Positions 1-64,000 of a stretch of DNA of 64,000 nucleotides are shown one piece after another. The stretch lies in contig JABFGB010000009.1 in NCBI GenBank assembly GCA_013112715.1, positions 1-64,000 on the forward strand, written 5' to 3'. Under the pieces are notes generated by a model that was not told the DNA's origin, searched no databases, and saw only the letters and a list, made by a program, of their open reading frames with translations. Positions within the stretch are counted from its first letter, which is position 1, and every line of letters starts with the position of its first letter. The position numbers and the translations under genes were made by a program. This stretch comes from Chloroflexota bacterium (GTDB lineage Bacteria > Chloroflexota > Anaerolineae > Aggregatilineales > J027).

Positions 1-11
1 ATTGAATTTAC

Positions 12-46
12 AAAGAGGCCATCTTGAATCTGGCCTCTTTTTGTTT
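12..46 (+). terminator. Intrinsic terminator at the window edge
   Basis: A perfect 10-bp stem (aaagaggcca, 12-21, with tggcctcttt, 31-40) is followed by a T-rich run. It probably ends a gene that lies before position 1. Confidence 0.75.
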
Positions 47-82
47 CCCCATCTACCGAGAATTGCCAGAAACAACAACCAA

Positions 83-248
83 TTATCATCTATGGCAATC
101 TCTGCGAGATTACCTAGTGATAAGCCCCCGTTATCATCGAGTGAGCGTTTTTTGCGAACGGTGCTATCGGGGATAGCACGTGATAACGGCAAATTATCAT
201 CTACGGCAATCGGCGCAGACGATTACCTAGTGATAATGTTGATTATCA
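83..248. repeat. Cluster of nested palindromes in a gene-free stretch
   Basis: Three consecutive imperfect palindromes all begin with TTATCA and end with TGATAA: 83-123, 128-189 and 193-237. The first and third are near-copies of each other, sharing TTATCATCTA.GGCAATC on the left and GATTACCTAGTGATAA on the right. The middle one encloses an inner hairpin, gtgctatc (161-168) with gatagcac (172-179). A last small hairpin spans 231-248. The rest of 1-404 holds no gene I can support; an open frame from position 2 to 271 runs across the palindromes and has no protein character. The cluster could be a REP or MITE remnant, a protein-binding array or a structured RNA. Confidence 0.7.
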
Positions 249-404
249 CGAATAAAGTATTTATACCTTGAATCGGCGAAAAAGGGCAGGGAAATCATCA
301 TTAGGCCGTGTAAAATCCGTAGCACCAAATTCAGTCAAATTCTCTACACTAGCGCCGAAGTTGCATCCTATAAAATCAATCCACACAAAAAGAGGCATCC
401 AAAA

Positions 405-1247
405 ATGTCCGCCGCACGTCTGATTTTTTCTACCGGGTCACTCTACACCCACGACATCGCCTATTGTTATGAAATTGCCGCTGAAGCCGGGTGTGATGGC
501 ATGGAAGTCATGTGTGACGAGCGCTGGTGTACCCGCGACCCCAGCTACCTCAAAAAACTCAGCCAAACTTATGGCCTACCAACGCTTGTACTGCATACTC
601 CGTTCAGTGTTCATCTGATGGGTTGGCAAAATCGGGGCGATCATCTAGGCCGGATTCACCAAACCATTAAACTTGCTCAAGACATAAAAGCGGAGGCGAT
701 TGTTATCCATAACCCGCCGAGTGTCTATCGTTCCGCGCTCGAAACACCAAGTCGCCGCTATTGGCTTCCGTGGAAAACCCCATTTAAGTCAGTCAAAAAT
801 TGGATCGAGAACGAATTGCCCGCCTACCAGAAAACGACCCCAATTAAAATCGCAGTGGAAAACGTGCCGATGGTCAAAATTATGGGCCTTAAAACCGATC
901 CGCACTATTGGAAAGGCATTGAGCAGTGGGCCAATTTGAATGAATATCTGACCCTAGACACCACGCATTGGGCCACCCACAACGTAAAACCACTCGAAGC
1001 CTATGAAGCAGCCAAGGGGCGTGTCTGGCATATCCACCTCAGCAATTATAAAGATGGGCGAGAACATCGGTTGCCCCATCAAGGGGAACTGGATTTGGCG
1101 GGCTTCCTACAAAGGCTGTCACAGGATAATTTTGCGGGGACGGTGTGTCTGGAACTCTACCCCGATTCATTAGGTTTCCAAAACGATGCGACCATTCGTC
1201 AAAATCTGAAGGATAGTGTGACCTTTTGCCGCCAGCATCTCAATTAA
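405..1247 (+). CDS. Sugar phosphate isomerase/epimerase family protein (xylose isomerase-like TIM barrel)
   Basis: 280 residues, the usual size of the AP endonuclease 2/xylose isomerase-like TIM-barrel family. The N-terminal strand is followed by the typical segment on an axis of AAEAGCDGMEV. Candidate metal ligands of the barrel are Glu in IAVENVP (about 152), Asp and His in LDTTHWATH (about 185-192), His in VWHIHLSN (about 210) and Glu near the end in CLELYPDS. The exact substrate cannot be read from the sequence. AGAGG lies 9 bases before the ATG. The gene stands alone and ends at a strong bidirectional terminator. Confidence 0.85.
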   Translation: MSAARLIFSTGSLYTHDIAYCYEIAAEAGCDGMEVMCDERWCTRDPSYLKKLSQTYGLPTLVLHTPFSVHLMGWQNRGDHLGRIHQTIKLAQDIKAEAIVIHNPPSVYRSALETPSRRYWLPWKTPFKSVKNWIENELPAYQKTTPIKIAVENVPMVKIMGLKTDPHYWKGIEQWANLNEYLTLDTTHWATHNVKPLEAYEAAKGRVWHIHLSNYKDGREHRLPHQGELDLAGFLQRLSQDNFAGTVCLELYPDSLGFQNDATIRQNLKDSVTFCRQHLN

Positions 1248-1278
1248 AAATAAGGAGGCTTTGCGACCTCCTTATTTT
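1248..1278. terminator. Bidirectional intrinsic terminator
   Basis: AATAAGGAGG and CCTCCTTATT form a stem around an 8-base loop, with T runs on both sides. It can end both the isomerase-like gene (+) and the peroxidase gene (-). Confidence 0.85.
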
Positions 1279-1325
1279 CAGATCAATCAGTTTAGCGATG
1301 CTCAGGGTAGTAGATTTGTCTATCC

Positions 1326-1360
1326 TAAATTCAGCACGGCGGCTTTAGCCCCGTGTTTTA
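1326..1360. repeat. REP-like hairpin repeat, copy A
   Basis: This is one of three copies in the window (others at 9262-9293 and 16416-16450) of a roughly 30-bp element with core attcagcacgg.ggctt.agcccc. CACGG.GGCT and AGCC.CCGTG form the hairpin arms. It lies between the ends of two convergent genes. Confidence 0.75.
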
Positions 1361-1371
1361 GTATCAACCCA

Positions 1372-3765
1372 CTATCCCAGTAGCTTGCCGAGATTATTCC
1401 AAAATTGGAAGACGATTCGCTGGGCAAATTCGGGCCAATTTTCACCGGGCAGAATGGGCGGGAACATCTTGGCCCCCGGCTGGTCAAACACATTGCCATA
1501 CCCCGTCGTATCCCACAAAATATCCGACCCCGGCAGGCCCGCGTCGGTTACTTCTTCACTGGGGTCATATCCGTTATTTTTGAACTCGTTGTCATATACA
1601 CGGTTATATTCCGAATACGGCCCAATGTCGCCAATCTCGTTTTCTTCATAGGCCTGATACAGTGACACAATCGCCAACCCACCGCTTCGATTATTTTCGA
1701 TGCGGTTGTTATAAAACTCGGAATGGTCGGTTGCCATCACCAAAATACCTGTTCCAACAGGCACATCTCCCACAATGGAACCGGGGGTTGCATCGTCTTT
1801 GCTGCGATTGTTGTCATGGACATAGTTATCGTGGACTTTGATATTCTCCGACACCCGCGAATGAAGATTGGGCAATAGGAATACCAAAATTCCACCGACA
1901 TTATTCCATGACTCATTATCATATACGTCAGCATTCACCGAATTTTCGATTTCAATGCCAGTTAGGTTGTCATAGGCCAAATTATTGCGCACCACAATAT
2001 CCTGCGATTGGCCCACATAAATGCCAGCATCTGTGGCTTGGGTCACGACCGTACATTCCACCAAGACGTCATTGCTGCGAACCGGGTACACGCCATACAA
2101 TCCGGTATTGGCAGTGAATAAATGTCGCAACGTCACGCCACGTACCCCTTCGACCAACACCCCATTGCCCGTGAAATTGCGCGCCACGAAATATTCCATG
2201 CGGAAATTATTGCCAGATGCAATCACCCCGTCGGTTAAATCGCGTACTCCGTCACCATCAATATCACCTTCCAAAATCGGCCAATTGGGGGCGGCGTCGC
2301 CTTCGGGCCACATTTTTTCCGGAGATTGAATGGGGCAACTATCCGGTTCATCCACCATGCCACGCAGGGTGATGTCACTCAAATCAATCAACACACGCTC
2401 TCGATAAATCCCCGGCGGCACCAAGATGGTATCCCCCTGCACAGCGCAATCTACTGCCTGTTGAATGGTCTGCCCCTCTCGCACAGTCACCGTCTTAGCG
2501 GCATCATCGCGTTCACAACTAGGTCGTTCATTCGGCTCGGATTGGAATTGAGCCAAGACCTCGCGGGCTGGATTGTCCATCGGCTCGACCAGATTTTCCG
2601 CGCCAGAGGGTACGCTGGTCGGAATGATAACGCGCCCGTCTTCATCCACATAATTCAACCCTTCGCGCAAATTCTCTGGGATGGTCTCATCCGTGAGTGA
2701 ATAAAGGAACGCGACAATATCGGCCTTTTCTTGGTCGGACAGTGTGAACCCCGGCGCGACAAACCGATCTACCTCTGCCCCCTCAAAACCAACCCCACGC
2801 CCCGCACCCTTGCTGTAAAAATCAATAATGTCTTCCAGCGAGGTATAGTACCCGTTGTGCATATATGGGCCGCTCAGTACCACATTACGCAGGGTTGGAA
2901 TCTTGAAGGCATAGGGCTGACCATCCGGGTAAGCATCACCAACCCCCCGGTCATCCGTCCCATTATCCGGCACGCCAACTACTTTGAAATTTTCATCTAC
3001 AAAGGCTGGCAGAGCATGGCATTCAAAACAGCGGGTCCCCGCCGAACGGAAAATACCTAAGCCGCGCCGTTGTTGGGTGGTCAGGGCATCAAAATTGCCT
3101 GCCACGTATCGGTCAAAGGCCGAATCATTGCTCACTAGGGTACGCTCAAACGTCGCAAGGGCCGTAGCGATGTTATCCGCTGTGATGCCATCGTCAAATA
3201 GGCTTTCAAATTGCGTCTGATAGGCTTCAATTGCCTCTAGCTCGGTGATCAATTCCTCAAGGTCTTGGTTCATCTCGTTTTCAGCCGTCAGCGGGACAAT
3301 CAACTGCTCCTCAAGGCTGCTGGCCCGACCATCCCAGAAAAATGAGTCGCTATAGGTCACATTCCACAGCGTCGGCACGTTGCGGGTCAGTTCCTGACCC
3401 TCTGGCCCAATTCCAGTCGTCTGCCCATTGCTAAAGCCCATATCAGGGTGATGGCAGTTAGCACAGGCATAGTCGTTATTGCCAGACAGCACGGGGTCAA
3501 AAAACAATTGATAACCCAGATTGGCAATCGCGGGGTCTACTTCGCCATTCGGCTGAGGCCATTCACGCTGCAAGCCAGTCCACGACGGCTCAATATTATT
3601 GGCACCCACGCCCCAATCAGCCTCGGCAATTTTGGTATCTTCCTCAATCGGCAGAAGCGCTAACACAACGACGGACAAAATACAGAGGTCAACCAGAATA
3701 AATAAAGCCCATGCCCAACAGGGTAGGCGGCGCTTTTTCATCGTCGGTGATTCATTCGACATCAT
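1372..3765 (-). CDS. Di-haem cytochrome c peroxidase (MauG/CcpA family) fused to a right-handed beta-helix domain
   Basis: 797 residues. A basic start and one hydrophobic segment (about 15-40) anchor or export the protein. Residues about 75-365 are a MauG/CcpA-type di-haem domain with CxxCH motifs at 101-105 (CANCH) and 246-250 (CFECH) and the family's YMHNG motif at 301-305. Residues about 425-760 are a parallel beta-helix of the NosD/pectate-lyase-like type: it starts with TVTVREGQTIQQAVDCA and continues with repeated NDV/DN turns (YVARNFTGNG, VRNNLAYDNLTGIEIENS). Peroxidases of this family normally end near residue 350, so the C-terminal half is an addition. It is last in a minus operon with a lipoprotein cytochrome c and a methyltransferase. 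Peroxide reduction or protein oxidation outside the cell is inference. Confidence 0.88.
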   Translation of the reverse strand: MMSNESPTMKKRRLPCWAWALFILVDLCILSVVVLALLPIEEDTKIAEADWGVGANNIEPSWTGLQREWPQPNGEVDPAIANLGYQLFFDPVLSGNNDYACANCHHPDMGFSNGQTTGIGPEGQELTRNVPTLWNVTYSDSFFWDGRASSLEEQLIVPLTAENEMNQDLEELITELEAIEAYQTQFESLFDDGITADNIATALATFERTLVSNDSAFDRYVAGNFDALTTQQRRGLGIFRSAGTRCFECHALPAFVDENFKVVGVPDNGTDDRGVGDAYPDGQPYAFKIPTLRNVVLSGPYMHNGYYTSLEDIIDFYSKGAGRGVGFEGAEVDRFVAPGFTLSDQEKADIVAFLYSLTDETIPENLREGLNYVDEDGRVIIPTSVPSGAENLVEPMDNPAREVLAQFQSEPNERPSCERDDAAKTVTVREGQTIQQAVDCAVQGDTILVPPGIYRERVLIDLSDITLRGMVDEPDSCPIQSPEKMWPEGDAAPNWPILEGDIDGDGVRDLTDGVIASGNNFRMEYFVARNFTGNGVLVEGVRGVTLRHLFTANTGLYGVYPVRSNDVLVECTVVTQATDAGIYVGQSQDIVVRNNLAYDNLTGIEIENSVNADVYDNESWNNVGGILVFLLPNLHSRVSENIKVHDNYVHDNNRSKDDATPGSIVGDVPVGTGILVMATDHSEFYNNRIENNRSGGLAIVSLYQAYEENEIGDIGPYSEYNRVYDNEFKNNGYDPSEEVTDAGLPGSDILWDTTGYGNVFDQPGAKMFPPILPGENWPEFAQRIVFQFWNNLGKLLG

Positions 3766-3795
3766 AAATTCAATTCCCCCTTATGGCTCAAAAAT

Positions 3796-4404
3796 TTATT
3801 TAATGGCAAAACCTGCAATATGCGGCGCAACCGGCCCTTCTGGCATACGAAAATGCTCGATTTGTACCTCGCTAAACCCCGCCGCCTCAATCACCGTCCA
3901 TGTTTCACGGTTAAGATTACAGCCATCCCCAAACCATTTCCAAGCGGGGTTGAGAATCCCTTGATAGCGGCGTAAACCCGATCCACGTGGCGCGGCGACA
4001 TGCTCGAAAAACACAAATCGTCCCCCCGGTTTTAACACGCGCACGATTTCGGCAAGGAGACTGGCCTGATTCGGCACGGAACACAAGACCAACGTGCTGA
4101 CCACATGATCCACACTGGCATCCTCGGCAGGTAATTGTTTCCCGTCCAATTCCCGCAACTCTACTGGAAAACCCAAACGTTCGGCTTGTTGATGCAGATA
4201 GGGGTGCATATGCGGATTTGGCTCAACCCCAATCCAACGAATGTCAGAAGGGAAATAGGCCAAGTTGGGACCAGCCCCGGGACCAATCTCCAAAACCGTT
4301 CCTGATATATCTTTAAATAAGCGACGTTTGTGAGAAATGGTCAGTTCATCGTCTTGGACTCGGGCCATAAAATAGGCAAATAGGCGTTTCTGTATTCCCG
4401 CCAT
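3796..4404 (-). CDS. Class I SAM-dependent methyltransferase
   Basis: About 202 residues. The SAM-binding motif I is LEIGPGAGPNL, followed by an acidic residue at the next strand end (WIGVEPNPHM) and the later motifs DHVVSTLVLCSV and LKPGGRFVFFEHV, as in UbiE-like or phospholipid-type methyltransferases. Three ATG codons lie in a row at 4402-4410. The Shine-Dalgarno sequence AAGGGAA directly abuts the first, so the third (spacing 6) is the best start. It sits 11 bases after the cytochrome c gene and 30 bases before the peroxidase gene on the same strand. The substrate is unknown. Confidence 0.85.
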   Translation of the reverse strand: MAGIQKRLFAYFMARVQDDELTISHKRRLFKDISGTVLEIGPGAGPNLAYFPSDIRWIGVEPNPHMHPYLHQQAERLGFPVELRELDGKQLPAEDASVDHVVSTLVLCSVPNQASLLAEIVRVLKPGGRFVFFEHVAAPRGSGLRRYQGILNPAWKWFGDGCNLNRETWTVIEAAGFSEVQIEHFRMPEGPVAPHIAGFAIK

Positions 4405-4415
4405 CATCATTTCCC

Positions 4416-4808
4416 TTAATCTAATGTCATCAGATAGGCCACCAGATAGTTGACATCATCGGATGTTAATTGATTCGCAAAGTTCTGCTGCATCATCCCC
4501 TCCGCAAAATCTGGCACCGTGAAGTCATTAGGATAGAGAATGGACTCGCGGATATAATCCTCAGCGGAAAGCCCTTCTATACGGGTGGCTGCGCGGGTGG
4601 CAATTCCTTCCAGCGATGGCCCAACGACCACACGATCTCCCTTAACGGCATGGCAGGTTGCGCAATTGGTCTTAAAAACCTGCTCCCCACGCCCCGCATC
4701 CGAATTGGGGTCTAGTTGCGGTTCTGAATTTCCTCCACTTTTCTTACCCCCGCCGCACCCCACCAGCAGGCTTAAACAAAAAACAGTAAGCAACAATAAT
4801 CTACGCAT
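4416..4808 (-). CDS. Lipoprotein c-type cytochrome, single haem
   Basis: 130 residues. A lipoprotein signal peptide ends at LLVGC (Cys18), followed by a Gly/Ser linker. One haem site CATCH sits at about 49-53, and a methionine in MMQQNF near residue 104 is the likely sixth ligand. The size and the GRGEQVFKTNCATCH opening are typical of small class I cytochromes c that shuttle electrons outside the membrane. It is the first gene of the operon with the methyltransferase and the di-haem peroxidase, so it is a natural electron donor for the peroxidase (inference). A GGAGGGGG ribosome site precedes the ATG. Confidence 0.88.
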   Translation of the reverse strand: MRRLLLLTVFCLSLLVGCGGGKKSGGNSEPQLDPNSDAGRGEQVFKTNCATCHAVKGDRVVVGPSLEGIATRAATRIEGLSAEDYIRESILYPNDFTVPDFAEGMMQQNFANQLTSDDVNYLVAYLMTLD

Positions 4809-4865
4809 CTTGCTCAGATGCCCCCTCCTTTCCTTTGCGATGGTTATTGTACCGGAGTGTCCCCT

Positions 4866-4900
4866 AGAAACAAAAACAGCCCCGGGGTTGCCGAGGCTGC
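4866..4900 (-). terminator. Intrinsic terminator after pilin copy 1
   Basis: Read on the minus strand, CAGCCTCGG pairs with CCGGGGCTG (one G-T pair) and is followed by TTTTTGTTT. The same terminator occurs after pilin copy 2. Confidence 0.85.
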
Positions 4901-4918
4901 TTTCGAAAAAGACTGAAA

Positions 4919-5065
4919 TTACAGAGAGCGAATAATGCTGGAGAACACATTACCAATGGCGGGGCCGAGCACGACGAGAATGATAATCACGACGACGGCG
5001 ACCAACACGAGGATCAACGCATACTCAACCAGACCTTGACCTTTTTCACGTGGGAGATACAACAT
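4919..5065 (-). CDS. Flp-type (class IVb) pilin, copy 1
   Basis: A 48-residue protein below usual gene-finder cut-offs. After MLYLPREKG comes QGLVEYALILVLVAVVV, the Flp/Fap prepilin signature: Gly at the cleavage site, Glu at +5 and Tyr at +6 of the mature protein, then about 20 hydrophobic residues. A short tail ends in IRSL. An AGGAG ribosome site precedes the ATG. The product is identical to that of copy 2; the ten base differences between the two reading frames are all synonymous. No tad secretion genes (ATPase, TadB/C, prepilin peptidase) are in the window, so assembly must be encoded elsewhere. Confidence 0.9.
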   Translation of the reverse strand: MLYLPREKGQGLVEYALILVLVAVVVIIILVVLGPAIGNVFSSIIRSL

Positions 5066-5107
5066 TGGATATGACTCCTATTTCAATGAAATTGAATGAT
5101 AGAATAA

Positions 5108-5137
5108 AGTATACCCCAGACAAAAATTAAAAATCAA
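5108..5137 (-). promoter_or_regulatory. Promoter of pilin copy 1
   Basis: On the minus strand, TTGATT, 18 bases, TATACT. The -35 and -10 hexamers and the spacer length are the same as for copy 2, while most of the spacer sequence has diverged. Confidence 0.7.
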
Positions 5138-5172
5138 CGAATGTTGTGAATCTTTACGAATCTTTAACACCT

Positions 5173-5208
5173 CAAAACAAAAACAGCCCCGGGGTTGCCG
5201 AGGCTGCT
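5173..5208 (-). terminator. Intrinsic terminator after pilin copy 2
   Basis: Same hairpin as at 4866-4900 (CAGCCTCGG with CCGGGGCTG, then TTTTTG). It separates the two pilin units. Confidence 0.85.
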
Positions 5209-5227
5209 TCTGAGAAGATCGTCAGAA

Positions 5228-5374
5228 TTACAGTGAACGGATGATGCTGGAGAACACGTTACCAATGGCGGGGCCGAGCACGACGAGGATGATAATCACA
5301 ACGACGGCGACCAGCACGAGGATCAACGCATATTCGACCAGACCTTGACCTTTTTCACGTGGGAGATACAACAT
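5228..5374 (-). CDS. Flp-type (class IVb) pilin, copy 2
   Basis: 48 residues, protein-identical to copy 1: the G|QGLVEY prepilin cleavage motif, a single hydrophobic helix and a short polar tail. The spacing between the two genes is about 160 bases and includes a complete terminator and promoter, so each unit is transcribed independently. The unit of about 200 bp (terminator, gene, promoter) is a tandem duplication. AGGAG lies 9 bases upstream of the ATG. Confidence 0.9.
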   Translation of the reverse strand: MLYLPREKGQGLVEYALILVLVAVVVIIILVVLGPAIGNVFSSIIRSL

Positions 5375-5414
5375 GTTGAAATGCTCCTATCGCATAATTG
5401 CTGATGATGAGTTG

Positions 5415-5444
5415 AGTATATCATCTAACTTGCGTAAAAATCAA
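5415..5444 (-). promoter_or_regulatory. Promoter of pilin copy 2
   Basis: On the minus strand, TTGATT, 18-base spacer, TATACT, about 40 bases before the ATG. Confidence 0.7.
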
Positions 5445-5490
5445 CACAATTTTCATGAATATCTTATGAATTTCTTCAGACTAGGATATG

Positions 5491-7701
5491 TCATCCTCCC
5501 AACCGCCACGCCAACGCACTCCAACGCCGTGCCACCTCATTATTATTAACGGCAATCGCAATGGCTTTGCGTGTACCAACCAAAACGACCATTTTCTTGG
5601 CGCGGGTGATCGCGGTATACAACAAATTGCGCTGCAACATCATATAGTGCTGGGTCAAAATCGGCATGACCACCACTGGGTATTCAGCCCCCTGACTTTT
5701 GTGGACAGAAATAGCGAAGGCATGAACCAATTCATCGGCTTCTAGCCAATCGTACATGACCATGCGCCCATCAATCATCACATTCAGCACATGTTCCTGC
5801 ATATCAATACTGTGGATACGTCCAATATCGCCATTAAAAACCTCTTTTTCATAATTGTTGCGCGTTTGCATCACCTTATCCCCGACCCGAAACAGTCGTC
5901 CCGCCAATAACTTTTCGGCTTTGCGTCCGGGGGGGTTCAGCCGCTGCTGTAAGGCATCGTTGAGGGCATTCACCCCAATTTTGCCCATATACATCGGGGC
6001 CAACACCTGAATCTCGTCTAGCGGGTCATGCCCAAACTTTTGCGGCACTCGATTCTGCACAATATCTACCAACAATTGAGCGGCTTCTTGGGGGTCTTCT
6101 TCGGCAAAGAAGAAGAAATCATGGCCGTTGTTGCTGGTATCCGGTGTTTGACCATGATTAATGCGATGGGCATTTTGAATAATCATGCTGCCCCCCTCCT
6201 GCCGAAAAATCGTTTCCAAGACGCTCACCGGGCAAATCGCACTACGAATAACATCGCGCAGCACATCGCCTGCCCCCACACTCGGCAGTTGATCTACGTC
6301 CCCCACCAACAATAAATGGGTTTCGGGCCGAATCGCTTTCAGCAGGTTATAAAACAGCACCAGATCAATCATCGAGGCTTCATCCACTACCACCAAATCG
6401 GTATTGAGCGGGTTATCCTCGTTATAAGTAAATCCCTCAGCCGGAGCGAATCCCAAGAGACGGTGAATGGTTTGTGCAGGGTGTCCGGTTGCCTCCGATA
6501 GACGTTTGGCCGCGCGTCCAGTGGGACTGGCAAGTTTAAATTTATGCCCAGTGCTTTCCAAAATGCCGATAATCGTGCGGAGGGTGGTTGTTTTCCCTGT
6601 ACCGGGGCCACCCGTCAAAATCGCCACCTTGTTGGTTAATGCCATATGCACGGCGCGTTTTTGCTGTTCGGAAAGTGACACACCGCCCTCGCTGGTGATG
6701 TTGGCAATCAGCATGTCCCATTTACCCGGCGGCATTAGGCTCAATTTTTGCAGGCGGCTGGTTGGCGTATCCATCATACGGTGTAGGCGTGTAGCAGCAC
6801 CTTTTTCGCTGTAATACATCGCAGCGTGATAGACAACTTGGGTTGGTGTTTCAGTCTCACCAACAGGCAAATCCTCTAAGAACACCTCACCTGAATTGCA
6901 GAGCCGATTGAGCGCCTCATCCAGCAACCCGGCCTCAACTTCGAGCAGTTCTGCCGCGATCTTGAGCAGTTCCTCGGTTGGCATAAACACATGCCCGTTA
7001 TTGGTGGCTTCGTTAAGCGCATACACCAAGCCTGCCGTCAAACGAGTGGGAGCATAAATCGGCAGGCCCAGTTCGCGGGCCAATTTATCGGCTGTTTTAA
7101 AGCCAACCCCATAGATTTCTTTGACCAGATTATAGGGGTCTTGCTGTACCCGCTGAATGGAATCATCCCCATACGTTTTGTAGATGCGGAGGGCCAGCGA
7201 CGTATTAAGGCCATGTCCTTGCAGAAAGATCATCACTTCTTTGATAGTGCGTTGCTCTTGCCATGCTTTGGCGATCAATCCAGCTTTATGTTTACCCACC
7301 CCCGGCACATCACGCACTTTTTCGGGCATCCGGTCTAGGACATCTAATGTCTCGGTACCGAAAAAATCCACGATCTTTTTGGCGGTCTTATCCCCCACGC
7401 CGCGAATGAGGCCACTGCCCAAATAGCGTTGAATCCCCTCAATAGTGGCAGGTCGCAATTGGGTGACGGTTTCGGCCTTAAACTGCTGCCCATGCACCGG
7501 ATGGTTGGTCCACTGGCCCGTAAAGCGCACCCGTTCACCCGGTTGCAATTCAGGCATCGTGCCAACCACCGTCATTAAGGTATCTCCCCGCCGATTGAGA
7601 GGGGGTTGATCCGGGGCAAGCCGCAGCACACAGTAGCCTGTATCGGTGCTGTAGTAGGTGATTCTTTCAATGTTGCCTTCAAGCGAATTTTCAGTAATCA
7701 T
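5491..7701 (-). CDS. recD2: RecD2-type 5'-3' DNA helicase (RecD/YrrC family)
   Basis: 736 residues, the usual size of RecD2. Residues 1-85 form an OB-like N-terminal part, 90-215 hold helix-hairpin-helix segments (GVGDKTAKKI, VPGVGKHKAG), and 340-736 are an SF1B helicase core. Walker A is GGPGTGKTTT (363-372), Walker B is VVVDEASMID, and later motifs include GDVDQLPSVGAGDVL, the FRQ motif (TIFRQEG) and VHKSQGAEYPVV near the C-terminus. It lacks RecB/RecC partners here, as is normal for RecD2, which acts alone in DNA repair. The ATG at 7699-7701 gives the family's N-terminus. Confidence 0.93.
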   Translation of the reverse strand: MITENSLEGNIERITYYSTDTGYCVLRLAPDQPPLNRRGDTLMTVVGTMPELQPGERVRFTGQWTNHPVHGQQFKAETVTQLRPATIEGIQRYLGSGLIRGVGDKTAKKIVDFFGTETLDVLDRMPEKVRDVPGVGKHKAGLIAKAWQEQRTIKEVMIFLQGHGLNTSLALRIYKTYGDDSIQRVQQDPYNLVKEIYGVGFKTADKLARELGLPIYAPTRLTAGLVYALNEATNNGHVFMPTEELLKIAAELLEVEAGLLDEALNRLCNSGEVFLEDLPVGETETPTQVVYHAAMYYSEKGAATRLHRMMDTPTSRLQKLSLMPPGKWDMLIANITSEGGVSLSEQQKRAVHMALTNKVAILTGGPGTGKTTTLRTIIGILESTGHKFKLASPTGRAAKRLSEATGHPAQTIHRLLGFAPAEGFTYNEDNPLNTDLVVVDEASMIDLVLFYNLLKAIRPETHLLLVGDVDQLPSVGAGDVLRDVIRSAICPVSVLETIFRQEGGSMIIQNAHRINHGQTPDTSNNGHDFFFFAEEDPQEAAQLLVDIVQNRVPQKFGHDPLDEIQVLAPMYMGKIGVNALNDALQQRLNPPGRKAEKLLAGRLFRVGDKVMQTRNNYEKEVFNGDIGRIHSIDMQEHVLNVMIDGRMVMYDWLEADELVHAFAISVHKSQGAEYPVVVMPILTQHYMMLQRNLLYTAITRAKKMVVLVGTRKAIAIAVNNNEVARRWSALAWRLGG

Positions 7702-7754
7702 GCCTCGTATCCTTAAAGCCGCGTGATGTCACATCATAGCTGATTAAACGGGGG

Positions 7755-7782
7755 TTGCGCTATCCCTATTGGTCGTTATAGT
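7755..7782 (+). promoter_or_regulatory. Promoter of the double-Nudix gene
   Basis: TTGCGC, 16 bases, TATAGT. It overlaps the possible TTG start at 7782, which supports the ATG at 7815 as the true start. Confidence 0.55.
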
Positions 7783-7814
7783 TGTACCGCACTCATATAG
7801 TTTTCGGAGTATCC

Positions 7815-8801
7815 ATGTCTCAGCAATCCTTTGCCGACGGCTATATTAAATGGCTGCGTTCGCATGTCGGCCATCAACTCATTTATTTGGTCTATACCAA
7901 TGCTTTTGTATTTGACGAAGAAAACCGCCTGCTGGTTCAAGAACGTTATGACTTTGATTGGGTCAGCGTGCCGGGTGGTGCATTGGAACCTCATGAAAGC
8001 CTATTAGATTGCGTGCGCCGCGAAACTTTTGAAGAGACGGGTATTGAGTGTAGCATTGAACGATTGATCGGCGTTTACAGCCATCCCCGTTATAACCTGC
8101 TCTATCCCAATGGCGATCAAGTGCAGCAGTGGGGTGCGGCTTTTGTCTGCCGTGCTGCCTCAAGTGATATTAAGGTAGATGGACGCGAAACGCTCAAGGC
8201 CAGCTTCCGTCCCGTTGAAGAAATCCGCCACCGTCTGCCAATTCACTATCAAGAAATGCTCCAATTTATTGAGACGCACCCCGATCAAGCCCACGTCGAA
8301 GAAGTCTATTTTGGGCCGAATGGTCGTCCTTTCTATTCCACCATGCGCCAATATGTCGGTCAGGCCCAACTCATCTTGCCGGGGGTCTCGGCAGCAGTTT
8401 TTAACGAAAAGGGGGAATTGCTGGTTGCCCATCAGAAAAAACGGAATTTTTGGGACATCCCCGGTGGCCTTGCCGATTTGGATGAAAGCAGCAGCGCCAC
8501 CGCCGTCCGTGAAACCCGCGAGGAAACGGGCCTTGAGGTACGGCCTATCCGCCTGCTCAGTGTATTAAGTGACCCCACCTTGTTGAGCGGCACTTTATCC
8601 AACGGTGACGAATTTCGCGGGGTGGATTTGGTTTTAGAATGTCGTGTGGTCGGAGGTGAAATGCGGCCCGATGGGGTTGAGGTAGATCAGGTCGCCTTTA
8701 AACCCATTGATGAACTGATTGCCCAACCCAATTTGCGCCCCTTTAATCGCCAGCGCTTGTTGGATATTCTTAACCGCGATAACGGCCCATTTATCAGCTA
8801 A
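7815..8801 (+). CDS. Tandem-Nudix hydrolase with two complete Nudix boxes
   Basis: 328 residues with two Nudix domains in one chain. Box 1 (about 55-77) reads G-x5-E-x7-RETFEETGI and box 2 (about 218-240) G-x5-E-x7-RETREETGL, so both keep the REuxEExGu residues that bind the metal-pyrophosphate. Nudix enzymes cleave nucleoside diphosphates linked to another group; the substrates cannot be told. The start at 7815 has CGGAG at good spacing; a TTG at 7782 would fall in the -10 box. The gene is divergent from recD2 and followed by ridA after 17 bases. Confidence 0.9.
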   Translation: MSQQSFADGYIKWLRSHVGHQLIYLVYTNAFVFDEENRLLVQERYDFDWVSVPGGALEPHESLLDCVRRETFEETGIECSIERLIGVYSHPRYNLLYPNGDQVQQWGAAFVCRAASSDIKVDGRETLKASFRPVEEIRHRLPIHYQEMLQFIETHPDQAHVEEVYFGPNGRPFYSTMRQYVGQAQLILPGVSAAVFNEKGELLVAHQKKRNFWDIPGGLADLDESSSATAVRETREETGLEVRPIRLLSVLSDPTLLSGTLSNGDEFRGVDLVLECRVVGGEMRPDGVEVDQVAFKPIDELIAQPNLRPFNRQRLLDILNRDNGPFIS

Positions 8802-8818
8802 TTTAAAAAGGAAAAATC

Positions 8819-9211
8819 ATGATGTCACGCGAAGTCATCAAAACCACCGGAGCACCGCCCGCCTTAGCCGCCTATTCGCAAGGCATTGTTGCCAGCGGCA
8901 AATTTGTATTTGCAGCAGGGCAGTTGGGACTTGACCCAGAATCCAAACAATTGGTCGAAGGCGGAGTTGAAGCCCAAACTGAACGCGCTATCCTCAACCT
9001 CAAGGCTGTATTGGAAGCCGCTGGGTCGTCGCTGGAAAATATCGTCAAGGTGACGGTGTTTTTGCACAACATCAGCGACTTCGCGGCCATGAACAGCGTC
9101 TATATCCGCTATTTTCCAGCCAATCCTCCTGCCCGTTCCGCGTTTGGGGGTAATGATCTCCCCCTCGGCGGCTTGGTCGAAATTGAATGTATCGCCGTCG
9201 TGCCTGAATAA
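8819..9211 (+). CDS. ridA: RidA family reactive imine deaminase
   Basis: 130 residues, typical of RidA/YjgF/UK114 proteins, which form trimers and hydrolyse reactive enamines and imines released by PLP enzymes. The family pattern is clear: PPALAAYSQGIVASG near the N-terminus, FAAGQLGLDP, the middle helix with NLKAVLEAAGSSLENIVKVTVFL, and PPARSAFGG with the substrate-binding Arg near 107. AAGGA is six bases before the first of two ATG codons. It probably shares the transcript of the double-Nudix gene. Confidence 0.93.
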   Translation: MMSREVIKTTGAPPALAAYSQGIVASGKFVFAAGQLGLDPESKQLVEGGVEAQTERAILNLKAVLEAAGSSLENIVKVTVFLHNISDFAAMNSVYIRYFPANPPARSAFGGNDLPLGGLVEIECIAVVPE

Positions 9212-9220
9212 TTTTTGGAA

Positions 9221-9253
9221 AACAAACCCCCTCAACCAAAATTGGGCGAGGGG
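9221..9253 (-). terminator. Terminator of the L,D-transpeptidase gene
   Basis: On the minus strand a CCCCTC/GAGGGG stem extended by CCAA/TTGG is followed by TTTGTTTT. It is weaker than the other terminators here. Confidence 0.55.
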
Positions 9254-9261
9254 CTGTCTAG

Positions 9262-9293
9262 ATTCAGCACGGCAGCTTCAGCCCCGTGTTTTA
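9262..9293. repeat. REP-like hairpin repeat, copy B
   Basis: Second copy of the element at 1326-1360, differing at a few positions (ggcagcttcagcc). Its last three bases are the stop codon of the minus-strand L,D-transpeptidase gene. Confidence 0.75.
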
Positions 9294-10337
9294 ATACGAC
9301 CCACTGTAATACACATACACCGAGCCATTCCCCAGCCAATCCCACAGCCATGCTGCGTCGCTGACCGTCAAATTGACACAGCCATGACTCTGCCGATAAC
9401 CAAATCCATTATGCCAATACGTCCCATGTAGGCTGATGTCGCCATCAAAATACATGGCGTAAGGTACATTTTCGAGGCGATAGGCATCCTCACGCCCCTC
9501 CGCCCCACTCATCGGCGCATTAATTTGGCGTCCGTACACATGAAACACACCAGCGCGGGTATCCCATCCCGGCAATCCCGATGAAATCAGCGTCGCAAAA
9601 ACGGGTGTGCCCCCTTCATAGGCAATCAATACCTGCTCATACAGATCAATCCCGACCCACCGCGCTCCCACACCACCGGGGGGTGCGATTGGGTTGTAAA
9701 CGCCCATCATCGTTTGGGCCACCCATTTATACGGGCCAACCAGATACCACGCGAGGCCGTCTACCACTTGCACAGCATAAATATTGACCACGCTGTAACG
9801 ACCAACACGCCGTTCTTCTAATTGGACGGGTGCGCCCCCCGGCACTTCCGAGGCAAAGTGGGTGCGTAGAATCCAGCCCCATGGCATAGCAGGCGTTCCG
9901 GTAATCACCACCCCACGAAAATAGGAGGGGTCAATTTTGGTCAAATGCCGCTCGTGCATCCATTCGCCGGGGTTGATCTCGACCCAAGGGCCAACATGCT
10001 GACGCGGTGTAATAAATTGGTAGCCATCCATGATGCTGTACAGCACTTTTGTTCCACCATAAGGGCCATCATAAACCACCGCCGGGGTAATTTCGACGCG
10101 CAAAAATTCATAACCCGCGACCACCCCCATATTGACACCAATGGTTTCGACGGGTGGGCCGGGCAGCGCCGCCATATAACCCTGACAATCCGGCCCATTG
10201 GGATCAGCATCACAGGGGCCAGCAAAAGCACTCATTTTAATTTCGGGCTTATCCACCGCATAAGCCGCCGTATTCATCACAACAATCGCTATGAGGCACA
10301 ATAGGGCCATAAAGCGCAACCATAATTTCCGATTCAT
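9291..10337 (-). CDS. Secreted L,D-transpeptidase (YkuD family)
   Basis: 348 residues with a signal peptide (hydrophobic about 8-25, ending TAAYA). The C-terminal YkuD domain has the catalytic signature SHGCVNL (Ser317, His318, Gly319, Cys320) preceded by HGTYWHNGFG. These enzymes form 3-3 peptidoglycan cross-links or attach proteins to the wall, so the cell has a wall with peptidoglycan. A start 18 bases upstream (10355) is open, but GGAG sits seven bases before the ATG at 10337. It is third in the minus group with PP2C and YceI-like genes. Confidence 0.88.
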   Translation of the reverse strand: MNRKLWLRFMALLCLIAIVVMNTAAYAVDKPEIKMSAFAGPCDADPNGPDCQGYMAALPGPPVETIGVNMGVVAGYEFLRVEITPAVVYDGPYGGTKVLYSIMDGYQFITPRQHVGPWVEINPGEWMHERHLTKIDPSYFRGVVITGTPAMPWGWILRTHFASEVPGGAPVQLEERRVGRYSVVNIYAVQVVDGLAWYLVGPYKWVAQTMMGVYNPIAPPGGVGARWVGIDLYEQVLIAYEGGTPVFATLISSGLPGWDTRAGVFHVYGRQINAPMSGAEGREDAYRLENVPYAMYFDGDISLHGTYWHNGFGYRQSHGCVNLTVSDAAWLWDWLGNGSVYVYYSGSY

Positions 10338-10429
10338 CACGACACTCCATTCCAATAAGGTCTATGAAGGCAAAAATCCTACCGCATTTATCGCAAATTT
10401 CATCTGTACGAATACTCTACGATTCTTAG

Positions 10430-11689
10430 CTACGTCTCAGTGGTGTCGTCATCGCCGAGGATTTGATCTAAATCAAATGAGCCAAATTGGGCTGTCTGAA
10501 ATAAATTATCGGCGGATTTGGGTGGACGTTCATCCTCAATATTGATCACCACCAATTTTTCCAGCGGGACGGTGCTTTCATCCAATACCGCCTTGACCAC
10601 CACCACGCTGATATTATCTTCGCCGCCCCGTACATTGGCGAGGTCAATCAGTTCTTGGGAAATAGCCTCCGGGTCGCCGACCCGCTTGACAATTTCGCCA
10701 ATTTCATCGCCTTCCAAATGCCGTGTTAGTCCATCGGAACACAAGACGAGGCAATCCCCTGCCTTAAGATATTGGGTATACAAATCGGCCTCAACCGCGT
10801 CCACTTGGCCGAGCGCCCGATATAACACACTCCGCATCGGATGAATACTGGCTTGTTCACGGGTAATATGCCCCGACGCCACCAATACTTCTACAAAGCT
10901 GTGGTCATCGGTAATTTGATGCACCCACCCATGTTCGCCGTCTATCAGATAGGCTCGGCTGTCGCCAATGTGCGCCACAATAATGCGATTACCACGCACA
11001 AACGCCATCGTTGCGGTTGTGCCCATACCCTGATAGCTCTTATCTTGGCTAATTTTATCCAAGACCGCTTCATTGGCATGATGCAGAGCATCCCGCAATT
11101 TTTGCTGGACTTCTTCCTCGGTCAGTTCCTGCAAAATCTCACTGCCGCGTAGTGCTCCGGTGAAGTCCGCCTGTACCGCTTCTTTCGCCAAACGACTGGC
11201 TTCTTCGCCCGCTGCCGCGCCTCCCATCCCATCGGCAACCAGCGCCAAAATAACCCCGCCGCGTGCCCAGATACCCACATTGTCTTCGTTGTTGGAGCGC
11301 ACTTGCCCCACACTCGAACGGGCACTCACCAGCAACCGCAGTCCATAATGTTCATCTGGCACCATCAAGGCCGCACCGCACCGCGAACAGACATCGGCGG
11401 TTGGCAAATTATCCATACCACAGCGCAGACACTTTAGAAAATCATGATATTGCGCTGCCAGTTCTTTGGTCGCTTTGGCATCGGCCAGTTCTTGAATCGA
11501 AGGAGGGATACCCAACTGTGGATCGGTATCCTTAATGTCAATTTCAATTGTGTCATCCAAGTCGGTTTGGTAGCGCGGTTTCATGCCCTTGATCGGTTTA
11601 TTTTGCTCCAGCGCCGTTCCACACTCAAAGCAAAAAACAGCGCGTTTTAAATTGACATAACCACAGTGAGGACACACATTGTCTGCCAT
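10430..11689 (-). CDS. PP2C-type Ser/Thr phosphatase with two N-terminal zinc ribbons
   Basis: About 419 residues. The N-terminus holds two CxxC pairs (CPHCG and CFECG) and a second zinc ribbon about 85 residues later (CLRCG and CSRCG). The PP2C/PPM domain starts with SSVGQVRSNNEDN, continues with LVADGMGGAAAGEEAS (metal-binding Asp) and THHF-like DDHSFVE, and ends with RGGEDNISVVVV. It dephosphorylates Ser/Thr and is the natural counterpart of the two Hanks-type kinases encoded at 35072 and 44435, though it is not next to either. The start at 11689 directly precedes the first zinc ribbon; the longer frame to 11728 adds 13 non-conserved residues. Confidence 0.9.
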   Translation of the reverse strand: MADNVCPHCGYVNLKRAVFCFECGTALEQNKPIKGMKPRYQTDLDDTIEIDIKDTDPQLGIPPSIQELADAKATKELAAQYHDFLKCLRCGMDNLPTADVCSRCGAALMVPDEHYGLRLLVSARSSVGQVRSNNEDNVGIWARGGVILALVADGMGGAAAGEEASRLAKEAVQADFTGALRGSEILQELTEEEVQQKLRDALHHANEAVLDKISQDKSYQGMGTTATMAFVRGNRIIVAHIGDSRAYLIDGEHGWVHQITDDHSFVEVLVASGHITREQASIHPMRSVLYRALGQVDAVEADLYTQYLKAGDCLVLCSDGLTRHLEGDEIGEIVKRVGDPEAISQELIDLANVRGGEDNISVVVVKAVLDESTVPLEKLVVINIEDERPPKSADNLFQTAQFGSFDLDQILGDDDTTET

Positions 11690-11746
11690 AGGAATGACCC
11701 TTGAACTCTCTTTAAGATATTTTGGCAAAAATCGTTGTTGGTTATT

Positions 11747-12469
11747 CTACTGTTCGGAATTGGTCGAATCGCTTGGTGTCGTCTCGGTTGAATTCTCAAT
11801 GAGATGAGCATTGACAGTGATTTCTGCGGCCATTTCACTGCTACCAATTTGTTCGGGGAAATTGACCCCAAAGTCTTTCAAATCAATAGTCGGGGAGGTT
11901 TGGATCGTCAACACCCCGTCTTGAAGGCTCATGGTTGCGTCAACCGTATAATCCTTGACGACACCACTAATTTCCAACTGGCCCACTAATGTAATCGGTT
12001 GTTCGGCAATCGTACCGGAATCTTCAAACGTTTCCGTGCTCGTCGCAACAAACCGCCCATAGGGATATTCATCTGCTTTGAGACCCGCTTTGAGGACAAA
12101 ATCAATAAATTCACCCGATTCCGTCTTGGTGCTTTGCCCATCCATTTGCAGATTAACTTCCAACTGACGTTTCCCATCGGGGGTCGGCTTCAAAATCAAG
12201 TTTTCGCCGCTAATATCAATCGTGCCGTGAATACGCTCCAAAATCGTGAATTTCAGTTCCGAATTCTCTTGAGTAACGGCATAGATTTGGGCTTGGGGGA
12301 TGGGAGTTGCAAATTGGAGCTTGTTTTCTTTGGCCTCCACGTCGCGGATAAAAAACCAGTAGACCACGAACAAAATGGGCAGCAAAACAATCAGCGCACA
12401 GCCGCCAATAATCCGCCCTCGTCTGCGTTTGGATTGAGGCAGTGTCTTCGGTGAGTTTGAATAGGTCAT
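11747..12469 (-). CDS. Membrane-anchored YceI-like protein
   Basis: About 240 residues. A basic stretch (SKRRRGR) precedes one transmembrane helix (about 21-43), and the rest is outside the membrane. Residues about 60-220 resemble the YceI lipocalin-like barrel: SELKFTILERIHGTIDISGENLIL, then DEYPYGRFVATS, QPITLVGQLEISGVVKDYTVDATMSL and a final TIDLKDFGVNFP. YceI proteins bind isoprenoid or other lipids. AGGAA lies before the ATG at 12469; the frame continues to 12520 without support. It is the first gene of the minus group 12469-9291. Confidence 0.75.
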   Translation of the reverse strand: MTYSNSPKTLPQSKRRRGRIIGGCALIVLLPILFVVYWFFIRDVEAKENKLQFATPIPQAQIYAVTQENSELKFTILERIHGTIDISGENLILKPTPDGKRQLEVNLQMDGQSTKTESGEFIDFVLKAGLKADEYPYGRFVATSTETFEDSGTIAEQPITLVGQLEISGVVKDYTVDATMSLQDGVLTIQTSPTIDLKDFGVNFPEQIGSSEMAAEITVNAHLIENSTETTPSDSTNSEQ

Positions 12470-12570
12470 GACGATGTTCCTGCATAAGAAAAGTAATTTG
12501 GCTTTAACCGTTTGAGACAATTATAAGGCAAAGGTGAATGGAAAACACAATTTTAGATTGGATTCAAACC

Positions 12571-12599
12571 TTGACTGGCTACCAGCCAACTGCTATGAT
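12571..12599 (+). promoter_or_regulatory. Promoter of the L10 leader-rplJ-rplL unit
   Basis: TTGACT, 17 bases, TATGAT, a strong sigma-70-like promoter. Transcription would begin near 12606, at the base of the leader RNA. Confidence 0.8.
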
Positions 12600-12605
12600 T
12601 TGCGC

Positions 12606-12745
12606 GGCTTGAAAACTGAAAATACCTTTGCCACAGACAGCAGGTGCGCCAAAAAACAAGGTGCTTAAATCCACAGCCCGCCGAGGTAAAGACCATATAC
12701 CAGAAATTTATGGGTCTTTGCGGGTTGTCTGCAAAGACCTTTTCA
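12606..12745 (+). ncRNA. Ribosomal protein L10 leader (autoregulatory RNA)
   Basis: The bases gacagcaggtgc (from about 12635), gcttaaatcc and gccgaggt match the conserved core of the L10 leader, the structure that binds the L10(L12)4 complex. Downstream, aaagacc (12688-12694) can pair with ggtcttt (12713-12719). That pairing excludes the terminator at 12712-12743, giving an antiterminator/terminator switch. When L10-L12 is in excess, transcription of rplJ-rplL would stop. The family match comes from memory of the consensus, not from a covariance search. Confidence 0.85.
12712..12743 (+). terminator. Attenuator terminator of the L10 leader
   Basis: ggtctttgc (12713-12721) and gcaaagacc (12731-12739) form a perfect 9-bp stem followed by TTTT. 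Confidence 0.85.
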
Positions 12746-12806
12746 TTGGGCAGGGGATTGAATTTTTTCGAGAGCCAAATTTTAACGGGAAGGAGGAAAA
12801 AAGACC

Positions 12807-13343
12807 TTGCCACTCAATAAAGATCGCAAAGAAGAAATCGTTGCCGAGTATGTTGAAATGCTCAAACGGACACAGGGCTTGATTGTGACCGAATATCGCG
12901 GCATGAGCATGGCACGCTTTGATGCTCTACGCGCCAAAATGCGCGAAGCCGGAGCCAGCTATAACGTCACCAAAAACACCCTTTTCAAGATTGCTCTCAA
13001 AGAAGCGGGGATGGCAGTACCAGAGGATTTGCTGTCTGGCCCTGTCGCGGTAGGCTTTGCCTACAAAGACCTGCCTTCAACGGTGAAAGCCCTGATTGAT
13101 GCCACCAAAGACAATGAACTACTGATCTTAAAAGGCGCGATTGCTCAAAAATCCGTCTTCAAGGAAGGCCAGTTGAAGACCTTGTCGGAACTGCCGTCAC
13201 TTGACCAACTACGGGCATCGCTTATCGGGATACTTACCCAACCCATGTCGTCGCTGGTCAGTCTGCTTGTGCAGCCGCAGCGGGATGTAGTGGGCGTCGT
13301 GGCAGCTTATGTTGAAAAACACGGCGGCTCCGAAGCGGCTTAA
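12807..13343 (+). CDS. rplJ: 50S ribosomal protein L10
   Basis: 178 residues. L10 features are clear: NKDRKEEIVAEYVEML at the start, LIVTEYRGMSMARFDALRAKMREAGASYNVTKNTLFKIAL-type core (shown here only as family description), SGPVAVGFAY, and a C-terminal helical arm (LVQPQRDVVGVVAAYVEKHG) that carries L7/L12 dimers. The start is TTG at 12807, ten bases after the strong GGAGG; no ATG gives the conserved N-terminus. rplL follows after 51 bases. rplK and rplA are not upstream, so this is a two-gene unit controlled by its leader. Confidence 0.95.
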   Translation: MPLNKDRKEEIVAEYVEMLKRTQGLIVTEYRGMSMARFDALRAKMREAGASYNVTKNTLFKIALKEAGMAVPEDLLSGPVAVGFAYKDLPSTVKALIDATKDNELLILKGAIAQKSVFKEGQLKTLSELPSLDQLRASLIGILTQPMSSLVSLLVQPQRDVVGVVAAYVEKHGGSEAA

Positions 13344-13394
13344 TGTAAACCTAGCTAATTTCCAAGTTTTAACCTATCTATAAGGAGATCAATC

Positions 13395-13796
13395 ATGGCC
13401 GATCTGGCTAAAATTGTAGACGAACTGAGCAGCCTGACCATTCTGGAAGCTGCTGAATTGAAAACGCTGTTGGAAGAAAAATGGGGCGTGACCGCCGCTG
13501 CTCCAATGGCGATGATGGCTGCCATGCCCATGGGCATGGCCGGTGGTGGCGAAGCTGCCGCTGCTGAACCCGCCGAAGAACCTACCGAATTCAATGTGGT
13601 TCTGAAAGACGCTGGCCCCAAGAAGATCAACGTCATCAAGGTCATCCGCAGCTTGACCACCCTCGGTCTGGCCGAAGCGAAGGCCGCTGCCGAAAATCCC
13701 GGCACACTGCTCGAAGGCGTTTCCAAAGAAGCCGCTGCCGACGCCAAATCCAAGCTGGAAGCCGAAGGCGCAGTTATCGAAGTCAAGCCTGCGTAA
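13395..13796 (+). CDS. rplL: 50S ribosomal protein L7/L12
   Basis: 133 residues. The N-terminal dimerisation domain is [18 protein letters not shown], then the Ala/Gly/Met-rich hinge ([16 protein letters not shown]), and the C-terminal factor-binding domain with [33 protein letters not shown] and a final [10 protein letters not shown]. It forms the stalk of the large subunit and recruits translation GTPases. An AAGGAGATC ribosome site precedes the ATG. Its transcription depends on the L10 leader. Confidence 0.96.
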
Positions 13797-13816
13797 TTGT
13801 CCCTGTGCAATACGCT

Positions 13817-13850
13817 GGAAGGGGCAGGGCAATATCCAGCCCTCCCCTTC
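13817..13850 (+). terminator. Hairpin after rplL
   Basis: gaagggg-c-agggc and gccct-ccccttc form a long stem with one bulged base. The sequence after it is pyrimidine-rich rather than a clean T run. Confidence 0.6.
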
Positions 13851-13981
13851 TGCTCGCTCATTCCCTCCCTATTCCCACCGTTCTTTCCCTCTCCACTTCC
13901 TCATCTCGCCACACCCTTGCACAAAACGCTATAATGGAATAACTCATTATTCGCTAGGCTGATTATTTGTTGAGGGATTTT

Positions 13982-14797
13982 GTGATTTCTGATCAGACCA
14001 AACGTGAGCAGCCGGTTTCACCCTCGCTCTATACCGAAGAATATTTCACCACCGCTTGTGAGGGCTTCGATGAATATCTCACCACCGAAGGTCAACACCT
14101 ATCGCGCCGATTAAAAGCCGCCTTTGCGCTGGCTGCTGTTGAACCGGGCATGAAAGTCTTGGATGTAGGCTGTGGGCGTGGTGAAATTTTGCTCCATTGT
14201 GCCAATCTGGGGGCGGATGCTTATGGCATTGATTATGCACCCGTTGCCCTCCAACTCACCAAAAAACTTTTGGATAAAGATGAAACTGTCAAACCCGGCA
14301 AAATTGGGGTATCGCTGGCCGACGCCAAACATTTGCCTTTCCCTACAGCCCATTTTGACCGCGTGTTGATGTTTGATGTGGTCGAGCACCTCCATCCGTG
14401 GGAACTGCACCAAGCCATGTTGGAAGTTCACCGGGTTTTAAAACCGGATGGGCGTTTTATCATCCACACTGCCCCCAATATCTGGTATGATCGCTATGCC
14501 TATCCAGTGGTGCGCCAATTTCGACGTTTGACAGGGCAGGGTGAAAAATATCCCAAAAATCCCCGCGCTTTTTTGGTGGATCATAACCAAGATGTGCATG
14601 TCAATGAGCAGTCTTGGCACAGCATGAAACAAGCGTTACGGGCAGCAGGTTTTGAAGGCAAGGTGTGGTTAGATTCCCCGCCCCAACATCGTCATGAAAA
14701 TTTCATTTTGGCGGCGGCACGGGTGGTGCTGTTTAATTGGCCTCCCATGCGCTGGTTTTTCCAACGCGAAGTTTTTGCCGTGGCTGCCAAAATATAG
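13982..14797 (+). CDS. Class I SAM-dependent methyltransferase
   Basis: About 271 residues. Motif I is VLDVGCGRGEILL, followed by AYGIDYAPVAL, DAKHLPFPTAHFDRVLMFDVVEHL and LKPDGRFIIHT. This is the Methyltransf_11/UbiE-like fold with an acceptor region from about 170 on (ENFILAAARVV) that I do not recognise. GAGGG stands five bases before GTG at 13982, a better start than the TTG at 13967. It is separated from the sortase gene by 15 bases, so the two are probably cotranscribed. Confidence 0.85.
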   Translation: MISDQTKREQPVSPSLYTEEYFTTACEGFDEYLTTEGQHLSRRLKAAFALAAVEPGMKVLDVGCGRGEILLHCANLGADAYGIDYAPVALQLTKKLLDKDETVKPGKIGVSLADAKHLPFPTAHFDRVLMFDVVEHLHPWELHQAMLEVHRVLKPDGRFIIHTAPNIWYDRYAYPVVRQFRRLTGQGEKYPKNPRAFLVDHNQDVHVNEQSWHSMKQALRAAGFEGKVWLDSPPQHRHENFILAAARVVLFNWPPMRWFFQREVFAVAAKI

Positions 14798-14812
14798 TCT
14801 TGAGGAGTATTC

Positions 14813-15982
14813 ATGCCCCGGGATAAGCGAACGGTTGACGAACTCACCATTGAAGAGCTAGAGCAAATTCTCGCCATCCGCAAACGAGAAGAACGGATGA
14901 AACGTTTCCGCGATGGGCAGGGCAAAGACCGCATGATGGCAATTCCGCTGCCAGCTTCGGAAATCGAGGATACCAATGAGACCGATGACATACCCCCGCA
15001 CCCGCTCATCGCCCCTGCACCAAGCGGTGTAGCGTTGCAGCAGCATGAAGCCTCGGCCCTTGTGCCAGCGCCATCAGCCCCTATTACGTATGACATCACG
15101 GCGGAAAAACCCCATTTTGAAGATGACATCCTCGAATCGGATGAAGTCATGTTCATTGAGGAAAAACCCAAACCCGCCCCGCCCAAAAATCGGGTAGTCA
15201 AGGTAACGACACCGGAAGCCCATACACAAAAAGAGAAATGGCGTGTCATTGCCAATCGTGGTTTATTAGTGGTCGAGGTGATCGCATTTGTCGGCCTGAT
15301 TTATGTGTTGTACCGGGCTTTTATCGGCCTTGACATCATTCAAGACAACACCAACAAAACCCAACAGGAATATGAGGCCGCCGTCAATGAGCGCCGTGCT
15401 ACTTCAACACCCTTGCCAGAACTTTACCCATCCTTGCTTGTGTTACCGGGAGGGCACACTAGCGATGGGCAGTTTAATGAAAACGAGTTAGTTCAAGCCC
15501 TAAACGCCAAGCAAGTTCCTGCGTTCATCCAAAATAATGTAATTCAACAGGCCAGATTTGCCCCAGCTCAAAGCGCACCACCCAGTCTCCAAGCCCCTGT
15601 TTCAATCACAATTCCTAAGTTGAATATTAACAACGCTAGTATTTTTAGCGGAGACGACTGGGAAACCTTGAAAAAAGGCATCGGGCATATGCGCGGGAGT
15701 GGTCTTCCCGGAAGCCAACAAAATGTCGTCTTGACAGGGCATAACGATATTTATGGCGAGATTTTTAGATATTTATCTACCCTAGAGGTTGGGGATTTAA
15801 TCTATCTCCGTGCCGGAGACGGCAAAGAATATACTTATCGGGTTGCGAGTGCCCAAGAGGTGTTACCTACAGAAATAGATGTGTTGCAGCCAGATCGTGG
15901 AGCCATCGTTACTTTAATTACCTGTCATCCCTATCAAGTAGATACTCACCGTTGGGTTGTCACGGCAGAACTGGTACAATAG
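14813..15982 (+). CDS. Sortase with a long cytoplasmic N-terminus
   Basis: 389 residues. A charged, Pro-rich cytoplasmic N-terminus (1-145) is followed by one transmembrane helix (about 149-170) and an extracellular sortase domain (about 262-389). The catalytic residues are visible: His310 in TGHND, Cys371 in TLITCHP and Arg380 in THRWVV. Sortases cut a sorting signal in surface proteins and join them to the wall or to each other. The N-terminal 145 residues are longer than usual. GAGGAG precedes the ATG. I found no clear LPxTG-type substrate in the window. Confidence 0.92.
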   Translation: MPRDKRTVDELTIEELEQILAIRKREERMKRFRDGQGKDRMMAIPLPASEIEDTNETDDIPPHPLIAPAPSGVALQQHEASALVPAPSAPITYDITAEKPHFEDDILESDEVMFIEEKPKPAPPKNRVVKVTTPEAHTQKEKWRVIANRGLLVVEVIAFVGLIYVLYRAFIGLDIIQDNTNKTQQEYEAAVNERRATSTPLPELYPSLLVLPGGHTSDGQFNENELVQALNAKQVPAFIQNNVIQQARFAPAQSAPPSLQAPVSITIPKLNINNASIFSGDDWETLKKGIGHMRGSGLPGSQQNVVLTGHNDIYGEIFRYLSTLEVGDLIYLRAGDGKEYTYRVASAQEVLPTEIDVLQPDRGAIVTLITCHPYQVDTHRWVVTAELVQ

Positions 15983-16015
15983 CGCCGCTTATTAGGGAAT
16001 AGAAAGAACAAGATT

Positions 16016-16333
16016 ATGGCTAAAAAGCAAACCACACGGAAGCCAAATATTTCTGCTGAAACACTGGAACGTGCTCGTCGTGAGATGGCTGGGGGTGCTC
16101 CCGTTGTCTCGACCCCAACCCCCAATCAAACATCGGTCAAAAGCAGCGTTGGTCAAAACAAAAACGACAACGTGATCGTCCGCTCCTCGTCCAAAAAACG
16201 CACCATGACCCAAGAAGAACTCTCGCATGAATATGGTTATGTTCTGCGCGACCTTCGCAGTATGGGCGTATTGGCATTTGCGTTGTTTATCGGCATGGTG
16301 GTGGTATCTCTGATTATCAACCAGATTGCCTAA
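16016..16333 (+). CDS. Small membrane protein of unknown function
   Basis: 105 residues. The first 75 are polar and basic (KKQTTRKPN start, a Thr/Ser/Asn-rich stretch, then SSSKKRTMTQEELSHEYGYV), followed by one C-terminal transmembrane helix (about 84-103). It looks like a tail-anchored cytoplasmic protein. It lies 33 bases after the sortase gene and ends at a terminator, so it is probably the last gene of that unit. I do not recognise the family. Confidence 0.75.
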   Translation: MAKKQTTRKPNISAETLERARREMAGGAPVVSTPTPNQTSVKSSVGQNKNDNVIVRSSSKKRTMTQEELSHEYGYVLRDLRSMGVLAFALFIGMVVVSLIINQIA

Positions 16334-16337
16334 ACAA

Positions 16338-16374
16338 AAAGGATGGGCAGCATACCCATCCTGTCATCATTTTC
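16338..16374. terminator. Bidirectional intrinsic terminator
   Basis: ggatggg (16341-16347) and cccatcc (16355-16361) form the stem. On the minus strand it is followed at once by TTTTTGTTT, on the plus strand by a weaker T-rich tail. Confidence 0.8.
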
Positions 16375-16415
16375 TACTACAGCGGTTCTCATGTTGACTG
16401 ACCCGCTTTTTACGC

Positions 16416-16450
16416 TAAATTCAGCACGGTGGCTTTAGCCCCTGTTCTAA
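16416..16450. repeat. REP-like hairpin repeat, copy C
   Basis: Third copy of the element at 1326-1360, sharing taaattcagcacgg.ggctttagcccc. It again lies between convergent genes. Its right arm is slightly degenerate (cccctgttcta). Confidence 0.7.
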
Positions 16451-16483
16451 TAGCTTGGAAACTTTGAATAGTTGATGAGATAG

Positions 16484-17536
16484 CTACTTGCTCACCTGTG
16501 GTTCCGGTTGGGCAAAATACATCTTGCCCGCGCTGCTGAGGATATAGCGTGTGATACGGGCGGGAATGGTACGGTCACGATAACGTTTACCCCCCTCAAC
16601 GACCACCATCGTCCCATCAATCAAATAGCCCACCCCTTGATCTTCTTCACGGCCTTCTTGAATGATGTGCAGATTAATCACCTCACCCGGCAGATAAACG
16701 GGCCGTAGCGCCATCGCCAAATCATTGATATTGAGCACCGACACCCCCCGCACGGCTGCGACCTTGTTCAAGTTAAAGTCGTTGGTCATGATTGGGATGT
16801 TGCGTTCGGCGGCCAGCATCACCAATTTTTCGTCCACCGTTGCGCCCTCGGCTGGCATCTCATCAATCACTTCAACCGGGACTTTGCTTTCTTGACGCAG
16901 TTTGTTGAGAACATCCAAGCCATGCCGTCCCCGTTGGCGTCGCAGGGTGTCGCTAGAATCGGCAATATGTTGCAGTTCACGCACCACAAATTGAGGCACA
17001 ATGATTTTCTGCGAGACAAACCCTGTCTGGCTTAAATCGAGAATTCGTCCGTCAATGATCACGTTCGTATCCAGTAGAATTTCACCCGATTGGATGGTAC
17101 GGCCTAGCATATTACCGCGTCCGGCTAACCCCGCCATCGAGAACATATCTTGTCCACGCAGCGAAAACAGAATAATGCTCAAATAGGCTGTCACCACCGC
17201 CATGAGTGTAGGAAGATATTGCCCCGCCGGGTCTGGCAGCATCGAAAGGGGCAGCGCCAATAACGCCGCAAAAACCAACCCCACCAACAGCCCAAAAATG
17301 GATGTAACCAACGTCTCGGCGCGTGTTTGAATAATCGCGCGGCGTGCGGTGGCCGCTGGACGAGTCGTAATCCAAGGGGTAATCAATAAGCCCGTGAGCG
17401 CCCCGGCCAATAAAAAGAGGAGGCTGTTCGCTTCGGATGGCAAATTCATATCATCGGCAAAACCCTCACCCAGTCGTGCCCCGATGACGGCAAATATGGT
17501 CATGCCAATCAGCCGAAAAATAAATTCAAGAGACAT
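16484..17536 (-). CDS. Membrane-anchored PIN/TRAM domain protein (YacL-like)
   Basis: 350 residues. Four transmembrane helices (about 3-20, 37-55, 78-98, 108-125) are followed by a PIN domain with acidic residues at Asp156 (LLDTNVIIDGR), Glu187 and Asp253 (TNDFN), then a TRAM domain (about 285-345, EDQGVGYLIDGTMVVVEGG). The architecture matches B. subtilis YacL-type proteins, presumed membrane-bound ribonucleases. The frame continues to 17689, but GGGAGG sits seven bases before the ATG at 17536, which also gives the family length. Confidence 0.88.
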   Translation of the reverse strand: MSLEFIFRLIGMTIFAVIGARLGEGFADDMNLPSEANSLLFLLAGALTGLLITPWITTRPAATARRAIIQTRAETLVTSIFGLLVGLVFAALLALPLSMLPDPAGQYLPTLMAVVTAYLSIILFSLRGQDMFSMAGLAGRGNMLGRTIQSGEILLDTNVIIDGRILDLSQTGFVSQKIIVPQFVVRELQHIADSSDTLRRQRGRHGLDVLNKLRQESKVPVEVIDEMPAEGATVDEKLVMLAAERNIPIMTNDFNLNKVAAVRGVSVLNINDLAMALRPVYLPGEVINLHIIQEGREEDQGVGYLIDGTMVVVEGGKRYRDRTIPARITRYILSSAGKMYFAQPEPQVSK

Positions 17537-17836
17537 AGGGGAACCTCCCATTGATGTCGTCCACCGGATAAAAGGGTTGGGGACGACATTTGACATCAGT
17601 GGAAAATCATTGCTCGATAAATCAGGGTAAAACTCTCTGATAAAAGGAAAACGGATCACTTCAAACCCACCGTAGCTCAAATCTAGCACGAAGCGGCTGT
17701 CACGTCAATGAATGTACTAATTTCGCTTTTCAAAGGATGAATATCTCATGAAAATTGTATACGCCTTGCCATTAAAAGTGCGTTATTCTATATCTTTAGA
17801 CGGTGCAAGAATCGTAATTTTGGAGAGGCATCACTC
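17537..17836. other. Divergent intergenic region
   Basis: 300 bases between the divergent PIN/TRAM and response-regulator genes. Besides the ribosome sites and the promoter at 17766-17794 I see no repeat or RNA structure. An open frame into the left half (to 17689) is an unsupported extension of the PIN/TRAM gene. Confidence 0.6.
17766..17794 (+). promoter_or_regulatory. Promoter of the two-component operon
   Basis: TTGCCA, 17 bases, TATATC, about 40 bases before the response-regulator ATG. Confidence 0.5.
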
Positions 17837-18514
17837 ATGTCCGAACACATTTTGGTGATTGAAGATGAAACAAATATCGCCCAATTTTTGGAGCGTGGTT
17901 TAATTTATGAGGGCTTCCGCGTGGATGTTGCCTATGATGGACAAAGTGGCCTCTCGATTGCCCGCGACAACCCACCCGATTTGGTCATCCTCGATTGGAT
18001 GCTGCCGGGTTTGGATGGCTTAGAAGTCTGTCGGCGTTTGCGGGCCGCCAGCAGCGTGCCGATTTTGATGCTGACCGCCAAAGATACAGTGCCAGATCGT
18101 GTTACGGGCCTCGATGCTGGAGCGGACGATTACCTCGTTAAACCCTTTGCTTTTGATGAACTCATGGCGCGTGTCCGGGCCTTGCTTCGCCGCAGCGTGA
18201 CCATTTCCGGGCCAGAAGTTCTGCGATTCACCGATCTAACGTTAGACACCGGCACCCACCGGGCCACTCGTGGCAGTCGGCCTATTGATCTAACCGCCAA
18301 AGAATATGAACTCCTTGAATTATTCATGCGTAATCCTCGCCAAGTCCTGACCCGCGATGTCATTTTTGACCGGGTATGGGGCTACGACTTTGGGGGTGAA
18401 AGCAACATCATCGAGGTCTATGTGCGCTATCTTCGCCAAAAAACTGAAGATGAAAATGAGTCCCGCCTCATTCATACCGTGCGCGGCGTCGGTTACGTCC
18501 TCCGTGAGGATTAG
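17837..18514 (+). CDS. OmpR/PhoB-family response regulator
   Basis: 225 residues. The receiver domain (1-120) has the acidic pair at 10-11, phospho-acceptor Asp53 (VILDWMLPG), Thr80 and Lys102 (DYLVKPF). The C-terminal winged helix (about 130-225) has [23 protein letters not shown]-type recognition and [24 protein letters not shown] features. It is phosphorylated by the histidine kinase encoded 81 bases downstream and would bind direct repeats. Such repeats lie at 20107-20143 before the PDZ gene. GAGAGG precedes the ATG. Confidence 0.94.
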
Positions 18515-18566
18515 CGGCAATATCAGCAGGCTCTCATCCCAAGCTAACATTCGCATGTTACTATCG

Positions 18567-18592
18567 TTGCAATCGTCGCCATTGGATTGCAA
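18567..18592 (+). promoter_or_regulatory. Hairpin overlapping the histidine kinase translation start
   Basis: TTGCAATC (18567-18574) and GATTGCAA (18585-18592) are perfect 8-bp arms around a 10-base loop, ending three bases before the ATG at 18596. No usual Shine-Dalgarno sequence is free, so the hairpin may reduce kinase translation relative to the regulator. Confidence 0.55.
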
Positions 18593-18595
18593 CTG

Positions 18596-20080
18596 ATGAC
18601 TATTCGCCAGCGCCTGACCCTGTGGTATTCCAGCCTATTGATCAGCCTTATCACGATCTTTGCAATCGTGGCGTTCGGCATTCTTGATCGCACCATGCGC
18701 TCACAGGTGGATAATAATTTGCTCAGGGTCATTGACCGCGTGGAAGATTGGACTGTCCACGAGGCCCTTCGTACCGATTCAACAACGGGTGAAGTGTCTT
18801 ATACCATGTCCCCTAATCTGGAAACCATTGCTCCGGCGGATGTCTATTTGCAAATTTGGTCAGTGGATGAGTCTAAATATCCATTTAGTCAAAGCCCAAA
18901 TCTCGCCTCGCACCATGCCCCGCTTGATCCGAATGGAATGCAGTCGCACGAAGTCCGTGCGGTGGTCAATGGAAACGATTCACGGCTGCGTGTCATCTCA
19001 AGGCCGATTGTTTTTGAGGGCAAAATCGTCGGCTATATCCAAGCCGCCTCCACGATGGAAACGGTGGATTCCGCAACCAAATGGCTGATCAAGATTTTGG
19101 CACTAGAAATCTTGGTCGCGCTTATTTTGTCACTGGTGATTGGTAATTGGCTGGCACGGCGGGCACTCCATCCCATTAGCAACGTCACGCGCACTGCCAA
19201 TCAGATTTCCACCGAAAACGACCTCAGCAAACGTATCCCCTACGACGGCCCACAGGATGAATTGGGCGAATTGATTACGACCTTTAATCATATGGTCGAA
19301 CGTTTGGAAACTCTCTTTAACACCGAGCGTCGCTTTGTAGCAGATGTTTCTCATGAACTGCGCACCCCGATCACTGCCATACAGGGCAACGTGGAACTTT
19401 TGCAGCGTTTTGGGCACGACCCAGCCTCGCTCAAGGCCATCCACAGCGAAACTCAGCGTATGTCCCGTTTGGTCGGAGATTTATTGATGTTGGCCCAAGC
19501 CGATGTCGGGCATATGCCATTGATTCAAACCCACGTCCAATTAGATTCGCTTTTATTAGAGGTATACAGCCAAGCGAAAGTCTTGAGCAAAGGCCATGTT
19601 CGGGTCATAGTCAGCGAACTGGATCAAATCCGTGTTTCCGGCGACCCTGATCGCCTCAAACAGCTTTTAATGAATCTCATCACCAACGCGTTGGCCCATA
19701 CACCAGAAAACGGTGAGATTCGGTTAACCATGCAAAAAGCCGAAAAATGGGTCGAAATCAGGGTGGCCGATACCGGAGTCGGCATTTCTGCCGAAGACCT
19801 ACCTCACATTTTTGAACGCTTCTACCGTGTGGACAAATCCCGTTCACGGGACGAGGGTGGTGTTGGGTTGGGATTATCCATCGCCAAATGGATTGCTGAG
19901 GCCCATCATGGCACACTTTCCGCTGCCAGCACTATCGGGGAAGGCACAACCTTTACCCTGCGATTGCCCTTGCCGCTTGATCCCGAAAAAATGCGCGAAC
20001 ACCATGCCGAGACCGTCCCCAATTTCCCAGTCATCCGCTTAAGTCGCCACAAATCGGATAACTCAGATCCGTCCCCCTAG
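18596..20080 (+). CDS. Sensor histidine kinase
   Basis: 494 residues. One transmembrane helix near the N-terminus (about 10-30), a sensor domain outside the membrane (about 35-160), a second helix (about 163-184), a HAMP segment, a HisKA domain with phospho-His253 (DVSHELRTP), and a HATPase domain with N box (NLITNALAHTPENG), G1 (ADTGVGIS), F (HIFERFYRVD) and G2 (GVGLGLSI). It is the partner of the upstream response regulator. A TTG nine bases upstream is possible, but ATG at 18596 gives the family start MTIRQRLTLWY. The likely target is the downstream PDZ gene. Confidence 0.94.
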   Translation: MTIRQRLTLWYSSLLISLITIFAIVAFGILDRTMRSQVDNNLLRVIDRVEDWTVHEALRTDSTTGEVSYTMSPNLETIAPADVYLQIWSVDESKYPFSQSPNLASHHAPLDPNGMQSHEVRAVVNGNDSRLRVISRPIVFEGKIVGYIQAASTMETVDSATKWLIKILALEILVALILSLVIGNWLARRALHPISNVTRTANQISTENDLSKRIPYDGPQDELGELITTFNHMVERLETLFNTERRFVADVSHELRTPITAIQGNVELLQRFGHDPASLKAIHSETQRMSRLVGDLLMLAQADVGHMPLIQTHVQLDSLLLEVYSQAKVLSKGHVRVIVSELDQIRVSGDPDRLKQLLMNLITNALAHTPENGEIRLTMQKAEKWVEIRVADTGVGISAEDLPHIFERFYRVDKSRSRDEGGVGLGLSIAKWIAEAHHGTLSAASTIGEGTTFTLRLPLPLDPEKMREHHAETVPNFPVIRLSRHKSDNSDPSP

Positions 20081-20106
20081 CTCTATAGGTGGACTGTAAC
20101 CGCCAA

Positions 20107-20158
20107 TTTACAGACTTTACACCGTTTTTACAAATTATTTACACCACCGCGCTATGAT
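20107..20158 (+). promoter_or_regulatory. Phased TTTACA direct repeats and -10 box, predicted response-regulator target
   Basis: TTTACA occurs at 20107, 20116, 20127 and 20138. The last three are exactly 11 bases apart, one helical turn. A -10 box TATGAT (20153-20158) starts nine bases after the last repeat, and no good -35 exists at 16-18 bases. That is the layout of PhoB/OmpR-type activated promoters, and the genes just upstream encode such a regulator. Confidence 0.7.
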
Positions 20159-20239
20159 AACAATATCCCTTCTCCCCCAAGTTATGTACAGAGAAGGCAC
20201 ATCGAACCTTAGATGGATGTAAATGAGGAGATCAGGCTT

Positions 20240-21352
20240 ATGAAGAAACTAACCCGACATCACCTATGGCTTAATCTTGCGGCGGCTATCACGGTTGCCG
20301 CGATTGGCGTGGGGGCGATGAGTGTATATGCCAACGATCAAAATGTCACTTCTGGGGTCAATGCCCAAGAAGATAACACCCGCGCCTATCTGGGTGTCCA
20401 GATTGCGGATGGCGAGGATGGTGTCGAAGTGATGGCCGTTGCCCCCAATTCACCTGCCGAGGAAGCGGGCATTGAAGTTAGTGACATCATTCAACAGGTA
20501 GATGAAACCGTCATTGATACACCCAATCAACTCAGTGAGTACATTTCGACCAAGGCGCCCGGCGATGTCGTTTCCGTAACCCTTCTGCGGGGTGAAGCAA
20601 CCCTCACTGTCGAGGCCACGCTTGCTGAAGCCCCCTCTGGCGTTTCCGTGCCGGGTGGAAATCGCCCCGGTGGTCGTGCTGGATCAGATGGTCGTCCCTT
20701 TGTATTTGCCAGCCCAATGGGCTATCAACTTGGTGTCTCGTTTAAGGTAATCACCCCCGAAATCGCCGCCAGCGAAGGCCTCTCCGTCGAAGATGGGGCG
20801 CTCATTACAGAAGTTGTGGAAGACAGCCCTGCCGCTGATGCTGGTTTACAAGTGGGCGACATTATTACCGCCGTAGATGGTGACAAAGTGGATGTGGAGC
20901 ACACCCTATCAGATCGGCTCTATGCCTATGAAGCCGAAGATCAGGTAACGCTTACCGTCGTGCGTGGCAGCGAAACCCTCGAAGTCAGTGCCGTCCTTGC
21001 CGCAGGACACCCCGGCAGAATCTTTGAAGGTATGAACTTCGGCCCGAATGGGATGCCGTTTGGGAATGGCAATTTCCCGTTCGGCGACGGTCAGAACTTC
21101 CCCTTTGGTAATGACATTAAAATTCCCTTTGGTCGTGACAGCTTCAGCGGGGATATGGAAATCATTACCTGCTCCAATGAAGATGGCACCATCCAATTTC
21201 AAATGACGGTCCCGAAGGGTCTGTCCGATAGCATCAATCTGCCAGATTCGATTGACGGCGCAAACATTACCTGCGAACGCACCCCTGCTGACGATTCCGA
21301 CTCTAGTTCTGGGGACGCCACCACCCCATCCACCGACACGCAGCCGTCATAA
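20240..21352 (+). CDS. Exported protein with two PDZ domains and no protease domain
   Basis: About 370 residues. Signal peptide or anchor (about 10-30, ending SVYAND), PDZ 1 (about 42-125: AYLGVQIADGEDGVEVM, SPAEEAGIEVSDIIQQVD), PDZ 2 (about 155-245: DSPAADAGLQVGDIITAVDGDKV), then a Gly/Phe/Pro-rich stretch repeating FPFG or similar units and a Ser/Thr-rich tail. The trypsin-like domain of HtrA proteins is absent, so it is a binding or sensing protein rather than a protease. The true start is the ATG at 20240 after GAGGAG. It follows the two-component genes by 159 bases and is probably their target. Confidence 0.85.
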   Translation: MKKLTRHHLWLNLAAAITVAAIGVGAMSVYANDQNVTSGVNAQEDNTRAYLGVQIADGEDGVEVMAVAPNSPAEEAGIEVSDIIQQVDETVIDTPNQLSEYISTKAPGDVVSVTLLRGEATLTVEATLAEAPSGVSVPGGNRPGGRAGSDGRPFVFASPMGYQLGVSFKVITPEIAASEGLSVEDGALITEVVEDSPAADAGLQVGDIITAVDGDKVDVEHTLSDRLYAYEAEDQVTLTVVRGSETLEVSAVLAAGHPGRIFEGMNFGPNGMPFGNGNFPFGDGQNFPFGNDIKIPFGRDSFSGDMEIITCSNEDGTIQFQMTVPKGLSDSINLPDSIDGANITCERTPADDSDSSSGDATTPSTDTQPS

Positions 21353-21377
21353 GGTGTGAACGAGCCTGTAGGGTATA

Positions 21378-21428
21378 AAAAAGGAAGCCAAGATATAAGG
21401 GAGGGGCTTCCTTTTTGTCTTTGGGTCA
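21378..21428 (+). terminator. Intrinsic terminator after the PDZ gene
   Basis: AAAGGAAGCC pairs with GGCTTCCTTT, followed by TTTGTCTTT. Confidence 0.8.
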
Positions 21429-21480
21429 GTCGCGGTTTAGCATTTTTGAATTAGAACTTCATCAAAAATCCCCAAATATC

Positions 21481-21508
21481 TTGTCTCCTTGTGCGCCCCT
21501 GTTATAAT
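21481..21508 (+). promoter_or_regulatory. Promoter of the riboflavin transport operon
   Basis: TTGTCT, 16 bases, TATAAT (21503-21508), about 15 bases before the FMN riboswitch. Confidence 0.7.
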
Positions 21509-21523
21509 GAAAATAACAAATGT

Positions 21524-21674
21524 ACCTTCGGGGCAGGGTGAAATTCCCGATCGGCGGTAGGAGGAAGATTTCGTTGTAAGCCTCAAGCCCGCTACCCGCG
21601 CAGCATCTCATGGTTGCTCCGGTGGATTCGGTCAAATGCCGAAGCCGACAGTTAAAGTCTGGATGGAAGAAGGT
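21524..21674 (+). ncRNA. FMN riboswitch (RFN element)
   Basis: All conserved RFN blocks can be read in order: accttcggggcagggtgaaa, ttcccgatcggcggta, agcccgc, then ggattcggtcaaatgccgaa, gccgacagttaaagtctgg and atggaagaaggt. The ends accttc and gaaggt form P1. Binding of FMN would favour the terminator at 21694-21719 and shut off the transport genes. Confidence 0.97.
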
Positions 21675-21693
21675 GTCCATAGCGCGATTTTTG

Positions 21694-21719
21694 CTCAACA
21701 AGCGGTTGTTGGGGTTTTT
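21694..21719 (+). terminator. Riboswitch-controlled terminator
   Basis: CTCAACAA (21694-21701) pairs with TTGTTGGG (21706-21713, one G-T pair) across a GCGG loop, followed by GTTTTT. It lies 20 bases after the aptamer, so control is transcriptional. Confidence 0.8.
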
Positions 21720-21809
21720 AAGCTACCCCAAGTAACCTGCCTGTGTTGTGCTATTGGCTTGCCCCCGGTACATCCTAATGTGCATTCGACCCAGAAGGGC
21801 AGGCTTTTG

Positions 21810-22655
21810 ATGTCATCTATCACCTCAACCCAAGTCGTTTCCTTGTCTTCCCAAGCGCCTCGACCACTCCCTTTTTGGCGACGCTGGTTGCGAAAAATTG
21901 AATGGCGACTCTTACTTCTGCCCGTGATTGGCCTGCTCTTATGGCAGGGCTGGGTGCTGCTGGCCGAATCCGGCTATTATGCCGATTTTATTGTCCCCCA
22001 TCCTGATACGGTGTGGGCACGTTTGCAGGAGCGCTGGGCCGATGGTTCGCTGGTGACGCATATCGCTACAACCCTGCGTGAAGCCCTCTCTGGCCTATTC
22101 ATCGCCAGCCTGATTGCCACTGCCCTCGGCTACATCATTGCCCGTGTCAAAATTTTCGACTATCTCTTGACCCCCTACCTGATTTTTTTGCAGGCCATCC
22201 CCATCATTGCCATATCGCCGCTAATTATCATATGGTTCGGGTCGGGATTAGCCAGTAAAGTAGTGATCGCCGCCATGATTACATGGTTTCCCATGATGAT
22301 TGCCACCATTGTCGGTATCCGCAATGTCTCAACCAATCTACGCGAGATGATGCGGGCCAATGCCGCCACCCATTGGCAAATCTTCCGACATCTGGAAATT
22401 CCTTCCGCCATGCCCGAACTACTCGGCGGGCTAAAAATCGCGGTTACGCTGTCGGTGGTGGGTGCAGCGGTGGGGGAATTTGTTTCAGCGCGGGAAGGGC
22501 TTGGCTACCTCGTCATGTATGGGCGCGGCATCTCCGATACCCCCACCGTAGTGCTGGCGGTATTGATGCTTACGGTTGTTTCGCTGGTGCTGTACAGCCT
22601 CGTAGCGATGTTGGAAACCTCGCTGCTGAGTTGGCGCAAAGCTGGCAAACCCTAA
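21810..22655 (+). CDS. ribX: Riboflavin ABC transporter permease, RibX type
   Basis: 281 residues, a BPD-type permease of the TauC/SsuC/ThiX-like family with about six transmembrane helices and the EAA loop near 180-200 (EMMRANAATHWQIFRHLEIP). Function follows from the FMN riboswitch directly upstream and the RibY-like binding protein and ATPase genes downstream, the arrangement described for RibXY in Chloroflexi. The open frame reaches back to 21636, but that part is riboswitch. ATG at 21810 lies after the aptamer and terminator. Confidence 0.87.
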   Translation: MSSITSTQVVSLSSQAPRPLPFWRRWLRKIEWRLLLLPVIGLLLWQGWVLLAESGYYADFIVPHPDTVWARLQERWADGSLVTHIATTLREALSGLFIASLIATALGYIIARVKIFDYLLTPYLIFLQAIPIIAISPLIIIWFGSGLASKVVIAAMITWFPMMIATIVGIRNVSTNLREMMRANAATHWQIFRHLEIPSAMPELLGGLKIAVTLSVVGAAVGEFVSAREGLGYLVMYGRGISDTPTVVLAVLMLTVVSLVLYSLVAMLETSLLSWRKAGKP

Positions 22656-22692
22656 TTTATTTCCTGTCTCTCACTGCAAGGAGTCTTTTCGT

Positions 22693-23757
22693 ATGAGTGC
22701 TTTTAAACCACCCGTGACCGTCCAGAAGAAGGGGAGTGCTTCGCGGCGGTTAGTCCCTCTCTTGGTGCTGTTGTTGATTGCCGTTCTCGCTGCCGCCGCC
22801 TTTTTCTTGACCCGTGATGAAGATGAGGACAAGGACAGCGCAAATCCGAACGGTGAAAACACCACCAATGTCACCCTATTTTTGAGTTATATCCCCAGCG
22901 TCCAATTTGCCCCGCTGTATGTCGCCGCCGATAAGGGCTATTTTGCGGAAGAGGGCATCAATATCGAGTTTGAAAATAGCTTTAATGAAAGCGACGGTGT
23001 TGATCGTCTGGCAATCAACGATCTGCAATTTGGCATCATCAGCGGGGAACAGGTCATCCTAGCCCGTGCCCAAAACAAGCCGCTGGTCTATGTCATGGAG
23101 TGGTATCACAGCTTTCCGGTGGGGGTGGTCGTGCCTGCTGATTCCGATATTGCCGCCCCCGCTGATCTAGCAGGCAAAAAGGTTGGCGTCCCCGGCCCGT
23201 TTGGAGCGAGTTACATCGGCCTACGCGCTTTCTTGACTGCGGCGGGCCTCACTGAAAGCGACATTACCCTTGAGCCGATTGGTTTTACTGCCCCCGACCA
23301 GATGTGCCAACGTACCGTCGAAGCCGCCGTTGTCTATGTCGCCAATGAGCCACTGACCATTTCGCAATGTTATGAGGTGCGCGTCTTTAATATTTCGGAC
23401 TACGCCAATCTGGTCGCCAACGGCCTTGTAACCAATGAAGAAACCCTACAAAACAACCCCGACTTGGTACGCAGCATGATTCGGGCCATCCAGCGCGGCA
23501 TCGCCGATACCATTGCCGATCCACAGGCCGCCTTCGACATCAGCCTCAAATATGTGACCGACCTGCCCGAAGATCAACATGACACGCAGCGCCAAGTCCT
23601 GCTTAATTCAGTGGAACTGTGGAAATCCGATACTATCGGCCTGACCAATCCCGACGCATGGGTACAGACCCAAACCGTTTTGATGGATACGGGCCTGTTG
23701 GAAAATCCTCTGCCAGATTTGACCCAAGCCTATCGTACTGACCTTTTGCCGGAGTAA
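22693..23757 (+). CDS. ribY: Riboflavin ABC transporter substrate-binding protein, RibY type (NMT1/THI5-like)
   Basis: 354 residues. A transmembrane anchor (about 20-40) and an acidic linker precede an NMT1/THI5-like binding fold: VTLFLSYIPSVQFAPLYVAADKG near 58, EEGINIEF, then LVYVMEWYHSFPVGVVVPAD and KKVGVPGPFGASYIGLRAFL. THI5-like proteins bind thiamine precursors, but with an FMN riboswitch upstream riboflavin is the likely ligand. There is no lipobox; the protein seems held by its N-terminal helix. AAGGAG precedes the ATG. Confidence 0.87.
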   Translation: MSAFKPPVTVQKKGSASRRLVPLLVLLLIAVLAAAAFFLTRDEDEDKDSANPNGENTTNVTLFLSYIPSVQFAPLYVAADKGYFAEEGINIEFENSFNESDGVDRLAINDLQFGIISGEQVILARAQNKPLVYVMEWYHSFPVGVVVPADSDIAAPADLAGKKVGVPGPFGASYIGLRAFLTAAGLTESDITLEPIGFTAPDQMCQRTVEAAVVYVANEPLTISQCYEVRVFNISDYANLVANGLVTNEETLQNNPDLVRSMIRAIQRGIADTIADPQAAFDISLKYVTDLPEDQHDTQRQVLLNSVELWKSDTIGLTNPDAWVQTQTVLMDTGLLENPLPDLTQAYRTDLLPE

Positions 23758-23761
23758 CCCC

Positions 23762-24529
23762 TTGATTCAAACGCAGACCGCCATTTTGCACGCCGACCAT
23801 ATCTATCACACCTTTACGGTTGCCAACGGGCAACCCATCGCCGCGCTGGAAGATGTCTCGCTGGCCCTTGCGCCGGGGACATTCACCGCCCTCATCGGGC
23901 CAAGCGGCTGTGGCAAAAGTACCCTGCTGCGGATTTTGGCAGGCTTGGTCGAGCCAATCAGTGGACAGGTGCAATTTGGCGGTCTGGCGCTGGATCGTCC
24001 CCAACGCCAGATTAGCCTGATTTTCCAAAAAGATAATCTGATGCCTTGGCGTACCGTCTATGAAAATATCGAACTGCCGCTCCAACTGGCCGGGATTCCC
24101 AAACCTGAGCGTGAACAACGTGTGGCCCATCTACTCTATATAACGGGCCTGCTCGGTTTTGAGAATCACTATCCAGCCGAGTTATCGGGTGGCATGGCCC
24201 AACGGGTCGCTATTGCACGCGGCCTCATTAACGAACCGGATGTATTATTGATGGACGAACCCTTTGGCGCGTTGGATGCCCTGACCCGTGAGCAAATGGG
24301 CCAAGAACTATTACGGATTTGGGCCACCACCCAAGCCACCGTCCTAATGGTGACGCATAGTATCAGCGAGGCCGTTTTCTTGGCGGATCGGGTACTGGTC
24401 ATGAGTCCGCGCCCCGGTCATATCATTCGGGAGGTATCTATCCCGTTTACCCGCCCGCGTGGTATAGAATTATTGACGGACACCACCTTTACTCAACTCG
24501 CCGCGCAAATTCGCGCCGCCATCCACTGA
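23762..24529 (+). CDS. ABC transporter ATPase of the riboflavin uptake operon
   Basis: 255 residues. Walker A GPSGCGKST (about 42-50), Q-loop LIFQKDNLMPW, signature LSGGMAQRVAIARGL, Walker B VLLMDEPFGALD and the H-loop MVTHSISEAVFL. It belongs to the TauB/SsuB-like subfamily that pairs with permeases such as RibX. The start is TTG at 23762, four bases after ribY stops, with GGAG upstream. It energises riboflavin uptake (inference from context). Confidence 0.87.
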   Translation: MIQTQTAILHADHIYHTFTVANGQPIAALEDVSLALAPGTFTALIGPSGCGKSTLLRILAGLVEPISGQVQFGGLALDRPQRQISLIFQKDNLMPWRTVYENIELPLQLAGIPKPEREQRVAHLLYITGLLGFENHYPAELSGGMAQRVAIARGLINEPDVLLMDEPFGALDALTREQMGQELLRIWATTQATVLMVTHSISEAVFLADRVLVMSPRPGHIIREVSIPFTRPRGIELLTDTTFTQLAAQIRAAIH

Positions 24530-24540
24530 GAGGATGCTGA

Positions 24541-25104
24541 ATGATGCCCCCACCTACGATTACAACCGAACGTCTGATTTTGCGGCCATTTACCCTCGAC
24601 GATGCGCCGGAATTGGCACGGGCCATTAATGCCCCCGAAATCGCCGCCAATACCCTCAATATTTCCTATCCCTATGAGGAGCATCTGGCGGTGGATTGGA
24701 TTAACGGCCTAGAGGAGCGTTACCTCAACGGGGTCAATGTCAATTTCGCCATCACCCTCCGTTCAACAGGTGAAATCGGCGGGTCAATCGGTTTGGTGAT
24801 TAACCAACGTCATCAACATGCCGAAATGGGCTATTGGCTGGCCGTGCCATTGTGGGGACAGGGCTATATGACCGAAGCCGCCTGTGCCTGCCTCGAATTT
24901 GGTTTTGTGACGCTTGGCCTCCATCGCATCTACGCGGGGCATTATGCCCGTAATCCTGCTTCTGGACGGGTGATGCAAAAAATGGGCATGGCCTATGAAG
25001 GCACATTCCGTCACCACCTCCTGAAAGATGGTGTGTTCGAGGATAATGTGGTTTATGGTATCCTGCACGAGGATTGGGAACGCCGAAAATCCTCGGCAGG
25101 ATAG
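24541..25104 (+). CDS. GNAT acetyltransferase (RimJ/RimL-like)
   Basis: 187 residues. The GNAT fold is read from TERLILRPFTLDDAPELARAI at the start, a central AEMGYWLAVPLWGQGYMTEA (acetyl-CoA pyrophosphate loop region) and GLHRIYAGHYARNPASGRVMQKMGM, the RimJ/RimL signature with its Asn-Pro-Ala-Ser segment. It may acetylate a protein N-terminus or a small amine. It follows the riboflavin ATPase gene by 11 bases and is probably the last gene of that operon, though no link to flavin is evident. It ends five bases from the convergent gene. Confidence 0.85.
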   Translation: MMPPPTITTERLILRPFTLDDAPELARAINAPEIAANTLNISYPYEEHLAVDWINGLEERYLNGVNVNFAITLRSTGEIGGSIGLVINQRHQHAEMGYWLAVPLWGQGYMTEAACACLEFGFVTLGLHRIYAGHYARNPASGRVMQKMGMAYEGTFRHHLLKDGVFEDNVVYGILHEDWERRKSSAG

Positions 25105-25109
25105 CCTAC

Positions 25110-26507
25110 CTACTCCGCCCGTTGACCCGCTGGCGGCACAATTTCAACCTCGCGTGCCCCCACCCGATTTTGGAAGGGGTCAATGCTGACTTTTTCGTGA
25201 ATCAGGCCCGCCCAGCAGTTTTGTGGATTTTGCGCCTCATATACCTCCGTCATGCGGACCGCGCCCCACACCTCGGCGCTTTGTTCCGGATGCAGATAAT
25301 AAAAGGTGTCGTTGGAGGTCGCGTCAAATACTTCGGTCAATTCTTCCTGCGGGGCAATCGCCCACCGCCACGGATAGTCACTGAGCGCCGAGTCGCAGTC
25401 AATTCCCACGCGGAACGTCCCGGCAGGCTCTAAATAACCGAGGGTACTGGAACGCTGCGTAAATTCATAGACCGCGCCGGGGAACGGCCCAAAACTGCGA
25501 ATCGGCGTGCTGCCCACATTTTTGACCGTCAAATGGAACACCAGCAAATCGCCCTGTTCTAAGGTGATAGTAGATTGATTGGAGCAGTTCCATTCTGGCT
25601 TCGCAATCAAATCCCCCGTTGTCAGGTTATCCGTATAATAGCGGTCATCCCATTTAAGGGTGCTAAAACACACCGAAATCCCCAGAGCCTGCGGTTGGAT
25701 TTCCGCCAATGGCAGACCACCCTGTTCAATCGTCAGTGAACTGCTGCGGACAATCCGCTGCCCTACCGCGTCCTGCGCGACGGCGTACAGCGTATATTCC
25801 CCATCGGCAGGCGGCTCATAGCCATCATCTACCCCGCCGTCATAATCAAATTCGTGGTTGCCGGCATCCCCCGGTTCACGCCCCCCCAACCGCTCCGAAA
25901 GATACCGCTTTACCCCTTTGTTATCTTGCAGATACACCGCAAGGTCGGCTTCTTTTTCCAAGAATACATTGACCCGCACCCGATCCCGCACCCCATCTTG
26001 ATTCGGCGTAAAGGTCGTCGGGCTGACTTCAAACGCCGGGATGAGGGGTAGTTGCAAATCGGCCTCTACAATTTCAAATGTGCCCGTCACGGTCTTAGTG
26101 TCACCATCTTCGTCGCGGGCTTCTAGTGACCATGTATAGCGTCCGTTGGGGAGTAAGCGCCGCTCCACCACACCATCAATCGTTTCATCGGGGAGGGTAT
26201 AGCCATCCACTACCCCGCTAAATGCCACACGGTAATCCCCGCGTGACCGGGCTTCATTTTCACGAAAAACATAGCGCTGCCCATTTTCATGCGTAAAAAC
26301 AAGGGTGACATGCGCATTGCGGGCGATGGTATACGAAAACACCGCCACATCATCTACCCCGTCGGCATTGGGGGAAATCGTACTGATCGAAAAACCCGCG
26401 TCTTGAATTAAATCGCCGGGGGGTTGCAGCAAAACGTAGCCGACAGCCGCTACCACACCCAACGCGACCAGCGCCGCGCCAATTGTCCATAATTTAAAGG
26501 TTGACAT
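25110..26507 (-). CDS. Secreted protein with FlgD-like Ig repeats
   Basis: 465 residues. An N-terminal signal anchor (about 5-30) is followed by two FlgD/gliding-type Ig modules that begin with calcium-loop motifs, ISPNADGVDD (about 44) and FTPNQDGVRD (about 166), each with the LPNGRYTWSLEARDEDG or PADGEYTLYAVAQDAVG strand pattern. The C-terminal half (270-465) has several Cys residues and a conserved-looking beta domain I do not recognise (LEQGDLLVFHLTVKNVG). Probably a surface or periplasmic structural protein. It ends tail to tail with the GNAT gene. Confidence 0.75.
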   Translation of the reverse strand: MSTFKLWTIGAALVALGVVAAVGYVLLQPPGDLIQDAGFSISTISPNADGVDDVAVFSYTIARNAHVTLVFTHENGQRYVFRENEARSRGDYRVAFSGVVDGYTLPDETIDGVVERRLLPNGRYTWSLEARDEDGDTKTVTGTFEIVEADLQLPLIPAFEVSPTTFTPNQDGVRDRVRVNVFLEKEADLAVYLQDNKGVKRYLSERLGGREPGDAGNHEFDYDGGVDDGYEPPADGEYTLYAVAQDAVGQRIVRSSSLTIEQGGLPLAEIQPQALGISVCFSTLKWDDRYYTDNLTTGDLIAKPEWNCSNQSTITLEQGDLLVFHLTVKNVGSTPIRSFGPFPGAVYEFTQRSSTLGYLEPAGTFRVGIDCDSALSDYPWRWAIAPQEELTEVFDATSNDTFYYLHPEQSAEVWGAVRMTEVYEAQNPQNCWAGLIHEKVSIDPFQNRVGAREVEIVPPAGQRAE

Positions 26508-26657
26508 GCGTAATACTCCTTAACGGGTTTATCGGGGCGTCAGTGTAGCGTAGGGCCGGGCAGAAACCAAGTCCATTTTTCCCACGCCTCCCCTGTCAAT
26601 TCCTGCTCGTTTTGTGTACGATTGTGCGACTGCCGATTTCCAACAAAGGCGATGAAC

Positions 26658-28031
26658 ATGACCGAATTCACCTACACGGACGCCCTCAACACACTTTATA
26701 ATTTCGTGAACTACGAACTCAAACGCCAAGATCAGCTTCCCCCAGAGGCACTGAATCTTGATCGCCCCCGTCAACTCGCCGCGATCATGGGCCATCCCGA
26801 AAATCGCTATCCCATCATCCACGTGGCGGGGACAAAAGGCAAAGGTTCGGTCTGTGCCATGTGTGTGGCGATTTTGCAGGCGGCAGGGTACAAAGTTGGT
26901 CTCTATACCTCCCCCCATATGCAAGATTTCCGCGAACGCTTCCAAATCAACGGGCAGTTGATTTCGCAGGAGCAGTTCGCCGAACTGGTCTTTGATCTCA
27001 AGTCAAAATTCGCCCAAGTTGAAGGGCTAAGTTGGTTTGAGGCGATTACCGCGCTGGCCTTTGAATATTTCGCCCACGAACAGGTGGATATTGCGGTGAT
27101 TGAGGTCGGCTTGGGTGGCACACTCGACTCGACCAACATCGTGCAGCCAATTGTATCCGTCATCGCCAGCTTGAGTTTTGACCATACCGCCGTCTTGGGC
27201 AACACCATCGCCGCGATTGCAGGTGAAAAAGCAGGCATTATCAAATCTGGCATCCCGGTCGTCAGTGCCCCACAGCCGGACGAAGGCCAAGCCGTGATTG
27301 AACGTGTCGCCGCCGAAAAACACGCCCCCTTAACCCTGATCGGGCGCGATTGGCCGCTGGATATTCAGGCCCCCGCGCTCAATGGGCAGAGTTTTGCGGT
27401 GCAGGTCGGGGGTGAAACCAGAAATTACACGACGAATTTGCTTGGTCGGCATCAAGCCATTAATGCCGCCGTCGCCCTTGCTGTCATGCCCCATGTTGAA
27501 AAGGTGGGGTTAGCTGTTCCAGCCTCCGCGCAGGCCAAAGGACTGCAAAATGTTCAATGGGCAGGTCGCTTAGAAATCCTCCAGCAAGACCCGATAGTGA
27601 TTGTAGATGCCGCCCATAATCGTGCCTCGGCCCGTTATCTGGCCGAATCGCTCACCCAATTATTCACGGCCAAACCCTTAGTCTTGGTGTTTGGTGCGAA
27701 GGGCGATAAGGACATCAATGGCATGATGGAAGAATTGCTGCCCATCGTGGATACTCTAATTGTCACCCAAGCGGTTGATGCCCGCGCCGAAAACCCCGAC
27801 CAAATTGTGGCAAAGGCTAAACAAGTCCGTCCCGATTTAGCCATTTTGATTGTGCCAACGGTTGCCGATGCGCTGCGACAGGGCATGGCGCTGGCGGGGA
27901 CAAAAGGGTTGGTGTGTGCCACCGGGTCGCTGTATATCGTTGGTGAAGTCCGCACCGAATTGGGCATTGGGCCGGGTGAATTTGCCCCATCTGCCCAGCA
28001 TCAGCCGCCTCAGGTTACCGTTAAAGATTAG
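26658..28031 (+). CDS. folC: Bifunctional dihydrofolate/folylpolyglutamate synthase
   Basis: About 457 residues. The Mur-ligase-type P-loop is HVAGTKGKGSV, followed by the folC region TSPHMQDFRERFQIN, the metal-binding IEVGLGGTLDSTNIV and SFDHTAVLGNTIAAIAGEKAGIIK, and the C-terminal domain with IVDAAHNRASA. It adds glutamates to folates, or glutamate to dihydropteroate. ATG at 26658 has AAAGG eight bases upstream; ATG at 26652 is too close to it, and the TTG at 26622 has no support. An EamA transporter gene follows after six bases. Confidence 0.93.
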   Translation: MTEFTYTDALNTLYNFVNYELKRQDQLPPEALNLDRPRQLAAIMGHPENRYPIIHVAGTKGKGSVCAMCVAILQAAGYKVGLYTSPHMQDFRERFQINGQLISQEQFAELVFDLKSKFAQVEGLSWFEAITALAFEYFAHEQVDIAVIEVGLGGTLDSTNIVQPIVSVIASLSFDHTAVLGNTIAAIAGEKAGIIKSGIPVVSAPQPDEGQAVIERVAAEKHAPLTLIGRDWPLDIQAPALNGQSFAVQVGGETRNYTTNLLGRHQAINAAVALAVMPHVEKVGLAVPASAQAKGLQNVQWAGRLEILQQDPIVIVDAAHNRASARYLAESLTQLFTAKPLVLVFGAKGDKDINGMMEELLPIVDTLIVTQAVDARAENPDQIVAKAKQVRPDLAILIVPTVADALRQGMALAGTKGLVCATGSLYIVGEVRTELGIGPGEFAPSAQHQPPQVTVKD

Positions 28032-28037
28032 GGGTTT

Positions 28038-28934
28038 ATGAATCGTACACTCTCCGGCACATTGTTATCTCTCACGTCAGCGGCGGGTTATGCTACTTTT
28101 GCTCTTTGGATTAAGTGGTCATATCATGAAGGTTTAGAAGCACTTGATATTCTGACATGGCGCTACATCTTTGCCTCGGTATTGGTGTGGAGTTTGTGGC
28201 CGCTTATTCGGGACAGTGCCGCACTCAATACCCTCAATCGTCGCCAACTGCTGATATTGATTGGGCTAGGGGCGTTGTTTGTTTGGGTATCCTTAATGGC
28301 AGCGATGGCGCTAGGTCGGATTCCCGCCACCACCTATACTCTGATTCTGTATACCTATCCGGCCCTTGTGGCGATTTTTTCGTTCTTTTTGGGCGAACGA
28401 CTGCCCCGCGCCGCATGGTTGTCAGTGGGCTTGGCATTGATTGGCTGCACAATGACCACCGGAGGGCAATTAGATGTCAGCAAACCAATGGACATCTTTT
28501 TCCCCTTTGCTAATGCTGGTTTCTACGCGATCTATTTGATTATCGCCGGGCGTTATACCCGCAAAATCCCCGGTACAGCATCAGGCATCGTCAGCGTCAC
28601 GAGTTCCGCTTTTGTCATGCTGTTCCTCATCGGAGTACGGGGCTTGGCGACGCCTGATTCGACCAATGGGTGGATTGTACTCATCTGTTTGGCTGTGATT
28701 TCAACCGTCCTGCCGATTTTGACGATGTTTGCAGGAATCGCACGCATTGGGGCATCCAACGCCGCAATTGTTAGCACCATCGAACCGTTGATTACGATTA
28801 TCTTGGCGGCAGTCATCCTCCATGAAAAAGCGGCTGCCCTGCAATATTTTGGCGGGGTGTTGATTTTGATCAGCGTGGTGCTGCTCCAACTGGTCATGCG
28901 AAAACAGGCCACTGCTCAATCAGCGGAAGCCTGA
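28038..28934 (+). CDS. EamA-family (DMT) transporter
   Basis: 298 residues and about ten transmembrane helices in two EamA repeats (about 5-140 and 150-285). The family pattern is visible as LDILTWRYIFASVLVW in the first half and TMFAGIARIGASNAAIVSTIEPLITIIL in the second. DMT proteins export metabolites such as amino acids; the substrate is unknown. It starts six bases after folC ends, so the two are probably cotranscribed. Confidence 0.88.
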   Translation: MNRTLSGTLLSLTSAAGYATFALWIKWSYHEGLEALDILTWRYIFASVLVWSLWPLIRDSAALNTLNRRQLLILIGLGALFVWVSLMAAMALGRIPATTYTLILYTYPALVAIFSFFLGERLPRAAWLSVGLALIGCTMTTGGQLDVSKPMDIFFPFANAGFYAIYLIIAGRYTRKIPGTASGIVSVTSSAFVMLFLIGVRGLATPDSTNGWIVLICLAVISTVLPILTMFAGIARIGASNAAIVSTIEPLITIILAAVILHEKAAALQYFGGVLILISVVLLQLVMRKQATAQSAEA

Positions 28935-29012
28935 CGATAATCCCGCACGCTTGACCGCCTGTGGTATCCTTACGCCGTTGAATCTTCCAGTAGATTTGGG
29001 TGAGGATAGGCT

Positions 29013-30563
29013 GTGCGTCGTATTGTGATTGCTGTCGCGGTTTTATTGCTGAGTTCGTTGGCCTGCACACTGACGTTGGATGACATCGAACCAACGCCCA
29101 TTCCACCCACCTTCACCCCGCGTCCAACCCAAACCGCGATTGCCCAGCAGCCCAGTTCGACGCCCAGCCCAACGATTCAAGCCAGTGCTACCCCTAGCCC
29201 TACCTCTACCGCCACAGCGACCATGACACCCTCTTTAACCCCCTTGCCCAGTTCCACACCGTTTCCACAGGTGGGACTGACTTATGACCAATATGGCTCG
29301 TTAGAGGTCAATTCTCAACTGGCGAATGGCCTTACCCGACCTTACCTATCGTTTATTTACGTAGATGACCAAACGGATCGCCTACCCGAAGGCACACCCG
29401 CCCCCGAAGTCGTCATGGAAGTCATCTATATCGTTCCCCCCGATGGCGGCAGTCGCATTCCAGTCGTTGAACTACCCGCCAGCACCGAAGATGATATTTT
29501 TTGGTCGCCTACCGGGGACTACTTGGCCTATCTTTTGCGCGAAGACCCGGCCACGGCTGGCCTCTATATCCTCAATACGCGGCTCGGTATCACCATTCGT
29601 ATGTTTGATTTGGACACCCTACAACCGCGCGGCATCCCTGGTCATCAACCTGTATGGAAACCCGATGGCACACAGTTAGCCATTACACTCCCCACCGCCT
29701 ATGAGACCGATATTTTCCTGCTGACCCCGGACGGATCAAGTTTTAACAATGTGACCAATTCGGCATCCTACGATTTTTGGCCTGCGTGGTCGCCGGATGG
29801 TCGCTATCTAGCCTTCGTTTCAGATCGGGATACCTGCCTCACATGGCTACCCGGTCAACCCAATACCTGTGATCGCCCCGGAGCAACACCACCAACCTCT
29901 GGCAAATTGTATTTGTTGGATACCCAATCTGGGCAGGTGCAAAAGGTCAATGATATTCCACTGAACAGCCCGCCGCGTTGGATTAATAACCGCTATTTGA
30001 GCGTTACATCCGGCATACTAGATCCGCTGGCAGGTTCAAGCGATGTCTGGGTTTACGATATTGAAGCCGGGTCGTCATGGCAGGTCACTCCCGACGATGA
30101 TGCCTTGTATACCGGAGTGGCATGGAATGATGATGCCTCACAGGTGGTTTATCAACGTGCTGCCGATGTCACCAGTATTGTCTCGGCAGATCGTTTAGGT
30201 ACGGTGGTTCAAAGTACCGATGAATATAGTTTCCCACGTTTTGGCCTAGCCGCCGATTGGTCACCCAATGGCGATTATGTCGCGCTAGGGGGACGCAATG
30301 GGCAGTGTCCCTATGGCCTGATGGTCTACACCGATGAATTTGAACTGGTGAATATCCCATCCATCAGTGTCCTCGCCTGCGAACCTCTATATTCGCCAAC
30401 CGGGAATTACCTTGCTTTCACAGGTATCAGCACCGCTCCCGGTCAGGATGGTCGGGTGGATATTTATCTGACCAACCCCAGCGGTGTCGGCTTGCGCAGC
30501 ATGACATCAACCTTACGCGGGCCAGTACAGATGTTAGGTTGGGTCGGGCCAATTCCGAATTAG
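29013..30563 (+). CDS. Lipoprotein with a TolB/PD40-type beta-propeller
   Basis: 516 residues. A lipoprotein signal peptide ends at LSSLAC (Cys about 18). A Thr/Pro/Ser-rich linker (about 25-85) is followed by a beta-propeller with PD40 blade motifs: FWSPTGDYLAYLL, VWKPDGTQLAITL, AWSPDGRYLAFVSD, and later ADWSPNGDYVALGG and YSPTGNYLAFTG. PD40 propellers bind proteins or glycans outside the cell. The start is GTG at 29013 after GAGGAT. The gene seems to stand alone. Confidence 0.82.
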   Translation: MRRIVIAVAVLLLSSLACTLTLDDIEPTPIPPTFTPRPTQTAIAQQPSSTPSPTIQASATPSPTSTATATMTPSLTPLPSSTPFPQVGLTYDQYGSLEVNSQLANGLTRPYLSFIYVDDQTDRLPEGTPAPEVVMEVIYIVPPDGGSRIPVVELPASTEDDIFWSPTGDYLAYLLREDPATAGLYILNTRLGITIRMFDLDTLQPRGIPGHQPVWKPDGTQLAITLPTAYETDIFLLTPDGSSFNNVTNSASYDFWPAWSPDGRYLAFVSDRDTCLTWLPGQPNTCDRPGATPPTSGKLYLLDTQSGQVQKVNDIPLNSPPRWINNRYLSVTSGILDPLAGSSDVWVYDIEAGSSWQVTPDDDALYTGVAWNDDASQVVYQRAADVTSIVSADRLGTVVQSTDEYSFPRFGLAADWSPNGDYVALGGRNGQCPYGLMVYTDEFELVNIPSISVLACEPLYSPTGNYLAFTGISTAPGQDGRVDIYLTNPSGVGLRSMTSTLRGPVQMLGWVGPIPN

Positions 30564-30566
30564 TGC

Positions 30567-30595
30567 TTGACAAAAAATTTCAGTCAGAGTATTTT
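30567..30595 (+). promoter_or_regulatory. Promoter of arsR
   Basis: TTGACA (30567-30572), 17 bases, TATTTT. The operator starts five bases after the -10 box, so bound ArsR would block transcription. Confidence 0.7.
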
Positions 30596-30599
30596 ATAT

Positions 30600-30615
30600 A
30601 TAGATAGCTATCTAT
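30600..30615. promoter_or_regulatory. ArsR operator O1
   Basis: ATAGATAGCTATCTAT, a perfect 16-bp palindrome just downstream of the -10 box and 17 bases before the arsR ATG. A related site stands before arsM. Confidence 0.8.
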
Positions 30616-30632
30616 GAATCAGAGTGTGGTCT

Positions 30633-30956
30633 ATGGAAAATTTGCTGGCATTTGCACGTGTTCTCAGCGATGAAACCCGTTATCAAATGATGCTGCTGCT
30701 ATGCTGTACCGAATTTTCGGTGACAGATTTGGTCAAAGCATTAGAGGGGCGGGGGATTACGGTCAGTCAGCCCACCGTCTCACACCATTTAGCCGAATTG
30801 CGCGATGCTAATTTGGTGATTGTGCGGAAAGCGGGCCGTCAGACCTTCTACATCCTAAATCAAGAGCAGGTAACGGTGTGCTGTGGTCAATTGATGACCA
30901 AATTTGCGCCTCTCATTTCGGTAGATCAGATTCCCGTGCGCGGATCGGAGAATTAA
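30633..30956 (+). CDS. arsR: ArsR-family metalloregulator
   Basis: 107 residues. A winged helix with recognition helix SQPTVSHHLAELRDANLV (about 45-62) and wing RKAGRQTFYIL. Cys24-Cys25 in LLLCCTEFSV lie near the position of the arsenite site of classical ArsR (ELCVC), and a second pair Cys83-Cys84 lies at the C-terminus, so arsenite could bridge them. It probably represses itself at O1 and arsM at O2. ATG at 30633 is the likely start; GTG at 30624 is open. Confidence 0.88.
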   Translation: MENLLAFARVLSDETRYQMMLLLCCTEFSVTDLVKALEGRGITVSQPTVSHHLAELRDANLVIVRKAGRQTFYILNQEQVTVCCGQLMTKFAPLISVDQIPVRGSEN

Positions 30957-30982
30957 GTTCTCCAAAATTTTTTGCCCAAACG

Positions 30983-31000
30983 TATAGATATTCGTCTATA
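30983..31000. promoter_or_regulatory. ArsR operator O2 upstream of arsM
   Basis: TATAGA, six bases, TCTATA. It shares the ATAGAT/TCTAT half-site with O1 and lies 27 bases before the arsM ATG. Confidence 0.65.
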
Positions 31001-31027
31001 TGTGTATCAATCTAAGGAGCAATTCAC

Positions 31028-31876
31028 ATGACCGACCCCAACCTCGTGTTAGAAGTCAAATCTTCCAAAGCTTGCTGTGGCGATGACTGTTGTGCCCCGG
31101 CTGATTCAGTGGCAAACGTGGCTACCCCACAACTCATATCGAACGCGACCTCTGAAGACATTCATGAAGCCGTCAAATCGCGCTATGGACGCCTTGCCGA
31201 AACCAGCTCAAGCTGCTGCGGGGATAGCTGCGGTTGCAATAATGCCAGCCTCTACGAGACGGAACTTAATCTGATTCCCACCGAAGTTGCCGAATTTTCG
31301 CTGGGCTGCGGCGACCCGATCTCGATTGCCGAACTGCGCCCCGGTGAAGTCGTGGTAGATTTGGGGTCAGGGGGTGGCCTTGATGCCTTTTTGTCGGCCC
31401 AACGAGTGGGAGAGACTGGTCGCGTGATTGGGGTAGACATGACCCCCGCCATGATTGAACGCGCTACGAAAGCCCGCGACAAGCAGGGGTTCAAAAATGT
31501 AGAGTTTCGCTTGGGTCAGATTGAGCATATGCCCATCGAAGACAACACCGCTGATGTCATCATTAGCAACTGCGTTATCAACCTTGCCCCCGACAAAAAG
31601 GCCGTGTTCAAAGATGCCTTCCGTGTCTTGAAATCGGGTGGACGTTTCGCCGTCGCCGATATTGTGACCGAAGGCGCACTGACCCCTGATGAACGCGCCA
31701 ATATGGACTTCTGGTCGGAATGCCTGACTGGGGCGATTGATGTCAATGTTTATCTGGGTGCGCTGCGAGAAGTCGGCTTTGTAGACGCCCAAGTCACCCA
31801 CAAGGTTGCCTATACCGGTGAAAGCAATTTCTCCGCCAAAATTTTCAGCGCCCGCATCACGGCTCGCAAGCCCTAA
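31028..31876 (+). CDS. arsM: Arsenite S-adenosylmethionine methyltransferase
   Basis: 282 residues. SAM motif [15 protein letters not shown] (about 108-122) and the three Cys positions that hold As(III) in ArsM: Cys94 (LGCGDP), Cys182 (SNCVINL) and Cys232 (SECLTG). Two further Cys clusters at the N-terminus ([11 protein letters not shown] about 14-24 and [10 protein letters not shown] about 61-70) may bind arsenite as well. It methylates arsenite to volatile or less toxic forms. AAGGAG precedes the ATG. No acr3/arsB or arsC gene lies beside it. Confidence 0.94.
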
Positions 31877-31905
31877 AATCAGCGCCAGCGGGAAATTCGG
31901 CAGTT

Positions 31906-31943
31906 AAAAGGGTTACTCATACATGGGTGGCCCTTTATTTTTT
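31906..31943 (+). terminator. Intrinsic terminator after arsM
   Basis: AAAGGG and CCCTTT with an inner ACTCAT/ATGGGT pairing form a long stem, followed by ATTTTTTG. Confidence 0.8.
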
Positions 31944-32003
31944 GCCATGCCAACATTTCGGGTAATATAGGGCGACGCATTCTTATTGTTGGAGGATTTT
32001 TTG

Positions 32004-32855
32004 ATGTCTAGCCCTATCGCTATCGTGGTGGATAGCACTGCCGATTTACCCAAACACATCGCTGATGAGCGCCAAATTTATGTCGTACCCGAATATGTGC
32101 TGTGGGGCACTGAGAGTTTCCGCGATGGCGTGGATTTAGAAGCTGAACCCTTTTATTGGCGTCTTAAAACTGATCCGGTTATTCCGAAAACCTCTCAGCC
32201 CTCGCCCGCTGACTTTCTGAAAGCCTTTCAAACGGCGGTTGAAGAAACAAAAGCTGAATCTGTCATCTGCCTTTGCCTCTCCGCAGACCTGAGTGGTACT
32301 TATAATTCGGCAATGCAGGCCAAAGATCAAGTTGATTTTCCGGTGCGGGTGATTGACTGCCGCACAGCCTCCATGCCATTGGCGTTTTTGGCTCTCACGG
32401 CTGCCGATGGTCGTGATGGTGGACGCCCCGCCACTGAAATTGAACGTTTTATCCGCAGTTCTCTCCCCAAAACAAATATTTTTTTCACGGTCTCTTCACT
32501 TGAATATCTGCATCGTGGCGGACGTATTGGTGGAGCACAGCGTTTGATTGGCGACACCCTCAAAATTAAGCCTATTTTGACTGTGATTGATGGCAAGGTG
32601 GCTGCCAAAGAAAGCGTGCGTACCCAAAAACGTGCAACCCAGCGCATGATTGAATTGGTAGATGAAATCAGTCAGGGTCAAGAAATATGGCGACTTGGGG
32701 TAATGCACGGCATGATTCCCGATGAAGCCAAAGCCCTGCTTGATCAAATTCAGGAACGCTATCATCCGGATACTTTACTTGTGAACAATGCTGGCCCAGC
32801 GGTGGCAACCCATGTTGGCCCCGGCTGCCTCGGCATTGCCTATCAACTCAAATAG
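32004..32855 (+). CDS. DegV family fatty-acid-binding protein
   Basis: 283 residues. DegV features: IAIVVDSTADLP at the N-terminus, TSQPSPADFLKAFQ, the LSGTYNSA fatty-acid site (about 98) and LHRGGRIGG (about 168). DegV/FakB proteins present fatty acids to a FakA kinase, which is not in the window. GGAGG stands eight bases before the ATG at 32004; the TTG at 31986 would lie upstream of the ribosome site. A YbaK-like gene follows after nine bases. Confidence 0.9.
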   Translation: MSSPIAIVVDSTADLPKHIADERQIYVVPEYVLWGTESFRDGVDLEAEPFYWRLKTDPVIPKTSQPSPADFLKAFQTAVEETKAESVICLCLSADLSGTYNSAMQAKDQVDFPVRVIDCRTASMPLAFLALTAADGRDGGRPATEIERFIRSSLPKTNIFFTVSSLEYLHRGGRIGGAQRLIGDTLKIKPILTVIDGKVAAKESVRTQKRATQRMIELVDEISQGQEIWRLGVMHGMIPDEAKALLDQIQERYHPDTLLVNNAGPAVATHVGPGCLGIAYQLK

Positions 32856-32864
32856 GAGCAAGCG

Positions 32865-33365
32865 ATGGAACCCTTTACCCCACAAGATGTCCAAGCCGCT
32901 CTCGATACACTTGGAACGGGTATCTGTATCCAAACCTTTGAGACCTCAACCGCCACCTCCGCCGAAGCCGCCGCCAGCATTGGGACAAGTTTGGGCAGCA
33001 TCGTCAAAAGCCTAGTGTTTATGGTAGACGGGCAGCCGCTGGTGATTTTAGCCTCCGGCGATCAACGCATTGACACCCGCAAATTGGCAGCGATGTATGG
33101 CGTCAGCCGCAAAAAGGTCAAAGTGGCAACGACTGAAGAATGCGTTACGATTGTAGGTTATGCGCCGGGTGGGGTTCCACCGGTGGGGCATCGCAGTCGC
33201 GTCCCTATTTTGATAGACCAAACATTGGGGCGTTATGAGATGGTGTATGCCGCGGCGGGTGCTCCCAATGCCATTTTCCCAATCCCCTATGCCAAACTCG
33301 TTGACATTACGGGTGGGCAGGTGGCGGATGTCGTGGTTGAGGCAGGTGGCGAAGAAACCCCTTAG
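32865..33365 (+). CDS. YbaK/EbsC family aminoacyl-tRNA deacylase
   Basis: 166 residues with the YbaK/ProX fold: EAAASIGTSLGSIVKSLVFMVDGQPLVIL-type core (family description), the RKLAAMYGVSRKKVKVA helix, and GYAPGGVPPVGHRSRVPILID, the signature loop of this family. Such proteins hydrolyse mischarged Cys-tRNA(Pro) or similar. AGGAG precedes the ATG. It lies between degV and a membrane protein gene, probably in one transcript. Confidence 0.88.
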   Translation: MEPFTPQDVQAALDTLGTGICIQTFETSTATSAEAAASIGTSLGSIVKSLVFMVDGQPLVILASGDQRIDTRKLAAMYGVSRKKVKVATTEECVTIVGYAPGGVPPVGHRSRVPILIDQTLGRYEMVYAAAGAPNAIFPIPYAKLVDITGGQVADVVVEAGGEETP

Positions 33366-33407
33366 CGCATGGTTGTATAAGCCTGTGTAACTGGGAGGTG
33401 AGCAAAT

Positions 33408-33914
33408 ATGTTGGCCGCTGTCTGGTTCATTCTCAGCGGCATTTTTCTTTCGCGCTCCATATTAATCACACTCGGGCTGCTAAAAGGCCCCGTGCTGCGT
33501 GCCTTTGAACGATATGGAGATGAGGAGGGCGACTATAATAGCCTCCTTTATCTGCTGTTTTGGATGGGTATGTTCTCCGTGATGAGCGGCCTCTGGTTAG
33601 CACGCCTCTCCCGCAATGTCTTTTTCCCAATGGAGTTTATCGGCGTGGTTCTGCTGATCGGGTCGGCATTTGCTTACCGTAAACCCCATATTGTGGAGCG
33701 AATCTTCCATTATCCAGTTTGGTATTATGAACTTAAGGAGCGCACATCACGTTCCGAACGACGGCGCATTGCGTATATGTGGCTGCACATTTCGCGTAAG
33801 GGCAAACTCATTTACAACAGCAGTGATTTCGCCTTCAATCAATGGGCCGATCTCATCATCGTTTCGACGATTTACATTGACAATGATACGGAGGGACAGT
33901 CCCCTTCCCCTTGA
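33408..33914 (+). CDS. Predicted membrane protein of unknown function
   Basis: 168 residues with about three hydrophobic segments (3-22, 46-64, 73-90) and a charged C-terminal half (KERTSRSERRRIAYMWLHIS, then FNQWADLIIVSTIYID). The central YNSLLYLLFWMGMFSVMSGLWLARLSRN is a helical hairpin. GGGAGGTGAG gives a strong ribosome site. Its last 43 bases overlap the end of the convergent TolB-like gene. I do not recognise it. Confidence 0.72.
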   Translation: MLAAVWFILSGIFLSRSILITLGLLKGPVLRAFERYGDEEGDYNSLLYLLFWMGMFSVMSGLWLARLSRNVFFPMEFIGVVLLIGSAFAYRKPHIVERIFHYPVWYYELKERTSRSERRRIAYMWLHISRKGKLIYNSSDFAFNQWADLIIVSTIYIDNDTEGQSPSP

Positions 33915-35053
33915 AAACCTGCGGGTGACCACACCGGGGGATTGTTATTCATCGTCGTTGGCCCAAAGGTCTGCACTTCGCCCAACACTGTATCATAGAC
34001 TTGCAGTTCGTAGGCGGCGCGAAAGGCCACCCAACGTCCATCGGCGGAAAAACGCGGATAATCGTGATACTGGCTGGATGAGTCATTGATAAATAACGTT
34101 GGCAGGCCGCCATTGGGTAGAGGTAATCGCCACAACATATTGCGTGCCTCACCTCCAAAATTCTGAATCGCGGCAATGAGGGCATCTCCGGTTGGTTGCC
34201 ACACATAATCCAAAATAGTGCCTGCCTGCTCATTCACCACGATGATTGACCCTGAGCCGTCGCTGGGTATCACCATCAACTGATGAAAATTGGGCATAGT
34301 CTGATAGACAAACGCGATATAAAAATCGGTGGGCGACCAGCGCGGATTAAAGACGGCATTCTCTCCAAAGCTGGTCAAGCGAAATTTGTTTTGCCCATCA
34401 GCATTCACCACCCATAGTTCCGGTTTGCCTTCAATGGCTTCCCCACTGGCTGCTTCGGCTTCGGGGGTGGCCTCAAGCACGGGCTGATTAGAGACATAGA
34501 CCAAACGCCGACCATCGGATGACCAGCGCGGTTGTGATTCTATGCCGGAATTGGAATAAAACTGAGGAGCGCCTCCTTCGGGTGTCACCCATGCGATATG
34601 CGAGGTGCGACTGGGTTCTTGATCAGGGGGGTCATAATAGCGGATGAGGGTAAAGACAATTTTGCTGCCATCTGGCGACCACTGCGGCTCCCACGCGCGA
34701 TAGCTGAGTGCCCCTGTCGGCCCAAGTTCAAGCAGGCGGCGTAAATTGCTGCCATCCAACCGCGCGGCATACAGATCGCCATAACCCGGTCGTTGTTCCC
34801 ACGTAAAGACGATTTCACAACCATCTGGCGAAAATCCGCCAATGTAATGATTACCAGCACCAAAGGAAAGACTGCGCTGTTGGCCTGTCGCCATGTCAAT
34901 AACCAAAAACCCATCTTGCGACGGGGTATTGGTGATAACCAGCGGCCCTTGCAGCAAATCTTGGGATTGGGGCGAGGGTTCAGCCGAAACGCCAAAAGGG
35001 GGAGTCAATAAAATGACAAGCAGGCCGAGAATGCAAACACGCAGGAGTGGCAT
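33872..35053 (-). CDS. Exported TolB/PD40-type beta-propeller protein
   Basis: 393 residues. A signal peptide (about 1-24, ending GVSA) is followed by propeller blades with WSPDG motifs: GFSPDGCEIVFTW, QWSPDGSKIVFTL, RWSSDGRRLVYVSN, RWSPTDFYIAFVY, and near the end PRFSADGRWVAFRA. It is a soluble extracytoplasmic propeller without a lipobox. It starts 18 bases after the kinase-receiver gene stops, so it is the last gene of that signalling operon. It overlaps the convergent gene by 43 bases. Confidence 0.83.
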   Translation of the reverse strand: MPLLRVCILGLLVILLTPPFGVSAEPSPQSQDLLQGPLVITNTPSQDGFLVIDMATGQQRSLSFGAGNHYIGGFSPDGCEIVFTWEQRPGYGDLYAARLDGSNLRRLLELGPTGALSYRAWEPQWSPDGSKIVFTLIRYYDPPDQEPSRTSHIAWVTPEGGAPQFYSNSGIESQPRWSSDGRRLVYVSNQPVLEATPEAEAASGEAIEGKPELWVVNADGQNKFRLTSFGENAVFNPRWSPTDFYIAFVYQTMPNFHQLMVIPSDGSGSIIVVNEQAGTILDYVWQPTGDALIAAIQNFGGEARNMLWRLPLPNGGLPTLFINDSSSQYHDYPRFSADGRWVAFRAAYELQVYDTVLGEVQTFGPTTMNNNPPVWSPAGFQGEGDCPSVSLSM

Positions 35054-35071
35054 TACATTCTCGGCATAAAA

Positions 35072-36619
35072 TTAGAATTTATGTAATTCCTCAAGGCTAA
35101 TCCACCCCGCTCGCAGCGCCATCAACGCCGCATCGGTTTTGGATTTCACCCCAAGTCGGTCAATAATCGCCATCAAGTAACGGGCGACTTCATTTTCTGG
35201 CATTCCCAATTGGTGGGCGACCTCCGGGTTATCGTAACCAGCCGCCACACACGTCAGAATGTCCTTTTCAATGGCATCCAGCGGGGTCTGGGCGGGGCCA
35301 CGTTCCAACAAGTCCTGCACCAATCTTTCGGCAACGCCATGCCCCAGCACCAAATGCCCCAACATAACATCATGCACTGATTTTTCCAATTGTTCCTCGG
35401 AACTGGCTTTCAAAACGTAGCCATGTGCGCCGGCGCGTAAAGCCTGCATGATATAGGTATTTTCATCGCGTCCGGTCAACACCAGCACTTTGACATCAGG
35501 ATAGGCTTGGCGGATACGCGGCAAAATAGCAAGGCCACTCGTGCCCGGCATATTCAAATCTAGCAGAATGACATCTGGTTTGTTTTCGCCAATCAAACGG
35601 AAGGCCTCTTCACCATCGGCGGCTTGTCCGACGACAATAAACCCCGGCACGTCTTCTAAGAAATAGGCGAGGCTCTGACGGGTCAAATTATGGTCATCCG
35701 CCAACAAAATTCGCACCGTTGGGTCGAACTTATTCAGCGGGGTGGTGGCTTTGCGATAGGGCGGCGCTTCCTCTGGTTGGGCCGCTACTGGTTTGGCTGT
35801 GGATGGCGTCGGCTCTTCTTTTAGCACGGCCTCCAGTGCATCCGCCATTTCTTTAGCCGTAGCAAACCGAGCCGCAGGTTTCTTTTCCAATGCCCGCAAA
35901 ATGGCATTTTCCAATGTCACCGGAATCCCCGGCATAATTTGACTGGGCGGGGTGGCGGCTTTCTTGACCTGTTGCAGCAAAATACTGCCTATATCATCGG
36001 CGTCGAAGGGTAGTATCCCTGTGACCATCTCATACAAGACAATCCCGGTGGAATAGAGGTCGGTGCGACGATCCAGTGGATGTCCCTGTGCCTGTTCGGG
36101 TGACAAATAGGCGGGTGTCCCAATCACCGTGCCAGCAGCGGTCAGGCGCTTAAATTCGCCATCACTGGGGATCGCCAAGCCAAAATCCATGATCTTGACT
36201 TGACCATCGGGGAGGATATAGATATTGGCGGGTTTGATGTCGCGGTGAATAAAACCGGTGTTGTGGGCGTACTCCAGCGCCAAACAAATTTGTTTGCCGA
36301 TTTCGGCCACCTGACGGGGATCGGCGGGGATTAGATTATGCAGCGGTTGCCCATTGATGTACTCGACCACCAGATAATGGTATTCGCGGTCTTTATCTAC
36401 ATCATAAATCGCCATAATGCCCGGATGATTCAGTTGGGCTGCCGAGAGGGCCTCACGTTCAAACCGTTTACGTGTGGTCTCATTGACATGCGGCATCAAC
36501 ACTTTGATGGCTACAGTACGCTGCAACCGCAAATCTTTGGCGCGATAAACAATAGCGGTTGCGCCTTCCCCCAATAATTCTTCAACCTGATAACGTTCGC
36601 CTAATATTCGACCAATCAT
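35072..36619 (-). CDS. Ser/Thr protein kinase fused to a NarL-type receiver and LuxR-type HTH
   Basis: 515 residues. Kinase domain (1-270) with P-loop GEGATAIVY (about 17-25), Lys39 in AIKV, HRD at 125-127, DFG at 145-147 and GTPAYLSPEQ. A Pro-rich linker follows, then a receiver domain (301-420) with acidic pair 308-309, Asp354 (ILLDLNMPG), Thr382 and Lys404, and a LuxR-type HTH (about 446-505: DILTCVAAGYDNPEVAHQLG). So a Hanks-type kinase and a complete NarL-type response regulator sit in one chain. The recognition helix is somewhat divergent. GAGG lies before the ATG at 36619; the frame to 36754 overlaps the GAF gene. Confidence 0.9.
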   Translation of the reverse strand: MIGRILGERYQVEELLGEGATAIVYRAKDLRLQRTVAIKVLMPHVNETTRKRFEREALSAAQLNHPGIMAIYDVDKDREYHYLVVEYINGQPLHNLIPADPRQVAEIGKQICLALEYAHNTGFIHRDIKPANIYILPDGQVKIMDFGLAIPSDGEFKRLTAAGTVIGTPAYLSPEQAQGHPLDRRTDLYSTGIVLYEMVTGILPFDADDIGSILLQQVKKAATPPSQIMPGIPVTLENAILRALEKKPAARFATAKEMADALEAVLKEEPTPSTAKPVAAQPEEAPPYRKATTPLNKFDPTVRILLADDHNLTRQSLAYFLEDVPGFIVVGQAADGEEAFRLIGENKPDVILLDLNMPGTSGLAILPRIRQAYPDVKVLVLTGRDENTYIMQALRAGAHGYVLKASSEEQLEKSVHDVMLGHLVLGHGVAERLVQDLLERGPAQTPLDAIEKDILTCVAAGYDNPEVAHQLGMPENEVARYLMAIIDRLGVKSKTDAALMALRAGWISLEELHKF

Positions 36620-36695
36620 AGAATTCCTCGGCGGCACACCCCGTAAATACTTTTCAAAAGTGTACTGAGTATAAGACTGCTGCGCAAGCGATTGA

Positions 36696-37292
36696 TTAGG
36701 TATGGGTCTCAAATTTCTTGGCATTATGCAGTGCCAATGCGGATTGGTCGGCAAGACTGGACACCACGTTTAAATGTGCCCGTGAATAGCGCCCGATGGC
36801 CCTTTTGCCATCTACATATAACAAACCAATCACTTCGCCCCTAATCAGCAAAGGGGAACACATGACCGTGCGTAATTGCAATTGCTGAATACTAATATTA
36901 TTTTTCAGCGACTCATCGGTTTGGGCATCCGGCACTACCACCGCCCCGCCTTTTTCAAGGGTCTTTTCAATCACACCGCTAGAGGGGGTAAAAAGTTCCG
37001 CCGGAATATATTGGTGATTGCTGTCGCGTCCCATCTTATAACGCATCGCCCCATCATCATCCGTCATCATGAGAAAGGCCCGATCACCATCAGCAAATGC
37101 AACCATGCTGTCCAAGACAAAGGTAATCAGTTCGCGGGTATCTCGAATATTGTGAATCGTCTTGGTGACTTCCAAGAGCATTTGCAGCGCCAGCAATTCA
37201 TTAATATCCCGGCGCTCTTCTGTCCACGTCATAGCCTGACGGACTTCTTCCAAAATACGATCCACATCTTTTAAGCGGTCATCATTTGACAT
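36696..37292 (-). CDS. GAF domain protein
   Basis: 198 residues. A helical N-terminus (1-35) leads into one GAF domain (about 38-190): LLALQMLLEVTKTIHNIRDTREL, DGDRAFLMMTDDDGAM, VMCSPLLIRGEVIGLLYVDG and a closing LADQSALALHNA. There is no output domain, so it probably senses a ligand or redox state and passes the signal to a partner. The kinase-receiver protein encoded 76 bases downstream is the obvious candidate. Confidence 0.87.
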   Translation of the reverse strand: MSNDDRLKDVDRILEEVRQAMTWTEERRDINELLALQMLLEVTKTIHNIRDTRELITFVLDSMVAFADGDRAFLMMTDDDGAMRYKMGRDSNHQYIPAELFTPSSGVIEKTLEKGGAVVVPDAQTDESLKNNISIQQLQLRTVMCSPLLIRGEVIGLLYVDGKRAIGRYSRAHLNVVSSLADQSALALHNAKKFETHT

Positions 37293-37296
37293 GAAT

Positions 37297-37929
37297 TTAT
37301 CCTCCGCGTTTCATCCCTCTAGCGTACAGGGCCAACCCAATCCCGACACGTTCTCGGGTTTCGGTTAGTTGCAGCCCCACTGTTTGGAATAGTTCTGCAA
37401 TCTGTTTTGGTGACCAGCGTACTTTGGACTCGGCGATTTCGCCCCAATGAATAAAATTCTCGCGGGCAAATCCGATTAATCCCCTCTCGTCGGCCAATGC
37501 CGTCGCACTGGCGATGGTCATTTGAGGAGACGGATTTAACATCACGAATGTTCCGCCCGACCTCAGCATTCGAACCATTTCCTGTAGGGCGGGCAGTACC
37601 TCATCCAATAAATATAGCACGTTGGTCGCGGTCACTACATCAAATTGTTTGGTTTGGAACGGCAGTTGATAGACACTACCGCAGACAAAAACCTCCCCAA
37701 TGGCTTGATAGTGGAGCGCATGGGCCATCAATAAGGGATCGGCATCCACACCAAACGCCTCGGCTTGATATTGCTCTCGAAACAGCTTGACCAGTGCCCC
37801 CGGCCCAGTCCCCACATCCAGTACCCGTGATCCGGCTGGTGGAGCGACAAAACGGGCAAAACTTTCCAGAATCGTTGTCCACCCGGTTTGGGTCTGCATC
37901 GAAATGTAGTATTCGCCCTGATCCATCAA
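37297..37929 (-). CDS. Class I SAM-dependent methyltransferase
   Basis: 210 residues. Motif I RVLDVGTGPGALVKLF, then AFGVDADPLLM, CGSVYQLPFQTKQFDVVTATNVLYLL and LRSGGTFVMLNPSP. It has the Methyltransf_11 layout and an unknown substrate. Its start overlaps the stop of the upstream membrane-protein gene by four bases (ATGA), and the GAF gene follows after four bases, so the genes are translationally coupled. Confidence 0.85.
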   Translation of the reverse strand: MMDQGEYYISMQTQTGWTTILESFARFVAPPAGSRVLDVGTGPGALVKLFREQYQAEAFGVDADPLLMAHALHYQAIGEVFVCGSVYQLPFQTKQFDVVTATNVLYLLDEVLPALQEMVRMLRSGGTFVMLNPSPQMTIASATALADERGLIGFARENFIHWGEIAESKVRWSPKQIAELFQTVGLQLTETRERVGIGLALYARGMKRGG

Positions 37930-38903
37930 TATTCCTCACGCGCCAACTGGGTGAAGGCCCGAATCCCGATTAACACGGATACCACTGGTAGCCAGATCGC
38001 CCCAAAAAAGGCTAAGAGGCCAAACAAAACCGTTGTCTGAATCGGATTATCTCCGTCCTGCGACAGATGATGGCCTGCCCAACCCATTAACATAAACGCA
38101 ATGAGCATGTATATCCAACCATAGAGTAGCGGCTGTCGGGGGGGATTCAACAACCGCAGCCAATTTTCTTTGTGCGTCTGCCGTGTAAACCACAAAATCA
38201 GGACGATCATGGTGATAATCATTGCCACCAATGCTGTTCCAACGCCGGGAATGCTTCCATCCGCCAAACGCAGCACCATTGTTAAACCTAAAATGCCACC
38301 CGCCGCTGCCCATTCATACGGTTCTAGCAGCCAATCTTGATACGACATCTTTTTGGGTGGGGGCACCACAAACAGCACCAGCAAATTTCCCAACAGGGCA
38401 ATGACCACCGCAGGCAGGGCTGTATCTAAACTAGGGACTGTCTGTTGGACATGTTCAAGTTCAGGATACCCGCGTACCCAGATGCCCCAACCAAGTCCCA
38501 CCAACGCCGCCAGCCCCACCAGCCATGCCGAGGCGGGACGGGCCGTGCTGAGATAGAGAAATGAGCCAAACGCCAACAAAAACATCACCGTCTCAAGCCC
38601 AGTGCCGTAAAACACAAGGCTAATCGGCAGGTTATCAAAAAGACGGGCTGAGATGAGGGCACTTTCCGTTAAACCAAAAATCCCGGCGACCAGCAGCAGG
38701 CCCAAAACATCTTGAACATGCCAGCGCACGATCACGTCTAACAAAATCGCCGCCATTGCAAAATAGAGACCGATAAGCGCCATCCAGTCGAAAGCGTCAT
38801 ATTGGCTTGCGTGCTGCCATGCCACCAGTTCACCAAAGACCAGCAGCAAGAGTCCGAAGCCCACGCGGGGAATCCAAGTGAGTAATCGTTGTCGGTTTAG
38901 CAT
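37926..38903 (-). CDS. Polytopic membrane protein of unknown function
   Basis: About 325 residues with about ten transmembrane helices spread over the whole length and short polar loops (PPPKKMSYQDWLLEPYEW, RQTHKENWLRLLNPPRQ). No family signature is visible. The open frame reaches 39035, but its first 44 codons are basic and lack membrane character; ATG at 38903 starts right before the first helix, without a clear Shine-Dalgarno sequence. It is the first gene of the operon ending at 33872. Confidence 0.72.
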   Translation of the reverse strand: MLNRQRLLTWIPRVGFGLLLLVFGELVAWQHASQYDAFDWMALIGLYFAMAAILLDVIVRWHVQDVLGLLLVAGIFGLTESALISARLFDNLPISLVFYGTGLETVMFLLAFGSFLYLSTARPASAWLVGLAALVGLGWGIWVRGYPELEHVQQTVPSLDTALPAVVIALLGNLLVLFVVPPPKKMSYQDWLLEPYEWAAAGGILGLTMVLRLADGSIPGVGTALVAMIITMIVLILWFTRQTHKENWLRLLNPPRQPLLYGWIYMLIAFMLMGWAGHHLSQDGDNPIQTTVLFGLLAFFGAIWLPVVSVLIGIRAFTQLAREEY

Positions 38904-39024
38904 GGCAGAGATTATAAAGTGCTTTCTTATAGACTGCGAAAAGATAATGCGTTGATGTTGCCTTCGACTACGAGTATACTTTTCAGATATACGACGGGCA
39001 AAGTAGGCAAGCGAGTTTTGGCAT

Positions 39025-39960
39025 ATGAAGTACATGGACTATTATAAAATCCTTGGGGTAACACGCGAGGCGGATGAAAAAGAAATCAAAAAAGCCTATC
39101 GCCAACTCGCCCGCCAATATCACCCGGATATGAACCCCAACAACGAACAAGCCGCCGAACGCTTTAAGGAAATCAACGAAGCCTATCAAGTTTTGAGCGA
39201 CCCCGAAAAACGCGCCCGTTATGACCAGCTTGGCCCCAATTTCCATCTGCGTACAACGGGTACGGCAGCGGGTTTTGATTGGGGGCGCTGGGCCAGAAGC
39301 ACGAGTCCAAGTTCTACTCAACAGCAGAAACGCCGAACCACCCGCATTGAATATGATAATACAGGTGGCGGTCTTTTTTCAGATTTTTTTAACGCTATTT
39401 TTGGGGAAGGCACCCGCACCAACGAAACCACCAATAAGCAACCCATTCGTGGCAAAGATATTGAAGTCACTGTCGCCGTCAGCCTAGAAGAAGCCTATCA
39501 CGGCACCAAGCGGCAGGTGAATCAGGGTAATCGCCAATTCACCGCCCATATCCCACGCGGCGCACGCACGGGCACGAAGGTGCGTTTTGCTGGACAGGGC
39601 GAACGGGGCTATGCCGGGGGTGAGGCAGGCGACCTCTATATCGTCGTCGCGGTTGATCCTCATCCGACCTTTGACCGGGATGGTGATGATCTTTCGGTTG
39701 ATCTCAAAGTGCCGCTGTATACCGCCATTTTTGGGGGAGATGTCCGCGTCACCACGATGAATGGGGATGTCAAATTGCGGATTCCCCCCGGAGCACAATC
39801 CGGTCAGCGGATTCGGCTGCAAGGCAAGGGAATGCCAACTCTGCGTGATAAAGACCAGTTTGGTGATTTTTACGTAAGGGTGATGGTACAGATACCGACC
39901 AATCTAAGTAACGAAGAATTGGAATTATTTGAACAACTCCGCGAATTGCGACCGGAATAG
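39025..39960 (+). CDS. DnaJ-class co-chaperone, CbpA type
   Basis: 311 residues. J domain (1-70) with the HPD motif (YHPDMNP) and the [14 protein letters not shown] helix, a Gly-poor linker, then two C-terminal substrate-binding domains (about 130-305: [61 protein letters not shown]). There is no CxxCxGxG zinc region, so it is a CbpA-like rather than DnaJ-type protein. It stimulates Hsp70. Starts at 39025 and 39034 (DYYKILG) are both possible. It ends 16 bases before the HtrA gene. Confidence 0.92.
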
Positions 39961-39976
39961 TTTGGGAGATAGCCCC

Positions 39977-41230
39977 TTGCGAAAATATGCACTTGGTCTG
40001 ACCCTACTCCTGTTAATTTCAAGCCTCGCCGCTTGCAACCTTAAAGATAAATCGGATTCATCCGACGACTCAAATGCGGTTCGCATCAACGAAAATACAC
40101 AGGGCACAAATGTCTTGACGAATAATCGCCAGACCACGCCCTTAATCGCGCTGCCCCAACAAGCCGCAACTCCCACATTGGTTCCCATTTCGGTCATTGA
40201 AGAGGCCCGCGCTGATGACCTTGTATTCATCAACATTTACCAGCGCGTCAATCCGGCGGTGGTCAATATCGAAGTCAGCGGCCCGTTTTCCTCCGATGGG
40301 GCATTGGACGCCAGTGGGTCTGGTTTTGTGATTGATATGGACGGGCATATCGTCACCAACGCCCATGTGGTCGAGGATGCCAACGAAATTCTGGTGACGT
40401 TTTCGGATGGCTTTGTAACCACTGCCCAATTGATCGGCATTGATAACTACAGCGACATTGCGGTCATCAAGGTGGATGTGGAAGACTCACGGTTGCTGCC
40501 AGTTGAATTTGGCGACAGCAATGAACTGCTCGTTGGGGAACGGGTCATCGCCATCGGCAACCCCTTTGGCCTTGAAAGCAGCATGACCGTTGGCATCATC
40601 AGCGCGTTGGGTCGTGCTCTACCCTCCGAGCGCCTCATTACAGGTAATTTGAGCACCCCTGGTGTCTATAACAACCCCTCGATCATCCAAGTGGATGCCA
40701 CTGTCAATCCGGGCAATTCCGGAGGGCCAATCCTCGACATGGAAGGCCGCGTGATCGGGGTCGCAACCGCTATCCGTACCGACACAGGCGTTTTTCAAGG
40801 GGTAGCCTTTGCCGTTCCCGTGAATACCGTGCAGCGTGTCGTGCCCCAATTGATTGAATCCGGCAGTGTGGCATATCCTTGGCTGGGTGTCCGCACCGAC
40901 CCCGATTTTACGGTTGGGCAGTTGGCTGAACCGCTGGGTTTGCCTGTTCAAGCCGGGATTCTCATCCGCGATACCTTGCCGGATTCGCCTGCCGACCAAG
41001 CGGGGCTGCGCGGGGGTACAGAAGATGTGCTGTATCGCGGGGCAAATGTTCGTGTTGGTGGGGACATCATCGTGGCAATCAATGGCGTTTTTGTCAACGA
41101 CCTTGACGAACTGCTAGCCTATCTGGTGGAAAATACTAAACCCGGTGATGAAATTACCCTGACGGTGGTGCGGGGCGGACAGACCCTTGAAGTCGAGGTC
41201 ACGCTTGGCACACGCGACGGCAACGATTAA
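39977..41230 (+). CDS. Lipoprotein HtrA/DegP-type serine protease
   Basis: 417 residues from TTG at 39977. Lipobox SSLAAC (Cys20) and a polar linker to about 75. Trypsin-like domain with catalytic triad His130 (TNAHVV), Asp160 (YSDIAV) and Ser248 (NPGNSGGP), then one PDZ domain (about 310-410, TLPDSPADQAGLRGG). It degrades or refolds damaged exported proteins. GGGAG stands eight bases before the TTG; upstream codons of the frame belong to the dnaJ-like gene. Pairing with a DnaJ-like chaperone gene suggests a protein quality-control unit. Confidence 0.92.
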   Translation: MRKYALGLTLLLLISSLAACNLKDKSDSSDDSNAVRINENTQGTNVLTNNRQTTPLIALPQQAATPTLVPISVIEEARADDLVFINIYQRVNPAVVNIEVSGPFSSDGALDASGSGFVIDMDGHIVTNAHVVEDANEILVTFSDGFVTTAQLIGIDNYSDIAVIKVDVEDSRLLPVEFGDSNELLVGERVIAIGNPFGLESSMTVGIISALGRALPSERLITGNLSTPGVYNNPSIIQVDATVNPGNSGGPILDMEGRVIGVATAIRTDTGVFQGVAFAVPVNTVQRVVPQLIESGSVAYPWLGVRTDPDFTVGQLAEPLGLPVQAGILIRDTLPDSPADQAGLRGGTEDVLYRGANVRVGGDIIVAINGVFVNDLDELLAYLVENTKPGDEITLTVVRGGQTLEVEVTLGTRDGND

Positions 41231-41246
41231 CGGAAATAGACCAAGC

Positions 41247-42101
41247 ATGACAACTCTAGGTAACACGCCAACCCATATCCTCCCCCGCCTTAAAATCAAC
41301 ACGGATTTGGCGCGTAAAATTTTGGTCGGGTTCATCCGTGACGAAATTCATAAAAATGGCTTTGAGCGGGCGGTGATTGCTCTCAGCGGGGGAATTGATT
41401 CGGCGCTGAGTGCTTTTTTGTCGGTGGAGGCGTTGGGGGCAGAAAATGTCTTGGCGGTGCGGATGCCCTATCGCACCTCATCCACCGGCAGCTTGAGCGA
41501 TGCCGAAGCCGTCATTGAGCAGTTAAATATTCCGTACCTGACCGTTGAAATCACCCCGATGGTCGAGCCATTGTTTGAGCACTTTCCTGATATGTCCCCG
41601 CTGCGGAAGGGTAATATCATGGCCCGCCAGCGCATGATTGTCCTGTACGACCAATCAGCGGCATTTGGCGGCTTGGCGATGGGGACAAGTAATAAAACCG
41701 AATTTTTGCTCGGCTATTCCACCATCTATGGCGACAGCGGGGTGGCGATTCAACCGATTGCTGACTTGTACAAGAATCAGGTGCGGCAGTTGGCGGCTGC
41801 GCTCAATGTGCCTCGTTCGGTGATCGAAAAACCCCCATCCGCCGATTTATGGGAAGGCCAAACCGACGAAGGTGAACTTGGTTTCACCTATGATATGGTT
41901 GACCAATTGCTGTATTTACTGGTGGATGAACGTTACAGTGTAGCAGAATGTGCCGCTGAGGGATTTGATTTGGATTTTGCCGAGAAGGTGTGGCGGCAGG
42001 TTAAACGCAACCATTACAAACGCACGATGCCCAATGTTGCCAAACTTAGTCGGCGTTCCATCGGGCATGACTTTTTATATCTCCGTGACTGGACGGGTTA
42101 G
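41247..42101 (+). CDS. nadE: NH3-dependent NAD synthetase
   Basis: 284 residues. The N-type ATP pyrophosphatase P-loop is ALSGGIDSALSAFL (about 46-58), followed by RMPYRTSSTGSLSDAEAVI, MARQRMIVLYDQSA, GTSNKTEFLLGYSTIYGD and EKPPSADLWEGQTDEGELG, all canonical for NadE. No glutaminase domain is present, so it uses ammonia. It makes NAD from deamido-NAD. ATG at 41247 is used; the longer frame overlaps the protease gene. It ends four bases into the convergent TatA-like gene. Confidence 0.95.
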   Translation: MTTLGNTPTHILPRLKINTDLARKILVGFIRDEIHKNGFERAVIALSGGIDSALSAFLSVEALGAENVLAVRMPYRTSSTGSLSDAEAVIEQLNIPYLTVEITPMVEPLFEHFPDMSPLRKGNIMARQRMIVLYDQSAAFGGLAMGTSNKTEFLLGYSTIYGDSGVAIQPIADLYKNQVRQLAAALNVPRSVIEKPPSADLWEGQTDEGELGFTYDMVDQLLYLLVDERYSVAECAAEGFDLDFAEKVWRQVKRNHYKRTMPNVAKLSRRSIGHDFLYLRDWTG

Positions 42102-42526
42102 TTGGGATCATCCCCCGCAGGTTTCCACGCCGTATAACGGTCTTCGGAAGGTGGATTTTCGGGCGCGACTGGCTCAGTGCCATTGGTTTTCTCAATTTCT
42201 TTTTTGGCTTTTGCCGCCAATTTTGCTGGGTCTAAGATGATGTCGCTTGTGCCGATGCTCTGGCGCACCAGATTAGTTGGAGACGAGACGCGCTGAATAT
42301 CAGCCGTTGTTTTGCGAATCTCTTGGGCCACCTTTACCAATTCTTCGCCCTCTGGCCCTATATCGGTTTTGACCTCGTTCCACATCTTTTGCCATGCCAG
42401 TTGAAACTGCCGTAAATATTTGCCTGCTTCCCGTGCCCATGCTGCACTGCGGCGCGGCCCTGCCACGATCATAATGACCACCGCAATGACAATCATTTCT
42501 CCTGCACCAATACCCAAAATATCCAT
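42098..42526 (-). CDS. TatA/TatB-like translocase component
   Basis: 142 residues. One N-terminal helix with the Tat signature, MDILGIGAGEMIVIAVVIMIV then AGPRR (Glu10 and the Gly-Pro hinge), followed by an amphipathic helix (AWAREAGKYLRQFQLAW) and a charged tail. The length favours TatB over TatA (inference). tatC is not in the window. It follows cdsA by 19 bases and shares four bases with the convergent nadE. Confidence 0.85.
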   Translation of the reverse strand: MDILGIGAGEMIVIAVVIMIVAGPRRSAAWAREAGKYLRQFQLAWQKMWNEVKTDIGPEGEELVKVAQEIRKTTADIQRVSSPTNLVRQSIGTSDIILDPAKLAAKAKKEIEKTNGTEPVAPENPPSEDRYTAWKPAGDDPN

Positions 42527-42545
42527 AGCCGCCGCTCACTTACCC

Positions 42546-43217
42546 CTATCTGAACAATAGCACCACCAGCGCCGTCACCAACAAGGTGGCGATTACGCTG
42601 TCAATTCGGTCAAGTATCCCGCCATGCCCGGGAAAAAGGGCGCCAGAATCCTTCACATTAAATCGTCGTTTGAGTTTGGACTCTAGTAAATCACCCAACA
42701 CGGCTACAATCGGGAGCAGCATCGCCAGCAGAATCATCGCACCATCAATCTCAAGGTCAAGCACCAACGCAAGGATCAGCACCAAGATTGAACCGCTGAT
42801 ACATCCTCCAACAGCCCCTTCCCATGTCTTTTTGGGGGAAATCTGAGGGGCCATTTTGTGTTTACCAATCGCCTTACCAACAAACAATGCCATTGAATCG
42901 GTGACCCATGTGGTCAGCAACACCAGCATAAACCACTTGAGGCCGTCCGGTTGGCTGCGCAGCCACAGCGCCATAATCAGCGGCACCCCCAGATAGGCCA
43001 CCCCAAACAGCACATTGTTGAGCATGGAACTGGATTCATACTGCACCAACCGCACATATTCATAGGTCGCCCCGGCCAAAAGGACAAGAATCAAGAGGGC
43101 GGTGGTGGCCCAACTCAGGATAATTAAGCCAAGCGCAATGGGTATCGCCACCCCTGCGGTCAAAATTCGCAATTGCATATTTTGATCAAGGAATTTACGG
43201 GAAGTGGTTGAACTCAT
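42546..43217 (-). CDS. cdsA: Phosphatidate cytidylyltransferase
   Basis: 223 residues, somewhat shorter than the usual 260-280, with about six transmembrane helices. The C-terminal CdsA signature is intact: SPKKTWEGAVGG, then GDLLESKLKRRFNVKDSG and LFPGHGGILDRIDS. It makes CDP-diacylglycerol, the precursor of phospholipids, at the membrane. The missing part is at the N-terminus. Neither the ATG at 43217 nor that at 43178 has a strong ribosome site. Confidence 0.9.
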   Translation of the reverse strand: MSSTTSRKFLDQNMQLRILTAGVAIPIALGLIILSWATTALLILVLLAGATYEYVRLVQYESSSMLNNVLFGVAYLGVPLIMALWLRSQPDGLKWFMLVLLTTWVTDSMALFVGKAIGKHKMAPQISPKKTWEGAVGGCISGSILVLILALVLDLEIDGAMILLAMLLPIVAVLGDLLESKLKRRFNVKDSGALFPGHGGILDRIDSVIATLLVTALVVLLFR

Positions 43218-43312
43218 AATTTGCCAAACATCATTTCAAAATTACCCAGTATGCCGAAATCCACTTCAAGTGTAACGGTTCAAAAACGGCTTGTAAACAT
43301 CCCAAATTTTGC

Positions 43313-44431
43313 CTAAAACTCGTCGGGGGCATCCTCAAAATATTCCGGCGATTGGGTTGCATCCTGTGGGGCAAGGTCAATCAATTGTTCTTCATGCAGC
43401 AGGCGATTATTCAAGGAAGCATACATTTCGGGACTCACGGTTCGGTCAACCGCATAACGCCAGCGATGTTTGCCGACCTCGCGCAGTACCGAACGGCAAT
43501 TATCACAACGCACTGTTCGCCGGATTCGCAAAATGCCCAAGACCCGATTCGAGCGCTCCTCCATGTACAGTCTTCCCTCATAACACACCGGGCAGTATTG
43601 GATAACGAACCCACCCGCATACCGTTCGGCGGCGGCTTGACTGGTCGCAAACATGACAATGTACCCACCAATCAACCCAGTCAGCACAATCCCAGCTAAG
43701 AAAACCAGTGGGGAAGTTCCCCCATTATCATTGGCACTGGTATCAGCGGGTCGGCTGCTTTCAACCACCGCCGGAACACGGGTAGTAGTATTGGTCGCGG
43801 TGGGAGTCAGTGTTGCTGTGAGGGTTGCAGTGGGAGTCGAAGTCGGTGTTTCTGTTGCCGTCATGCTCGCTGTAGTGGTTGGGGTTGGCGTGTGGGTCAA
43901 AGTCGTGGTAGGGCTGACCGTCACGGTAGGGGTATAGGTTGTTGTATTGGTTGGACTGGCAGTAGAGGTGAGTGTGTTGACCCCTGATGGCACAATCGCC
44001 TGTGTGACAATGGCAGTGTTGGTACTCGTCGCTGCAAGGGTCGTGGCGACAAGAGTATTTGTTGGATAGGGGGTAAATGTATCACTGGCCCGCCGAGTAG
44101 CTGTAAAGCTAGAAGTTGGTCTGGCGGTTTGAGTTCGCGTGCGGGTTGGCGTACTGGTGCTAGTCATCGTTGCCGAAGGAGTACGAGTCGAAGTCGGCAT
44201 ACGGGTGCGCGTGCGGGTTGGCCCTCCAATTGTCGGCAGTCCTGTCGAAACCACCGTTGGACGAATCAAGGTCGGCACAATGGTCGCGGTGGGCGTTGGG
44301 GTAGCATCCCCCTGTGCTAAACTGCTGGGTGGTGAGATGAGTACCACAACAACAAGCCCGATAACAAGGCCAATGATGAGTATCACCCATCGGATAGAGG
44401 TTGAAAGCATGTGATTCACGCTAGGCATCAT
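43313..44431 (-). CDS. Thr/Pro-rich membrane protein with a cytoplasmic zinc ribbon
   Basis: 372 residues. Signal peptide or first helix (about 13-38, ending SSLAQG), then an extracellular stretch of about 190 residues (45-235) made almost only of Thr, Pro, Ser and Ala (TPTPT, TRTRT units), a transmembrane helix (about 241-261) and a cytoplasmic C-terminus with two CxxC pairs (Cys280/283 and Cys309/312), a likely zinc ribbon. It looks like a mucin-like stalk tied to an inside domain. It starts three bases after the kinase-FGE gene stops, suggesting a shared role. Function unknown. Confidence 0.8.
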   Translation of the reverse strand: MMPSVNHMLSTSIRWVILIIGLVIGLVVVVLISPPSSLAQGDATPTPTATIVPTLIRPTVVSTGLPTIGGPTRTRTRMPTSTRTPSATMTSTSTPTRTRTQTARPTSSFTATRRASDTFTPYPTNTLVATTLAATSTNTAIVTQAIVPSGVNTLTSTASPTNTTTYTPTVTVSPTTTLTHTPTPTTTASMTATETPTSTPTATLTATLTPTATNTTTRVPAVVESSRPADTSANDNGGTSPLVFLAGIVLTGLIGGYIVMFATSQAAAERYAGGFVIQYCPVCYEGRLYMEERSNRVLGILRIRRTVRCDNCRSVLREVGKHRWRYAVDRTVSPEMYASLNNRLLHEEQLIDLAPQDATQSPEYFEDAPDEF

Positions 44432-44434
44432 CCG

Positions 44435-46939
44435 TTATGATGGCGCTATAGTATCAGCAGCACAGCGAAAACCATAGGTTTCCCCGGCCACAAATGGGCT
44501 GTCGGAAGCGCGTGCCGTTGTGCGAAAATCAGCAACGGTAGTAATCCCATCCGCCGATGGCCCTCCGCCGCGCAGCACCCGCATATCGCCCCGTCGTGGG
44601 CCAGTGGGGTTTTCTTCAGTGCTTTCCGAATAGTAGGTATCGCTAAACCAATCTTGTACCCATTCACGGGCATTACCAGCCATATCCAATAACCCAAAGG
44701 GGCTTACTCCGTTTGGATATGTTCCTACAGCAACCATGCTGCCCGCATTAATGTCATTCACATTGGCCGGAGTCGTTCCTTCGACCACTAACTCATTGCC
44801 CCAAGGATATTGGCGACCATCCGTCCCACGCGCCGCAAATTCCCACTCGGCTTCGGTTGGCAGGCGTTTTCCGGCCCATTCACAATAGGCCACTGCGCCT
44901 TCCCATGTCACACCCGTCACGGGGAATTGCTCCTCGCCTTCCGCAAAACGGGCCAATTCCGAGGCGGGGCGTTGGATAATGGTCACTTCATCGGAATACA
45001 AATTGAGCCATGCGGGGGGTACTTCTGGGGCGATTTCGCCGGGATTACTGTTCGGGCGACCATCATAGCCGCTGCCTGAGCCTTGAAAGAGCAAAATCAT
45101 AATCTCATAGCCATCAGGGTCAACATAACCATCGGCGGGGTTTGCCAAAGAGTAGCAGCATGTCCCATCAGCTTTTAAGATGCGGCCTTCAGCATCTCGC
45201 ACGCGATGCGTGACCATGACATGTGCCCCAATATCGAAATAGAGTTGCTCATCGCCAACATACACATCAGCCGACCCCCATGTTGAAACGGGTGAGACAA
45301 TCAGCGGCAAAAAGCTGCCTTCCTGTCCACTATCCCCGTGCATGAGTACATGGTCGCCAACCCCCCCCTCTTGAAAGGATGAGGTTTCAAAAAAGACACG
45401 CTGCTCGATCCGAATATCCCCTTCAACCTCAAGGCCACTTTCGGGGGTAATTTTGCCCGTAAACTCAGCAATAACCTCACCTTCGTTGGTATCGGCGTCC
45501 AAGTTAATGGTGATCTTGCCATCCGCGTATGGCGTAATTTCCTCGCCGTCATAGGACTGGCGATTATCAATATTGCCGACTACATAGATATTGTTGCCTT
45601 CGACTTCCCACACCGAGGGTTCGGCGCGTACCCATGTCGAGGGTTCGGGGGAGCCGGTTTCGACCACAAACTGCATATACTGTTCGTTGGTGACTTCGGT
45701 TAAGTCCATAAAATAGGGGGATAGGGTAACGCGGTGAGAAGGGCTTTCTGCTTCCTCGCCACTACTGGATCCCATGTTAAATGTCCCGCCGGGGATATAG
45801 GCCATACCAGCCGGAGCAGACGGGTTCGGCTCTTCTTTGTCGGCCTCGTCTTGATTATCGTCTCCCCCCAGAAGCACCCACAGGAGTGCCAGTACCGCGA
45901 TCAAAACCACCGCCGCCGACACGCCTCCCAACAAAAATGTATTACGCTGGTGGGACTGGGTAACAATATTTGGTACCGAGGGACGCGACCCTTCTGGAAT
46001 CACGATGGTGTTATGGGTCATATCTATCTGGGCGGTGGCACGTGGCATGGCCGATTGGGTGATCTCTTGGGTGCTGACAAAAATGGTCTTGTCCGACAAA
46101 TCACCGGAATTGGCATCTAGTTCTTTAATCATCTCCTCAACCGTGCCATAACGCTGTTCGGGGTCTTTGGCAAGCGCCCGCAAAATAACCGCCTCGGTGC
46201 GAAAATCCAGCGACTCGACGGCCTTGCTGGGGCGGGGGGGTTGGGCTTGGATATGCTGAATGAGCACATTGGCAAATGAATCGCCTTTAAAGGGCACGTC
46301 GCCCGTCACCATCTCATATAACACAATACCCAGCGAATAAATATCGGTGCGCGGGGTGATTTCCTGTCCCGATGCTTGTTCCGGGGCCATATAAGCAGGT
46401 GTACCGGAACTTGTGCCTGTTGCCGTTAGCCGCACATGTCCGGCCAGCTTTGCCAAGCCGAAATCGGTGAGAACAGCCCGATCTCCTACCAGCACAATAT
46501 TGGCGGGCTTGATGTCGCGGTGAATCACCCCATTTTTATGGGCATAGTCCACGGCCATGCCAATTTGTCGAAAAATGCTCATGGCACGCGCAATAGGCAT
46601 CCCGTTGGGATGGTCGGAAATCAATTCTCGTAAGGTACTCCCCTCCAAAATTTCCATCACCATGTAATAAATATTGCCCTGTACCTCAAAATCATAGACC
46701 CGCACGATGTTGGGATGTGATAATCGTCCGGCGGCTTGGGCTTCCTGTCGAAATCGTACTGACCCATCTTTGCTATCCACAATCGCGGGGTGCAGCACCT
46801 TGATGGCGACATCTTGGCCTATGTCGGGATTATGCGCCCGGTAGACTTCCGCCATGCCGCCGCGCCCTAATAGCCCTTTAATCTCATATTTGCCCAGTTT
46901 AAAACCGGGCTTCAAATAACTTAGTGGCGCTTCAGTCAT
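44435..46939 (-). CDS. Transmembrane Ser/Thr kinase fused to an interrupted FGE-sulfatase (SUMF1-like) domain
   Basis: 834 residues. Cytoplasmic kinase domain (about 18-280) with GRGGMAEVY, Lys47, HRD at 140-142, DFG at 159-161 and [10 protein letters not shown]. Transmembrane helix about 335-357. Outside, an FGE-sulfatase domain begins at 378 ([14 protein letters not shown], then [16 protein letters not shown]) and resumes at about 670 ([31 protein letters not shown], later [13 protein letters not shown] and VLRGGG). Between them, about 440-665, lies an insert rich in beta strands that is not part of the usual fold. The product is likely a receptor kinase whose sensor is a modified FGE domain. 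Confidence 0.9.
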
Positions 46940-47162
46940 CTCACTCTATATCCCGTCACTTGATCAGCAGTTGCAAATAACCACTCCCTGCTGAACATCC
47001 TCAACTATATAGCGAATTGACTCTACTATGCAAAGGACATTGTGGACAAATCGGTTTGGCGTTATGCTTAGGTTATCAGCCGTGCAGCAGGCGTTAAGTA
47101 TCGCCGCGCTTTGTACAGCTATGATAGATCTTGTTTATTATCTTTTTATTTCGAGACTTGGC

Positions 47163-48392
47163 ATGTACCCCACCTCCAAAACTCAGATGGGTATCCAGTT
47201 GGCGCAACAGGGACGCCGCCAAGAGGCTTTAGCTTACCTCCGTCAGGCTGTCCAAAGCGAGCCGCCGAATGCTGAAGTGTGGCTGTGGTTGGCGCATGTC
47301 TCGCCCGACATTAATGAATATCGCAACTGTGTCTATCAGGCTCTCCTATTAGACGCTAATCATCCCGTTGCCCGGCAGATGCAAACGGCGCTCAATCAAC
47401 CAACTGGACAACCGAATCCAGTCTATTCAAATTATTCCGCTTATCCCACCTATCCCGCCTCCCAACCCGCCGCTATGTCTGTCGCGCAGCCTGCCTATGG
47501 GACATATTCGCTTGGGTCGTCGCAGCCACTCTATACGGATAACGCCCTAATCAATAATCTGGAACGCAAGCGCAAGCGGGGACGCCGGGTGCGACGATGG
47601 ATCGCGCTTCTTTTCTTTTTTGGCATGTTAATTGCTTGCGGAGTCGGCCTGCGATTTTTTTTCCTCTCGGATACCTTTGAAGATTGGTTTTACAACCTTA
47701 GCTGGTTTGATAACAGCCGAACCGTCCATTTCACCGTCAATGCCGCTGATGATGTTACTCAATGGCAAGTCGAAGTAGATGTGCCGGAAACATGGCTGCT
47801 GGCTGATGAGCGGGTCGAAAGCTGGCGCAGCACCCGTGACCGCCTCAAATCGGATTATCCGCTGGCTGATGGCTCCCCAACTATTTGGGAAAGCGTTGAG
47901 GCGGATATATCCCAAATTGTGGTTGACCCTACCAATGGGGTGGTACAACCGCCCGTGACCCTAATCGAAACCGACAGGGACGCCATTGACCGCGATGGGC
48001 AAAATGTAGCCCGCCTTCAACTGACGCAAATCAAAACCTACCCTCCCGGCATCCAAGGCGATGACTGCCAAAAAATGAATGCCATGACGCAGGTTGACCA
48101 AGCCACCTTGCAGCCTCAAGCCGGTAGTCAGGTAAGCTATAAAGTCCAAAATCAGGCGAATGGGCGCTGTATTTACGTCTTGTACTATCGCAACGAAAAT
48201 GGGCCTTCCCAGTTGGCCGAAACCGTCTATGTTTTGAAAGTGCCAGTGGATGATCTCACCTATGCGGAATGGCAGTTAAGTGTGCTGGAGCAAAGCCGGA
48301 CTGATTATGAAAGTGCCATCAATAAAATCATTGATACGCTCCAAGTAAGGGCTTCTGTCAACCCGATTCCGACGCCTGAAATTGTCAATTAA
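47163..48392 (+). CDS. TPR-like membrane protein with a large outside domain
   Basis: About 409 residues. An N-terminal TPR-like pair of helices (MGIQLAQQGRRQEALAYLRQ, then NAEVWLWLAHV), a Tyr/Pro/Ser-rich linker (about 85-130), a basic stretch (RKRKRGRRVRR), one transmembrane helix (about 148-168) and a C-terminal domain of about 230 residues outside the membrane with WQVEVDVPETWLL and CIYVLYYRNENG. The frame is open back to 47028 but that part is poorly supported. No family recognised. It is divergent from the kinase-FGE gene. Confidence 0.72.
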   Translation: MYPTSKTQMGIQLAQQGRRQEALAYLRQAVQSEPPNAEVWLWLAHVSPDINEYRNCVYQALLLDANHPVARQMQTALNQPTGQPNPVYSNYSAYPTYPASQPAAMSVAQPAYGTYSLGSSQPLYTDNALINNLERKRKRGRRVRRWIALLFFFGMLIACGVGLRFFFLSDTFEDWFYNLSWFDNSRTVHFTVNAADDVTQWQVEVDVPETWLLADERVESWRSTRDRLKSDYPLADGSPTIWESVEADISQIVVDPTNGVVQPPVTLIETDRDAIDRDGQNVARLQLTQIKTYPPGIQGDDCQKMNAMTQVDQATLQPQAGSQVSYKVQNQANGRCIYVLYYRNENGPSQLAETVYVLKVPVDDLTYAEWQLSVLEQSRTDYESAINKIIDTLQVRASVNPIPTPEIVN

Positions 48393-48639
48393 TAACTCTA
48401 ACCATTTCCCTATCAAACCATAACGGTTTACCCTCTCGGTTTAATCCAACTAAGCGACGTATAATCTGTTTAATGAGCCTAAATTCTGAGGTTTGCTCTG
48501 TTCAAATATATTTATAACCATATTCAGTACCCCAGTAGTGTACGCCGTTCGGCCTAGAACTCGTATGCTGAGGGCAAGGTTTGAAACATACCCCGCAAGA
48601 GGCAATTATTTTTTTGAAGCACCAGAGGGATGTTAGGTT

Positions 48640-48999
48640 ATGTATACTGCAAATGAACTAATGTTTCCACGACAGGCAATCCCAGAATTAAGGGCGATGC
48701 GCGGCCCAGAATGGCGCGGGTTGGTAGATCGGATTTCGGCACTGCCTGAAACACATGAAGAAACCCTCGCGTTTATGTTGATGATGATTCGTTTGAATGG
48801 TTGCCTTGAATGTGAAACAGATAGCTACCGTGCGATGAAGGGATGTGATGCGTGTGCAATTCAAACCCTGCGCCGCTATAAGGGGCCAGATAGTGATCTC
48901 ATGAAACTTTTCCAACAGGCCCTTGCGGAAATACGTAACCAGCTTGACGTAATGCCGCCTGTGCGAATACCAACGGCCAATTTAGTCGCTGTTTTTTGA
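48640..48999 (+). CDS. Small protein with two CxxC pairs
   Basis: 119 residues, mainly helical and cytoplasmic. Cys55/Cys58 (LNGCLECE) and Cys69/Cys72 (GCDACA) may bind one zinc or form a redox pair. The spacing recalls the CxxC helix of AhpD-like proteins, but the rest does not match. A possible -10 box TATAAT lies at 48460, 175 bases upstream; the bases 48393-48639 hold nothing else I can name. It is followed by a terminator and the pair of DHp-like genes. Confidence 0.72.
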   Translation: MYTANELMFPRQAIPELRAMRGPEWRGLVDRISALPETHEETLAFMLMMIRLNGCLECETDSYRAMKGCDACAIQTLRRYKGPDSDLMKLFQQALAEIRNQLDVMPPVRIPTANLVAVF

Positions 49000-49043
49000 G
49001 GATTATCGAAACAAAATCTACTTTCTCGTTTGTGATATTTTTC

Positions 49044-49083
49044 AGATGCAAGTTTCTTATAGGGGACTTGCATCTGTGCTTTA
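49044..49083 (+). terminator. Intrinsic terminator
   Basis: AGATGCAAGT (49044-49053) and ACTTGCATCT (49066-49075) form a perfect 10-bp stem, followed by GTGCTTTAT. Confidence 0.7.
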
Positions 49084-49150
49084 TAGGTTAGGGATAAACC
49101 CAAACTAGACGAGGGTCTAACCGGATTCAATCGCACCAAAAGGACAAGCA

Positions 49151-50458
49151 TTGTTGTATCGTGAACCAGATTGGGAAGCCTTAAACGACCTAAACTTCCT
49201 GCTGCACAATCGGCTGGTAAGTCCCTTGAATGGCGCATTGTCAGCAATTGAAAAAGCCGCTCCGACAACCGAGGCAGATTGGTGGCGTAACCGTGCTACC
49301 AGTCAGGTCGCCAATGCCATCAATTTGGTCAACGCTTGGTCGTGGCTTATCCAATATAAAGCTCAGGGGCAAGTCCCCGAACGCAGCATCCAATCATTCC
49401 CCATCCAAAATTTGGCGGATTGGTTGACGATGCAACTTCAACTGGTTCCACCGCTGCTTATCGCTAAAAATTTCCTTATCCGAGCCAATCAACCCGCCCT
49501 CCAAGAAGCCCTGTATCTACTGTACGATGTTGCTGCCAGTCAGGGCACTACCACCAAACTGATCTTGGACACGGGATCGAATGGCGTACTGTTCCGTATC
49601 CGTTTTACCCGCCTGCGTGAAGCTAAACCGTTTGCTTCATTAGAGGAAATGGAAACCTCACTTGGTCAACATTGGCGGGGCCGCATTATCACCTTTGAAC
49701 TGCGTATGGCCCGCGAATTCTTACGGATGAACGCCAGTGAACTGCAACTACGCGATAATGGCTCCAAGGTCGAATTTGTCTTTGTCATCCAGCGCAGATC
49801 CAAAGTCGAAAATGGCGAGGCGGACAGCGGCCTACTGCTTCCATCACATGACAGTCAAGCCGTCATCAATATTGCTGAAGCCACGTTGCCGATGCCGCAT
49901 ACCTTAGAACAAGGACCCATTACCACCGAGTCTACCACTGCTCATCTTAAAGGCATTTCTACCCCGGAAGAAACATGGGTCTTAAAACCGACCACCATCC
50001 GGGCCTCTGCCGAAATCCCAACAGCCACTTCATCCATACGGGCAATGGTTCCCGATACCCCCTTCCGTCCCGGTGGTTGGTATCGTCCCAAGCGTGCCTC
50101 AACGCCGCCTGTATTACCCTCGGCCACTCCCACACCAGAGGCCGCCTCGGTCATTGTCAAAGTCGAATTACCACCGCCCGTCGAACCGGGAGATTTTAAG
50201 GTGAAATCTCGCCGCCTCGCTTCCAAAACTACGAGCCAATCCCTGCCTCAAGTGACTGTTACGACGGAAGCACCTTCGGTTTCGGCCACTGGGCCGCAGG
50301 AAATTTTAGCCGAAGCCCCCTCGGAAAAAGCTAAAGATTCGCCTGCACCAACCCAAACACAGGAAGCCGAACCACCTGTTGATACCCGATTGCAAGCCAA
50401 CAGCCCCGATTCTAGCGGGCAAGAAAGCTTAGAGAGGAATTATGCCAATGGATTATAA
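49151..50458 (+). CDS. Protein with a degenerate histidine-kinase-like (DHp/ChpT-like) N-terminus, paralogue 1
   Basis: 435 residues. The N-terminus LNDLNFLLHNRLVSPLNGAL resembles the dimerisation helix of histidine kinases and of ChpT (H-D-L-V-S-P), with Asn-Arg at the position of the phospho-His pair. Residues about 90-215 could be a degenerate ATPase-like fold (GVLFRIRF, then KVEFVFVIQRR), without N, G1 or G2 box. From about 225 on the protein is Pro/Thr/Ser-rich and probably unstructured. It shares this three-part build with the next gene. Start TTG at 49151 with AGGA six bases upstream. Function unknown. Confidence 0.65.
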   Translation: MLYREPDWEALNDLNFLLHNRLVSPLNGALSAIEKAAPTTEADWWRNRATSQVANAINLVNAWSWLIQYKAQGQVPERSIQSFPIQNLADWLTMQLQLVPPLLIAKNFLIRANQPALQEALYLLYDVAASQGTTTKLILDTGSNGVLFRIRFTRLREAKPFASLEEMETSLGQHWRGRIITFELRMAREFLRMNASELQLRDNGSKVEFVFVIQRRSKVENGEADSGLLLPSHDSQAVINIAEATLPMPHTLEQGPITTESTTAHLKGISTPEETWVLKPTTIRASAEIPTATSSIRAMVPDTPFRPGGWYRPKRASTPPVLPSATPTPEAASVIVKVELPPPVEPGDFKVKSRRLASKTTSQSLPQVTVTTEAPSVSATGPQEILAEAPSEKAKDSPAPTQTQEAEPPVDTRLQANSPDSSGQESLERNYANGL

Positions 50459-51767
50459 AAGTCTGCACTGGGAATCAATTGCTTTCTTGCAAGAGCATCT
50501 CTACCAGCGGCTCACTGATCCGTTATACAAAGCCATCAGTTTCCTAGAATTAGCAGGGGACAAGGAATTTACACTGAGCAGTCCCAAATTCATTGGGGAC
50601 GCAAGCCGCAATCTTGAAATCCTGATGATGCTGGTCAAAAGCTGGGCCATCCTGACGGAGTGGAAATTTAAGGGCAGTGTGGCTGAATCCGAATTTCAGC
50701 CATTGGCCCAAGAGAAATTCCCGGAATGGCTGCTCAACGAAATTGGTGAACAGGCCATTCTGCGCTTGGAACATACCCGTACCCTAAAAGTTCAGCGTGA
50801 TACCTTTTTTGAGGGACTTATTTTGCTGGTCAGCATTGCCAAGACAGTGGGTGAAATCAGCCATGTCATGTCGAATGATGCCGAGGAGCCTCACACTGGT
50901 GTTTGGCTGCGGGTTGTATTTAAGCCCCCTAAAGCCGAAGGTTTTCAGAGCCGTGCAGCCGTTTTGGAATATTTAAGCGTCCAAGATGCCGCCTCCACAG
51001 ATACTGTCATCCAATATGCGGTTGCGGATGATATGTTTGCCATCAATAACGCACGCTTCAGCCTCCAAAAAAACACGCGCACAGGGCATCAAGCCTTTGC
51101 CATGCTGCTGCCCGTTGTAGGTCGGCCTGCATCTAGTCCGCCCAAATTAGCGGATATAACCCCAACACTGACCCTATCACAAACAGGGACGCTGGTGATA
51201 CCCTCTTATACTCCCGAAACCTATGCACCTGCGGTATCCACTGATGAGGTGGTTGAAGCACCGCCTGTTGTATCCACACCTGAGCCAGAAATGCCCCCGG
51301 TGGCTGCGGTTGATCCACTAGCGACCATTACCCTCGAACCCCCGGCGGTTTTGATCCCAGTTGCCGAAGATGACGTTACAGCGACCACGCCTGCCAAGCG
51401 CCTGACTCTGTTGGAAATTGTCAAACGCACCGAAACCAGCGAGGGGATGGAGGGTGATAAGTCCGAAACCCTCATTATCAACCCCTTTAAAACAACAGGT
51501 ATCAACATGACACCCCCGGAGCCGCTGACACTGCCACCCCAAAGCGAAAATATTCCAGCGGAAAGTGTACCGCTCAACCTGCCCAATGCCGCTGGTATGG
51601 GAGCACTGTCGAAGGCTCTGCTGCAAATGCACGCCGAAGCCAACCTGTCCGCCAGTAACGCGACGGAATCACCCTCCGAAAGCCGTGATGACGCCGCTAA
51701 TACGTCCCTATCTGGCGGCGAACAACCCAACGACGCCTCCAATTCAGGTTCATCCGCCTCGGCTTAG
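50442..51767 (+). CDS. Protein with a degenerate histidine-kinase-like N-terminus, paralogue 2
   Basis: 441 residues, the same build as paralogue 1: N-terminal helical part (IAFLQEHLYQRLTDPLYKAI), middle domain (about 75-225, with VWLRVVFKPP and GHQAFAMLLPV where paralogue 1 has VLFRIRF and KVEFVFVIQRR), and a long Pro/Thr/Glu-rich tail. Its start overlaps the end of paralogue 1 by 17 bases, so the two are translated together and may form a heterodimer. No catalytic His or ATP-binding box is visible. Function unknown. Confidence 0.65.
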   Translation: MPMDYKSLHWESIAFLQEHLYQRLTDPLYKAISFLELAGDKEFTLSSPKFIGDASRNLEILMMLVKSWAILTEWKFKGSVAESEFQPLAQEKFPEWLLNEIGEQAILRLEHTRTLKVQRDTFFEGLILLVSIAKTVGEISHVMSNDAEEPHTGVWLRVVFKPPKAEGFQSRAAVLEYLSVQDAASTDTVIQYAVADDMFAINNARFSLQKNTRTGHQAFAMLLPVVGRPASSPPKLADITPTLTLSQTGTLVIPSYTPETYAPAVSTDEVVEAPPVVSTPEPEMPPVAAVDPLATITLEPPAVLIPVAEDDVTATTPAKRLTLLEIVKRTETSEGMEGDKSETLIINPFKTTGINMTPPEPLTLPPQSENIPAESVPLNLPNAAGMGALSKALLQMHAEANLSASNATESPSESRDDAANTSLSGGEQPNDASNSGSSASA

Positions 51768-51800
51768 TTCCGGCCTTCACGCTTCAAGAAGCTTATCCAT

Positions 51801-51832
51801 TCCGAGAGACACACCATCTCTCGGGATTTTTG
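51801..51832 (+). terminator. Intrinsic terminator
   Basis: TCCGAGAGA (51801-51809) and TCTCTCGGG (51817-51825) form the stem, followed by ATTTTTGG. Confidence 0.85.
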
Positions 51833-51847
51833 GTTCAGAGTGCCTGC

Positions 51848-51908
51848 TTGACAAAAAAGTTGACTCATGTCACAATAGTTTACAGAGTACACAAAAATAT
51901 ACTGTGTA
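51848..51908 (+). promoter_or_regulatory. Promoter and possible TetR-type operator
   Basis: TTGACA (51848-51853), 17 bases, CACAAT. Downstream, TACACA (51888-51893) and TGTGTA (51903-51908) form an inverted repeat with a 9-base gap, a plausible site for the regulator encoded next. Confidence 0.55.
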
Positions 51909-51946
51909 TTTTTAAAGTTACGGCGTAATCAAAAGGGGACTTCAAC

Positions 51947-52648
51947 ATGACCCTCTCTCGACGGGAACGTCTGCGCGAAAACACCCGCGAAGAAATCAAA
52001 ACCATCGCCCGCAAACATATGCAGGAGCAGGGCACAGCGGCAATTTCGCTCCGTGCCATCGCTCGTGATATGGGCCTAACCGTGACCGCGCTCTACCGCT
52101 ATTATCCCAGTCACGACGATCTAGTAACGGCGCTGATTGTAGATGCATTTAATGCACTAGCAGATGCGATGGAGCAGGCCGATAGCAGTCAACCACGTGA
52201 AAGCTATGCCGAACGTTTGATGGCGGTCATGTTGGCCTATCGGGAATGGGCCATGCAAAATTCAGCCGATTTTCAACTGATTTATGGCAATCCCATCCCC
52301 GGCTATCATGCCCCGCGTGAAGTGACTGTACCCGCCGTCATTCGGGGTTTCCGGGTCGTGGTTGGCATACTGGCCGAGGCGATGGCGAATGGCAAATTAC
52401 AGGCAAGCACGGAGTATCAACAACTGCCACCGCATGTCTCCACTTATATGACCGAACTGATTGAGCGCGATGGATATAACATTCCGCTTCAACCGATGTA
52501 TTTTGGAGTATCGGGCTGGGTCAAGATGCACGGCATGATTATGCTGGAACTCTTTCAACACACCCCACCTGTTGTCGGCGACCCTGAAGAATTCTATCGT
52601 TTTGAAATCACCAACATCCTAAAAACCGCAGGCCTTGTTCTCAAATAA
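51947..52648 (+). CDS. TetR-family transcriptional regulator
   Basis: 233 residues. The N-terminal HTH (about 14-60) reads EIKTIARKHMQEQG, then ISLRAIARDMGLTVTALYRYYPSHDDL, the canonical TetR pattern. The C-terminal ligand domain (about 70-230) resembles the WHG/TetR_C group (YGNPIPGYHAPREV, then VSGWVKMHGMIMLELF). It probably represses itself and the reductase gene 11 bases downstream. Confidence 0.9.
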   Translation: MTLSRRERLRENTREEIKTIARKHMQEQGTAAISLRAIARDMGLTVTALYRYYPSHDDLVTALIVDAFNALADAMEQADSSQPRESYAERLMAVMLAYREWAMQNSADFQLIYGNPIPGYHAPREVTVPAVIRGFRVVVGILAEAMANGKLQASTEYQQLPPHVSTYMTELIERDGYNIPLQPMYFGVSGWVKMHGMIMLELFQHTPPVVGDPEEFYRFEITNILKTAGLVLK

Positions 52649-52659
52649 GGAATCGAACC

Positions 52660-53613
52660 ATGCCTACCGAACTTAACATTGTTTTTGGCACCGGCCCGGT
52701 GGGTCGCGCCGTCACTCAAGAACTGGTCAATCGCGGCAAAAAAGTGCGGGTCGTCAATCGCAGTGGCAAAGCCGATGTGCCCAACGGGGTCGAAATCATG
52801 AAAGGTGATGTCACCGACCATGCTTTTGCGCGGGAAGCCTCTAAAGGAGCCAGTGTCGTCTATCAATGCACCAATCCCCCCTACACTCAGTGGGCCGAGT
52901 TATTCCCGGCGCTGCAAGCTGGTGTGTTGGAAGGAGCGGCTTCAGCAGAAGCAAAATTGATTGTGATGGACAACCTGTATATGTATGGCCCGACGGCTGG
53001 TAAACCCCTAACCGAAGATTTGCCGGACAAAGCCACCAGTCGCAAAGGCCTGACCCGGGCTAAGATGGCCCAAGACATTATGGCGGCGCATCGCAGTGGT
53101 AAAGTACGGGCGGCAATTGGTCGAGCCTCCGACTATTTTGGGCCGGGGGCAATGGATTCGGCGGCAGGGGATCGTTTGTTTTTGGCGGCGCTGGCTGGCA
53201 AAGCGGCGCAGGTAATCGGCAATCCAGATTTACCACACACCTACAGCTATGTCCCCGACATCGGCAAGGCATTGGTGACATTGGGGGAACGCGAGGAGGC
53301 ATTGGGTCAAATTTGGCATCTACCCGCGCCGGAAACGGTGACCACACGCGAATTTGTGAACAGGGTCTATCAAGAAACAGGCCACACGCCGCGTCTGCAA
53401 GTCGCCAATAAATTCATCCTGCGAGCGATGGGGTTGTTTGTCCCTCCCTTGCGCGAACTGGTCGAGATGTACTATGAATTCAATGAGTCGTTCATTATGA
53501 GCCACGACAAATTTGCCAAAGCCTTTGGCGCAGATGTCACCCCACTCCAAGAGGCTATCCACGCCACCGTCGCATGGTTCCGCGACCACGCAGAGCACAC
53601 CAAAGTCGCCTAA
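52660..53613 (+). CDS. NAD(P)-dependent epimerase/reductase, NmrA-like
   Basis: 317 residues. The Rossmann motif NIVFGTGPVGRAV (about 6-18) matches GxGxxG, followed by VRVVNRSGKA (cofactor 2'-phosphate region) and VYQCTNPPY. The SDR-type active site is partly visible (NLYMYGP, no clear YxxxK). It is an atypical SDR, perhaps an oxidoreductase of a small organic compound sensed by the TetR regulator encoded in front. A terminator follows. Confidence 0.85.
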   Translation: MPTELNIVFGTGPVGRAVTQELVNRGKKVRVVNRSGKADVPNGVEIMKGDVTDHAFAREASKGASVVYQCTNPPYTQWAELFPALQAGVLEGAASAEAKLIVMDNLYMYGPTAGKPLTEDLPDKATSRKGLTRAKMAQDIMAAHRSGKVRAAIGRASDYFGPGAMDSAAGDRLFLAALAGKAAQVIGNPDLPHTYSYVPDIGKALVTLGEREEALGQIWHLPAPETVTTREFVNRVYQETGHTPRLQVANKFILRAMGLFVPPLRELVEMYYEFNESFIMSHDKFAKAFGADVTPLQEAIHATVAWFRDHAEHTKVA

Positions 53614-53635
53614 TATCAACATTTACCACATATTG

Positions 53636-53666
53636 TCCCTCCTCAAAATCTTGGGAGGGATTTTTG
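53636..53666 (+). terminator. Intrinsic terminator after the reductase gene
   Basis: TCCCTCC (53636-53642) and GGAGGGA (53654-53660) form the stem, followed by TTTTTG. Confidence 0.85.
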
Positions 53667-53756
53667 TCAATATTCCCCCACGATTCGGCATATTTCACCA
53701 TTTTGGACTACACTCATGGATAAATTTCTTATCACCCATTGGGTAGGCAAAAAAGA

Positions 53757-55334
53757 ATGCGCCGTGATTTCGTGTGGATGTTTGGGTTGGCTGTGCTGGT
53801 CGGCTGTCTATTGATTGTCCTTTTGGATGAACCCGGCTACACCGACGCTTATTATTATTTCAACGCAGGTCAGCGCTTGGCACAGGGCGATGGCCTGACT
53901 GACCCGTATGTATGGATTTATCTCAACCGACCGGACAAAATTCCTGCCCCCAGCCACACTTATTGGATGCCGCTGGCCTCGATTCTTAGTGCGGGGAGTA
54001 TGGCGATTTTTGGCGCGAATTTTAGTGCTGCTCAAATCCCCTCGGTTTTGGCGCTGGCCGGGTTGGTCGTGCTGGGAGGTTGGCTCGGTTATACGCTGGG
54101 AGGCACGCGCCGCTATAGCTGGATGACCGCCTTAATCGTCCTCTTTGGTGGATTTTTCTTCCCATTCTGGGTCAACACCGATACGTTCGCCCTCTATGGC
54201 TTGGTCGGGGCCGGGGCGCTGATAATGATGGGGCTTGGGTATCAAAAACACGATTGGCGATGGTTTGCGCTTAGTGGGGCACTCAGCGGCTTTGCCCATC
54301 TGACCCGCGCCGATGGCCTGCTGCTCTTATTGGTCGCCCTTTTGTTGACCCTGTGGCCTCGCCCCAATTGGAAAGCCGCCATCAGCACACTGGTCGCTTA
54401 TCTGGTCGTTATGCTGGCATGGTTTATCCGCAATCTGGATGTGATTAATTCCCCTATCCCCAGCGGCGGAGTTAAAACGGCCTTTCTACGCGGCTACAAC
54501 GAATTATTTGCCTATCCGGTGGACTGGTCATTCGCCAATTTTGCAGATTGGGGCATGGCGAACATTTTGGAATCACGCTGGAACGCCCTACTGAGCAATT
54601 TCGGGACGTGGTTGGCAGTCGAAACATGGATTTTGATTGGCCCATTTGCACTGGCGGCCCTGTGGAAACACCGCAAAAATCCACTGCTCACCGGGTTCTG
54701 GGTTTATGCGTTAGGCCTACATCTTGCCATGACTTTTATCTTTGCTTTCCCCGGTTATCGCGGCGGCTTATTTCATTCCTCATCGGCCCTTGTGCCGTTC
54801 TGGGCCATCTTGGGAATCATGGGCCTCGATGATGCCATCAACTGGGCGGCCCAACGGCGCAGATGGCATCCTCCGCAGGCCCGTATGGTCTTTGGCACAG
54901 CAGCATTGGTTTTGGTCATCATCTTGAGTGGTTTCGCATGGTCGGCCCAAGCGCAAAATCGGGAAGAAGCCCCCAACTATGATGAGATCAACACCTATTT
55001 GCCAGCCGATGCCGTTTTGATGGTAAATGACCCACCCGCGTGGTATTTTCATACAAGGTTGATGAGTGTCAATCTGCCGGATGCACCGCTTGACCGCCTG
55101 CCAGAAATTGCCAGTCGCTATTGTGTCACGCATTTGGTGATTGATAAAAACGTTACCGATGCGTTTGTCCCCTTGATTGATAAAGGCGCACCTCCCCCGC
55201 CATTTTTAGAGCCAATTGCCCATTTAGATAGCAATACAGAAGGAACCGGAGACGATGTCCGTATCTATCGCTTCATTGAAGAAGCCATTCCCTATGCCAG
55301 CCGCTGCTACCCGATTGGGAATTCGCCCGATTGA
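53757..55334 (+). CDS. GT-C-type membrane glycosyltransferase, first of two
   Basis: About 525 residues with about ten transmembrane helices and a short C-terminal domain outside (about 400-525). After the first helix comes the acidic motif DEPGYTDAYYYF, the position of the catalytic Asp of GT-C (ArnT/PMT-like) enzymes. The donor would be a polyprenyl-phosphate sugar; the acceptor is unknown. The likely start is the ATG at 53757; a TTG at 53739 lies upstream. Its 3' end overlaps the second glycosyltransferase gene. Confidence 0.8.
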   Translation: MRRDFVWMFGLAVLVGCLLIVLLDEPGYTDAYYYFNAGQRLAQGDGLTDPYVWIYLNRPDKIPAPSHTYWMPLASILSAGSMAIFGANFSAAQIPSVLALAGLVVLGGWLGYTLGGTRRYSWMTALIVLFGGFFFPFWVNTDTFALYGLVGAGALIMMGLGYQKHDWRWFALSGALSGFAHLTRADGLLLLLVALLLTLWPRPNWKAAISTLVAYLVVMLAWFIRNLDVINSPIPSGGVKTAFLRGYNELFAYPVDWSFANFADWGMANILESRWNALLSNFGTWLAVETWILIGPFALAALWKHRKNPLLTGFWVYALGLHLAMTFIFAFPGYRGGLFHSSSALVPFWAILGIMGLDDAINWAAQRRRWHPPQARMVFGTAALVLVIILSGFAWSAQAQNREEAPNYDEINTYLPADAVLMVNDPPAWYFHTRLMSVNLPDAPLDRLPEIASRYCVTHLVIDKNVTDAFVPLIDKGAPPPPFLEPIAHLDSNTEGTGDDVRIYRFIEEAIPYASRCYPIGNSPD

Positions 55335-56865
55335 CCTTTTGCTGCTGCTGATCGCGGCCCTCAGCGTCATCGGCTATACCATTTTTGCGGCAGTTTATGA
55401 TCGGGCGGGGTTTCCACTGGACGATTCTTGGATTCATCAGGTCTATGCCCGCAATCTGGCACGGCACGGCGAATGGGCCTATATCCCCGGTCAACCTTCG
55501 GCAGCTTCGAGTGGACCACTGTACACTGCCGCGCTTGCCATTGGACAGTTGTTGGGCCTCTCACCCGTCCTGTGGGCACATCTGTTAGGAACACTCGCGC
55601 TGGCGGTGGCTGGGGCAGTCAGTGTGCGTCTGGCCGAACAACTCTTTCCGAATCTCAAATGGGTCGGGCCGGGCACAGGGCTATTGATTATTCTGTCGTG
55701 GCATCTGATTTGGGCGGCTGCGTCGGGCATGGAGACTATGTGGTTTATCACTTTTAGCCTGATTTTGATATGGTGCTTTTGGCAAGAACCCAGTCTATCC
55801 AAAACCACCTACCAGCAGGTGTTAAAAAATGGCATGGTGATTGGTTTCATCAGTGGCTTGTGTTATTTAAATCGGCCTGAAGGCTTGCTGCTGTTGGGGC
55901 TTGGCGGGCTAATTGTTTGGGCCTGCCGTCTCTATCCTGATTTCAAAACATTTGTGATATGGGGCATCGGCGTTGCAATTGGGGCGGCGATCATCATGAT
56001 TCCCTACATCGCCATCAACTTATCCCTCATCGGCGAACCTCTCCCCTCCACTGTTCGCGCCAAAATCGCCTATAACGCAGGCTTCCGTGAGGAATTTGTC
56101 GGTACACGCATTTGGAAAATGGGCATTACGATGTTAGCCGGAGCGCAGTTGATGTGGGTACCGGCGGTTATCGTGGGGGTAATTGCCATTGCCCGTCAAA
56201 AAGTCGCTTTAAAATGGTTGTACTTTCTGCCCATTCTGTGGGGTCTGGCCCATTTCACCGTCTATCTGATTGTCATGCCCGTTTATTTTCATCATGGGCG
56301 TTATGTCATGCCTGTTTTGCCGACCCTGCTGCTCTACGGCGTAGGGGGGACATGGATCATTGTGGAATGGGGCAAAAATTCCGCCCCCAAGCGTGTCCTG
56401 ACGCGCACCCTCGCCCTAAGTGCGATTCTGGCTGTCCCCGGTTTTTGGTGGATTGGTGGCAAGGTGTATGGAGAAGATGTCAAACTTATCAACACCGAGA
56501 TGGTCAAGGCGTCTAAATGGGTCGAGCTTCATGTCCCTAAAGAGGATGTTTTTGCGGTGCATGACATCGGAGCATTGGGCTATTTTGCGCCACGCGAGCA
56601 CGTGTTTGATATTGCGGGTCTCGTCAGTCCAGAGGTCGTGCCGATCATCACTGACCGCGAAAAAACGATGGAATTGATGTGTAAAAAGGGAGCGAAGTGG
56701 ATGATGGTTTTGACCACTCAGAACCCTGCGGAAGATGACGACCCACGCATCCACCTAGAGTACATTACCGACTCGCCCTATCTCAAAGAAATAGCAGGCG
56801 ACAACATGAAGGTCTACACACTTGACTGGACAAAAGGGAACACACGCGGTTGTACCCCTAAATAG
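55255..56865 (+). CDS. GT-C-type membrane glycosyltransferase, second of two
   Basis: Up to 536 residues, about ten transmembrane helices. The first loop has LDDSWIHQVYARNLARHGEWAY-type residues with a DD motif, typical of GT-C enzymes. Later, GLCYLNRPEGLLLLGLGG matches the GFAHLTRADGLLLL segment of the upstream protein, so the two are related. The ATG at 55255 (GGAG three bases before) gives an 80-base overlap with the first gene; the ATG at 55294 gives 41. The end is at a bidirectional terminator. Confidence 0.82.
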   Translation: MSVSIASLKKPFPMPAAATRLGIRPIDLLLLLIAALSVIGYTIFAAVYDRAGFPLDDSWIHQVYARNLARHGEWAYIPGQPSAASSGPLYTAALAIGQLLGLSPVLWAHLLGTLALAVAGAVSVRLAEQLFPNLKWVGPGTGLLIILSWHLIWAAASGMETMWFITFSLILIWCFWQEPSLSKTTYQQVLKNGMVIGFISGLCYLNRPEGLLLLGLGGLIVWACRLYPDFKTFVIWGIGVAIGAAIIMIPYIAINLSLIGEPLPSTVRAKIAYNAGFREEFVGTRIWKMGITMLAGAQLMWVPAVIVGVIAIARQKVALKWLYFLPILWGLAHFTVYLIVMPVYFHHGRYVMPVLPTLLLYGVGGTWIIVEWGKNSAPKRVLTRTLALSAILAVPGFWWIGGKVYGEDVKLINTEMVKASKWVELHVPKEDVFAVHDIGALGYFAPREHVFDIAGLVSPEVVPIITDREKTMELMCKKGAKWMMVLTTQNPAEDDDPRIHLEYITDSPYLKEIAGDNMKVYTLDWTKGNTRGCTPK

Positions 56866-56867
56866 GC

Positions 56868-56916
56868 TATAGGCTGAATCGAAAGCATCATTCCAGATTC
56901 AGCCTATATATTCCTT
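56868..56916. terminator. Bidirectional intrinsic terminator
   Basis: TATAGGCTGAATC (56868-56880) and GATTCAGCCTATA (56896-56908) form a perfect 13-bp stem between two convergent genes. Confidence 0.85.
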
Positions 56917-56918
56917 GA

Positions 56919-57740
56919 TTAGCTTTCTGGGGCAGGTGGGGCATCACGGGATATGCCGGGGACTTGCAAACTCACTAGATAGGATTTGCTGCCCTCACGC
57001 ACCTGCACTATCCCCAATTCGCGGGTGATATTTGTCCAGACAAATTCGGCCCAAGGGCTTTCGATCCAGCGCGGTGTGCCACTGCTGGCAAGTTCCTCTA
57101 GGGAAAAGGGGGCTGTGCGGGGCCAAGGAATAATTTTGGCGCTAGAGTCTGCCTCAACCTCATACGCCTTCATCCATCCCCCGGTAGGTATTACGAGTGC
57201 GCGGGATTCGACCAAATCGGCACAGGTCTGACGCAGGGTCGCAAATCCGTTGGCGGGCCATGGCGAATAGCGTTCGACGGTGCGGTCAGAATCATACAGA
57301 TTGAGCGTCAGGCTTTCCAACACCGGGTTATCCGTGCTTGGTGGCACAATATCATTTTGCCAATCGTAGAAGCCTGTACGAATAATGGTCTCAATCAAGC
57401 TGCGGATCTGGTCATCGGTGAGGCGGGCCTCTAATATCTCATTCCGTCCCGACAAAATATTGACCCATACCAGCCGTCCATCGCCCCATAAGGTACATAA
57501 AGGCACATCGTTATCAAAATAGGCTTGGGGTTCATAATTGGCTTGATCGTCCATCCGCAAAATAATCGTGTCCGGCGAACGATCCCATTCAAACAATCCT
57601 AAATTATCCGTATTAGACGAATTTCCATCATTTTTATTTCCATTGTCATCCCCGTTACATGCTGCCAACAATAACAGGCTAATGAACAACAGGCTGATAA
57701 AACGACGATTCATTGGGCTTGGGAGTAAACCCTTCAACAT
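56919..57740 (-). CDS. Lipoprotein of unknown function
   Basis: About 273 residues. A lipoprotein signal peptide with lipobox LLAAC, then an Asn/Asp/Gly-rich spacer (NGDDNGNKNDGNSSN) and a domain of about 220 residues (TIILRMDDQANYEPQAYFD, LCTLWGDGRLVWVN, LTLNLYDSDRTVERYSPWP). No family recognised. AAGGAG eight bases before the ATG at 57740 favours that start; the ATG at 57713 is a shorter alternative. Confidence 0.8.
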   Translation of the reverse strand: MLKGLLPSPMNRRFISLLFISLLLLAACNGDDNGNKNDGNSSNTDNLGLFEWDRSPDTIILRMDDQANYEPQAYFDNDVPLCTLWGDGRLVWVNILSGRNEILEARLTDDQIRSLIETIIRTGFYDWQNDIVPPSTDNPVLESLTLNLYDSDRTVERYSPWPANGFATLRQTCADLVESRALVIPTGGWMKAYEVEADSSAKIIPWPRTAPFSLEELASSGTPRWIESPWAEFVWTNITRELGIVQVREGSKSYLVSLQVPGISRDAPPAPES

Positions 57741-57819
57741 GCGCTGCGCTCCTTGAACTACCGCGTACAAGTTAGTACGTACAGAGCATTGTAGCGCCGC
57801 CGCCGTTACATGCCAAATG

Positions 57820-57852
57820 CAAACGGGCAGCAGAGTCTATTCCGCCGCCCGT
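57820..57852 (-). terminator. Possible terminator after the VIT/VWA gene
   Basis: On the minus strand ACGGGCGGC pairs with GCTGCCCGT (one G-T pair), followed by TTGCATTTGG. The T run is poor. Confidence 0.45.
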
Positions 57853-57883
57853 CCGGTGTACAAAATTTGTCAGAATCTAGTGA

Positions 57884-60091
57884 CTATTCTGGCACAATCT
57901 CATAGGCTTGGTCGTCCAGAACGAAGATGATATGGTCGCCAACCGCATAAAACTCGGCCACTCGCTCATCCGCATCCAAGAGTTCAAAGTAGGCATCGCT
58001 TAGGAACACAATCTGTTCCGGCTCCATCGTGTCAGCATCATAGGTGGTATCAATCCATACCCCATCGCGCCAGACAAAGGTACGGTCTCCCACAATTTGG
58101 ATCGGCTGTTGCGGCGCATAGTAGCCTTCAGTCTGTCCAGCTTCGCCGCCACCGAAATCTCCCGATGTTCCAGCAACAGTCATGGTGGGTAAGGGCATTG
58201 CAGCAGGGGCATTCGCCATTTCATTGGCATCATCCGCCGCTTGGACTCCCTCTGAACCAGTGGTCATACCGGGTGACTGACCAGCTTGCGATTGAGCCTC
58301 GCGCAGTACATCCTCACGCCCGGTCTGGGTGAAAATGTCGTCCTCAGTGATTAGGAAGGAGGTGTAGGGCGTGATAATCCCATAACGGATACTCAGGCGT
58401 ACAATGCTGTCTACCAATTCAGAATTTTCGCCATTGAGCCGAATTTGATTGAGTAAATCCCCAATCCGCCGGGTCGCCCATAAGCGCGGAATCAATTCCT
58501 CGCCGCCTGCATTGGCCCGGAAATCAAGTTCACTATAGGTAAAGGTCTGGGTTTCATTTTCGACCTTGCCGCTTAAGCGCAAACTTGCATTATCGGCGTC
58601 GCCACGATAGCGTCCGGCGATAATCAACTGTGACCCCACAAACAAATCTGGCAGGTTATTGATGGCGGGATACACGTCATAGACATTCACCCCCTCAATT
58701 TCCAGCACCAAATCGGTCAGCACGGGTGAATTGATCTTGTTATACAGATTGCTGACTTCTTCATCTACCCGTTCGGTTGGGCGCACATAGGCTGACGTCC
58801 CGCCATAGTTCTGGCTGAGTTGATCGAGCAGCACGGTATCTACATCATCACCGACACCAAAGGTAAAGAAGCGCACATTTTCGGGAGCATTGGCTTTCAC
58901 ATTCGCCAAAATGTTTGCCCCAACCGTCTCGCCCTCGGTGGGTAGGCCATCGGTCAAAAATAGGATGACGGTCTGGCGTTCACGCCCATTCATATCCAAT
59001 GCCGCCTTTAAAGCGCCATCAATATTCGTGCCGCCAATCGCTTCGAGGCCGCTGATCCAATCTTTGGCATCTTCCACTGCATCGAGGCCTTGCATATCGT
59101 TGGCATAAACATTGACCCCGGTGCTAAATACCACCAGATTAAAGCGGTCTTCGCTGTTGAGGTTATCCAACACATATTTGGTCGCGGCACGGGCTTGATC
59201 CCATTTTTCGCCGAACATCGAGCCAGATTGATCTAGCACGACAATCACGTCTTTGGGGATAACACGGCTCTCATCCACTTCGACGGGTGGCGAGACCAGC
59301 ACGACGAAGAAACCATCTTCACTGGCGCTTTCCCGATAGGTCAGCAGGTTGAGGTTGATGTCCTCGCTCGACACCCCATAGTACAAGCTAAAATCGGTGG
59401 CTTCCTGTGTATTGGTTGTCTCAAATCCTGCTACAAATGAGGTATCACTTTTGCGGTCAATCGCAATCGGGTGAGTTGGCGAATAGACATTGCTGATGGG
59501 ATCGTTGGATTCTACACTGACCCGAATGCTCAATTCACCGACAGGCAGGGGTGAGACATGTCGGGTACGAAGTGGGTAAACATAATGGACAAGGCCACTT
59601 TCAACTGGCAGCAGTTGGGTATATTCAATTTGCAGGGTACGCTGACCACCCGCCGGAATAGGAAAGACATTGGCTTGGATGGCATCTGTCCCTACATACT
59701 CTAACAATGCGGGGTCGCGTAATTGGCGTACAATCTGGTCATAAATGGCACGGGCCTCATCTTTTTCCAAAATTTGGGCTTGGATGGGCACGCCATCAAT
59801 AATCATCTTTAGGTCGGAAATGGTGACGCCGCGTGGCAGCGGGAAAACATAAGTGCCTTCGGCCTGTACCGCGCCTTCGTTCACAAAGACCTGTTCAATG
59901 GTCGTGCGGGCAATTTGATCGGTGATTTCAACCGAAACCCGATGGGATTTAATGAATACGGGGGAGGTAGATTGTTGGGCGGTTCCAGTGGTGGGTGTGG
60001 TGTCTTGTTGGGCCATCACCGGAAGTACACTCGCAATTACCATGACCAGCCCCAAAGTCAGGGCTATAATCAGGGATGCTTTGGCTCTCAT
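57884..60091 (-). CDS. Secreted VIT and von Willebrand factor A domain protein
   Basis: About 735 residues. A signal peptide (about 1-27, ending VMAQ), a VIT domain (about 42-160: VSVEITDQIARTTIEQVFVN, GTYVFPLPRGVTISDL, EKDEARAIYDQ), and a VWA domain (about 280-450) with the MIDAS motif DQSGSM, a Thr, and Asp in FLTDGLPTEGE. The C-terminal 280 residues contain an acidic, Gly-rich stretch. This is the architecture of inter-alpha-inhibitor-like surface proteins that bind divalent metal and protein ligands. The ATG at 60091 is 13 bases from AAGGAG; a TTG at 60100 is an alternative. Confidence 0.88.
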   Translation of the reverse strand: MRAKASLIIALTLGLVMVIASVLPVMAQQDTTPTTGTAQQSTSPVFIKSHRVSVEITDQIARTTIEQVFVNEGAVQAEGTYVFPLPRGVTISDLKMIIDGVPIQAQILEKDEARAIYDQIVRQLRDPALLEYVGTDAIQANVFPIPAGGQRTLQIEYTQLLPVESGLVHYVYPLRTRHVSPLPVGELSIRVSVESNDPISNVYSPTHPIAIDRKSDTSFVAGFETTNTQEATDFSLYYGVSSEDINLNLLTYRESASEDGFFVVLVSPPVEVDESRVIPKDVIVVLDQSGSMFGEKWDQARAATKYVLDNLNSEDRFNLVVFSTGVNVYANDMQGLDAVEDAKDWISGLEAIGGTNIDGALKAALDMNGRERQTVILFLTDGLPTEGETVGANILANVKANAPENVRFFTFGVGDDVDTVLLDQLSQNYGGTSAYVRPTERVDEEVSNLYNKINSPVLTDLVLEIEGVNVYDVYPAINNLPDLFVGSQLIIAGRYRGDADNASLRLSGKVENETQTFTYSELDFRANAGGEELIPRLWATRRIGDLLNQIRLNGENSELVDSIVRLSIRYGIITPYTSFLITEDDIFTQTGREDVLREAQSQAGQSPGMTTGSEGVQAADDANEMANAPAAMPLPTMTVAGTSGDFGGGEAGQTEGYYAPQQPIQIVGDRTFVWRDGVWIDTTYDADTMEPEQIVFLSDAYFELLDADERVAEFYAVGDHIIFVLDDQAYEIVPE

Positions 60092-60110
60092 GGGTAGCAA
60101 TATTCTCCTT

Positions 60111-60129
60111 AAAAGACTAATGGTCTTTT
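60111..60129. repeat. Perfect inverted repeat between divergent genes
   Basis: AAAAGAC (60111-60117) and GTCTTTT (60123-60129) with a 5-base gap. It may be an operator for the VIT/VWA gene or for the AAA/TOPRIM pair, or a hairpin in the former's leader. Confidence 0.5.
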
Positions 60130-60185
60130 GTGGGCAAGACGTTAACCAGAGCAAAAAAGTTCCCATCAGTTTTTGAGGAGCGATA

Positions 60186-61493
60186 ATGCTAAAAAAAGTC
60201 AGAATACAGGGTTATAAATCCCTACAAAACTTAGAGGTTGACCTAAAACCACTTTCTGTTTTGTTTGGCCCAAACGCGGCTGGCAAAAGTAATTTCCTCG
60301 ATGCTTTACAGCTCTTATCACGCATTGCGACAAACCGTACTTTGAGCGAGGCTTTCGCCCCACCCTATCGCGGCAAACCGTTGGAATCATTTACCTTTGG
60401 CGCAGGCGGCCTCAGAGGATTACTAGATAAACCAAGCGAAACATTTATGATTGAAGTTGACGTTGAACTCTCGCCACGAGTTGTTGAGACAGTGAATCAA
60501 CAAATCAGCGAAATGCGTAGACCCACAAAGAATGATGAGACAAATGGAAGGGCCGATAATACTGGGGCGCGAACTATTCATGAACGAAATTTGCGCTACC
60601 GAATTGAAATTGAAATTTTGCCCCGTTCAGGGATTTTGAGGGTAGCTGATGAATATCTGGCGGCACTCAACGCTAGAGGCGAACCAAAGGGAACGCGCAG
60701 TCCTTTCTTAGAAAAGATGGGAGACAGACTTTCTTTAAGGATGGAAGGCCAAGCGCATCCAACTTATCATGAAACTAATTTAGATCATAGTATTTTGTCC
60801 CTTCCTCTCTATCCGCCTCACTACCCACATATGGTAGCAATGCGACAAGAGTTAGCCAGTTGGTTCTTCTTTTATTTTGAACCTCGTGAAAGGATGCGTG
60901 TCCCAAACCCAGTGAAAGAAGTTCGCCATATCGGATTAATGGGTGAGGAACTCGCAGGCTTTTTAAACACGCTGAAAGTTCTTGATGAACCTCAATTTAG
61001 AGCAGTGGAAAAGTCCATCCGAATGATTATCCCCACCGTTACAGGGATAGATGTAGGAGTCAATGATTTAGGGGAAGTCGAATTTAGGTTACTAGAGGGA
61101 AATATCCCTATACCTGCTCGTGTCCTTTCAGAAGGAACACTTCGGATTTTGGGATTGCTTGCTCTAGGGGGTGTTAAAGATGCTCCAACCCTGATTGGTT
61201 TTGAAGAACCTGAAAATGGCATTCAACCTCGTCGTATACGTGCCATCGCCGAATTTTTGAAAACACGTACTTGGAACGATGACACTCAATTGATTGTTAC
61301 AACACATTCCCCGACCCTCCTTGATGAATTACCACCAGATTCTCTTTATGCTTGTCGAAAAACAGCCACAGGCACAGAGATTGAGTCCTCCTTACCGCTT
61401 TGGCAGAGTCAAGACATTGATGCCGCACTAAATCACGAAGAGCAACCGCTTTCAATTTCCGAACGAATTCTGAGGGGTGATTTTGATGCGTAA
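60186..61493 (+). CDS. AAA/SMC-like ATPase of a putative defence pair
   Basis: 435 residues of the AAA_21/OLD-RecF type. Walker A GPNAAGKS (28-35), an ABC-like signature LSEGTLR (about 314-320), Walker B IGFEEPENGIQP (about 337-348, Glu340/341) and the His switch TTHSPTLLDEL (His374). Between Walker A and signature lies a coiled or helical insert (about 90-300). The strand and codon use are AT-richer than the neighbours. The next gene, overlapping by eight bases, encodes a TOPRIM-like protein; together they resemble an OLD nuclease split in two, or RloA/RloB and PARIS-type pairs. GAGGAG precedes the ATG. Confidence 0.85.
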   Translation: MLKKVRIQGYKSLQNLEVDLKPLSVLFGPNAAGKSNFLDALQLLSRIATNRTLSEAFAPPYRGKPLESFTFGAGGLRGLLDKPSETFMIEVDVELSPRVVETVNQQISEMRRPTKNDETNGRADNTGARTIHERNLRYRIEIEILPRSGILRVADEYLAALNARGEPKGTRSPFLEKMGDRLSLRMEGQAHPTYHETNLDHSILSLPLYPPHYPHMVAMRQELASWFFFYFEPRERMRVPNPVKEVRHIGLMGEELAGFLNTLKVLDEPQFRAVEKSIRMIIPTVTGIDVGVNDLGEVEFRLLEGNIPIPARVLSEGTLRILGLLALGGVKDAPTLIGFEEPENGIQPRRIRAIAEFLKTRTWNDDTQLIVTTHSPTLLDELPPDSLYACRKTATGTEIESSLPLWQSQDIDAALNHEEQPLSISERILRGDFDA

Positions 61494-62076
61494 CATTAGT
61501 CTATTCACTGAGGATTTGGGTCATGAGGAAGTATTAAAGGCAGTTCTAAGCCGATTTGCTCGTGAATATGGCGTAGAAATAAGCGTCAAAATATATAGTG
61601 TTCGTGGTGGACATGGTAAAGTTATTTCAGAACTAAAGCAATATTTGCGTGATCTACACACAGGGGAAAGCACCCTGCCTGATTTAGTTGTCATCGGAAC
61701 TGATGCCAATTGCAAAGGCTATCGGCAACGTCGTCAAGAGGTAGAAAATATCACTGAGAATTACAGCTTTTTAATGGTTTGCGCTTTACCGGACCCTCAC
61801 ATAGAACGCTGGTTGTTACTAGATGGCGCGGCTTTCAAAAAAGTTCTAGGTAAAGGGTGTAATGCACCTGACCAAAAATGTGAACGAGATCGTTATAAAA
61901 GATACTTACTCGAAGCAGTTCGAAATGCAGGAGTAACCCCTCTTCTAGGTGGTTTGGAACATGCCCAAGATATAGTAAATGCAATGGATTTTCCGAAAGC
62001 AACCCAATCTGATGACTCTTTGAAAAAACTCCTCAATGAGTTGCATATGCACTTTAAGGGAAGGGCTAATCAATGA
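61486..62076 (+). CDS. TOPRIM-like/RloB-DUF4276-like nuclease candidate
   Basis: 196 residues. An early Glu in ISLFTEDLGHEEVL (Glu9) and an Asp in LVVIGTDANCKG (Asp73) sit where TOPRIM folds place their metal-binding acids. The segment LPDPHIERWLLLDG (about 101-114) resembles the NPCFELWLL motif of RloB/DUF4276 proteins. GAGGGG lies eight bases before the ATG at 61486; GTG at 61477 is possible. It overlaps the ATPase gene by eight bases and the peptidase gene by four, so it is translated with both. Nuclease activity and a defence role are inference. Confidence 0.7.
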   Translation: MRNISLFTEDLGHEEVLKAVLSRFAREYGVEISVKIYSVRGGHGKVISELKQYLRDLHTGESTLPDLVVIGTDANCKGYRQRRQEVENITENYSFLMVCALPDPHIERWLLLDGAAFKKVLGKGCNAPDQKCERDRYKRYLLEAVRNAGVTPLLGGLEHAQDIVNAMDFPKATQSDDSLKKLLNELHMHFKGRANQ

Positions 62077-63248
62077 GTATTTCACCAGATATTCACTATT
62101 TGACGGAGACCATTGGCGTCCGTCCACCCCTGTCGCAAGAGGAATATGAGGCGGGACAGTATGTGCTTACCCGCCTACGTGAAATGGGCCTGACCGACCT
62201 GCAAGAACAGCCCTTCTACAGCATTCGGCGCGTGGGGGAACGGCTTGGTTTTATCACCCTTGTCGCTAACTTCGGGGTGTTGATCGGTACATTGGGCAGC
62301 GGCAAATCACGTCTCCTACGCTTGTTGGGCGTGACGCTGACGTTGCTGGCCCATCATAACTTCCGCCGTGCTTTGACGGGTCGTGCAGCACTTGGGGAGT
62401 GGTTTTGGCCGCAGCGTCGTTCCCAAAACATCATTGCTCGTCTGCCTGCCCAATCCAGTGAACCCAAAGCGCGAGTGGTGCTGCTGGCCCATCTGGATAC
62501 CGACGTTGCTCGTTTTTCGGCCCAACCCCAAATGCGTCCCTACAGCCCCTATCTATTCAGCAGTTTGCCCGTGTTGGCTTTTGCAGGGGCCTTATTCACC
62601 GCGCTAAATGCTCCAGTCTGGATGCGGCGTTTGATCGGGGCGCTGATGATCGGGCAGGCAGGGTTGGTCATCACCGACGAAATTGGCCCAAACAGCCCCG
62701 GCGCGAATGATAATGCGTCGGGTGTCGCTCTCCTGTTAGCCCTAGCCGAAGAATTGACCCAGCATCCTCTCAAAAATACCGAAGTGGTCTTGGCTTTTAC
62801 GGGCTGTGAAACGGCTGGATGCAATGGCGCGGCGGAACTGGCGGCGAAATATGGGAAGGAATGGCAATCGGCGTGGTGGCTGGCGATTGACGGCATCGGT
62901 GCAGGTGAATTGTGCTGGGTAATAGAACACGGGTGGGGCGCAGATTTTGGCTCACGCTATCATTCCAATCCCGAATTGATGTGCATTTTGGAGCAGGTTG
63001 CCGCTGCTAATCCTGACCTCGGCATTATGGGACGCCCCCTGATGACCGTCAATGCAGTGGGGTCACTGGTTGGTGCTGGTTGCAAGGCCGCTGCGATTAT
63101 GGGGTATGAACGGGCGGGAAATACCCCTGTTGAATGGCGACAAACCGGGGATACGACCGATGTTTTGAATACGGATACGCAACAACAGGCCTATGATTTT
63201 CTACAGGCCGTCTTAACCAAAATAGATGAGGACACAGCCAAAAAATGA
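62073..63248 (+). CDS. M28-type peptidase homologue with membrane segments and altered active site
   Basis: 391 residues. M28 metal ligands can be traced: His140/Asp142 (AHLDTD), Asp213 (GANDNASG), Glu246 (GCETAGCNG) and Asp273 (AIDG). The residue before Glu246, normally the general-base Glu of the family's EE pair, is Cys245. Two hydrophobic stretches (about 60-95 and 162-200), unusual for M28, may be membrane helices inserted around the first metal ligands. The gene overlaps its neighbours by ATGA on both sides. It may be a membrane-bound aminopeptidase or an inactive homologue. Confidence 0.82.
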   Translation: MSISPDIHYLTETIGVRPPLSQEEYEAGQYVLTRLREMGLTDLQEQPFYSIRRVGERLGFITLVANFGVLIGTLGSGKSRLLRLLGVTLTLLAHHNFRRALTGRAALGEWFWPQRRSQNIIARLPAQSSEPKARVVLLAHLDTDVARFSAQPQMRPYSPYLFSSLPVLAFAGALFTALNAPVWMRRLIGALMIGQAGLVITDEIGPNSPGANDNASGVALLLALAEELTQHPLKNTEVVLAFTGCETAGCNGAAELAAKYGKEWQSAWWLAIDGIGAGELCWVIEHGWGADFGSRYHSNPELMCILEQVAAANPDLGIMGRPLMTVNAVGSLVGAGCKAAAIMGYERAGNTPVEWRQTGDTTDVLNTDTQQQAYDFLQAVLTKIDEDTAKK

Positions 63249-64000
63249 TCGAAGTCCAAAATCTGGTGAAAAAATATGGGGAGTTTACCGCCCTGCATGG
63301 TATCTCTTTTAAAGCCAGAGAAGGCGAAATTCTCGGCTTTTTGGGGCCAAACGGCGCGGGCAAAACCACTACTATGCGGATTTTGACCGGGTTCATGCCG
63401 CCGACTTCCGGTGTCGCCAAAGTCGCGGGTCACGATATTTTTGAGGAATCCCTCGCCGCCCGCGAAAAAATTGGCTACCTGCCGGAAACCGTGCCGCTCT
63501 ATCCTGATATGACGGTGCAGGGCTATCTGGAATTTATGGCGGAACTGCGGCATGTGCCAGAGCGCAAAAAACGCACCCAAGAAGTGCTGCAACTGGTCGG
63601 TATGGATCACCGCGCCAAGAGCCTGATTCGCAGCATTTCCAAAGGGATGCGCCAGCGCGTCGGCCTCGCTCAATCCCTGATTCACAATCCCCCTGTGCTG
63701 ATTTTAGATGAACCGACCATTGGCCTCGACCCCGCCCAAGTAGCCGATTTACGCAGTTTTATCCGTGATCTCCGCACTCAACATACGGTCATGTTTAGCA
63801 CCCACATTTTGTCGGAAGCCGAGCAGATCTGCGATCGAGTGGTCATTATCAATCGCGGTCAAATTGTGGCACAGGGTGCTCCGCGTGAACTGCGCTCCAA
63901 ATTGAATCTAGGTAGCCGGATTTATGTCGAAGCACGCGGACGGGCCGACCAAAAAGCCCTTGCCAACACCCTATCCAAAGTACAGGGGGTCAAATTTGCC
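63245..64000 (+). CDS. ABC-2-type transporter ATPase, cut by the window end
   Basis: The frame is open from the ATG at 63245 to the last base, 252 codons. Walker A GPNGAGKTTT (about 34-43), Q-loop, signature SISKGMRQRVGLAQSL, Walker B VLILDEPTIGLDP and H-loop STHILSEAEQICD are complete. It resembles the GldA/NatA/CcmA-type ATPases that work with ABC-2 permeases. The start overlaps the peptidase stop (ATGA), so a permease gene may follow beyond the window. Confidence 0.93.
   Translation, partial: MIEVQNLVKKYGEFTALHGISFKAREGEILGFLGPNGAGKTTTMRILTGFMPPTSGVAKVAGHDIFEESLAAREKIGYLPETVPLYPDMTVQGYLEFMAELRHVPERKKRTQEVLQLVGMDHRAKSLIRSISKGMRQRVGLAQSLIHNPPVLILDEPTIGLDPAQVADLRSFIRDLRTQHTVMFSTHILSEAEQICDRVVIINRGQIVAQGAPRELRSKLNLGSRIYVEARGRADQKALANTLSKVQGVKFA

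Follow-up and report, generated by a model that had tools for sequence, protein, structure and literature searches.

The protein encoded at positions 35072..36619 (minus strand) of the window, the 64 000 nucleotide stretch of Chloroflexota DNA analysed here, is probably (at a probability of about 0.55) a response regulator whose output is a Hanks-type kinase and not transcription, with the receiver and a helix-turn-helix (HTH) that would not bind DNA serving as a switch or dimerization module. The open reading frame encodes 515 residues and a stop codon; it begins with an ATG at 36619, immediately 5′ of which is the Shine–Dalgarno-like sequence GAGGA, and the stop codon ends at 35072. Pfam profiles match a Pkinase domain (residues 10–253, 165 bits), a Response_reg domain (residues 304–415, 103 bits) and a GerE domain (residues 451–501), the last being degenerate and the weakest of the three, at 33.7 bits where the cut-off is 23.5. 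Residues 271–299 (35723..35809, minus strand) form a variable linker predicted with low confidence. The preliminary description gave the coordinates and the three-domain architecture of kinase, NarL receiver and LuxR HTH correctly, and left the strand unstated. Judging from its sequence, both the Hanks kinase and the receiver are intact, and by the Pfam assignments a receiver and a catalytic domain share one polypeptide, as would be expected of a response regulator with an enzymatic output. Among more than 30 kinase-domain matches and many receiver matches in its own genome, the full architecture is found in this gene only.

The kinase domain (35861..36592, minus strand) is PknB-like by Pfam, conservation and Foldseek, the Foldseek match to PknB having an E-value of 1.9e-27 and 41 % identity. 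All of the Hanks-type motifs are present (catalytic Lys, helix-C Glu, HRD, Asn, D(F/L)G and PE), and K39, E56, H125-R126-D127, K129, N132, D145, G147, T160 and P174-E175 are invariant in 42 orthologues and in L038, a separate fusion protein from another order; the earlier claim that no catalytic residue is missing thus holds in every sequence compared. The invariant activation-loop Thr160 (36140..36142, minus strand) aligns with PknB Thr171. Residues R9 and L32, both invariant, and D73, conserved in at least 90 % of sequences, align with PknB R10, L33 and D76, the residues that work on PknB associates with the back-to-back N-lobe dimer; since such residues occur widely among PknB-like kinases, they are consistent with activation driven by dimerization and are no proof of it. 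The NCBIfam model for PASTA-type PknB/Stk1 proteins (NF033483) scores 341 bits against the at least 450 called for, matching the kinase part only, and Pfam finds no PASTA repeats in the 515 residues. We note that, within the genome, the kinase domain most similar to this one (45 % identity) lies 10 kb away in the window (46112–46891) and belongs to a serine/threonine kinase with an 836-residue open frame.

The receiver (residues 304–415; 35375..35710, minus strand) belongs by Pfam and alignment to the NarL family and has the acidic pair, phospho-acceptor Asp, Thr and Lys expected of it. D308, D309, D354 and K404 are found in all 43 sequences (the 42 orthologues and L038), and T382 in 42, with a single replacement by Ser; the preliminary description had numbered D354, T382 and K404 exactly. 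The full invariance of the phosphorylation site, Asp354 (35558..35560, minus strand), argues for its use. The key residues of both kinase and receiver are kept even at approximately 50 % sequence identity.

The C-terminal domain is different in character. Residues 449–505 (35105..35275, minus strand) constitute, by Pfam, AF2 and alignment, a GerE-like four-helix HTH whose fold is present without its DNA-contact residues. The four helices (449–459, 464–471, 475–489 and 494–504) are predicted by AF2 with high confidence (pLDDT ~90), in agreement with the Pfam match to the GerE fold. When the receiver and HTH are modelled alone (pLDDT 87, pTM 0.80) the model matches the full-length NarL-family proteins ChrA, LiaR, VraR, DesR and NarL, with a high rmsd and a different placement of the domains. 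We scored five canonical DNA-contact positions (450R, 465K/R, 477T/S, 479K/R and 481H/Y) in the 42 orthologues and in 18 NarL-type paralogues from the same genome; all 42 orthologues have none or one of the five, whereas the paralogues have between two and five. The Arg before helix 1 (450R) is present in one of 42 orthologues and 18 of 18 paralogues, the helix-2 Lys/Arg at 465 in 0/42 and 10/18, Thr/Ser at 477 in 8/42 and 18/18, Lys/Arg at 479 in 1/42 and 11/18, and His/Tyr at 481 in 7/42 and 17/18, respectively; the conserved set of LuxR/GerE contacts, with Arg before helix 1 and a T-V-K-x-H recognition helix, occurs in none of the 42 orthologues. The base-contacting residues of NarL are K188, V189 and K192, and the residues aligned with these are A479, R480 and M483.

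The degenerate recognition helix (residues 475–489; 35153..35197, minus strand) is among the most variable parts across the orthologues. Mean column entropy at the contact positions is 2.65 bits in the orthologues and 1.19 bits in the diverse paralogues, the opposite of what would be expected from relatedness alone, whereas helix 4 and the conserved tail that follows it (W/L-I-x-L-E/D-D/E-L-H; 35075..35104, minus strand) have an entropy of 0.84 bits in the orthologues compared with 2.5 in the paralogues. Conservation has shifted from the DNA face to helix 4 and the tail at the C-terminus. The orthologous HTHs are also acidic, with a mean net charge of −1.9 (range −5 to +1) and a mean pI of 5.4, compared with +2.2 and 9.05 in the paralogues. 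As far as these alignments can tell, the HTH of this family has decayed on its DNA face and retained its fold. The preliminary description had supposed that eukaryotic-type and two-component signalling converge on one DNA-binding protein, and had named an HTH without DNA-binding residues in all homologues as the finding that would speak against it; such an HTH is what we see across the whole orthologous family, the homologues with a canonical HTH being only separate fusions from other lineages. The joining of kinase and receiver in one chain stands, but the DNA binding is not supported.

Since the DNA-contact residues have been lost in every relative, a kinase switched by its receiver is more probable than a gene regulator. 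In the scheme that we propose, a histidine kinase whose gene lies elsewhere in the genome would phosphorylate Asp354, upon which the receiver and the LuxR-type helical domain, off DNA, would rearrange or dimerize; two PknB-like kinase domains would be brought together and would trans-phosphorylate Thr160, and the activated, soluble kinase would then phosphorylate cytoplasmic substrates. We infer that control runs from receiver to kinase, that dimerization is the mechanism, and that a histidine kinase is the partner and cytoplasmic proteins are the substrates. Support for a kinase gated by its receiver comes from the invariance of the kinase and receiver residues, the loss of the DNA face, the kept fold and the conservation of helix 4 and tail, as well as from the precedent of SypE (see below) and the histidine kinases encoded beside the kinase–receiver proteins of other lineages, and a review describes PknB-type kinases as being activated by dimerization (PMC6213207). 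Counted against it is that no histidine kinase was found adjoining approximately 20 orthologues using a HisKA_3 query, by which kinases of another type might be overlooked. With a little less than even confidence we extend this reading to a whole order of bacteria possessing a response regulator that gives its output solely through a Hanks kinase, in which a former LuxR domain, evolved from that of a transcription factor, would now be a dimerization or docking module controlled by phosphorylation.

Other explanations would assign the degenerate domain a different role. That the protein is a genuine DNA-binding transcription factor at which both types of signalling converge is quite unlikely; it would account for a GerE score above the Pfam cut-off and for the predicted four-helix fold, and the independent fusions L038 and L151 do have canonical HTHs, but 42 of 42 orthologues with an acidic domain, no set of contact residues and a highly variable recognition helix are difficult to reconcile with it. 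The domain could bind DNA or RNA via another surface. That it is a protein-interaction tail for another NarL-family regulator or for RNA polymerase, delivering the kinase to a transcription complex, is likewise quite unlikely. The strong conservation of helix 4, the usual LuxR dimer helix, and the family-specific tail would suit such a role; homodimerization would, however, give the same pattern more simply, and no partner has been identified.

The relationship between kinase and receiver could also be a different one, with the kinase being the input and modifying its own receiver or HTH, or with the receiver merely acting as a brake on the kinase, Asp354 receiving its phosphoryl group from acetyl phosphate or from several different histidine kinases. 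We regard this as unlikely. Self-modification is kept as a rival because a review describes phosphorylation in trans, by Hanks kinases, of two NarL-family regulators, VraR and DosR (PMC4601284), and the absence of a histidine kinase nearby would fit it as well, but the fully invariant Asp is an argument for its phosphorylation being used, and the HTH offers no conspicuous conserved Ser or Thr as a target. The receiver-gated kinase is the reading that we prefer.

The family is single-copy in the window's order and essentially absent elsewhere in the class. An architecture search, as the preliminary description had suggested, finds the full-length three-domain protein once per genome in 94 of the 151 genomes of the order, a recurrence that argues against a chance fusion or an assembly artefact. 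The orthologues span 45 of the 61 genera at 48–99 % identity, one full-length example (L053) being in 'Anaerolineae bacterium RH21', and a few matches are broken at contig ends. Outside the order, a class-wide sample of 199 genomes yields a single match above threshold (L038, in genome G042), and L151 (in genome G605) is the one additional match with all three domains from 400 genomes sampled across the phylum.

L038 (1501–4010, minus strand; same class, another order) and L151 (1–3096; another family of the phylum) each contain a gene for a HisKA_3 histidine kinase followed closely, on the same strand, by one for a kinase–receiver–GerE protein, and the HTHs of both are canonical (TVKNH and KTVRN, respectively). 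Other outputs are found elsewhere: a Terriglobia metagenome-assembled genome has, at L055:4970–7596, a gene for a LytS-type histidine kinase, apparently the cognate sensor, and after it one for a Hanks kinase–receiver–LytTR protein, and Hanks kinase–receiver–HD-GYP proteins come from a Planctomycetia metagenome-assembled genome (L118:1935–4187) and from a different family within the window's phylum (L152:1378–3333). These proteins resemble the window protein in having an N-terminal Hanks kinase and a complete response regulator. Unlike the window's family, L038, L151 and L055 adjoin histidine kinases, and the kinases of the other fusions do not belong to the clade of the family. The kinase tree recovers this family as a single clade (100/98), with L038 and L151 outside it and L055 grouping with Acidobacteria kinases; the receiver–HTH tree likewise recovers a single clade (100/100), whose long stem lies amid canonical NarL regulators. 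L038 and L151 were considered as possible ancestors that retain an intact HTH, but neither the kinase nor the receiver tree places them with the family, although the long branches make this placement tentative. From the separate placement of L055, L038 and L151 it appears that an entire response regulator has several times acquired a Hanks kinase at its N-terminus, the deep placement of the long branches being unsure, and similar fusions are seen in several phyla with apparently separate origins. The outputs of the other fusions look intact, and loss of the DNA face is, on present alignments, a peculiarity of the window's family. L151 and L038, with their intact HTHs, would be an easier experimental system for the idea of a DNA-binding protein with dual signals.

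The kinase–receiver gene is the fourth in a same-strand cluster (minus strand) that starts with a 369-residue protein without a Pfam match (37926..39035) and continues with a methyltransferase (37297..37929) and, directly upstream, a GAF-domain protein identified by Pfam (36696..37292); the last gene encodes a PD40 beta-propeller with an apparent N-terminal signal sequence (33872..35053). The cluster is common to near relatives and to two genomes of the same family, G007 and G009, of which G007 is without the PD40 gene. The GAF protein that the preliminary description saw in the operon is real, but its adjacency is limited to the window's own family; as a conserved operon partner the cluster was rejected, being found in that family only (the GAF gene in two genera) and absent elsewhere. 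The operon contains no histidine kinase, as had also been noted, and the nearest HATPase_c match on the contig is at window position 19640, approximately 15 kb away.

A partner might be encoded elsewhere in the genome, which has 14 HisKA_3 kinases; by comparison of coordinates 12 of these apparently have a receiver or response regulator nearby, which leaves one at a contig edge and one clear orphan on contig C16 (G000:C16:42899–44488; L178:1900–3489). The orphan has the organization TM-GAF-HisKA_3-HATPase, the TM part being judged by eye, and at 39 loci in the order and class it had no adjacent receiver. In the 151 genomes of the order it occurs together with the kinase–receiver protein in 88, both are absent from 50, and 13 are discordant; the odds ratio of ~105 (at E 1e-82, without phylogenetic correction) is inflated by co-absence in signalling-poor genomes. 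Two other HisKA_3 kinases, present in 10 and 12 of the 151 genomes, show no such co-occurrence. Outside the order, the C16 kinase also occurs in approximately 70 of the class genomes sampled, and almost all of these lack the kinase–receiver protein, so the pairing is not specific, and this wide presence undercuts the C16 kinase as an established partner on the grounds of orphan status and co-occurrence. It is a weak candidate, and may be a general kinase that the window receiver uses, or unrelated. As separate observations, the genome also encodes a 607-residue protein (L180:1047–2870, contig C28 of G000) that is apparently a complete two-component system in one chain (receiver-HisKA_3-HATPase-receiver-GerE), and within the order many genomes of one signalling-poor genus (g31, family f2) have only ~9–18 kinase or receiver candidates, compared with 60–270 in most relatives, and mostly lack both the kinase–receiver protein and the C16 orphan.

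We found no description of the kinase–receiver–HTH architecture in the open-access literature searched, and the words receiver, LuxR and helix-turn-helix are absent from a survey of bacterial serine/threonine kinase architectures (PMC1262709). Two-component systems and eukaryote-like kinases are known to cross-talk mainly through phosphorylation of one protein by another, whereas here both chemistries reside in one conserved protein, so that point mutants at single residues (D354, K39 and T160) can show which way control runs. If the receiver-gated reading is true, the protein would be a single-protein wire from histidine–aspartate to serine/threonine signalling, derived from a transcription factor. 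It would also illustrate how a DNA-binding domain can be kept for its shape after its DNA contacts are lost.

With the PknB/PrkC family the window protein shares the fold and all of the catalytic motifs, at approximately 40 % identity to Mycobacterium tuberculosis PknB, but it has neither PASTA repeats nor an evident membrane anchor, the receiver and HTH replacing the sensor part. It has the same receiver residues, domain order and fold as the NarL/FixJ regulators (NarL, VraR, DesR and LiaR), to which it adds the N-terminal kinase and from which it differs in an HTH without DNA-contact residues. HstK of Anabaena has a Hanks kinase and a histidine kinase in one protein, and like the window protein it unites a Hanks kinase with two-component parts, although the partner is a histidine kinase and not a receiver. 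A precedent for the proposed control is SypE of Vibrio fischeri, in which a receiver gates an attached serine kinase and receiver phosphorylation presumably turns the kinase output off (PMC3610818). SypE, however, combines an HPK/RsbW-like serine kinase with a PP2C phosphatase, whereas Pfam gives Pkinase and GerE for the window protein, whose kinase is of the Hanks type.
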